Positions 1-31,333 of a stretch of DNA of 31,333 bases are shown piece by piece. Location of the stretch: positions 1 through 31,333 of the IMG/VR virus record IMGVR_UViG_3300032163_000071. One strand, given 5' to 3'. Source of the stretch: a virus. The position numbers were made by a program, and so were the translations under genes. Positions within the stretch are counted from its first letter, which is position 1; each line of letters opens with the position of its first letter. The notes beneath the pieces were generated by a model that made no database searches, was not told the origin of the DNA, and was given only the letters and a program-made list of their open reading frames with translations.

Positions 1-1
1 A

Positions 2-781
2 GAACGGGATTACCGTAAAAAAGCTTCAGGTATCCGTTCCCATGGGAAACCGAAAACTTCTCCCCTAGAAGGAGAAGGAGAAGGAGAAGAAGATTTAAAA
101 GAAAAAAATATAAAAAAAGAAAGTGTGGAGCCACTTGAGGATAAACCAATTCCAGATTTGGACTTTATAAAATCCGTCCTCGAAAACCTGAACGCGGTTT
201 CCGGCAAAAAATATACTCACAAAAACGCCGCGAATTGCGAACATATCCGGGCGCGAAAAAACGAGGGCGCGACACTTGATAATTTTTATGAGGTCAACCG
301 GAAGCAGGCATTGCGGTGGCTTGGCGGTGATATGGAGAAATATCTTCGACCGTCAACGCTTTACCTTCCCTCAAAATTCGAGGGGTACCTGAACGCGCCG
401 GAAAAACAGGGAAACCCAGCTTTGCGTGATTACCCGGAATCGAATCCAAACGATTCAGCGATGTTGAAAACAATAAAATCCCGCATAGCAAAACAGGTTT
501 TACCTGAAAGTTTTGCAACGTGGTTCGCGCCGTTGAGCGACACCCCAGCCGGGGATCGTAACGGGCAAGCGTTTGAATTACTTGTTCCAAACGAGTTTTT
601 CAAAAAATATCTTACTGAAAATTATTTAGAATTAATCGAAAATAGCGTTGAGACGGTTACGGGAATAAAGAAAAAGGTGATTTTAACCTCCTTAGAACAC
701 TTGCCCGTCAAACCACCCGTGCAGGCCGCTAAGGAGACGGGAACCATTCAAGCTAGGTGTGGTGCAAGCGGGCGCAAATAG
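2..781 (+). CDS. Phage replication protein, 5'-partial: Phg_2220_C region plus DnaA domain I-like C-terminus
   Basis: The reading frame is open from the left window edge, so the gene starts outside; the GTG at 125 is an internal codon, not the start. An acidic/basic linker encoded by repeated GGAGAA (Glu-Gly run, 68-93) leads into a region (about 150-400) with the hallmarks of the conserved phage replication C-terminus Phg_2220_C: VLENLNAVSGKKYT, then IRARKNEGATLDNF and KYLRPSTL with KFEGYLN. Proteins of this class usually carry an N-terminal winged helix that binds the phage origin. From about 460 to 700 a second domain resembles DnaA domain I: ATWFAPL, LLVPNEFF and YLELIENSVETVTG match the conserved W-x-x-P-L, PN-x-F and terminal helix. 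In DnaA this domain contacts the DnaB helicase. I infer a role in origin recognition and host helicase recruitment. Family assignment is from memory of motifs, without a search. Confidence 0.8.
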   Translation, partial: ERDYRKKASGIRSHGKPKTSPLEGEGEGEEDLKEKNIKKESVEPLEDKPIPDLDFIKSVLENLNAVSGKKYTHKNAANCEHIRARKNEGATLDNFYEVNRKQALRWLGGDMEKYLRPSTLYLPSKFEGYLNAPEKQGNPALRDYPESNPNDSAMLKTIKSRIAKQVLPESFATWFAPLSDTPAGDRNGQAFELLVPNEFFKKYLTENYLELIENSVETVTGIKKKVILTSLEHLPVKPPVQAAKETGTIQARCGASGRK

Positions 782-842
782 CCGGTTGGCGGCGATTTGG
801 CGAAGCCTGAACATAAATTAAAGTGAAAACGTGGGGGTTAAA

Positions 843-1079
843 ATGCGAGAGGATGAAACGCGAAGGAGTTGGCAAGTGGTTGATGGGCCGGTAATCCCTG
901 TGGAGGTGCGGTGCGGGGACTGTAATCTATGCCTCTACCATAGAGGGGAAACAGGCGCGTGCAGTGTTCCAGTCCCAGATAGCGTGGGAAGCGATAACGG
1001 TATGTGTGACGCCAATTTAACCGAGTGGAGAGTATGCGGGTTTTATCAAGAAAAGAAACCAGAGGAGGATTTGCCGTGA
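843..1079 (+). CDS. Small Cys-rich protein, probable zinc binding, unknown function
   Basis: A 78-aa product if started at the ATG at 843, which has a GGGG stretch about 6 nt upstream; a GTG at 831 would add four residues. It contains CGDCNLC near the N-terminus, then three more cysteines, ending in CDANLTEWRVCGFY. The spacing suggests a structural zinc site, but I recognise no family. A second Cys-rich gene in the late block (19263-19487) has a similar C-D-x(4-5)-E-W-x-x-C ending. The stop codon overlaps the GTG start of the HU-like gene, so the two are probably translationally coupled. Confidence 0.6.
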   Translation: MREDETRRSWQVVDGPVIPVEVRCGDCNLCLYHRGETGACSVPVPDSVGSDNGMCDANLTEWRVCGFYQEKKPEEDLP

Positions 1080-1375
1080 CTAGAAGTGGGATAGCTATAA
1101 AAATTAACGAGGCGACCGGTCGGCCTGTGCGCAGGTGCAGAGAGTATCTAGACTGCGTATTGCGCAACATCCGGCAGGAGCTGGCCGCTGGCGGCGTGGT
1201 TGTGATCCGCGGGTTTGGTGAACTGTCCGTTGTGGACAAAGCGGCACGGGTTGGACGAAATCCCAAGACTGGTAGCCAAGTTATTATCAAAGCGCGGCGG
1301 CGCGTCAGGATGAAAATCAGCCGAACTTGGAAAAATGCAATGGCAAATAATCTTTGGAGAAAACCAAATGACTGA
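1076..1375 (+). CDS. HU/IHF-family DNA-binding protein
   Basis: A 99-aa product, the usual HU/IHF length. I chose the GTG at 1076 because a strong AGAGGAGG Shine-Dalgarno lies about 8 nt upstream and it overlaps the previous stop; an upstream GTG at 1025 lacks this. The conserved beta-arm region is clear: VVVIRGFGELSVVDKAARVG followed by RNPKTG, then the basic strand VIIKARRRVRMKIS and the C-terminal helix. The N-terminal dimerisation helices are more divergent. Family members bend DNA and assist replication initiation, packaging and long-range promoter activation. Its place among replication genes fits replication. It may also matter for the sigma-54-like promoter at 28603, because such promoters often need IHF-type bending; that link is inference. 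Confidence 0.85.
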   Translation: MTRSGIAIKINEATGRPVRRCREYLDCVLRNIRQELAAGGVVVIRGFGELSVVDKAARVGRNPKTGSQVIIKARRRVRMKISRTWKNAMANNLWRKPND

Positions 1376-1685
1376 CGAAACAATCATGGCTGAACGCGCC
1401 GCATTGTACGGCGATGCTGGAAAAATGTATATGACAAGCGAGAGGATGACAAACCATCTGCGCCGATTTTGTAACGGGGATACGCCGATGGAGGACGCGG
1501 ATAAATGGTATGCGACGTTAGGCATGATGTCAAAAGTCATATCTAAGATTGTGAGAATCGGTGCCAACCCCCGGCATCTAGATAGTTATGCGGACGCGAG
1601 AAATTATCTGACGCTGATAGAACGGTTATGGGCGGATAACACGGGGAACAAAGCGACGGGAACACCTCATGACAAGCAACCTTGA
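1368..1685 (+). CDS. DUF6378-like phage protein
   Basis: A 105-aa product from the ATG at 1368, preceded by GGAGA with good spacing. An earlier ATG at 1335 lies inside the HU-like gene and has no site. The pattern ERAALYGDAGKMY near the N-terminus and KISKIVRIGANPRHLDSYADARNY near the C-terminus resembles the phage domain DUF6378 (ERGxxYGD ... KxARIxxxPxHxDSYxDxAGY). Function is unknown; the family occurs next to phage replication and nucleotide genes. The start overlaps the end of the HU-like gene by 8 nt, and the end overlaps the nuclease start by 17 nt. Confidence 0.75.
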   Translation: MTDETIMAERAALYGDAGKMYMTSERMTNHLRRFCNGDTPMEDADKWYATLGMMSKVISKIVRIGANPRHLDSYADARNYLTLIERLWADNTGNKATGTPHDKQP

Positions 1686-2034
1686 AAGCTTATTCCTATT
1701 TCAAGTCAAAGCCGCAACGCTTCCAATGCCGATGCTTGAATTCTCGTTTAACGCGGATGAGAACTGGAAATCGCCAACAGGCAGGGTGAAGCGGCCCCGA
1801 TTCGACTTTGCTTGGCCTGACCCGTTTATCAGGATCGCCGCTGAGATTGAGGGCGGTAGCTGGAGCGGCGGACGGCATACGCGCGGCAAGGGGTTCGAGG
1901 AGGACTGTAAAAAATATAACCAAGCGCAATTGCAGGGCTGGACTGTCTATCGTTTTACAGCGGGGATGGTAAAGAGCGGCGACGCTTTACAAACGATTGA
2001 AAGGGCTATCAAGGGAAGGCTAAAAACCCAATGA
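1669..2034 (+). CDS. Putative PD-(D/E)XK / DUF559-like endonuclease
   Basis: A 121-aa protein. The core RPRFDFAWPD ... AAEIEGGSWSGGRHTRG ... YNQAQLQGWTVYRF resembles phage Vsr/DUF559-like nucleases. Asp46 is the likely first metal ligand and Glu59/Glu61 sit in the E-x-(E/D)-G-G strand. Arg69-His70 and the last strand WTVYRFT complete the fold pattern. Such proteins in phage replication modules are thought to act as structure- or mismatch-directed nucleases. The canonical Lys of D-ExK is not obvious, as in several divergent members. It overlaps the preceding gene by 17 nt and the methylase start by 4 nt (ATGA). Confidence 0.65.
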   Translation: MTSNLESLFLFQVKAATLPMPMLEFSFNADENWKSPTGRVKRPRFDFAWPDPFIRIAAEIEGGSWSGGRHTRGKGFEEDCKKYNQAQLQGWTVYRFTAGMVKSGDALQTIERAIKGRLKTQ

Positions 2035-3053
2035 AAACCCCTTTTACATATTTCGGCGGGAAATCAACCATTGCCAAAATTGTCTGGGACGCGCTGGGGC
2101 CGGTAAGCCAGTACATTGAACCGTTTTTCGGTTCTGGCGCGGTGTTGCTCAACCGCCCAGAATCTCACAACAAACAGTATGAGATCATAAATGACAAAGA
2201 TGGTTTTGTCGCAAACGTATGGCGTTCTTTACAGGCGAATCCTGATGAAGTGGCGAAGCATTGCGACAAACCAGTCAACCACGCAGATTTAAATGCCATC
2301 CGCAAATACTTGATCGGTGAAGAGGAAAATTTATTGCAAAAGTTGGAGCTGGATGCGGATTGGTACGACGCAAAAGCGGCCGGCAGGTGGATATGGGCCG
2401 CCTCGTGCTGGATAGGTTCGGGGCTTACTCGCAAAACGTCAATACCTGATGTATCTTGCAATATAGGCGTTCATTCTGGAGGCCAGGTACCTAATTTAAC
2501 TCACAATAGAGGCGTTAATTCCGGAGGCAAAAGACCTCATTTAACTCGCAATCAAGGCGTTAATTCTGGAGGCAAGATACCTAACTTGGGTTGTAATATA
2601 GGTGTCCAAGAACCGTATAATCTGGCTATCTACGATTGGTTTCGGTTATTGTCAGAAAGGCTTCGGTATGTCAAGGTGGTTTGCGGGGACTGGAATCGTG
2701 TTTGCGGGGGCAACTGGCAAAACGGCAATGGTGTCGTTGGAATATTTTTTGACCCGCCTTATGCCGTCGAACAACGCGACAAGGTTTATCACCACGATTC
2801 CTACGACGTGGCTCTTGAAGTTGAAAAGTGGTGCTTGGTTCGCGGCGGATTGCCTGACTACCGGATCGTGTGCGCTGGCTATGAGGGCGAATACCCGTCT
2901 CTGGAAAATGCCGGATGGTCGAAAGTTGAATGGTCAGCGGTAGGCGGATATGCAAACTTAGGGTCGGCGGAAAACGAAAACCGCCACGCCGAAAGATTGT
3001 GGATGTCGCCGAACTGCGTCGGGAATTCCGCGCAATTGGATTTGTTTGCGTAA
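2031..3053 (+). CDS. D12-class (Dam-type) DNA N6-adenine methyltransferase
   Basis: A 340-aa protein. The SAM-binding motif is at the N-terminus (TPFTYFGGK, residues 3-11) with YIEPFFGSGAVLLNRP at 28-43, and the catalytic motif DPPY is at 241-244. This is the order seen in Dam-like enzymes, which methylate adenine in a short palindrome, often to evade restriction or mark replicated DNA. Between them, residues 144-192 hold just over three copies of a 15-residue unit of the form N-x-G-V-x-S-G-G-x-x-P-x-L-x-x, encoded by 45-bp tandem repeats. This lies in the region where target-recognition elements are usually found and looks like an insertion. The start overlaps the nuclease stop as ATGA. Confidence 0.9.
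   Translation: MKTPFTYFGGKSTIAKIVWDALGPVSQYIEPFFGSGAVLLNRPESHNKQYEIINDKDGFVANVWRSLQANPDEVAKHCDKPVNHADLNAIRKYLIGEEENLLQKLELDADWYDAKAAGRWIWAASCWIGSGLTRKTSIPDVSCNIGVHSGGQVPNLTHNRGVNSGGKRPHLTRNQGVNSGGKIPNLGCNIGVQEPYNLAIYDWFRLLSERLRYVKVVCGDWNRVCGGNWQNGNGVVGIFFDPPYAVEQRDKVYHHDSYDVALEVEKWCLVRGGLPDYRIVCAGYEGEYPSLENAGWSKVEWSAVGGYANLGSAENENRHAERLWMSPNCVGNSAQLDLFA
2460..2606 (+). repeat. 45-bp tandem repeat inside the methylase gene
   Basis: Three full 45-bp units start at 2460, 2505 and 2550, followed by a 12-bp partial copy at 2595. The shared core is GGCGTTAATTCTGGAGGCAA with scattered changes. The unit is a multiple of three, so copy-number changes would keep the frame. The units diverge at synonymous and non-synonymous sites, so the array is not brand new. 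Confidence 0.85.
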
Positions 3054-3079
3054 AATAAATAATTGATTCAGGGGGGGGT

Positions 3080-3280
3080 ATGACCGAAAGACATTGGGTT
3101 TTGCAAGCTAAAGTAAATAATGCATGGGTAACATATCATTGCATGTTTGCTACTAAAAAGAAAGCCAATGAGCAGTTTAAAATAGCAAAGTCAGCCGCAA
3201 AATTAAAACCATTAGCCTGTGTAAAACTCCGGGTGGTGGAACTCGTTATAAAAGCAAAGAAGCTTGGGAAAGGTCAATAA
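3080..3280 (+). CDS. Small basic hypothetical protein
   Basis: A 66-aa Lys-rich protein with a run of eight G just upstream acting as Shine-Dalgarno. The middle carries ATKKKANEQFKIAKSA, a helical, positively charged stretch. I do not recognise a family. It is the last rightward gene before the convergent late block, and its TAA stop overlaps the end of the leftward peptidase gene by 7 bp. Confidence 0.55.
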   Translation: MTERHWVLQAKVNNAWVTYHCMFATKKKANEQFKIAKSAAKLKPLACVKLRVVELVIKAKKLGKGQ

Positions 3281-3642
3281 CTCCATACCCACGGACGCGG
3301 GCGTTTGAGTTCAGGTGAATCCGCGGCATCGTCTAAATGGATAAATCTTTTATTATGGTCTCCCCTCTGGCTGACGCCCATGCCCGTAAACGCCATTCTG
3401 GAGGCTATGCGGATCAGCCTGTATGAGTCCATGCCACAGACCATGATATCCACGGCGTGGCCTACACAGTGGACGCTATTGGTTTCCCCGCCAACTGCCG
3501 CATTGTGGCTTGGGCAACGATACCCCGATGATATATTCAGAGGCTTGCCAAACAGACCCCCCAGAACATCGACGATAGCCACGAATTCCGCCGACATTTT
3601 AGATTCGCCGCAACACGGGCAGGCCAGTTTTTTGGCATCCAT
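3274..3642 (-). CDS. M15-type zinc D,D-/L,D-carboxypeptidase endolysin (Peptidase_M15_3-like)
   Basis: A 122-aa protein with the M15 zinc signature: SSGYRCPSHNAAVGG, then SVHCVGHAVDI (His58 and Asp65) and RFIHLDDA (His102). These residues form the zinc site and active centre in this family, which cleaves peptide cross-links of peptidoglycan. A CPCC motif at residues 8-11 may bind an extra metal. An AGGGGGG Shine-Dalgarno precedes the ATG. It is the last gene of the leftward late block, next to a small coiled-coil/TM protein, and is probably the lysis enzyme. There is no signal peptide, so it needs a holin. Confidence 0.85.
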   Translation of the reverse strand: MDAKKLACPCCGESKMSAEFVAIVDVLGGLFGKPLNISSGYRCPSHNAAVGGETNSVHCVGHAVDIMVCGMDSYRLIRIASRMAFTGMGVSQRGDHNKRFIHLDDAADSPELKRPRPWVWSY

Positions 3643-4005
3643 TCAATGCCCCCCTGTTATTTTAGAGTATAAGTGAGCTATGCCAGACGCAACCCCGCCG
3701 CCCATTATTCCCGTTACCCATTTGATAATAGTCAATCCGGTTTTCATTTCATTCGTGTCCGCAACCAAGCCGCCGCGCCCATCGCCTATCAGCATCACGT
3801 CATGTTTTTTGCTTAGATCGACTACGGTGCCTAGCAACGCGGCCTGATTAATTAAAAGCTCGCGCAGTTCGGCATGCCGTTCCTTGCTCTCGTCCGCTAT
3901 TGCGTAAATCTTGCTTTCAAACCCCTTGACCCTAGCCTCAAACTGGTCAAAAGCTTTGTCGCAATCACTATGAGTCATCCAGTCTACCCGGCGTTCCTCA
4001 GCCAT
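3643..4005 (-). CDS. Coiled-coil protein with C-terminal TM segment, possible holin/XhlA-like accessory
   Basis: A 120-aa product from the ATG at 4005, which has GGTAAGGA upstream; a longer reading frame to 4083 runs into the neighbouring gene and lacks a site. Residues about 15-70 are charged and helical (EARVKGFESKIYAIADESKE), consistent with a coiled coil. Residues about 90-112 form one hydrophobic segment (TIIKWVTGIMGGGVASGIAH). The topology and its position immediately upstream of the peptidase resemble XhlA-type membrane lysis accessories, but sequence similarity is not clear. The stop lies directly beside the peptidase ATG. Confidence 0.65.
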   Translation of the reverse strand: MAEERRVDWMTHSDCDKAFDQFEARVKGFESKIYAIADESKERHAELRELLINQAALLGTVVDLSKKHDVMLIGDGRGGLVADTNEMKTGLTIIKWVTGIMGGGVASGIAHLYSKITGGH

Positions 4006-4015
4006 AGAATTTTCC

Positions 4016-4243
4016 TTACCTGTCCAAGTCGAATAACGCGTCAACAATCCCCGGTTGCTGAACGTCGCCAAGAAGCACATCAAGAACCGCCTGTTTGAGT
4101 TGAGGCAGAGTGGACGCGCCGTTTATTTTTGCTTTTACCCGCGCTTCGACAACTGCCTTGCTTGGATTATTGGCGCGGAATCTGTCTTTTTTTTGCGCCT
4201 TGTCCTCGTTTTCAGGATGATATCTTCTTTCCAGTCCCGCCAT
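4016..4243 (-). CDS. Small hypothetical protein
   Basis: A 75-aa, charged protein with an excellent GGAGGG Shine-Dalgarno about 5 nt before the ATG. The N-terminal half is very basic/acidic (ERRYHPENEDKAQKKDRFR); the second half is a short helical segment (LPQLKQAVLDVLLGDVQ). No family recognised. It sits 8 nt downstream of the tail fibre stop and 10 nt before the membrane protein start, so it belongs to the late operon. Confidence 0.65.
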   Translation of the reverse strand: MAGLERRYHPENEDKAQKKDRFRANNPSKAVVEARVKAKINGASTLPQLKQAVLDVLLGDVQQPGIVDALFDLDR

Positions 4244-4251
4244 ATTCCCTC

Positions 4252-7200
4252 CTATTTGTAGTTTAATCCGAGTGCATGGAGTTCGTAGGATTCGCCCGTA
4301 GTGGTTTGCCTGATTCTGACTTTCGGGCTTGTCCCGGACGGCTGGCCCGTCACGGTAACCTGCGCCAGTTTAGCCGTCGTGCCGTCCGCAAGCGTGTCGT
4401 CTATGTCCCACGTCGCGACTGCCGTATAGGTAGTCCCCGCATCGCGCGAAACTTCATACACCAACGAAGACCCGCTGACACGCTTTTCGATTATTTCCAC
4501 AACCAAGGTTGCCGGAGCAGACGCCGGAACCGGGGGCATAGAGGTTCCGCCGAACACTCTGGAGACCAGCGATATTGCCGAGGACACGGCGTCATAATTT
4601 ATGCGCGTCTGATCGACCTGCGGATTGTTCGTGTTGACCGTGGAATACAAGATCGGCACGATTCCCGCTTTGCCCGTGGGAACGGCGAGCGAGGCATCCA
4701 TTGACTGGATAAGCACCGCGCTGGTCATCCGGTTTGCGGCAAGAGTTAAAGCCTGCCTGATAGCCCCCGCCAGCGTGTTGATCGTTGTATTGGTCAAGGT
4801 CTCGCTACCGTAGGTGGCGTTCGAATTATACTGCCACGTTCCGGCGGTGTTGATTACGACCTTGCGGTAAGTTCCGGTTGTAACTTCATGCGCCCCAAGT
4901 TCCGTAGTCGCGCCCCACGCCGTGATTGCCGTTTTAAATACCAGATACCAAACATTCGCGCTGTTCAGTGTTTCTGTTTTGGCAAACGAGTTAACGTCGC
5001 TCCATGCCGAAACAGCCGCAAGATTCGCGAAAGTGGGGATTACCGGCACATATTCATTGATCACGTTTACCGAAGAACCTTGATAAACTTTTAAGAAGGT
5101 TATCCCGTCCGATACCCATGAGTTGTTGTTGTTTCTGCGGCCTGTTGTGTATGTGGCTGGGCCGTCCGTCACAAAATAATTCGTCGCATCGTTTCCCCCG
5201 TCTCTTGTAAAAACCACAATATAATAATTGTTTGCCGTGAGTGTATATGGTGTGGGAAAAGTAATCGTGGTTTCCACGAATGAGGTTGTCAACGCCGTGC
5301 CAGCTATCGAAGTGGCAGTTGCCAAAGCCGCTCCCGTGGGCATCCCCCCAGCCGCTGTTGGCGTGGTGGTCGCAAATAACGACGCAATAAAATTATCAGT
5401 GGGCGATGCGACTTTCTTGAGTGTTATTTTAATCGAAGATATGGCGGGGGTCGTCGTAACTTGAAACTCTTGTCCCCAAGCTTGTTTGTTATTATTTGTT
5501 CCGCCATAAAGCGAATTATTATTATCAGCCGCGGAAGTCCCGGTAATGTCAACCGTCAACGTCGTGCTATTCGCCGTTCCAAGTTTTGCCACGCCGGAGG
5601 CAATTTGGAAGCTCCGCAAAGTCCACGCGGAATTTGACGCGGTCAACCCATGCCCAGCCACAAGCACAACGTGCGTCGAATCAGTGTATGTTGCGATTAC
5701 CGCGCTGTTGGAGGGGTTGAATGGATTCTCCGGCGAGAACCGCATCCCCACGGCGTTCGCGGGGAATGTCCCAGCCGTGATCGTGATGGTGTTTGTGGCA
5801 ATAGTCGCCGTCGTGCCGGGGTAATCGTAGGTTTCGTGATTCGCTTCCGTCGTAAAGTCCTGATCGGAATTCAAACCGGTGCTTCCGGGGGTATTCTTCC
5901 AAAGCTTATTCGTATTATCGTGGGTATTGCCGGTGGAATTGGTCAAGTCAATACCCGTATTATTCTGCGTGGAGCCATCTTGGAACTTATCAGCAAAACC
6001 GTCAATCGTGTTCGCCACGTAGGCGGAATGATCGGATAATCTACGCACGTTCAGGAGGAAGACGTTGGCAGTATTTATATTGACTTGGGCTGATTCCGAT
6101 TGGCTCCCGCCATACAGCAAAATAAACGCGTCCGCCACGGAATCATAAATCAATTCGTATGAACCATTAGCCTCGATGTCGCCTGACGACAGCGTAACTA
6201 TCCCGGCCCCGGCAAACTTCTTTATGGTCTTCGCGCCCAAACCGGAAATATTGCCGGTTGCTGAAGCGGTGTTGGCAAAGTTTGCTTTTATAAAGTAGTG
6301 ATTCCCATTTACGTACGCGCCCAGCGGGACGCTCGGAGTAATGACATAAGCGTTTGCCGATCCAGTGGTCAAAACGTAGGAAGACCCCGATGCCGCCGCC
6401 GCTTGCGCCGCCGCCGCGCTTGTGTTGGCGGTCGTTTTATCAGCCGCCACGATCGCCTTGTCCGCCGCAACCGTGTTCATATCGGCTATTACAATCGCCT
6501 TGTCCGCCGCTACCGTGGCTTTATCCGCCGCTACCGTGGCAGTATCCGCAACTACCGTCGCCTTGTCAGCGGCTACCGTCGCCTTGTCCGCCGCTACCGT
6601 CGCCTTGTCAGCGGCTACCGTCGCCGTGTTTGCCGCCGCTTCAGCGGCTTTAGTCGTGGCGATGGCGGCCTGAGCCGTTGCGGTTGCGGCATCGGCGGCA
6701 ATTGCCGGGCCGGGGTCTGCAATATATTTAAAAAACGTCAAGCTTCCCGAAGTCGCCAGTTGAAGTGTTTGGCCTGCGATTGTCGTCGGGGTGTCTTTTA
6801 TAAAAGGCGGTGTCGATGCGGAAGTCGAAGTTAATTTTAACGACCTGTTAAGTTCCTCTTTTAATTGTTGCGCCGCCATCATGTTTTTATCCAAGCCGTT
6901 TTCCAGCGACGATGCCGGGAGCGCGTCATTCTCGACCAAGTCTATGGTCTGCGTCAAAGCCACCACGCGGTTTATCAAAACCGTATCGCCAGCGGTAACG
7001 TAAGAACTGTTTATGGATACAGACCCACCGTTTTCGTTGCCAACGCCAGAAACGGAATAATGCGTATCGAGCGTTTTCGATACTCCGTTTATATATAGGA
7101 CGATTTCCGATGAGGCCAATATCTTAAACGAAAACCCGTAAACATAAACACCTGCCGTCGCGGTGTAAGAAATCTTGGTTGTTGTGGATGAAATCGTCAT
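4252..7200 (-). CDS. Tail fibre / receptor-binding protein with T7-type N-terminal domain
   Basis: A 982-aa protein. Residues 1-125 resemble the T7 tail-fibre N-terminus that docks the fibre to the tail: YVYGFSFKI, an IVLYING strand, and VLINRVVALTQTIDLVENDALPASSL. Residues 192-256 are nine near-perfect heptads of the form A-T-V-A-A-D-K, a probable trimeric coiled-coil shaft. Residues about 285-365 (GAYVNGNHYFIKANFAN...GLGAKTIKKF) resemble a common fibre beta-domain. Residues about 540-690, with LTANNYYIVVFTRDG, resemble a choice-of-anchor-R-like beta-sandwich; the C-terminal 250 residues are unassigned and probably carry receptor specificity. An AAAGAGG Shine-Dalgarno precedes the ATG, which overlaps the upstream stop as ATGA. 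Confidence 0.85.
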   Translation of the reverse strand: MTISSTTTKISYTATAGVYVYGFSFKILASSEIVLYINGVSKTLDTHYSVSGVGNENGGSVSINSSYVTAGDTVLINRVVALTQTIDLVENDALPASSLENGLDKNMMAAQQLKEELNRSLKLTSTSASTPPFIKDTPTTIAGQTLQLATSGSLTFFKYIADPGPAIAADAATATAQAAIATTKAAEAAANTATVAADKATVAADKATVAADKATVVADTATVAADKATVAADKAIVIADMNTVAADKAIVAADKTTANTSAAAAQAAAASGSSYVLTTGSANAYVITPSVPLGAYVNGNHYFIKANFANTASATGNISGLGAKTIKKFAGAGIVTLSSGDIEANGSYELIYDSVADAFILLYGGSQSESAQVNINTANVFLLNVRRLSDHSAYVANTIDGFADKFQDGSTQNNTGIDLTNSTGNTHDNTNKLWKNTPGSTGLNSDQDFTTEANHETYDYPGTTATIATNTITITAGTFPANAVGMRFSPENPFNPSNSAVIATYTDSTHVVLVAGHGLTASNSAWTLRSFQIASGVAKLGTANSTTLTVDITGTSAADNNNSLYGGTNNNKQAWGQEFQVTTTPAISSIKITLKKVASPTDNFIASLFATTTPTAAGGMPTGAALATATSIAGTALTTSFVETTITFPTPYTLTANNYYIVVFTRDGGNDATNYFVTDGPATYTTGRRNNNNSWVSDGITFLKVYQGSSVNVINEYVPVIPTFANLAAVSAWSDVNSFAKTETLNSANVWYLVFKTAITAWGATTELGAHEVTTGTYRKVVINTAGTWQYNSNATYGSETLTNTTINTLAGAIRQALTLAANRMTSAVLIQSMDASLAVPTGKAGIVPILYSTVNTNNPQVDQTRINYDAVSSAISLVSRVFGGTSMPPVPASAPATLVVEIIEKRVSGSSLVYEVSRDAGTTYTAVATWDIDDTLADGTTAKLAQVTVTGQPSGTSPKVRIRQTTTGESYELHALGLNYK
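6433..6627 (-). repeat. 21-bp tandem repeats encoding fibre heptads
   Basis: About nine consecutive 21-bp units encode A-T-V-A-A-D-K heptads of the fibre shaft. Several units are nearly identical at DNA level (GTAGCGGCTGACAAGGCGAC in the coding strand), others carry point changes (VVADTAT, VIADMNT). Copy-number change would lengthen or shorten the coiled coil in frame. Confidence 0.85.
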
Positions 7201-10200
7201 TGTTGCGCCTCTTTATTGGGGGGTTTTAAACTTTCTTCATAAAACTGCCTCCTCGCAATCCTCGTTTTGTCCAAATCAGGGAACTCAACAAACATCTGTT
7301 TTCTTGCGGATTGCCTATACATTGTGATAACCTTGCCTATCATTAATATTTTCATTTGGTCGGAAGCATTTTTATATTCATCGGTTTTAATACTTTCATC
7401 CAGTTGTATTTTTGCCGGTTTCCCAGCCAGTTCAGCAAGCCTATTATGTTGAGTCGGCGTTAGTTCAATTCCGTCTATTGTCTTCCCCGGTTTTTTCAGT
7501 GCCATCTCAAGCCGGACTATTTCAGTATTTATATTGTAAGCTTTGTCCTTTTCTCCAACGCTTTTGAATACCGGTAAAATAACGTTTGCCATTATATGCG
7601 GAGGAACCTTCTCGCCCCATAAATCCAATTTTGGCGGCAAGCTGGAAGAAAGGCCGGGGATTTTTGATTTCATAGCCGAAGTTATATCCGTTATATATCT
7701 CAGGTCAGGATCGACAAGTTTGGCAACCTGTCCTGAGACGGCTGGCACTAACGATGCCGCGAATTGTTTTGAAAACGATTCACCCGCGCCGGGCTTCAAT
7801 GCCAAGGCTTCCATCGCGCCCATAAGCCCCATCAATGAACTTTTCTGGGTTATGTTTTTCGCGACAACCAGAGCGTATTTTTCCATCGTCTTTTCAATTT
7901 CTTCGCTGGTTTGTTCATCGAGATCACCGCTTTCCGACTCGTTCACGATTTCCGCTAAATCTCCGGCAACGCTAAGAAATGTTGCAATAGGGTCTAAACG
8001 CGAGAGGCCATAATATACTTTTTCTCCCGCCTTGTTTGCCAAAACCAACGAATAAGGCCGCCAGCCGGTTCGCAATAAAGCTTCTTTCTGGGCCGCGTCT
8101 CGAGGCCCGCCGCCGGTGATTTTCCCATCAAGAGCCAGCTGGTAAAAGTAAAAAGACAGCGCGGAGCCTGTTATTACCTTGGCTAACGCCAAATCTCCAT
8201 CCGCACCGCCTTTTGCTATGCGCGCCCTTGTGCTTGACAAGAACAAGGCGAGCGGGGTTCGCTCAAAAAACTCCTTCAAGATATTTATCGGGACGGTCAA
8301 AAATGGGGCACCAAATTTTAAATATAGATGCTCATTTGTCGCCTTTTTAAAGGTTCCCATTAAACCGGTTAGGCTGTTAGAGAACGCCGCTTTATCGCCG
8401 GCCACTTTTGCGTTCTTTTGCAGTAGCGGCGGCGGCGCGTCGATTATCTGTTGAATTCTCTTAGCTAAATCTTCCCCGATCCGGTTTTCAGACAAGGCTT
8501 TGCGCGTCGCGAGAGCGGTAAGCTCCGCTTTGTAGCCCATATATTTGTATAATTCGTCAACCGACATCAAGCCGCGCCCCGGCAGTCGCAGCATAGTACC
8601 AAATAAATCCACGAGTACCCCCGGCCACGATCCCGGATTAAGTTGCAGGTTTTCGGCAGTCCAAGTGTAGGTATAACTTTCAGGGTTTGAAAACTGGCCG
8701 GAGGGCTTGCCTGTCTTCCACGCCTTCCGTAACAGTAATAAACCATCGGGAATTGCCTTTGCCATGCCATACACATAGGCGGTTGCTTCTGACAAAGAAA
8801 CCCCTTCGTCGGCTCCAAATTGCCCTGCCACCTTACGTCCAGCACCAGCGGCGTATCGTTCTATAACGTTTAACATCACGAGCAACGGGCTTCCTAAAAA
8901 ATTTGTGATGAGTGTAGACGTTGAGGATAATAAAGAAAAGTAATAATATTCAAGTAAATATGCCCAGAAATTTGGTCTTTTGGCGGCCTGATTCATAAAG
9001 AATTCCCGCTCCGCTTGGTCGCTTAATGACGAAAATCTTTTAATGAGTTCTTCTGGCGTTATTTTTGCGCCCGCCATTTCAGCCAAATCGTTTTTTAGAA
9101 GCTCCGGTATTGTATTTAGATTGTTTATCATTTCATTAGACATCCCCGGTGGGAACGATCCCGGCACGTCAATTCTTCGTGTCGCTAACCCAGTGGAAAA
9201 GCCACTGCTAAATTCTTTGTTATGAGTTCCCAGAGCTTTGGTTATTGCAAATTGCCGCATAAACGCCATACTATCTTCCGGGCTTTTTGTGATTTCGAAA
9301 ATTCTAGCTAATCGGACTTGTTCTAGCACGGATGAGGCTTGTAATATCCGTGTCGCAAGTTGCTGTTTTATCAAATTATCGAATATCGCTTTAGGATTGC
9401 GCGCCAACGCTTTTTGCAATGTCTCTGGAAAATCCTTGCCAATCATGGTTACTACCGAAGATACGATATCATTAAACTCTCGCGCTGGATTTCCCGCCGC
9501 AATTTCACCGCTAAGTATTTTGTGGATATCGACTTTCGCTGATTCCAAATTACCCAAGGTCTTGATTTTTCCCCAATCGATGGATAGGCCCCCAATGTCC
9601 ACTGGCTGTCCTTCAATATTGATAAACGTGGGGGTTTTCGGGACTGCGGCTGGCGTGGGTTTTTTCGGGCCTACGGCTCCGCGTTCATTTTGTAATACCT
9701 TGAAAGCCCCCGCTTTATTCAATAATTTAAACGACTTCAGAATCCCCTCGATCCCCGCCACCATCCCAGCACCTTCCAAGGCTTTTTTAAGCTTGGCAGT
9801 GGCAATAGAGTCCTCTGGATTCGAAGCCAGATAAGTGTCGATGGCGGATTGTAATTCAGGGTGTCCGCTGGATATCGCGCTGACCATATTAAAAAAGCCG
9901 GGTTCTCTTGGGTTAAAAGCAATACCCTCAACCAACGCCTGTGCCGCCATTGCCTTTGTTATGGAGTTGAGTCCGCCGACTGCCTTTGAAGCTGGAATCA
10001 GGGCTATCGCGCCTTGGCTGATGCGACGCACCACCTCCCCGACTGGACCTCCTGCGTGTTGAACTTCAGGGATGTTAACCCTGACTGGGCCGCCCATCAA
10101 CTTATCGGTTAAAAATTTGTCGATGTCTTTTAGCGTCTCTGAATTGTCTCGAATCCAATTCATCCCTTGGTTAATGGCTGTCCCTGACTCAACGACAGCG

Positions 10201-10643
10201 TCCCTAACGCCACCACCAATCTGGCCCGGTAGGGACTTAACGACATCCATCGCGCCTTCTTGTTGTGGTTGCGTCTGGCGCGGTGGCTGGCTTTGTGGTT
10301 GCGGGTTTTCATCATATAGATGACGTCTGCTCTCGATATAAACATCATCAGGCGAATCATCAAGCGAATCATCAGTCGGCGGCGCAGGCGGCGGCGCGGG
10401 CGCGGTCTCGGACTCAGGCGGGGGCGCAATCTCGGTCTCGGGCGCGGGCGCAACATGATCACGAATTTCATGGCCTGTCGCGTTAGGGCCGTCCCCTTTT
10501 GGCGGAGGTGGCCCTTTAAACAACCTTATACGCCCGTCAACCGGCTCTGTCGCTATGTTCGCATTATCAGTCTTTGCCGGGGACGCAGGGAATAACGGCT
10601 TGCTTGCGTCGCCTGTTGTTACGTCTTGGTTAGGTTTTTTCAT
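7197..10643 (-). CDS. Giant virion/ejection protein (gp16-position), function inferred
   Basis: An 1148-aa protein. The first 130 residues are a low-complexity Pro/Glu/Asp linker (PAPETEIAPPPESE...). The body is mostly helical, with a hydrophobic stretch near residues 580-610 (YYYFSLLSSTSTLITNFLGS). A region around residues 840-910 (GGGPRDAAQKEALLRTGWRP, then LSRLDPIATFLSVAGDLAEI) resembles a conserved module seen in podovirus ejection proteins and phage/plasmid polyvalent proteins. Its position between the transglycosylase ejection protein and the fibre matches T7 gp16, the largest internal core protein ejected into the cell envelope. ATGA overlaps at both ends indicate translational coupling. 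I cannot assign a catalytic activity. Confidence 0.65.
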   Translation of the reverse strand: MKKPNQDVTTGDASKPLFPASPAKTDNANIATEPVDGRIRLFKGPPPPKGDGPNATGHEIRDHVAPAPETEIAPPPESETAPAPPPAPPTDDSLDDSPDDVYIESRRHLYDENPQPQSQPPRQTQPQQEGAMDVVKSLPGQIGGGVRDAVVESGTAINQGMNWIRDNSETLKDIDKFLTDKLMGGPVRVNIPEVQHAGGPVGEVVRRISQGAIALIPASKAVGGLNSITKAMAAQALVEGIAFNPREPGFFNMVSAISSGHPELQSAIDTYLASNPEDSIATAKLKKALEGAGMVAGIEGILKSFKLLNKAGAFKVLQNERGAVGPKKPTPAAVPKTPTFINIEGQPVDIGGLSIDWGKIKTLGNLESAKVDIHKILSGEIAAGNPAREFNDIVSSVVTMIGKDFPETLQKALARNPKAIFDNLIKQQLATRILQASSVLEQVRLARIFEITKSPEDSMAFMRQFAITKALGTHNKEFSSGFSTGLATRRIDVPGSFPPGMSNEMINNLNTIPELLKNDLAEMAGAKITPEELIKRFSSLSDQAEREFFMNQAAKRPNFWAYLLEYYYFSLLSSTSTLITNFLGSPLLVMLNVIERYAAGAGRKVAGQFGADEGVSLSEATAYVYGMAKAIPDGLLLLRKAWKTGKPSGQFSNPESYTYTWTAENLQLNPGSWPGVLVDLFGTMLRLPGRGLMSVDELYKYMGYKAELTALATRKALSENRIGEDLAKRIQQIIDAPPPLLQKNAKVAGDKAAFSNSLTGLMGTFKKATNEHLYLKFGAPFLTVPINILKEFFERTPLALFLSSTRARIAKGGADGDLALAKVITGSALSFYFYQLALDGKITGGGPRDAAQKEALLRTGWRPYSLVLANKAGEKVYYGLSRLDPIATFLSVAGDLAEIVNESESGDLDEQTSEEIEKTMEKYALVVAKNITQKSSLMGLMGAMEALALKPGAGESFSKQFAASLVPAVSGQVAKLVDPDLRYITDITSAMKSKIPGLSSSLPPKLDLWGEKVPPHIMANVILPVFKSVGEKDKAYNINTEIVRLEMALKKPGKTIDGIELTPTQHNRLAELAGKPAKIQLDESIKTDEYKNASDQMKILMIGKVITMYRQSARKQMFVEFPDLDKTRIARRQFYEESLKPPNKEAQQ

Positions 10644-13600
10644 TTTTTAAACTCTTGCGTAGGCCAACCCATGTCCTTGAATATGTTGGAAATATATCGT
10701 TGCGTTGCTGGCGGAAGCTTCTTATATATCACGCTATGCGTATTTTTATGCGCATCGGGTAACATCATTACCATTTCGTCCAAATTGCCTAACCCCCAAT
10801 TATAGGCGGCTAAAGCCTTAAACATGTCATCCTTATATCTAGTCATCAACGTCGAAAGGTATCCAGTTCCTAAATTAATGTTGTCTGAAGGATTAAATAA
10901 ATCATGTGTCTTATACCCGTGTTTCCCGGCTTGCTCAGCAGCCGTCTTTGGCAGCACCTGCATCAACCCTTCCGCGCCTTTTTCGCTTACTATGTTTGGG
11001 TCCCAACCACTTTCCCTTGTTATCATGGAGTATATAAGTTTTGGGTTAACCTTATGCTTTTCGGAAGCTACTTTTATAATTTTATCATACTTTAGCGTGG
11101 CACTAGAAGACGCGCGCGCGGACGGAACTACCGGCGCGACAGCGGCAGGGGAGGCAGACCCGGGTACCTTGGTTGTGGGTTCGCCTTCTTGCCAAAACGG
11201 GTTCTTACCCTCTTCTATGCGTTTTCTTGCATGTTTAATCGCTATGTCAGCAATCTCTTTCGTGATTTTCCCGCCATGCACCAAATGGTCTAACTGCTCT
11301 TTGCTTAAACCCGGCACTATCGCTGGTATTAAAATTTCATTCCCAAATTTATCCTTGAGGTCGGATGTCGTGAAGCTTTTTTCTGTTACATCAAACGTAT
11401 TGCCGTTTTCTATGTATCGTAGCGGCCCATAATATCCCCGGCCTTTTTGCGTACCATCTTCCCGGGGGCCATAATCCGGCGCATTGGTCGTAGGAGCAGA
11501 AGACGCGGATTGAGGGGGCGATGTGCCAACTTTTCCGGGAGCGGATTTAGTTGAATTTTGTTTTGACAAATTCTCAGTAGGCACAGGCGCCGCCGTGGGT
11601 GCGATCGCGAGTGGAGGCACGGACACGGGTTGAGGTACCGTCGCGGGCTGGGACGCGGGCGCGGTCGCTGGCTGGGGCGCGGGCGTGGGTGCGGGTAGAG
11701 CTACCGGCGCGGGGGCGGGTTGAGGTACCGGCGCGGGTGCGGCCCTTCTTGCGATCTCTGCTTTGATGCTATTCTGCAATTTTGCATCACCAACCCCCTT
11801 TTCGCTTGCCATTGCCAAGACCTTGTCAGTGGTGTTTTCCGGGGTGGCTCTCCCCGATAACAAGTCTAATACCGACAATTCGTCCGGGTAGATGTTAGGA
11901 TGTTGATTGTAAAAGTTGTAAAGGTTGTCAGCCGCGGGTTTATTCTTTTGCGCAAGTTCCGAAAGCATAGAGAAAATTTGCTCGGAAATCCCGGGAACTT
12001 TCGGGGGTACAGGGGGTGTGGTTTTCGGCGCGGGGTGCTCTAATCGGTCGAGACCCTGTGTGTTAAGGGGAGTAGGGGGCTGGAGGAAACTCCCGGTGTC
12101 ATTGGTCAGTTTTTCAGCTGTGTCCCGTAGTGCACGTACGTCTTTTTTTTGCTTTGCGTCCCTTTCTTCGTCTTCCTGCTTACCCCTCGTGGTCAATGAG
12201 AAGTTTCCGCTGGTATCGACGGTGAAAATTTTATGTTTAAATGCGGGAGAATTATTTATCTCATTAAAAGCATCTTGTGCGGTTTTGCCTTTATCTACTA
12301 ATTCAGAGTACCATTGTTGGGCTTGGTTATACTCCATCAGCCTTGCTTCGGGCGTTACTTCGAACGGTCCTCTTACAAAAAGGTCTTTTATTCTTTTCGC
12401 GTACAATTTAAATTGCTCTGACTTGAGGCCATTGATAGCAACTGTAACGCGCTTTATAAGCTTTGTGGCGTCGGCACCATTGATTTGCCCACTTGCGTGC
12501 GCCTGTAATATCGTCTCTCTGATTGGGTAATCTACCGGTAGTTCGCTCGACAATATGCCTGAAATCGCTGTTTCAATTACCAGTATTCTTTTTGGATTGG
12601 ATTTTGCTGTTAAGTCATCCTCGCTTTTGTGGAGTTCAGAAACCAAGGCATCATATTGTTCCCTCGATATGGCTTGCGATTGCATAGCTTGGTTAAGCGT
12701 GGATCGCAACGCATCTTCAGCAGTCTTTAACTTTTTTTCTTTCGCATCTTGTCCGGCGAAGTCGTAAGTATCCACCGCGCCCATCTTTTCTTTTTGAAAT
12801 TCCGCGATGGCGCTTAAGAACTTCACGGTTTTACTTTCCTGCCCTGCCTTGCGGAGCTTTTCCTCTTTTACGTCTAAATGTGATTCGTTAGTTATGATAT
12901 GCCGCAATTGCTCATAGTAATGGGTTTGGGCCATTTGCGACAGTTCGGCGGATTTGACAGGATCGTTAAGCTGATAAACAACACCGTCTTTAATGTCTGT
13001 ACTTAATTTGTTAAATTTTTCTTCAAGTAATTTTAAATTATTTATGGTGGAAAATTCGGTAATTCCCTCTATAATGTAAGCTCGCGCCAAGCTTGCATCC
13101 AGTTTTCTTAATTCTGCGTCGGCTCTTTCCGGAGTATAAACACGGGTTTTTACCGCGCGATCAAAAACTATTTTTCTTTCCTCAAACAAATGGCCTTGTT
13201 TGACCGGGTCTTTCTCTGCAAAAATTTCTTCATTTAACCTTGCCGCGAATTGATCTGTTATAGCCATCGTGGTTTGTATATCTAATGCCGTTTGCTGGTG
13301 TAGCACGTGGACAAAAAGGGGGGCGGCGGCGTCGTCCAGGGCCTTCTTTAGCGTGAGTACGCTATGCGTAGACCCCTTGTATTCTTTGACTATATTCCGC
13401 CCTAAATCGGTCAAGCGAGCCTCAAAATCTTTCGCATAGGTATCGGGATTGCCGTTTTTCAACAAGTCATCCGTTATCTGTTCCGCGCCAATTTTAAAAT
13501 TATAGAGATCACTATGTAGTCTTGCCGTGTCTTTAGCGTCTCTTACGTCGATGCCGATTTCATAGATTTTGTTAGCCGCTTTCTCCACTCCCACGCCAAA

Positions 13601-13753
13601 CCCTCCCATGGCGTTAGACACCTGCGAAAACGCCACAGGGTCGGCATTGGCGGTGAATGGGATCACGTTGAGCGGAACGTTGCCAGTCCCCGGATTTTGC
13701 AGGGGAACTCCGCCTGCGCCGCCTTCAGTTGATAATGGTAGGATGTTTGCCAT
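10640..13753 (-). CDS. Virion ejection protein with C-terminal SLT lytic transglycosylase domain
   Basis: A 1037-aa protein. Residues 1-about 680 are long charged helices. A Pro/Ala linker follows (about 690-745, PVPQPAPAPVALPAPTPAP), then a module with GPREDGTQKGRGYYGPL and IPAIVPGLSKEQLDHLVHGG that recurs in phage proteins. Residues 887-1025 are an SLT domain: ITRESGWDPN with catalytic Glu914, GLMQVLPKTA, NINLGTGYL and ALAAYNWG. Such domains cut glycan strands to let the ejected core proteins and DNA cross the peptidoglycan. In T7 the transglycosylase is in gp16; here it is in the upstream gene. The start overlaps the gp14-like stop as TAATG. Confidence 0.88.
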   Translation of the reverse strand: MANILPLSTEGGAGGVPLQNPGTGNVPLNVIPFTANADPVAFSQVSNAMGGFGVGVEKAANKIYEIGIDVRDAKDTARLHSDLYNFKIGAEQITDDLLKNGNPDTYAKDFEARLTDLGRNIVKEYKGSTHSVLTLKKALDDAAAPLFVHVLHQQTALDIQTTMAITDQFAARLNEEIFAEKDPVKQGHLFEERKIVFDRAVKTRVYTPERADAELRKLDASLARAYIIEGITEFSTINNLKLLEEKFNKLSTDIKDGVVYQLNDPVKSAELSQMAQTHYYEQLRHIITNESHLDVKEEKLRKAGQESKTVKFLSAIAEFQKEKMGAVDTYDFAGQDAKEKKLKTAEDALRSTLNQAMQSQAISREQYDALVSELHKSEDDLTAKSNPKRILVIETAISGILSSELPVDYPIRETILQAHASGQINGADATKLIKRVTVAINGLKSEQFKLYAKRIKDLFVRGPFEVTPEARLMEYNQAQQWYSELVDKGKTAQDAFNEINNSPAFKHKIFTVDTSGNFSLTTRGKQEDEERDAKQKKDVRALRDTAEKLTNDTGSFLQPPTPLNTQGLDRLEHPAPKTTPPVPPKVPGISEQIFSMLSELAQKNKPAADNLYNFYNQHPNIYPDELSVLDLLSGRATPENTTDKVLAMASEKGVGDAKLQNSIKAEIARRAAPAPVPQPAPAPVALPAPTPAPQPATAPASQPATVPQPVSVPPLAIAPTAAPVPTENLSKQNSTKSAPGKVGTSPPQSASSAPTTNAPDYGPREDGTQKGRGYYGPLRYIENGNTFDVTEKSFTTSDLKDKFGNEILIPAIVPGLSKEQLDHLVHGGKITKEIADIAIKHARKRIEEGKNPFWQEGEPTTKVPGSASPAAVAPVVPSARASSSATLKYDKIIKVASEKHKVNPKLIYSMITRESGWDPNIVSEKGAEGLMQVLPKTAAEQAGKHGYKTHDLFNPSDNINLGTGYLSTLMTRYKDDMFKALAAYNWGLGNLDEMVMMLPDAHKNTHSVIYKKLPPATQRYISNIFKDMGWPTQEFKK

Positions 13754-14433
13754 TATATTTTACTCGCTCCGTACGCAACGCCAGCCCCGCCTGTTAACAA
13801 AGCGGTTGCGGCCCCGATATCTCCTGCTGATCTGGCTTGAGAACCAGATAATTTAGCCAGACCAGCCGCGCTCGTATAATTGAGTGCCTTGATATTGCCT
13901 TCCTGAATCTGCTGTAATCCAAGATTTTTATTCTTGTTGGATTCTATGCCGCCCATATAAAGAGCCAGATTGCCTTTATTTTGCATGGTTGCGGCGGAAA
14001 CATAGCCCGTATGCAGGATATTCCGTTCACTCATGTCGCTGTAATACGCGTCCATCGCATCAACCAGCAGAGGCGACCCCATACCGACATCCACACCGCT
14101 TGACGACATCTTAACCATGTTTCGCGCCCTTGTTTGCATGTCCTTGGTGGATTGCAACTTGGCATCGAACTGGGCTTTTGCAACAGCGGCAGTCGCCTCG
14201 CGTCCATACATATCCGCGTTATAACGCTGTATCGTCATCGCGTTAGCGGCTTCATCTTCATAAAATTTCTGATTTTGTTTCGCGACGTATTCCGACTGAC
14301 GGGCGTTGTTTTCCATCACCTGCGCATTGTATTCATACGCGCGCTGTTGATCCCGACCCGCTTTCGCGCTTCCGACGGCCTGCATTATGGTTCCCGCACC
14401 CAACAAACCAACCGCCGCCCCCATTAATCCCAT
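13753..14433 (-). CDS. Internal core protein, T7 gp14-like
   Basis: A 226-aa protein beginning with a small-residue hydrophobic stretch (MGLMGAAVGLLGAGTIMQAV) and continuing as an Ala/Gln/Asn-rich helix (QQRAYEYNAQVMENNARQSE). SSGVDVGMGSPLLVDAM and a Gly/Ala-rich tail follow. This is the composition and layout of gp14-type virion core proteins, which form the outer-membrane pore during DNA ejection. Position between the gp13-like gene and the transglycosylase protein supports this. One-nucleotide TAATG overlaps occur at both ends. Confidence 0.75.
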   Translation of the reverse strand: MGLMGAAVGLLGAGTIMQAVGSAKAGRDQQRAYEYNAQVMENNARQSEYVAKQNQKFYEDEAANAMTIQRYNADMYGREATAAVAKAQFDAKLQSTKDMQTRARNMVKMSSSGVDVGMGSPLLVDAMDAYYSDMSERNILHTGYVSAATMQNKGNLALYMGGIESNKNKNLGLQQIQEGNIKALNYTSAAGLAKLSGSQARSAGDIGAATALLTGGAGVAYGASKI

Positions 14434-14876
14434 TATAGCAACCTCGAGAACATTAAATGATCTTCCCGCAAGGGGCCGTAGTTTCTCAATCTAGACTCGA
14501 ACTCAAATCCGCAAAACTCCACAAACCTGATCAACCGTGGAACGCCGCATATAACCGTCGCCTGAATTCTATGCAATCCCTTTTCCGCCGCAATAATCGC
14601 AAGCTTTTTCCTCACGCTCCTTGCGAAAAAAATCCCATGCGCTCCTATCAACGGAGTTCCGATTATCCAAGCGTGTCCAACTCCTTGCCATATTAAAGCC
14701 ACACCGCCCACCGCTAATATCTCCCCGTTATAAAACCCCGTAAACGCCGGGCCTTTGTCCAGAATCTCTTGCGCGTATTCTGGGGTTTTATCTCTTATTT
14801 CCTTGTTTGGCTTTTCCCACAGCCTGCATTCCATCCCGGTTAAATGCTCGATCTTATAAGGCTCTATGGTGTACAT
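14433..14876 (-). CDS. GNAT-fold, T7 gp13-like virion assembly protein
   Basis: A 147-aa protein from the ATG at 14876; an in-frame TTG at 14900 would overlap the previous gene and has no site. The region GFYNGEILAVGGVALIWQGV, then AWIIGTPLIGAHGIFFARSV and IQATVICGVPRLIRFVEFCG follows the strand/helix order of the GNAT acetyltransferase fold. The ending, GFEFESRLRNYGPLREDHLMFSRLL, is typical of phage gp13/DUF2833-type proteins. The canonical acetyl-CoA loop is weak, so catalytic activity is doubtful. In T7, gp13 is needed for core assembly. Confidence 0.7.
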   Translation of the reverse strand: MYTIEPYKIEHLTGMECRLWEKPNKEIRDKTPEYAQEILDKGPAFTGFYNGEILAVGGVALIWQGVGHAWIIGTPLIGAHGIFFARSVRKKLAIIAAEKGLHRIQATVICGVPRLIRFVEFCGFEFESRLRNYGPLREDHLMFSRLL

Positions 14877-14884
14877 AAAGGCTC

Positions 14885-15325
14885 TTACCGATTCTCGCAA
14901 TTCACAAGATTATAATACATATTAATGGCTTTTGCACCAGTTCCAGCGAGATTTGTCGAGTCATGGGAAATGCCGATATAACCATACCCCGGCGTTTCAG
15001 AAAAAATATAACCCGTTGTCCCCACCTTGTTCGCGCTAAAATCTTCCGTGCCGTAAATCCGCTTGTCCCCGGTTCCGGGAAGTGTTGCGCTGGGAACTGG
15101 AAAACGCACGATAGACACGCTCTCGCTTGCCGCCGTGATCGTCCCGATATCATTGCTTCCCGAACTTGGCGAGGAAGTGGGGACAATAAAAATCTTGACA
15201 CCGCATCCAGCGGCGTTTATTTGGGCGACGCTCCCCTTGTCGGAATCCACGCTGGATGAATCCCGGTAATGCGTCCAGCCTGCCGCTAAAAATGCAATCA
15301 CAAAAAACAAGGCAATTCTTTTCAT
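14885..15325 (-). CDS. Secreted protein of unknown function with signal peptide
   Basis: A 146-aa protein with a classic signal peptide (MKRIALFFVIAFLAAGWTH). The mature part has two cysteines (NAAGCGVKIFIVP and NLVNCENR) likely to form a disulfide outside the cytoplasm. Its C-terminus (YGYIGISHDSTNLAGTGAKA) aligns with the C-terminus of the protein at 25280-25864 (FDFIGIAHTSSNITGSDAGI), and the first-Cys regions also align. The two appear to be paralogues. It lies between the tail nozzle and gp13-like genes, a place where T7-like phages have virion genes. A role at the cell surface or in exclusion is possible but unproven. Confidence 0.7.
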   Translation of the reverse strand: MKRIALFFVIAFLAAGWTHYRDSSSVDSDKGSVAQINAAGCGVKIFIVPTSSPSSGSNDIGTITAASESVSIVRFPVPSATLPGTGDKRIYGTEDFSANKVGTTGYIFSETPGYGYIGISHDSTNLAGTGAKAINMYYNLVNCENR

Positions 15326-15335
15326 AGTCTGGCCC

Positions 15336-17072
15336 TTAATCGGTAATGGTTAATTCTGCCGTGATAGCCAGAATCGTTATTGGCAACGGTTGTGGTTGCG
15401 TGATCGTGATCGTTGCCACACTGCCCATATTTGAGACGGATTTTTTCCCCGTGAAAACGGGCGGTTCAGAATCCATCGGGTCTGACCCTCGCCGAAACGG
15501 CACGGTTTGACCGTTGATATTCAGGCCAAGCGACTGATATAAATCGACGGTAATTTTGTTAATTTGTTTTGCCCTGCCAACACTTGACCCATCAGGCATC
15601 TGCACTTCAGGTTCGAGTGTTATAATCTTCGGAGTGTAGCCTAGTCCGATATAGGCCGTCGCAACGGCCTTTGAGATAGTAACCGTCCCGGCGACGGAAA
15701 CAACCTGTTCGGGGAATACCGCGCCATCGCCAACAATGTGCACGGTTTGTCCCACAAGATGCGTCAACCCCGTCAAAACAGTTGTCGCCACCCCTGAATA
15801 TTTCAACCCTGAATCGACATGGATGGTCTTGTCCATATATTCAACATAGCGAACCGTTGACCCGTTTACGGTTCTTTTGACGGACAACCAAACCTCATCA
15901 TTCAATCCGTCAACAGAGGGGATAATGGCGACACTTTCGACAACGGTTTCCGTGCCGCCCAAAGTATGCCGATGCCACGCAACAACCTCTTGATCACGTT
16001 CGTAGGTCATGCCAAGCAAAACCCCATCGGCTCTAACGCACCATAAAATTGAATCGGGTTCCTGCTGGTAATCCATATCGACAATCCCGCCAGCCGTGAT
16101 ATGCTCGGCGAGTATTGACATATCTGGCGACAGGTATTTGTCCGTCGTCAGGCTATATGCCATTTCCCTAACTTTTTGGTTTGACCTCTGCACGTACAAA
16201 ACCGCCGCCCCCGCTTCAACCGGCCTTATGACATTGGAACCATAACGCGTTTGCTTGATGATTCGGACGTTTGTCGGCGTAACGGCTTCGCTTGAGCCGC
16301 CAGTCATTTTGAATTCCGCGCCCACCGTGCCGATCAATAAAACATCTTCGCCGATCATCCAACGAATAACATTGACTTGGTTGCTGGCAATGGTATATTC
16401 GAACCCCTCGTCAGCTAGCCCCGTGCCCTGCGCCATGTTCTCGAAAGACCCAGATTGCGAACTCCAGATCGTTTGCGGGCTGTTGTTGCTCCCGCCCCAC
16501 AATAGCCGTTCCTCGAAAAAACAAACCGTGGCTGGATTTTTATTGTTGCCATCGACACCAACGCCAGCCGCGCCCGCGCAGAACGTGGCAGGGAATGACA
16601 CCGCGCCAGTGAAAGATATCGTGGTCAACGTCCATGCGGTATGGCTGGTTCGCGTTATTTTTCGGGGCGCGTAGGATTTATGCGCTATGAAAAGCGTGTC
16701 GGCGGATTGCGTAACCTGCAATCCGAATAAATCGGCTTCCAAGTAAGGCGTGGAAATCTCAACGGGCGATCCCCCTGAAACGATCTGCCCATTGTCCTTG
16801 TAAAACCTGCAATACTGATCGCCAAATTCGATGATGTAGGCTTGCGTTACAGAGAACTCGAACGCAATCAGTTTCACTTTTTTTGAATTGGTTTTGACCC
16901 CCGCCACATAATGCGACCCGGCGCGGCCTGTCGCCGCCCCGTGCGGCAACGTCTGGAAATTCAGCATCGTGCCCAGCCCATTGCCGTACTTGCTGAAATC
17001 TGAACGCCTGCTAAGACGGGGAGAAAATTCGCCGCCTGTCAGGTTGTATTGGGTTTTATAAAACTTCGGCAT
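15336..17072 (-). CDS. Tail nozzle / tail tubular protein B-like
   Basis: A 578-aa protein. Its N-terminus has NLTGGEFSPRLSRRSDFSKY followed by GLGTMLNFQTLPHGAATGRA and GSHYVAGVK, the signature of a large podovirus structural family (GGxxSPxLxxRxDxxKYxxG ... RPGTxFV) annotated as tail tubular protein B or nozzle. The remainder is beta-rich, as expected for a propeller/nozzle protein. It follows the gp11-like gene with a TAATG overlap, the T7 gp11-gp12 order, so it probably forms the distal tail tube. Confidence 0.82.
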   Translation of the reverse strand: MPKFYKTQYNLTGGEFSPRLSRRSDFSKYGNGLGTMLNFQTLPHGAATGRAGSHYVAGVKTNSKKVKLIAFEFSVTQAYIIEFGDQYCRFYKDNGQIVSGGSPVEISTPYLEADLFGLQVTQSADTLFIAHKSYAPRKITRTSHTAWTLTTISFTGAVSFPATFCAGAAGVGVDGNNKNPATVCFFEERLLWGGSNNSPQTIWSSQSGSFENMAQGTGLADEGFEYTIASNQVNVIRWMIGEDVLLIGTVGAEFKMTGGSSEAVTPTNVRIIKQTRYGSNVIRPVEAGAAVLYVQRSNQKVREMAYSLTTDKYLSPDMSILAEHITAGGIVDMDYQQEPDSILWCVRADGVLLGMTYERDQEVVAWHRHTLGGTETVVESVAIIPSVDGLNDEVWLSVKRTVNGSTVRYVEYMDKTIHVDSGLKYSGVATTVLTGLTHLVGQTVHIVGDGAVFPEQVVSVAGTVTISKAVATAYIGLGYTPKIITLEPEVQMPDGSSVGRAKQINKITVDLYQSLGLNINGQTVPFRRGSDPMDSEPPVFTGKKSVSNMGSVATITITQPQPLPITILAITAELTITD

Positions 17073-17665
17073 TACAAGAATCTCGCGTTTTGGATATATT
17101 GGCTTGCCAAAGGCTGTTCGATTTGCGCTTGGAATTTTGCTTGCCCTTCTTGGGCATCCATGGACATGGCAAGGTCTTTATGGATTTGGTATGCGCGAAA
17201 CAATTCCGCGGTAACTTTGACATCCCGCCTGATGGCGTAAGAAATCATATAGGCAAGGTAGAAAACCACCGCCGTGTAAAGCAGAGAGTCGTAATCGTTG
17301 GGGTCGGTGATTTTTTTTGCGTACAAGATTTCTATCCCCGACTCGTCCGCAAGCAGTTTCTTGCCCCTTATTTCATATTCCAATAAGTTCCCGCCCGTAT
17401 TCTGAACCTTGAGAATCCGCAGGAGATTCGATGGCAACAGATATTCGTAACTCCATCCCATAATGGGAGTGGTTGAAAGCGGAGATAGAGCCGCCTCCGC
17501 CTTCGAGCTATTCCAATACCCGCCGTCGCGGATTACGCAATCGCGGCTGGTTTCATAGAATCGGTTGCACAACACCGCTTCATTGCTCGAATCGGAAAGG
17601 TCGGTAATGAAAGAGGCTCCAAGCAAGCCCAGAGCTTCATTGCAGATAGCCACGACTGATGCCAT
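17072..17665 (-). CDS. Tail tubular protein A-like (gp11-like gatekeeper)
   Basis: A 197-aa protein with the gp11-family pattern: AICNEALGLLGASFITDLSD, then CNRFYETSRDCVIRDGGYWN, SYEYLLPSNLLRILKV, and YDSLLYTAVVFYLAYMISYA near the C-terminus. In T7-like phages this protein forms a ring between the portal and the nozzle. Its position directly before the nozzle gene supports the call. The ATG overlaps nothing upstream; a 70-nt gap separates it from the capsid-associated gene. Confidence 0.85.
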   Translation of the reverse strand: MASVVAICNEALGLLGASFITDLSDSSNEAVLCNRFYETSRDCVIRDGGYWNSSKAEAALSPLSTTPIMGWSYEYLLPSNLLRILKVQNTGGNLLEYEIRGKKLLADESGIEILYAKKITDPNDYDSLLYTAVVFYLAYMISYAIRRDVKVTAELFRAYQIHKDLAMSMDAQEGQAKFQAQIEQPLASQYIQNARFL

Positions 17666-17735
17666 TCAATCCCCCAAAGTTAGTGTGCGCGTGAAACGGT
17701 CGGGAGTCCGCATAACGCGGACTCCCAATATCACG

Positions 17736-18194
17736 TTATGCCGCAACATAAAAAACAACGCCTGAAATCCATCCGGTGGTCGGGAATACCGCGCCCCCCA
17801 CGGTGGCTTGCAATGTCATTTCTCCGGTTGTAACGTATCCGTTTTCGTTGCCAGCGTCGAAATTCGTCATTGCCGCGCTGGTCATGCTTTTCGCGGACTG
17901 GAACGCCGTCTGCGCCGCCACCACCGCCGTGCCTGAAGGCGTGGTGTGAGCCGGATAACCGAGGTCAATCGTAACCGAGGACATCGCTTTATTAAACATG
18001 GCGGAATTAGGCAAAATCCTCACTCCCGCCGGAATCTTGACAAGGTCAATCGTCGAGGCGATGGCAAGTGTCGATCCCGAAGCGTTGTTATAGTGAAAAT
18101 ACAGCCCAACCACCTTGTTAGCGTCGTAGGTTTTATTCAAAACCTGCGGAACCGCGTCCGCATTGGTAATCTGATCTGATTTAACGGCTGCCAT
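17736..18194 (-). CDS. Putative head decoration / capsid-associated protein
   Basis: A 152-aa protein, Ala/Thr/Val-rich and predicted to be mostly beta. VVGLYFHYNNASGSTLAIAS and VKIPAGVRILPNSAMFNKAM are followed by a repeated-strand C-terminus (TGEMTLQATVGGAVFPTTGW). The composition and location just downstream of the capsid gene resemble small structural proteins that decorate or stabilise heads. I recognise no named family. A short gap (36 nt) separates it from the capsid gene. Confidence 0.6.
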   Translation of the reverse strand: MAAVKSDQITNADAVPQVLNKTYDANKVVGLYFHYNNASGSTLAIASTIDLVKIPAGVRILPNSAMFNKAMSSVTIDLGYPAHTTPSGTAVVAAQTAFQSAKSMTSAAMTNFDAGNENGYVTTGEMTLQATVGGAVFPTTGWISGVVFYVAA

Positions 18195-18230
18195 ATTTCT
18201 ATCCTGCCTTTCTTGGGAAAAGTTTGTTTG

Positions 18231-19097
18231 TTATTCCTGACAATCGAACTGGACGATTTTTTCGTCTTCGATCCGGGTCGCGCCCATCGAGACAGAAACA
18301 AAAACCTGCGTGGCATAGTTCTTGCCCGGCATCCGGTCGATCTCGGTTTTGACGTCGCTCAAAACGGCGACGCCCATCGCGTTTTTCAGCCAGATGAAGC
18401 ACTGTCGGTCGGAACCGGATTTTGTAAGCAGGTTCGAAACGCACCAGTTTATTCCAAGGGCAGAACCTACTTTGGCGGTTTTAAGAGCCTTCACGTCTTG
18501 ATAATCAGCTGATGTTAATTTTATGTCGTTCAGCATATCCGTAACTTGCTTCGGCGAAATAACCCCGTAAATATCGGATTCGTCATCCAAGTCCTTCAAT
18601 GACAGAACTTCAAGGGCCAGCAAAAGTTTCGAAAAGGTTGCGCCTGTGCCGCCAGCCGCGACGACTTGCGCCGCAGGCATGGCAACGGCTGTTGCCGTAT
18701 CGTCAGAGTCAACGGAATAAGCATTGCCGTTCATAGCCGCGATAATAAGACTGTCTTTTTTCCGGTTAGCCGCCCAGACATACCCCTGCATATATGGATT
18801 GGTGGGATCGGCGATAGCCATAATCTTCTCTGGATTGTCGATCAATTCCGCGCCGTCATAGGTTTCGGTAACGACCCGGCGTCTGGAGTGGGGGGTATTG
18901 GTGTAAAGCGTGTCCCGCCCGCGTCCCGTCCGCTTGTTCATCGACACGGAGCCAAGCCGGTCGAAATAAGCTTTTGCCGCGCTTATATCAGGGTCTGTGC
19001 GGACTTTGTCAAAAAGCTTTGACGGTTTCTGCTGGGAAAGATGGATAAAGGTATCATGAAATTTGGTTCTAAAAGATTTATTGATTTCGTCTGACAT
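18231..19097 (-). CDS. Major capsid protein (Phage_capsid_2-like)
   Basis: A 288-aa protein with features of the podovirus capsid family: FHDTFIHLSQQKPSKLFDKV at the N-terminus, then MNKRTGRGRDTLYTNTPHSR and IADPTNPYMQGYVWAANRKK. A central domain has SLKDLDDESDIYGVISPKQV, and a late strand segment has GINWCVSN, CFIWLKNAMGVA and RIEDEKIVQFDC. The size and the position after the scaffold and before tail genes fit. An AGAAGGAG site precedes the ATG. The 165-nt gap to the Cys-rich gene upstream contains an inverted GAGAAG/CTTCTC and no convincing ORF. That could be an attenuator or processing site that raises capsid output, which is speculative. Confidence 0.85.
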   Translation of the reverse strand: MSDEINKSFRTKFHDTFIHLSQQKPSKLFDKVRTDPDISAAKAYFDRLGSVSMNKRTGRGRDTLYTNTPHSRRRVVTETYDGAELIDNPEKIMAIADPTNPYMQGYVWAANRKKDSLIIAAMNGNAYSVDSDDTATAVAMPAAQVVAAGGTGATFSKLLLALEVLSLKDLDDESDIYGVISPKQVTDMLNDIKLTSADYQDVKALKTAKVGSALGINWCVSNLLTKSGSDRQCFIWLKNAMGVAVLSDVKTEIDRMPGKNYATQVFVSVSMGATRIEDEKIVQFDCQE

Positions 19098-19262
19098 GGC
19101 AACTCCTTCTGGTAAAATTGGTTAAAATTTTTACGAGAAGGTTTCCGCGCTGGGGCTTCTCCGGGTTTGCGTCCCGATGGATTACTTTGCGGCTTTCCCG
19201 CCAGCACCGGGCTTCAGGAGGTTTCCGGTCAAACTTTTGCCGCGCCGCGCCGGGTGCCTCGT

Positions 19263-19487
19263 TCAAGAGGCCGACACGGATACTATTGCGCCCGGACAAT
19301 ACGTCCATTCTGATTCAGGGTCGCAGTGCGCTTCATAAAAACTGCATCTATAATGCTCGATAGCAGGCGCAACAATCTTAGGCTTTGGAACCGGCCCCGG
19401 CTTTTTCCTGACGGAAACAGGTTCTTCCTCTTCTTGCAACGCCTCGTAAACTGGCTCGCATCTTTTGCATTCTGAGCATTTAACCAT
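19263..19487 (-). CDS. Small Cys-rich protein, probable zinc binding
   Basis: A 74-aa protein starting KCSECKRCEP, then an acidic stretch, a Pro-Lys linker (RKKPGPVPKPK) and HYRCSFYEAHCDPESEWTYC. Six cysteines in CxxCxxC and C-x6-C-x7-C spacing suggest structural zinc binding. Unknown family. It lies between the scaffold (stop two bases before this gene's ATG) and the capsid, so it may be an assembly factor. The C-D-x-x-x-E-W-x-x-C ending resembles that of the Cys-rich gene at 843-1079. Confidence 0.65.
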   Translation of the reverse strand: MVKCSECKRCEPVYEALQEEEEPVSVRKKPGPVPKPKIVAPAIEHYRCSFYEAHCDPESEWTYCPGAIVSVSAS

Positions 19488-19488
19488 G

Positions 19489-20352
19489 TCATTCAGCCAG
19501 CTTGTAAAGTTGGTCTAGATAGTCCATTGATTCCTTGTGTTGCGGGTCTTTCCCATTCATGTATGCCTTGTTCAACCTGTGCTTTGGATCGCTCCGCACA
19601 GCGGCGATTTCCTTTTTCGCCGAGACGGAATCATGGAAATTCTGTTCAACGGTATTGCCCGCATGGTCGTTGGATTCCGACATTTTTCTGCTGATGTTGG
19701 CGAATAGCCGGATCATGCTGGGGTCATTCCCGTACCCCTTCGCATTTATATAATCGATATCTTTCTTGTCCGCGAACACACGCAAGACCTTTCGCGCCGC
19801 ATCCAAATTATTTTTAAAGCCCCTCTCCCCCCATTCCTGCTTCAATTCTGCTTCGGCTTTGGCTTCAGCCTCTTTCCCAACCCGTTCATGCTCATAAAAC
19901 GAATTGGCGGCGTATTTATTGTGGAAGTCCAGAGCCATCTTCAACTGGTCTTGCGTGAATCCCGCTTTGTGAGCCGCTATGGAAAACTCTTTTACGACGG
20001 GTTCGTTATATTGCACGGCGGACGGCATTTCAGGCTTGTCGTAGACGTAGCCTTCAGGTTTTTCCGGCCTCCCCAGTTTATTGTAAGTATCGTTTAAAAA
20101 AGCCTCCCTTTCCTCTGGCGTCGATTTTTCGTTGGGCAGTCTCACGGATGAACCTATAAACCGTGATTGGCTGACGTGTCCTTTCGCCAGCTCGTCAATC
20201 GACTTGTATTTCCCAAGCTCCTTCGCCCCGCGCAAATCTTCCGGCAAGTCGTCCAACCATGACGCCGTTTTTTCATGCTCTTCGGATTCTATCGCCGCAT
20301 CCGCCGATAAAACGTCCTCCGCAACTCCGTCTTGATGTTCGTTATTTTCCAT
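19489..20352 (-). CDS. Scaffolding protein
   Basis: A 287-aa, highly charged, helical protein with an acidic N-terminus (VAEDVLSADAAIESEEHEKT), WLDDLPEDLRGAKELGKYKS, a LGRPEKPEGYVYDKPE segment and Glu/Lys-rich helices (EHERVGKEAEAKAEAELKQE). The DLPEDLR...LxKY and GRPExPExY motifs are characteristic of podovirus scaffolds. It precedes the capsid gene, where scaffolds sit. The start overlaps the upstream gene by 11 nt. Confidence 0.82.
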   Translation of the reverse strand: MENNEHQDGVAEDVLSADAAIESEEHEKTASWLDDLPEDLRGAKELGKYKSIDELAKGHVSQSRFIGSSVRLPNEKSTPEEREAFLNDTYNKLGRPEKPEGYVYDKPEMPSAVQYNEPVVKEFSIAAHKAGFTQDQLKMALDFHNKYAANSFYEHERVGKEAEAKAEAELKQEWGERGFKNNLDAARKVLRVFADKKDIDYINAKGYGNDPSMIRLFANISRKMSESNDHAGNTVEQNFHDSVSAKKEIAAVRSDPKHRLNKAYMNGKDPQHKESMDYLDQLYKLAE

Positions 20353-20671
20353 GTTCGATCCCCCCTTGGTTTAAAATAGATTCTCCGCGCTGTATATTAT
20401 ACTTTATCGCCAGATAAACCGCGCGGCATCCCTCGTTCCGCGCTGTTTCGTGTGGATCGCCGGTTATGTATGACGGAACGTCATGATATTCGCCGCGCAG
20501 GTAATCCAGCGCGACGGCTCCTTCCGGCGTTAAAAAAGCGCGATAAAAAGCCACTGCCACATTTTCGATTCTTTCCTTATGCTCGAGATTCAGATTGATT
20601 CGCTCTTCCGCCATCTCAAGCGTCATGCCCATCTCAACCAAATCTTCAACTTGCTTGCGGTTGCTGTCCAC
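20342..20671 (-). CDS. Bbp19-like phage protein
   Basis: A 109-aa protein. VAVAFYRAFLTPEGAVALDY ... GDPHETARNEGCRAVYLAIKYNI matches the pattern of Bbp19-like proteins (FxRxFxTxxGxxVLxxL ... GDxxxTxxREGxRxVxLxI) found beside portal genes of Bordetella phage BPP-1 and relatives. The role is unknown. The first 26 nt overlap the end of the portal gene and the end overlaps the scaffold start. Confidence 0.7.
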   Translation of the reverse strand: MDSNRKQVEDLVEMGMTLEMAEERINLNLEHKERIENVAVAFYRAFLTPEGAVALDYLRGEYHDVPSYITGDPHETARNEGCRAVYLAIKYNIQRGESILNQGGIEHGK

Positions 20672-22295
20672 TCATGCTCTCCTTTAATAAACCCAACGCT
20701 GGCGCGGCTTTGCCAGCCCCCTCCGCGAGATTCATCATCTCCTGTTGCTGTTCCGCTTTCGCCTTGGCTTGCATCCGTTCCGCGCGAATACGTTCCACAA
20801 TGGCCTTGTCTTTTATAAAATCCTTCGGAACTCCAAGGCGATCCGCGGAACCCGACGCTATTTTGTCGAAATCCACGATATCCAGAATTGACGGATCGGC
20901 TTGCATTCCCGGTATTATCACGGTTTGCAACCATTGCTGGGTTGACGTTACTTCATGGAGCAATTGCGCCCGCGCCATTTGCCCGATGAATTTCACGTCG
21001 ATCTGATTCAGGCCGTGCAACGATTGGGGCGGCGGTGGAAACATGTTATCCCGCATCATCAAACCGAACGTCCGCAAAATCAGCGGCACGAGGACTTCGG
21101 TTTCAAACCGCGATATTGTCGGCCCCATCATGGTGTGTGTTTGCTGGCGGATGGCTTGAATCTCGGTCGCCGTCATATTGGATTTTTCAGGCAGGGATAG
21201 GCTGTCCGCGTAATAAGACTTGCGGATACTGGCGACAAGCCCTTCGACAGTCATCATTTCGGCTTGGATATTGCCGCTGAATTTCGCTTGCTGGACTTCC
21301 TTTGGGTCGATTGTCGGAATGAGTGCTCCGGGAACCCATTTATACGCCCCAATGATGTTCTTGTTACGCGTAAAAATCGGCGGATGGACTTCCAAGGCCC
21401 GCTGTGCCAGCCCCAATTGCTTCAGGCAATTCAGCATTTTAATTGGCGGCATGGCGATATCGCTCGGCCCGTGCCCGTAGTTTTCGCCGGTGGCCTTGTC
21501 AAACCGGCCTATCGCATAGGGGAATTCATGGTATCCGCCTTCCTCGCCAATGAACTCCTTGTCATCAAGAAAAATATTGCGCAATTCGTACGGCATGTTC
21601 TTCTTGTCCAGTTTGTCCTCGTTGTACTCCTTCCGCGGATAGACGCACCGCAGAAACGTAAACATGGTGTCCGGCGACGCTTCCAGCTTGCCGCTTATCT
21701 TTTCAGGCAGATCGTCCTTGCCAAACATCTGCATGGCTTGCCTTGCGCTCAATTCGTATTCCTCGAAGACCGTGTCGGCTATGCCGTTTATATCCTCGTC
21801 GAAAACAAACCGTCCCAGAGACTTTGATTTGTAAACAAGGGAACCCTGCTTGTCTTTATTGGATTCCGAGTAAATGCACATAGTGTGAAAGGAAGTGTAA
21901 TCTAGATAAGTTTCGCCAATGACGCTGTAAAAATTGCTTTGATGCATCGTGAAAAACATTTTCCTCTCAACGTCCTGAAACCATCTTTTCACGTCGCCTT
22001 CGTCGCTAAATTGGGCAAACGGATTTCCGTCGGGTATTTGCAATCCGAACCATATTTCCGTCGCGGGGGTCAAGGCGTTTTGAATCGCATTGGCTAGAAG
22101 CCGCGAGGCGTCTGGCGCGGTGGAGTCGAACCGGTTCACGTCAAAGCGTTGCCCTTGATTGATGGGAGACGAGTCAACGCCCTGCTTTCTGGGCCGGACA
22201 TAATCCCTGACGTTGCGGAAAAAAGGTTCGTACCGGATTCTCCGGCTTTTCAAAACTTCGTAACGCCTTATAAGTGCCGATGGAGTTTTTTCCAT
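20646..22295 (-). CDS. Portal protein (head-to-tail connector, T7 gp8-like)
   Basis: A 549-aa protein with strong podovirus portal features: IRRYEVLKSRRIRYEPFFRN then VRDYVRPRK, FDSTAPDASRLLANAIQNAL then TPATEIWFGLQI, and a late segment KSYYADSLSLPEKSNMTATE with IRQQTHTMMGPTISRFETEV. These are typical of the PF12236 head-tail connector family. The 12-mer ring is the DNA entry point and docks the terminase. It starts one base after the stop of the Pro-rich gene. Confidence 0.92.
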   Translation of the reverse strand: MEKTPSALIRRYEVLKSRRIRYEPFFRNVRDYVRPRKQGVDSSPINQGQRFDVNRFDSTAPDASRLLANAIQNALTPATEIWFGLQIPDGNPFAQFSDEGDVKRWFQDVERKMFFTMHQSNFYSVIGETYLDYTSFHTMCIYSESNKDKQGSLVYKSKSLGRFVFDEDINGIADTVFEEYELSARQAMQMFGKDDLPEKISGKLEASPDTMFTFLRCVYPRKEYNEDKLDKKNMPYELRNIFLDDKEFIGEEGGYHEFPYAIGRFDKATGENYGHGPSDIAMPPIKMLNCLKQLGLAQRALEVHPPIFTRNKNIIGAYKWVPGALIPTIDPKEVQQAKFSGNIQAEMMTVEGLVASIRKSYYADSLSLPEKSNMTATEIQAIRQQTHTMMGPTISRFETEVLVPLILRTFGLMMRDNMFPPPPQSLHGLNQIDVKFIGQMARAQLLHEVTSTQQWLQTVIIPGMQADPSILDIVDFDKIASGSADRLGVPKDFIKDKAIVERIRAERMQAKAKAEQQQEMMNLAEGAGKAAPALGLLKESMSGQQPQAS

Positions 22296-22877
22296 TTATG
22301 AACCTAAAGTTTTTTTGGTTAACAGAGTGTCTTTACTGGGATCGCCAAGTTGTGCGCCTATGATGTCAGTAGTGGAACCCGTCCGCCCCAGCCCCAGCAA
22401 TCTTTTTTTCGCGCTTTCCCCTGAACCCGGTATAGGGTCTTGCACAAATTTCCCCGTGGCGGTTTGGCGCGGCGGCGGAGCTACCGGCGCGGGCGGGGGC
22501 GCGGGCGGGGACGGCGGCTGAACATAAACGGGAGCACTGGGGAAATACCTGATTTCTGGCGGCGGTCGCGGCGGCGCAGGCGGCGGCGGCGGCGGCACTA
22601 GATCAAAAGTATCGGAATCCCCTCTTTGGGCATATTTCACGCCGTGTCTAGCCTCCAACGCGCGCTTTGTTACTTTGAACTCCTCTAAGTTAATTTCATA
22701 TTGTTGTGCCATGTATTCATCTATCGATCCCTTCTGGGGATTTTGAGCTGGCTGTGCAAAACCTAGCAAAGGCAAGTCGTCTATGCCGCCTGGCACCTCA
22801 CGAACCGGTATGCTCTGAGGCCTGTAAATTTCCTGAGGCGGCCCTGCTGGCTCTGAGTAGCTTGGCGGCGATCCCAT
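22296..22877 (-). CDS. Pro-rich phage structural-region protein with GRTGST...KKTLG tail
   Basis: A 193-aa protein. I chose the ATG at 22877 over the adjacent GTG; GGAGGGG lies just upstream. The N-terminal half is polar with a charged helix (INLEEFKVTKRALEARHG). The middle is Pro-rich (residues about 95-145, with PPPPPPAPPRPPP and APPPAPVAPPP). The end, KKRLLGLGRTGSTTDIIGAQ then LLTKKTLGS, matches the tail of a small phage protein family usually encoded near the portal. The neighbour upstream has a related tail, so the two are paralogous or share a motif. Role unknown. Confidence 0.65.
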   Translation of the reverse strand: MGSPPSYSEPAGPPQEIYRPQSIPVREVPGGIDDLPLLGFAQPAQNPQKGSIDEYMAQQYEINLEEFKVTKRALEARHGVKYAQRGDSDTFDLVPPPPPPAPPRPPPEIRYFPSAPVYVQPPSPPAPPPAPVAPPPRQTATGKFVQDPIPGSGESAKKRLLGLGRTGSTTDIIGAQLGDPSKDTLLTKKTLGS

Positions 22878-23161
22878 CACACCCCTCCGCCAAGAACTGG
22901 TTTTTTAGTTGGGGCTTCGTCTAAAAGACCTTCCCCCCCGGTCAACAATGTTTCCGCACGGCCTTTCCTTTTTGCCGACAGACTTTCCATTCTTTTTATT
23001 GTTTCATCCTCCGTGGGGTCTTTATACACCGGCGCGGGCGGGGGAGTTACGGGCGATGGAAGATACACAGTTTCAGGGGGCGAGTAGATATACTGCGGCG
23101 TCGGCGGCGGGTTATAAACTGGGGGCGACGCGCTTTTCCCTCCACCAAATAGACCTCCCAT
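22877..23161 (-). CDS. Small Pro-rich phage protein with KRKGRAxTLLTGG...KKPVLGG tail
   Basis: A 94-aa protein: Gly-rich start (MGGLFGGGKSASPP), Pro/Tyr-rich centre, a short charged helix (EDETIKRMESLSAKRKGRAE) and the tail TLLTGGEGLLDEAPTKKPVLGGG. The same KxKGRxxTxLTGxxGL...KKxLGG ending is common in small phage proteins next to terminase or portal. It sits between the terminase and its probable paralogue, sharing a TGATG stop/start junction. Role unknown, possibly a virion cofactor. Confidence 0.7.
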   Translation of the reverse strand: MGGLFGGGKSASPPVYNPPPTPQYIYSPPETVYLPSPVTPPPAPVYKDPTEDETIKRMESLSAKRKGRAETLLTGGEGLLDEAPTKKPVLGGGV

Positions 23162-23175
23162 ATTATTCCTTGAGT

Positions 23176-24708
23176 TTAATTGTTAAAACCGTTCATTCGC
23201 ATATCGAATGGATTGAAATCGAGTTTATAGGGATCATCAGTCCCCGGTTGATATCCCTGAACTTGAATTGTCGCGCCGTTGTTCCCAACCATTTCCGCGA
23301 GCATCCTGCCAAAAAGCCCAAACGCATCGACTTGGTCATCATACCGCGCCGCCGGGAATCCAAGCAATTCCGCTTGGAATGCTGGCATCCACGGAGCATC
23401 GGCTGGGAAAAAGACCTTGCCCTGCGCCATCCTGCCGCGAATCGCCTGCGCCCGCGAAGATTTATCCATGTTCGAAACGAATGGTTTACGGTAGCAATAA
23501 GTCCGTGTTTCCTGTTCTTTCTTTTCTATAAATGGGCCGATGCTCTTATTAATCTGCCCGGCCTCGACACCCCATTCAACCGGCTTCCACCGTTTGACAA
23601 GCCCAACATAAGCGTCCATCCAAACCAATGGGTCGGTCTGCCCGCGCCACAAATCGAGGATGTATAAATTATCCAGTTCGTCAACCCCCGCCACGATATG
23701 AACCGTGTAATCGCCACCCTTGTCGGTAACGGCGTAATCCGAGGTCGCGTAGACAATCAGGTTTTCGGGAGTTTTGGTGTAAAACCTAAACCATTCCTTC
23801 AAGAAGAAATCTCCCGTGTCGGGGATCGGCAATCCTTGATACAGCGCGCTCCAGTTTCTGGCCCCCTGCGACCGGCGTTCCTGTTCGACCATTGCTGGCG
23901 AGTACCATTCAGGCCAGAGATATTCGCCGGGCTTCCTGCCCATCGGGTCATTTACTCTGGCAACCGCCGGAAGGTTCAGCACCTCCCACGTTTCACCGTC
24001 TCTGGATTGAATCAGCCCTGATTCCCCCGCATAATTCGCGGGTAATATTCTCCCTGCCAGATCGTCTTCATGCCAGCGGGTTTGAATGAGGATAATGAAC
24101 GCGCTGGGCTTCATGCGGGTTCTCAAATCGCTCTTGTACCATTCCCAAACGCTGTTACGAACAATATCGCTATCGGCTTCTTTCCGGCTTTTCACGGGGT
24201 CGTCTATAATGGCTCCATCGGCGCGTTTGCCCGTAACGGACGAGTCCACGCCAACGGCGTAAAACTGCGACCCGTGCTTCCCTTCAGCATCGACAACCTG
24301 CCAGCTTTCAGCCGATTTCGAATCCGGTGCCAGCTTCAGGTCGAAAATATCGTAATATTCAGCCGATTTGACCACGTTTCTGACTTTCCTTGAAAACGAC
24401 CGGGCCAATTCCTTGGCATGGGACGCGCTGATAATGCTATGTTTTGGATGTTGCCCAATGTAAAACCCCGGGAATGCTATGCTTGCATAGGTGGATTTTG
24501 CATAACCCGGCGGCATAAAAATCATCAGGCGGGTGTTTTTCCCGGAAGCCACGGCCTCAAGCTTTTCAATCATCAGCAGGTGGTGTTTCGCTGGCTTGTG
24601 CCCTATTATCTTCTCCGAGTATTCCGCTAACGACGTCCTCGACAGTTCCCTGTCTATCGCCGCTATCGCCGTTTCCAGCTCCAATTTCGTCTGCGCATGT
24701 TTGAGCAA
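23176..24708 (-). CDS. terL: Terminase large subunit
   Basis: A 510-aa protein. The ATPase part has a Walker A-like MPPGYAKST (residues 65-73) and Walker B GAIIDDP (165-171), followed by the QTRWHEDDLAGR motif (209-220). The nuclease part has ATSDYAVTDKGGDYTVHIVA (Asp324), LYILDLWRG and VEWGVEAGQ, and ends with ARYDDQVDA. It packages DNA into the prohead using ATP and cuts the concatemer. The start is a TTG at 24708, because the next ATG would remove the conserved IDREL...SLAEY region. The reading frame overlaps the small subunit gene by 143 nt. Confidence 0.93.
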   Translation of the reverse strand: MLKHAQTKLELETAIAAIDRELSRTSLAEYSEKIIGHKPAKHHLLMIEKLEAVASGKNTRLMIFMPPGYAKSTYASIAFPGFYIGQHPKHSIISASHAKELARSFSRKVRNVVKSAEYYDIFDLKLAPDSKSAESWQVVDAEGKHGSQFYAVGVDSSVTGKRADGAIIDDPVKSRKEADSDIVRNSVWEWYKSDLRTRMKPSAFIILIQTRWHEDDLAGRILPANYAGESGLIQSRDGETWEVLNLPAVARVNDPMGRKPGEYLWPEWYSPAMVEQERRSQGARNWSALYQGLPIPDTGDFFLKEWFRFYTKTPENLIVYATSDYAVTDKGGDYTVHIVAGVDELDNLYILDLWRGQTDPLVWMDAYVGLVKRWKPVEWGVEAGQINKSIGPFIEKKEQETRTYCYRKPFVSNMDKSSRAQAIRGRMAQGKVFFPADAPWMPAFQAELLGFPAARYDDQVDAFGLFGRMLAEMVGNNGATIQVQGYQPGTDDPYKLDFNPFDMRMNGFNN

Positions 24709-25267
24709 GCCGTTTCAACTCCAAAAGTTTGTTTCGCGGAACGTTGCCTAACTGAATTGTCTGGTTAAACAGATTTATATCCCGCGCCGGAAACTGTGGT
24801 TTTTCTTTATCCATGTTCCATCCAAGCGTTTTTGCGAGTGAGCTAAAGGCTTCGATGGGGCTATACATTTTAACCGAGGTGGTGTTCACGCCGTTTCTAT
24901 CCGTCGAGCATTTTATTTCGGCTATCGAAGCGCGCGCGGCGGATGACATAGACTTGAAATCCTTTGGGCGGTAATTGCCGTCAACCTCATCCAGAACCTC
25001 GTCGATTGTGGTTTGCGTGATGGCATACATCCGCCTTAAGGCGTTCTCCTTATTAATAACAAGTTTGTGTTCGGCTTTATCCCGTTCCTTCTTGATGATG
25101 TTGCTTATGACTGGATGTTTCAACAAGGTGGAGACGCGGACGCGGACGCCTTTTTCGCTATATCCGGCGCGTCTTGCCGCCGCCGCCGCGTTGTTAGGCG
25201 CGGCGAGGTACTCCGACACAAACCGCGCCTGCAAATGAGTTAAAGGGACTCTAGTTCCGCTTTTCAT
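24566..25267 (-). CDS. terS: Terminase small subunit (Terminase_2-like)
   Basis: A 233-aa protein with an N-terminal helix-turn-helix of the Terminase_2 type: LTHLQARFVSEYLAAPNNAA, then RRAGYSEKGVRVRVSTLLKH and NIIKKERDKAEHKLVI. The centre (NALRRMYAITQTTIDEVLDE, SSAARASIAEIKCSTDRNGV and KMYSPIEAFSSLAKTLG) is also typical. It recognises the packaging site and feeds DNA to the large subunit. The C-terminal 47 codons overlap the large-subunit start in another frame, so the tail is a constrained, unstructured extension. Confidence 0.85.
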   Translation of the reverse strand: MKSGTRVPLTHLQARFVSEYLAAPNNAAAAARRAGYSEKGVRVRVSTLLKHPVISNIIKKERDKAEHKLVINKENALRRMYAITQTTIDEVLDEVDGNYRPKDFKSMSSAARASIAEIKCSTDRNGVNTTSVKMYSPIEAFSSLAKTLGWNMDKEKPQFPARDINLFNQTIQLGNVPRNKLLELKRLAQTCADEIGAGNGDSGDRQGTVEDVVSGILGEDNRAQASETPPADD

Positions 25268-25279
25268 GTTAGCGGCCTA

Positions 25280-25864
25280 TCAGCATCCGACGGTTTGAAA
25301 CATGGCCTTGATCCCGGCGTCGGAACCCGTGATATTTGAAGAAGTGTGGGCAATCCCTATAAAATCGAACCCGCCGGTTGGGACGGTCGTGTTATCGACA
25401 ATCGAGAAGTCAACGAAATACATGCCGCCGTCCTTGCCCATCGTGGTTGCCAAGTTCTTGTAATAAACGAAATCCGTGTCGGACGGGGTGGATTCGCTTC
25501 CGGTTTTGAGATAACCGAAGAAATCGATTGTCTCCGATGCGTATGAAATGGTTTTGGACGTAGTGGCGTTTGTCGAGGTCGAGCCGGAAACCCACGTTGT
25601 CTTTGGCTTGACGTGAATCAAAACGCCAGTGCAATTCCTGTCAATGGCCTTGGCTGTCGAAGCCACAGTGGAGTAAGGGCGCGTGTTCGACCCTGAATTG
25701 AGGTATGTTGAATCCTTCGTGGTCATCGGAGCGGACGCGAGGTTCCCGGCGGTGGTGTCGGTTTCGCGAAGCAATGCCCATCCCTTGAACATAGTCGCGT
25801 AAGAGCTTCCCGCCATAACCAAAGCCATGAATAGAACAGCGATAAAAATCTTGTTTTTTCTCAT
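25280..25864 (-). CDS. Secreted protein of unknown function with signal peptide, paralogue of 14885-15325
   Basis: A 194-aa product from the ATG at 25864, which has AAGGAG about 8 nt upstream; a longer frame starting at 25918 lacks this. A signal peptide (MRKNKIFIAVLFMALVMAGS ending SYA) is followed by a Thr/Ser-rich, beta-like mature part. Cys in AIDRNCTGVLIHVKPK and Cys at the very end (TVGC) could pair. The C-terminus FDFIGIAHTSSNITGSDAGI aligns with that of the secreted protein at 14885-15325. It lies directly upstream of the terminase genes. Exported proteins in phage late operons are uncommon; possible roles include surface modification or exclusion, not shown here. Confidence 0.65.
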   Translation of the reverse strand: MRKNKIFIAVLFMALVMAGSSYATMFKGWALLRETDTTAGNLASAPMTTKDSTYLNSGSNTRPYSTVASTAKAIDRNCTGVLIHVKPKTTWVSGSTSTNATTSKTISYASETIDFFGYLKTGSESTPSDTDFVYYKNLATTMGKDGGMYFVDFSIVDNTTVPTGGFDFIGIAHTSSNITGSDAGIKAMFQTVGC

Positions 25865-25899
25865 CTTAGTGATTCTCCTTTTGATGATATGGAACTGCT

Positions 25900-26358
25900 T
25901 TAACATTCGTTTTCGCATTCGCCTGAATGCGGTTCATTTATTATAATTGGGATATTTGCGAGGAGGTATTCCCACGACGGTTCCGCGACGGTTATTTCAC
26001 GGTCGTTTATGGTGATGCCGCCGCAGGGTTTGAACCCTTGGGCGATGATCGGGAAAGCGAGCGAGATTGCATGGACAGCATCGTGTTGCGGGTAATTGAG
26101 ATGCAGGACAACTCCCAAGGAGGGGTGGGGTTGCCACAATCCCGCCGCGAAAGCGGATTTAATCGAGGTGTTAGACGGTAGTCCGGCAGGAACTGCGTGG
26201 GCGGAAGCGACGAAGATCATCAACGCCGCCGCTATTGCGACGGCGACTGCCGCGGCGATGGCGGTTATGACAAGGCAATTATCCGTAAACAATCCCCCTT
26301 CAAATAGCTTGTTTGCGGCTTTTTTAATTTTTCTGGGGACGCGCGGCGGTTTTAGCAT
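25900..26358 (-). CDS. Putative membrane/secreted hypothetical protein
   Basis: A 152-aa protein with a basic N-terminus (MLKPPRVPRKIKKAANKLFE) followed by a strong hydrophobic segment (residues 28-52, CLVITAIAAAVAVAIAAALM) ending in ASAHAVPAG. That could be a type II anchor or a late signal peptide. The mature part has no recognised domain (VVLHLNYPQHDAVHAISLAF). It starts two bases after the stop of the lipoprotein gene, so it is likely cotranscribed with the lysis genes. Function unknown. Confidence 0.55.
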   Translation of the reverse strand: MLKPPRVPRKIKKAANKLFEGGLFTDNCLVITAIAAAVAVAIAAALMIFVASAHAVPAGLPSNTSIKSAFAAGLWQPHPSLGVVLHLNYPQHDAVHAISLAFPIIAQGFKPCGGITINDREITVAEPSWEYLLANIPIIINEPHSGECENEC

Positions 26359-26360
26359 TG

Positions 26361-26582
26361 TTATCTAGCCTTGCATTCATCGAGTTGTTTTAGCAGACTG
26401 CGTTCAACTTGGTAGCGTTCTTGAATCCACGCCGAGGTGACGGAGAAGCTATTACCCGATAAATGCGTTACCGTCCTGTCCTCCGGAATGACTACCGGAT
26501 TCCCTGCGCAAGCGTTCAAAAAGAACGCCGATAGAAGAAGCGTCGTTAGTGCGGATGGCTTTATCCAGTTCCTCAAGGTCAT
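26361..26582 (-). CDS. Lipoprotein, probable outer-membrane spanin (Rz1-like)
   Basis: A 73-aa protein from the ATG at 26582; a longer frame to 26645 adds 21 residues without a site. Residues 8-24 are a lipoprotein signal with lipobox LNAC (Cys25), and the mature part is short (AGNPVVIPEDRTVTHLSGNS ... ERYQVERSLLKQLDECKAR). The first 131 nt overlap the membrane-protein gene at 26452-26667 in a different frame, the nested arrangement typical of Rz/Rz1 spanins, which fuse inner and outer membranes at lysis. Sequence similarity to a named spanin family is not evident. Confidence 0.65.
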   Translation of the reverse strand: MTLRNWIKPSALTTLLLSAFFLNACAGNPVVIPEDRTVTHLSGNSFSVTSAWIQERYQVERSLLKQLDECKAR

Positions 26583-26667
26583 GGGAATATTCTCGTTGTG
26601 GTTTAGGATCGCGGTTTTTAATGAAAGCCAGCAGAAGCCCGGCAAGCATGGCGATTATCTCGATCAT
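26452..26667 (-). CDS. Small inner-membrane protein, candidate inner-membrane spanin
   Basis: A 71-aa protein from the ATG at 26667. It has an N-terminal TM segment (MIEIIAMLAGLLLAFI) and then a charged helical tail (HDLEELDKAIRTNDASSIGV then LFERLRRES). It is shorter than Rz-type spanins but has the N-in topology, and the lipoprotein gene is nested at its 3' end. The start overlaps the preceding reading frame's stop as ATGA. Alternatively it is an unrelated small phage membrane protein. Confidence 0.55.
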   Translation of the reverse strand: MIEIIAMLAGLLLAFIKNRDPKPQREYSHDLEELDKAIRTNDASSIGVLFERLRRESGSHSGGQDGNAFIG

Positions 26668-26930
26668 CCTGTTTCTACCCCGCCAAACATGTTTCCCTGC
26701 GATTGATTTTCCTCTATTTTTTCCCTGATTTGCGGAAACCACATGATTCCAGCTGGACAGCATTGGTGGCAACCGCACGAGTACTGACTGTGAGTCCAGT
26801 TAGACAGCATTGGCGGAAACCGCATGATTCCAGCTGGACAGCATTTGCGGCAACCGCACGAGTCCAGCTGGACAGCATGATCCTGACATACGCAAAGCGA
26901 CGAACAAAAGTGGGTTATATGGGTTTTCAT
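26664..26930 (-). CDS. Doubtful Cys-rich ORF spanning 34-bp repeats
   Basis: An 88-aa reading frame from the ATG at 26930, ending in an ATGA overlap with the candidate spanin gene, which argues that it is translated. It contains two copies of CGC-x-x-CCPAGIM-x-FP, 27 residues apart, encoded by the DNA repeats at 26729-26877. The repeat unit is 34 bp, not a multiple of three, so the peptide repeat is kept in frame only by a 13-bp insertion. This can be read either as a real Cys-rich peptide gene or as a regulatory array that happens to be open. No family recognised. Confidence 0.3.
   Translation of the reverse strand: MKTHITHFCSSLCVCQDHAVQLDSCGCRKCCPAGIMRFPPMLSNWTHSQYSCGCHQCCPAGIMWFPQIREKIEENQSQGNMFGGVETG
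26729..26877. repeat. Four-copy 34-bp direct repeat with TCCAGCTGGA dyads
   Basis: Units lie at 26729-26762, 26763-26809 (with a 13-bp insertion), 26810-26843 and 26844-26877. The consensus is TTKGCGGMAACCGCAYGA followed by TCCAGCTGGACAGCA. Three units contain the perfect 10-bp palindrome TCCAGCTGGA (26748, 26829, 26863); the second unit has a decayed copy (TCCAGTTAGA). The array lies between the holin and the spanin-like genes near the upstream end of the late block. Confidence 0.85.
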
Positions 26931-26940
26931 AAGCCGCCGT

Positions 26941-27114
26941 TTATGTCTTGACAATCGATCTGCCTAGAACATAGGCGATCACCACGCCGGCAAACGCCGT
27001 GATTTGCTCTACGGGCAGATTGACCCCCAGCCCTTGGTTAAGCACCATAACCACCGCCGACACCACGGTAACCCAAAACTCCGAAGTTTTCCAGCCTGTT
27101 TTAATTGTGTCCAT
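26941..27114 (-). CDS. Small holin-like membrane protein
   Basis: A 57-aa protein starting MDTIKTGWKTSEFWVTVVSA and ending VVIAYVLGRSIVKT. The KTGWKTSEFWxT start followed by two hydrophobic segments (VTVVSAVVMVLNQGL and ITAFAGVVIAYVL) matches a family of small phage proteins usually annotated as holins. GGGGG lies about 12 nt before the ATG. It is the first gene of the leftward late block; the candidate endolysin is the last, over 22 kb away. Confidence 0.7.
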   Translation of the reverse strand: MDTIKTGWKTSEFWVTVVSAVVMVLNQGLGVNLPVEQITAFAGVVIAYVLGRSIVKT

Positions 27115-27163
27115 GTTATCACGTTTCCCCCACAGCGTTTTAATTCAATTCATGCTATACGCT

Positions 27164-27192
27164 AAATAACACAAACCCCCAAAACCTGTCAA
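27164..27192 (-). promoter_or_regulatory. Candidate sigma-70 promoter for the leftward late block
   Basis: On the minus strand a perfect -35 TTGACA (27192-27187) is followed after 17 nt by TTATTT (27169-27164), or after 15 nt by the better-matching TGTTAT. It lies 50-78 bases upstream of the holin ATG. The -10 is weak, so an activator or phage factor may be needed. The near-palindrome at 27243-27258 lies about 50 bp further upstream. Confidence 0.4.
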
Positions 27193-27242
27193 GCTTTTTT
27201 TTCAAACCGCATTGCGGGGATATTATAATCCGCAAGCCAAGT

Positions 27243-27258
27243 GTAGCTTATAAGTTAC
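27243..27258. promoter_or_regulatory. 16-bp near-perfect dyad, possible operator
   Basis: GTAGCTTATAAGTTAC is palindromic except for one mismatched pair. It lies in the control region about 50 bp upstream of the candidate leftward -35. The single copy makes any function uncertain. Confidence 0.3.
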
Positions 27259-27505
27259 GGGCTTAAATCCCACGTCCCACGCGGGGAAATTCCATTTTCA
27301 CCCGACCGGCCTTACTCCGAGGCTTAGGTTCTTTTGGAAAAGTTGATTAAAAACATAGCAGTTTATAGAAAAAACACGCCATCCGCAAAGCCACGCCCAC
27401 CGCAACCCATTCCACTATTTTTACACTATTTGCTTGACAAACAGAGTTACACCCCCCACTATTGATATGAATTGATAACCCGTGCCCCCCAGAAGAAGAA
27501 TAAGG

Positions 27506-27697
27506 TTAAACCCATCCAAGATCGCCCAACCCCAAACACCTGCTCATTGCCACACGGCTAAGGCGCATCAATGCAATAAACGCCGCCACAAACCATCCCG
27601 GATATCCGAAAATCCCAGCGCAAAGAAAAAAAATTCCGAAGGTTTCTAAAAGTTCACTCTTCCAATAAACACTAAATTTTGCAAACCCGGCGCGCAT
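27506..27697 (-). CDS. Doubtful small membrane-protein ORF
   Basis: A 63-aa reading frame with a hydrophobic central part (FGIFFLCAGIFGYPGWFVAA then FIAL). No Shine-Dalgarno precedes the ATG at 27697 (the upstream sequence is C-rich), and no family is recognised. A GTG farther in has GGAAGAG-like bases near it. It is the only plausible coding stretch in the control region. Confidence 0.22.
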   Translation of the reverse strand: MRAGFAKFSVYWKSELLETFGIFFLCAGIFGYPGWFVAAFIALMRLSRVAMSRCLGLGDLGWV

Positions 27698-27712
27698 TGC
27701 GTTGGGGGGTGG

Positions 27713-27727
27713 ATCGATAGTATCGAT
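27713..27727. repeat. Short perfect inverted repeat
   Basis: ATCGATA and TATCGAT flank a single G. It could be a protein-binding dyad. It is close to the three-copy direct repeat that begins at 27782. No further support. Confidence 0.3.
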
Positions 27728-27781
27728 GCGTCTAAAAGGGGGGTGGGGGCATCCTGAATCATCGGACGACAGAGTAAGGCG

Positions 27782-27895
27782 AACAGCATCTAAGGGCGTA
27801 GAGTAACGGAGTAAGGCGAACAACATCTAAGGGCATGGAGCAACCAAGCCAAAGGTAAACAGCATCTAACGGCATAGAGTAACGGAGTAAGGAAG
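27782..27895. repeat. Three-copy 37-39 bp direct repeat in the control region
   Basis: Units at 27782-27818, 27819-27857 and 27858-27895 share AACARCATCTAASGGCRTRG followed by AGYAACSRAGYMAAGG. The first and third units are most alike. A partial copy (AGAGTAAGGCG) precedes the first. No conserved open frame runs through them, so a binding array or recombination-prone repeat is more likely than coding. Confidence 0.8.
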
Positions 27896-28003
27896 AACAC
27901 CACATATGTATCCAGTGCACAGCGACCTGATTCACGGCACGGCAAACCCGAACCGGAAAACTCAGAGGAATACAAAACGCTTAATCACGGGATATATATA
28001 GAG

Positions 28004-28038
28004 CGTCAAAAGATTGACGGTGCGTCAAAAGATTGACG
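28004..28038. promoter_or_regulatory. Paired 16-bp palindromes CGTCAA-AAGA-TTGACG (sites 1 and 2)
   Basis: Two identical copies at 28004-28019 and 28023-28038, 19 bp centre to centre (close to two helical turns). Both have perfect 6-bp arms. This spacing suits side-by-side binding of a dimeric regulator. The core GTCAA-N4-TTGAC resembles the FleQ-box consensus as I recall it (about GTCAATAAATTGAC). Confidence 0.75.
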
Positions 28039-28209
28039 CTTTACCATTCCCTCCCCTATTCCCCATTATCCCTCCACCGAGATATACAGCGGCCGGGGTT
28101 AAAAAATGCAATTGCTGTTAACCGCTGGTGGTTTAGGATCGTAACCGTGCGCTGGACGGGCGCGGAATCCCCATAATCGCCGTTAATTCAACGGGTTAGC
28201 GAGTGAGGC

Positions 28210-28225
28210 CGTCAAATTCTTGACG
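28210..28225. promoter_or_regulatory. Palindrome site 3, CGTCAA-ATTC-TTGACG
   Basis: Third copy of the 16-bp dyad with perfect arms. It is followed 10 bp later by TGATTCCGTGCAAAT (28236-28250), which recurs after site 4 with one change. The pair of sites 3 and 4 therefore looks like a duplicated composite element. Confidence 0.75.
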
Positions 28226-28271
28226 GTTGACCGTATGATTCCGTGCAAATTGCATACAACTGGATAAAAAC

Positions 28272-28287
28272 CGTCAATTTCTTGACG
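28272..28287. promoter_or_regulatory. Palindrome site 4, CGTCAA-TTTC-TTGACG
   Basis: Fourth copy of the dyad with perfect arms, followed by TGATTCCGTGCTAAT at 28306-28320. It lies about 350 bp upstream of the predicted sigma-54 start site. Confidence 0.75.
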
Positions 28288-28365
28288 TTATTTAGTTGCA
28301 CTGTCTGATTCCGTGCTAATCCGCGCCTCCCATCCCACGTTGATGTATCCTTTTCCATACGGCTT

Positions 28366-28381
28366 CGTCAATTTCTTGACG
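28366..28381. promoter_or_regulatory. Palindrome site 5, CGTCAA-TTTC-TTGACG
   Basis: Fifth copy, identical in sequence to site 4 and closest to the promoter, centred about 256 bp upstream of the predicted transcription start. That distance is within the range used by sigma-54 enhancer-binding proteins. Confidence 0.75.
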
Positions 28382-28602
28382 GTGAATCAACGCCGCCGTA
28401 AATTGTAACTATTGCCGTTTTCTGTAAAAACACGCTAACTATCGGATTCTAAACGATTATTCCGTCCTCCCACGGTCCGGGTTCCAGCAGATTGTCAACC
28501 CATATCCAGCCGTTCCCCGCGCCCGCCTAACTCGATTTTTTTATATCACCGTAACCCCAATGGATACAATGGTTTACGGGTTATTTATTTATTACCCCCT
28601 GC

Positions 28603-28619
28603 TTGGCACATGCTTTGCA
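28603..28619 (+). promoter_or_regulatory. Sigma-54 (RpoN) promoter for the rightward accessory operon
   Basis: TTGGCACATGCTTTGCA matches the sigma-54 consensus TGGCAC-x5-TTGCA, with the invariant GG (28605-28606) and GC (28617-28618) exactly 10 nt apart. The predicted start is near 28630, about 51 nt before the first ATG at 28681. A sigma-70 alternative (TATAGT at 28631) lacks a usable -35. Such promoters need an enhancer-binding activator and often DNA bending; palindromes suitable for the former lie upstream. Confidence 0.65.
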
Positions 28620-28680
28620 ACCTATATGCTTATAGTTGTTCACCTTAAAGCGGAAAAAACAATTTAATCGAGGACGAAAA

Positions 28681-29061
28681 ATGGCTTACGAACTTTCAAC
28701 ATTTAAAGGCAACGAGCAACACTCGATCCAATGCACGGGGGATGTGGTGGCGGGGGATGAGGTCGCTTTTGAGCGAGCGACTTTTACGGGATCATTCCGG
28801 AACGCAAAATTTGCCGGATTCGAGCGGATCGCTGGGAAAATTATAACAGATTCTTATGGGCAAAAATCTCAACAGCATACGTTCACAATTCAAACCGCGG
28901 GGGGGGAAATAATCAAAATCAAGGGCCGCAATCTCTATAAAAACGGTGTGTGGCGGAAACCGTGGGACGACGAGCGCGCACGCGTCGCAGTTGCTGACGA
29001 AAAACACAGCCGTGGCGCGCAAGCGCGGATGCAAAAAGAGTTGAATTACGCGAACGTTTAA
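28681..29061 (+). CDS. Hypothetical accessory protein, first gene after the sigma-54-like promoter
   Basis: A 126-aa protein from the ATG at 28681, preceded by CGAGGACG; an upstream in-frame start at 28636 lies next to the predicted transcription start and is unlikely. The N-terminal half looks beta-rich (GDVVAGDEVAFERATFTGSF, GFERIAGKIITDSYGQKSQQ and HTFTIQTAGGEIIKIKGRNL). The C-terminal tail is basic and helical (ARVAVADEKHSRGAQARMQK). No family recognised. It starts a run of small, tightly spaced rightward genes typical of a phage early region. Confidence 0.65.
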   Translation: MAYELSTFKGNEQHSIQCTGDVVAGDEVAFERATFTGSFRNAKFAGFERIAGKIITDSYGQKSQQHTFTIQTAGGEIIKIKGRNLYKNGVWRKPWDDERARVAVADEKHSRGAQARMQKELNYANV

Positions 29062-29096
29062 CCCCGCGGGGTAACCTCAAACTAGGAGAAAAAATC
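29061..29096 (+). promoter_or_regulatory. Leader with palindrome and conserved SD cassette (pentapeptide gene)
   Basis: The palindrome ACCCCGCGGGGT (29061-29072) follows the stop of the first gene. Then comes AACCTCAAACTAGGAGAAAAAATC and ATG, the same SD block that precedes the later genes of this cluster. Confidence 0.6.
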
Positions 29097-29501
29097 ATGA
29101 AAACGAAAACCCCGCTAAAAATAGTAAACCTGCGAAAAATTTTAAAATTACATGCTCTTTGGCTTGCATTCGACCCCAGCGGTAAAAAGGCCGATCTTTC
29201 CGACGCTAAACTTTGCGGGGTTGATTTATCCTTTGCTGATCTCAGATACGCCAACCTATCCCGCGCTAACCTCAGATACGCAAACCTCAGAGACGCCAAC
29301 CTGTTTTACGCCAACCTGTCACACGCTAATTTCAAATACGCCAACCTCAGGGACGCCAACCTGTCACACGCTAACCTCAGATACGCAAACCTGTCTAACG
29401 CTAATCTCGCTAACGTGGACATCGCGGCGGCGGACCTCGGAAATGCCTATCTCGTTGACGCCGATTTCAGGGACGCCAACCTCAAGCGAGATAAACAGTA
29501 A
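29097..29501 (+). CDS. Pentapeptide-repeat protein
   Basis: A 134-aa protein. A short N-terminal helix (LRKILKLHALWLAFDPSGKK) is followed by about 20 tandem pentapeptides of the A-(N/D)-L-x-x type (residues about 31-130), which fold as a right-handed beta-helix. Some members of this class mimic DNA and act on gyrase (Qnr, MfpA), but many phage members have no known role. Repeats are visible at DNA level (TACGCCAACCTG units). The opening helix is repeated in the partial gene at 31282, so the family is duplicated in this cluster. Confidence 0.85.
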   Translation: MKTKTPLKIVNLRKILKLHALWLAFDPSGKKADLSDAKLCGVDLSFADLRYANLSRANLRYANLRDANLFYANLSHANFKYANLRDANLSHANLRYANLSNANLANVDIAAADLGNAYLVDADFRDANLKRDKQ

Positions 29502-29513
29502 CACCATAACTAG

Positions 29514-29564
29514 ACGGCCCGCGTTTGCGGGCCGTATTTACCCTCAAACTCGGAGATAAAAATC
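29514..29564 (+). promoter_or_regulatory. GC-hairpin plus SD leader, copy A
   Basis: A 9-bp stem ACGGCCCGC / GCGGGCCGT with loop GTTT (29514-29535) is followed by ATTTACCCTCAAACTCGGAG then ATAAAAATC and ATG. There is no T-run, so it is unlikely to be a simple terminator. A 5'-stability, attenuation or processing element is possible. Confidence 0.7.
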
Positions 29565-30125
29565 ATGGAAACAGACTTGGCGGTAACAAAACCAGAAATC
29601 CCTAAATCCCGTTTTATGCGGGCCGTTCAGGGTTTTGCGAGCGAGGAAATCACCGGCCCGCGCGGTGGACGGTATATAATTTACACCGAGGGGGGGGAGG
29701 ACGGCGATATTGGAATAATGGAATTCAACGGGAATAGGGCATTGCCAGCGTGGATATTAAAAAAATACATACCCGCTGATTATCGATCGGTTTTAACAGG
29801 TGGAACAACCTATGCGTGGCACGGGCAATTATTTTCCAAAATGGAGGCGGAAAAAACGGGCCCAGAATTTCTGAAAACGCAGGAACTCGTGCGTGTGCGG
29901 GAAAACGAGCGTATAAAGGAGTGGTGTATCCACGACATGGAACGCTGGCCTATTATAAACAGACAATGGTTCCTCAGCCCGGTCGCTGGGAATTTCTCTC
30001 CGGGGTGTTCCCCGTTCCCTCCACGCGCGTGGGGAATACAGTGCCCCCATTGCCAGAGAGGTTTATGCGGATTTGTCGTTGACCGCGTAAGCAATTCACC
30101 AGAAGACACCGTCGTATGGTTCTAA
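29565..30125 (+). CDS. KYIPADYR-family accessory protein with C-terminal Cys motif
   Basis: A 186-aa protein. Residues about 15-95 (SRFMRAVQGFASEEITGPRG, YIIYTEGGEDGDIGIMEFNG, KKYIPADYRSVLTGGTTYAW then HGQLFSKME) align closely with the gene at 30898-31236, so the two are paralogues. The extra C-terminal half has CPHCQRGLCGFVVD, a possible zinc knuckle, and a WFLSPVAGNFSPG segment. I recognise no family. The first part may bind a host protein or nucleic acid, but nothing in the sequence says which. Confidence 0.75.
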   Translation: METDLAVTKPEIPKSRFMRAVQGFASEEITGPRGGRYIIYTEGGEDGDIGIMEFNGNRALPAWILKKYIPADYRSVLTGGTTYAWHGQLFSKMEAEKTGPEFLKTQELVRVRENERIKEWCIHDMERWPIINRQWFLSPVAGNFSPGCSPFPPRAWGIQCPHCQRGLCGFVVDRVSNSPEDTVVWF

Positions 30126-30138
30126 CCAAATCATTTCA

Positions 30139-30182
30139 TCCCCGCACATTGGGGAACACCCTCTAACTCGGAGAGAAAAATC
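30139..30182 (+). promoter_or_regulatory. Leader with SD cassette before the 71-aa gene
   Basis: A small CCCC/GGGG inverted repeat (30139-30154) precedes CCTCTAACTCGGAGAGAAAA and ATC-ATG. It is a diverged copy of the same leader seen upstream of the neighbouring genes. Confidence 0.5.
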
Positions 30183-30398
30183 ATGAAATTCAATTTTGCG
30201 GAATTCCGTTCCCGAATTAAACTAGGGCCCGAATCACTACTGATCAGAATGGCTTGGGCAATGCAATCAATGCCAGCCCGAATCACGGCCGAAAATTCAA
30301 CACCAGAGGACTGGACTGACTGGCAGGCCATGTCAAAAGCGGCGATGGAAGCCCACCGCTGGGAGGCCCATAACTGGTCGTGGAAAGTTCAGCCATAA
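30183..30398 (+). CDS. Small hypothetical accessory protein
   Basis: A 71-aa protein, Trp/Ala/Met-rich and probably helical (LLIRMAWAMQSMPARITAEN, EDWTDWQAMSKAAMEAHRWE). It has a strong CGGAGAG site from the shared leader. No family recognised. Its downstream gap holds two hairpins. Confidence 0.6.
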   Translation: MKFNFAEFRSRIKLGPESLLIRMAWAMQSMPARITAENSTPEDWTDWQAMSKAAMEAHRWEAHNWSWKVQP

Positions 30399-30404
30399 CA
30401 TACA

Positions 30405-30431
30405 GGGTAGCCCGTTCAGAGCGGGATACCC
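30405..30431 (+). repeat. Intergenic inverted repeat, possible terminator-like hairpin
   Basis: GGGTA-x-CCCG and CGGG-x-TACCC form an interrupted 9-bp stem around TTCAGAG. It lies right after the 71-aa gene and 6 bp before the copy-B hairpin. No U-run follows, so a factor-independent terminator is not convincing. Confidence 0.5.
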
Positions 30432-30437
30432 GATAGG

Positions 30438-30485
30438 CGGCCCGCAAACGCGGGCCGTATTTACCGCAAACTAGGAGGAAAAATC
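30438..30485 (+). promoter_or_regulatory. GC-hairpin plus SD leader, copy B (hairpin inverted)
   Basis: CGGCCCGC-AAAC-GCGGGCCG (30438-30457) is the exact reverse complement of the copy A and C hairpin cores, whose loop is GTTT. The flanks, however, keep the same orientation: AGGCGGCC before, and GTATTTACCGCAAACTAGGA then GGAAAAATC-ATG after. Confidence 0.75.
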
Positions 30486-30827
30486 ATGGACACTATGACC
30501 GAAAATTCAACGGAATCAACAGAATCCATTCTCGAAAAATACAGGGACGCTTTGTATGAGAAAAAAAAAGCGGAATTAAACAGCCTCGCAAAAATGACAG
30601 AGATTGAAATCCAAATCACGCGCGATCGACTATCCCTATATCCTGCTATTCAGGAAGCAAAAACCATAACCGCCGCGCGGAAACATTTTGCCCGATTTTT
30701 AAAAGTTTGCGACTTGCTAGAAAAGGCGAAAAAACTCGACCGCGCCGGTTTGCCGTGCGGCAAGGCTTACGCTGACTGGGCTAATGCGAGCTGGATAAAT
30801 GCGAGAAAGGCCCCCCCAAACTGCTGA
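30486..30827 (+). CDS. Hypothetical coiled-coil accessory protein
   Basis: A 113-aa protein with a Glu/Thr/Ser-rich start and a long charged helix (ILEKYRDALYEKKKAELNSL, KMTEIEIQITRDRLSLYPAI, KHFARFLKVCDLLEKAKKLD), probably a coiled coil. Two short C-terminal motifs (GKAYADWANASWINARK) have no recognised match. The SD AGGAGG comes from the shared leader. Function unknown. Confidence 0.65.
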   Translation: MDTMTENSTESTESILEKYRDALYEKKKAELNSLAKMTEIEIQITRDRLSLYPAIQEAKTITAARKHFARFLKVCDLLEKAKKLDRAGLPCGKAYADWANASWINARKAPPNC

Positions 30828-30847
30828 TAAGCTGGATATCCCACAGG

Positions 30848-30897
30848 CGGCCCGCGTTTGCGGGCCGTATTTACCCTCAAACTCGGAGATAAAAATC
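30848..30897 (+). promoter_or_regulatory. GC-hairpin plus SD leader, copy C
   Basis: CGGCCCGC-GTTT-GCGGGCCG (30848-30867) is followed by a block identical to copy A (GTATTTACCCTCAAACTCGG, AGATAAAAATC-ATG). Copies A and C precede the two KYIPADYR paralogues, so leader and gene probably duplicated together. Confidence 0.75.
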
Positions 30898-31236
30898 ATG
30901 GAACCGATTTTTGGAAATTCAAATTCACGTTTTACGCGGGCAATCCGCAATTTTAAAGCCGAAATAGCGAGAGGCCCGAACGGTGATGACCACGACGTTT
31001 ATGTTGTTTATACCGAGGATAGAGCGGACGGCAATATTGGGATAAAGACATATAACGGGAAAAACACATTTCCTCAGTGGTTATTAGATAAATACATACC
31101 CGCTGATTATCGGGTTGTTGTAACAAGTGGCTCTACCAATGCGTGGCACGGGAAAGTATATGCAAAAATGGATCATGAACTCCTGCAACTGTTGGAAATT
31201 CGCTTGGCGGTAACGATTGACCCATGGGCTGATTGA
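30898..31236 (+). CDS. KYIPADYR-family accessory protein, short paralogue
   Basis: A 112-aa protein: NSRFTRAIRNFKAEIARGPN, YVVYTEDRADGNIGIKTYNG, LDKYIPADYRVVVTSGSTNA and WHGKVYAKMD. It aligns along its length with the first 95 residues of the protein at 29565-30125 but lacks the C-terminal Cys half and has a short distinct tail instead. The ATG follows leader copy C. Unknown function; duplicated families of this sort are common in phage early regions that fight host defences. Confidence 0.75.
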   Translation: MEPIFGNSNSRFTRAIRNFKAEIARGPNGDDHDVYVVYTEDRADGNIGIKTYNGKNTFPQWLLDKYIPADYRVVVTSGSTNAWHGKVYAKMDHELLQLLEIRLAVTIDPWAD

Positions 31237-31249
31237 CTCGTAAGAACTG

Positions 31250-31281
31250 GCTGTATTTACCTCAAACTAGGAGAAAAAATC
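31250..31281 (+). promoter_or_regulatory. SD leader cassette, copy D (hairpin missing)
   Basis: TGTATTTACCTCAAACTAGG then AGAAAAAATC-ATG matches the leader at 29073-29096 almost exactly. The GC-rich hairpin seen in copies A-C is absent. Confidence 0.6.
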
Positions 31282-31333
31282 ATGAAAATAAATTTGCCGA
31301 AAATTTTAAAATTACATGCGCTCTGGCTCGAAA
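31282..31333 (+). CDS. Pentapeptide-repeat protein paralogue, 3'-partial
   Basis: The gene runs off the right edge. The visible 17 residues (MKINLPKILKLHALWLE) match the start of the pentapeptide protein at 29097 (KILKLHALWL), and the DNA for this stretch is nearly identical (AAAATTTTAAAATTACATGC). The leader is also the same type. It is most likely a second pentapeptide-repeat gene, but the repeats lie outside the window. Confidence 0.6.
   Translation, partial: MKINLPKILKLHALWLE

Follow-up and report, generated by a model that had tools for sequence, protein, structure and literature searches.

A candidate sigma-54 promoter with upstream FleQ/FlrA-type boxes in the control region of a podophage fragment

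We propose that the rightward operon of IMG/VR virus record IMGVR_UViG_3300032163_000071 is transcribed from a sigma-54 promoter that would be activated by a host flagellar enhancer-binding protein of FleQ/FlrA type, a reading of the sequence to which we assign a probability of about two in three. The window, by which we mean the whole stretch of DNA analysed (31,333 nucleotides), is a podophage fragment in which T7-like tail tube proteins, internal virion proteins, portal, capsid and terminase are encoded on the - strand at ~3.3-27.1 kb, and its proteins show a kinship of roughly 25-48% to those of HTVC010P-like and Mareflavirus-like phages. The elements on which the proposal is built are the following.

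27115 to 28680, no strand: control region, with the leftward structural and lysis genes and the rightward operon on either side (from ORF layout and protein families)
28004 to 28019, no strand: FleQ/FlrA-type box 1, CGTCAAAAGATTGACG, an exact palindrome that fits the published FleQ consensus (PMC6120874)
28023 to 28038, no strand: FleQ/FlrA-type box 2, CGTCAAAAGATTGACG, an exact palindrome
28210 to 28225, no strand: FleQ/FlrA-type box 3, CGTCAAATTCTTGACG, an exact palindrome
28272 to 28287, no strand: FleQ/FlrA-type box 4, CGTCAATTTCTTGACG, an exact palindrome
28366 to 28381, no strand: FleQ/FlrA-type box 5, CGTCAATTTCTTGACG, an exact palindrome and the closest of the five to the core, 222 nt upstream of it
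28603 to 28630, + strand: overlapping weak sigma-70-like match, TTGGCA-16-TATGCT (9/12 match)
28604 to 28619, + strand: sigma-54 promoter core TGGCAC-ATGCT-TTGCA (-24/-12), TGGCACATGCTTTGCA, the sole exact match in the record
28630, + strand: predicted transcription start, placed by sigma-54 geometry 12 nt past the GC of the -12 box

The first-pass annotation had described a near-perfect sigma-54 promoter with the GG-N10-GC spacing kept, and this description holds. The core, which reads cTTGGCAC-ATGCT-TTGCAacc with its surroundings, matches TGGCAC-N5-TTGCA at 11/11 positions, and its GG (28605-28606) and GC (28617-28618) are exactly N10 apart; compared with YTGGCACG-N4-TTGCW, it deviates only at the G after TGGCAC, which is A here. 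It had also been called the only such match in the control region, and it proves to be the single 0-mismatch site on both strands of the entire 31,333-base record, for which a first-order model expects 0.05 exact cores; the expectation for the one correct strand of the control region is ~0.0016 under a first-order genome model. The site is directed at the genes, as had been claimed, since it lies on the + strand at the right place ahead of the rightward operon, with a predicted leader of 51 nt from 28630 to the ATG at 28681. At up to three mismatches the motif occurs at chance frequency (80 found against 83 expected), and the case therefore rests on the exactness, placement and context of the core.

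The rightward operon extends to the contig end and comprises these genes.

28681 to 29061, + strand: first operon gene, a DUF7699 protein of 126 aa with a GAGG ribosome-binding site (PF24766, E 1.1e-16)
29097 to 29501, + strand: pentapeptide-repeat protein (PF00805, E 5.4e-39)
29565 to 30125, + strand: 186-aa protein without a family match (ORF), by eye a paralogue of 30892-31236
30486 to 30827, + strand: 113-aa protein (ORF)
30892 to 31236, + strand: 114-aa protein (ORF), by eye a paralogue of 29565-30125

A second pentapeptide-repeat copy starts near 31313 and runs into the contig end (31313-31333), so that the operon holds two apparent gene duplications as judged by eye from the translations (29565-30125 with 30892-31236, and 29097-29501 with 31313-31333). 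Its earlier label as an accessory operon is a guess. Rightward replication genes sit at the other contig end, where HU/IHF-like and methyltransferase genes also run rightward, and the two ends are not joined.

Upstream of the core, the control region contains five exact CGTCAA-N4-TTGACG palindromes (28004-28381), of which the rest of the record has none; at up to two mismatches there are seven sites against 1.6 expected, a count reached in none of 100 shuffles. The first-pass annotation, while correct about the promoter, had described the promoter only and overlooked these palindromes. Flagellar genes are the targets of FleQ and FlrA, both enhancer-binding proteins that work with sigma-54. FleQ has the consensus GTCaNTAAAtTGAC in P. 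aeruginosa and GTCAaAAAAtTGAC in P. putida (PMC6120874), FleQ boxes are given as GTCAAT-N2-ATTGAC in a structural study (PMC10723142), and the corresponding motifs are GTCA-N6-TGGC for FlrA of V. cholerae and yGTCA-N6-TGACr for an FlrA-like homologue of Desulfovibrio (PMC4641369). Judged by the consensus of PMC6120874, the window has five exact copies of the 14-bp inverted repeat GTCAA-N4-TTGAC, with the reservation that ChIP of FleQ in P. fluorescens yielded no robust consensus and that the consensus alone predicts poorly (PMC6120874). The boxes begin 237-599 bp upstream of the core (-237 to -599) and are, by sequence, candidate upstream activator sites. At 222 nt, the nearest is more distant than in the two related contigs described below and in bacterial promoters, the usual range being 50-125. 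A separation of 222 nt is within reach of enhancer-binding proteins. No IHF site was found between the boxes and the core, and one match with a single mismatch lies elsewhere in the control region. The phage itself encodes an HU/IHF family protein (window 1025-1375, PF00216), which could aid DNA bending at a promoter with a distant enhancer. To the left of the boxes, window 27776-27892 contains three imperfect direct repeats of 41 nt at a spacing of 37-39 nt.

From these elements, a mechanism can be outlined. RpoN (sigma-54) polymerase at 28604-28619 would start the rightward operon near 28630, once a host protein of FleQ/FlrA type had bound one or more of the five boxes at 28004-28381 and DNA looping had brought it to the promoter. 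Neither an enhancer-binding protein gene nor an RpoN gene was found in the window record, so the host likely supplies both. A phage-encoded activator was considered and set aside, because the records searched yielded no candidate for one, nor any RpoN. Strict activator dependence is an established property of sigma-54 promoters, and by that biology it is predicted, and only predicted, for the phage promoter. The operon would then be on when the host flagellar programme is on and, by analogy with Pseudomonas, when c-di-GMP is low. Binding and activation, like host identity, timing and c-di-GMP dependence, are what we infer.

The arrangement of box, gap and core is found in bacteria before flagellar genes. 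As a positive control, we searched 395 genomes from the phylum of a Desulfobacterales MAG for GTCAA-N4-TTGAC followed, after a gap of 41-101 nt, by TGGCAC-N5-TTGC. The pattern occurred 16 times in 15 genomes and its backwards version not at all. The first gene downstream reads as fliL in eight cases, as the gene of a FliA-like sigma factor in two cases and as motA in one; Pfam agreed for every protein tested, namely six FliL, one sigma factor and MotA. Within the one phylum covered, a box followed by a core is thus a mark of sigma-54 promoters of flagellar genes. The phage control region resembles these FleQ/FlrA-activated promoters of Desulfobacterota-phylum genomes (fliL, fliA, motA and others) in having GTCAA-N4-TTGAC upstream of TGGCAC-N5-TTGC. 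It differs from them in being phage-borne and placed before phage genes, and in having five boxes where those have one, with 222 nt to the nearest.

The layout recurs in two diverged relatives of the window phage, both viral contigs retrieved through the regulatory pattern and not through protein homology: L083 by box plus core, and G007 by box pairs alone. Identity to the window phage is 44% for the portal, 31% for the protease and 43% for Rz1 in L083, and 26% for the portal, 28-50% for tail tube B and 27% for the capsid (MCP) in G007. L083 has three boxes at -78, -189 and -262, then TGGCACGGCGGTTGCA, with a gene ~67 nt past the expected start; in G007 the boxes number ten, are of the form GTCA-N6-TGRC and span -136 to -502 ahead of TGGCACGGGGTTTGCT. 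In both, boxes are followed by an exact sigma-54 core that points, between divergent operons, toward the early-side operon opposite the structural genes. The order of boxes and core in the window phage is the same, and the promoter is thus conserved in place. The earlier sigma-54 reading is therefore supported by the five FleQ/FlrA-type boxes, by the bacterial flagellar promoters and by these two relatives. Pelagibacter phage HTVC010P and Alteromonas phage ZP6, podophages of the HTVC010P/Mareflavirus-like kind, share portal, capsid and tail-tube homology with the window phage. Unlike it, the eight isolate phages sampled from this wider family have neither a GTCAA-N4-TTGAC box nor an exact core, and the layout is thus not general in the family. 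Protein searches of viral contigs found no relatives of DUF7699 or of the terminase, and portal relatives (~45%) only on short contigs that lack the control region. A DUF7699 search of Desulfobacterota and other genomes gave no match, and its controls were equally silent. Host assignment by prophage homology was dropped, because portal matches in Desulfobacterota reached just 24-30%.

Beyond these relatives, an exact core lies within 600 bp of a box in four of the ten phage families with box pairs, the window included; permuted motifs give a mean of 0.02 families, and none of 400 reaches four. The window is itself one of the four families, and two others are the T5-like phages G005 and G014, where the core occurs in inverted pairs of 36 bp or in tandem arrays of 26/28 bp, arrangements that are not explained by single promoters. 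On contig L042 (G014), tandem sigma-54-like cores with 28-bp and 26-bp periods were seen at 5330-5442 and 8120-8224, and the second array adjoins a GTCAA-N4-TTGAC box array. Inverted TGGCAY-N5-TTGC pairs, with ~34 bp between outer ends, also occur in L089 (900-5000), L035 (4297-4330) and L078 (2945-2979); in L089, a 335-kb jumbo phage contig, most genes have such a pair in front of them, with a conserved CTAAAAAGATATCTTC-like stretch after it. In L077, a contig of a Desulfobacterales MAG that resembles phage DNA, TGGCATGTGGTTTGCA is preceded by two boxes, at -106 and -127, and in the unrelated phage L082 each of two sigma-54 sites is paired with a box at -88. A scan for box and core pairs found ~4 independent families in the forward orientation, seven matches (two families) in the orientation control and one with a scrambled core. 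Of the two orientation-control families, one match apparently lies within coding sequence and the other comes from a jumbo phage in which cores are very numerous. Given these control matches, the pair scan is weak by itself and we do not take it as proof.

It is unlikely, in our estimation, that the site is instead a promoter for sigma-70 (TTGGCA-16-TATGCT), its -35 hexamer resembling a -24 box by chance and the boxes serving as repressing or modulating operators. The 9/12 match at 28603-28630 would suit such a promoter, TTGGCA-16-TATAAA is also present in G007 and L077, and at biofilm genes with boxes in tandem FleQ works together with sigma-70 (PMC10723142, PMC6120874). The Pseudomonas biofilm promoters under FleQ control (pel, lapA, bcs) likewise have several FleQ boxes per control region (PMC10723142, PMC6120874). 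They are described as sigma-70 promoters, whereas the phage region has an exact sigma-54 core. Against the sigma-70 reading, sites of that kind are not above chance in the control region (5 against 6.4 expected). The promoter of L083 and both promoters of L082 match sigma-70 at only 7-8/12 positions, yet keep TGGCAC/CGGCAC-N5-TTGC, and every member retains the TTGC of the -12 box, for which a sigma-70 promoter has no use.

That the palindromes are operators of a phage repressor or of another host regulator, the core being a chance match or belonging to another activator, appears quite improbable. Bacteroidales and Actinobacteria carry the palindrome too, as tandem pairs without sigma-54 cores nearby, and it is therefore not diagnostic by itself; the 222-nt distance, being unusual, would also fit such operators. 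Against this, no recognisable phage regulator was found in the window record, and the exact core and boxes recur together in the two relatives and in Desulfobacterota flagellar promoters. A general link between palindrome and sigma-54 across bacteria was rejected (1/31 loci, a value equalled by 27/400 permuted motifs). In the Bacteroidales MAG RUG12892 (L050, L054, L055, L058, L064, L066, L071, L073), CGTCAA-N4-TTGACG forms numerous tandem pairs at a spacing of 23 or 46 nt, with no sigma-54 core nearby; these are probably a different repeat or operator. There is only a slim chance that the boxes act chiefly as a decoy, titrating FleQ/FlrA and perhaps sigma-54 polymerase so that host flagella are shut down, with the promoter secondary: the boxes do exceed the need of one promoter (five in the window, ten GTCA-N6-TGRC in G007) and G014 has tandem cores, but in the window, in L083 and in G007 the core has the right distance and direction relative to the first gene, and a decoy needs neither.

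The flagellar sigma-54 reading would add a new regulator to a known theme. Phages are wired to host master regulators elsewhere, as with Spo0A boxes in phi29-like phages and CtrA sites in Caulobacter phages. Those phages likewise have sites for a host developmental regulator in a control region; there the regulator is Spo0A or CtrA, and here it would be a flagellar sigma-54 activator together with a sigma-54 promoter. In the open literature, within incomplete coverage, we found no account of a phage operon controlled by FleQ and sigma-54. More tentatively, and at slightly less than even odds, several unrelated tailed phages may have brought an early-side operon under the control of a full copy of the host flagellar sigma-54 circuit, FleQ/FlrA boxes and core included, so that its expression would track the decision between motile and sessile life and c-di-GMP.

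In summary, the likely activator of the phage promoter can now be named from the sequence as a host flagellar enhancer-binding protein. The combination of FleQ box, gap and sigma-54 core is a sequence signature that can be searched for in any phage genome. If the reading is true, the host swimming programme would gate phage gene expression, which could serve the phage either to sense motile cells or to act upon the motile state.
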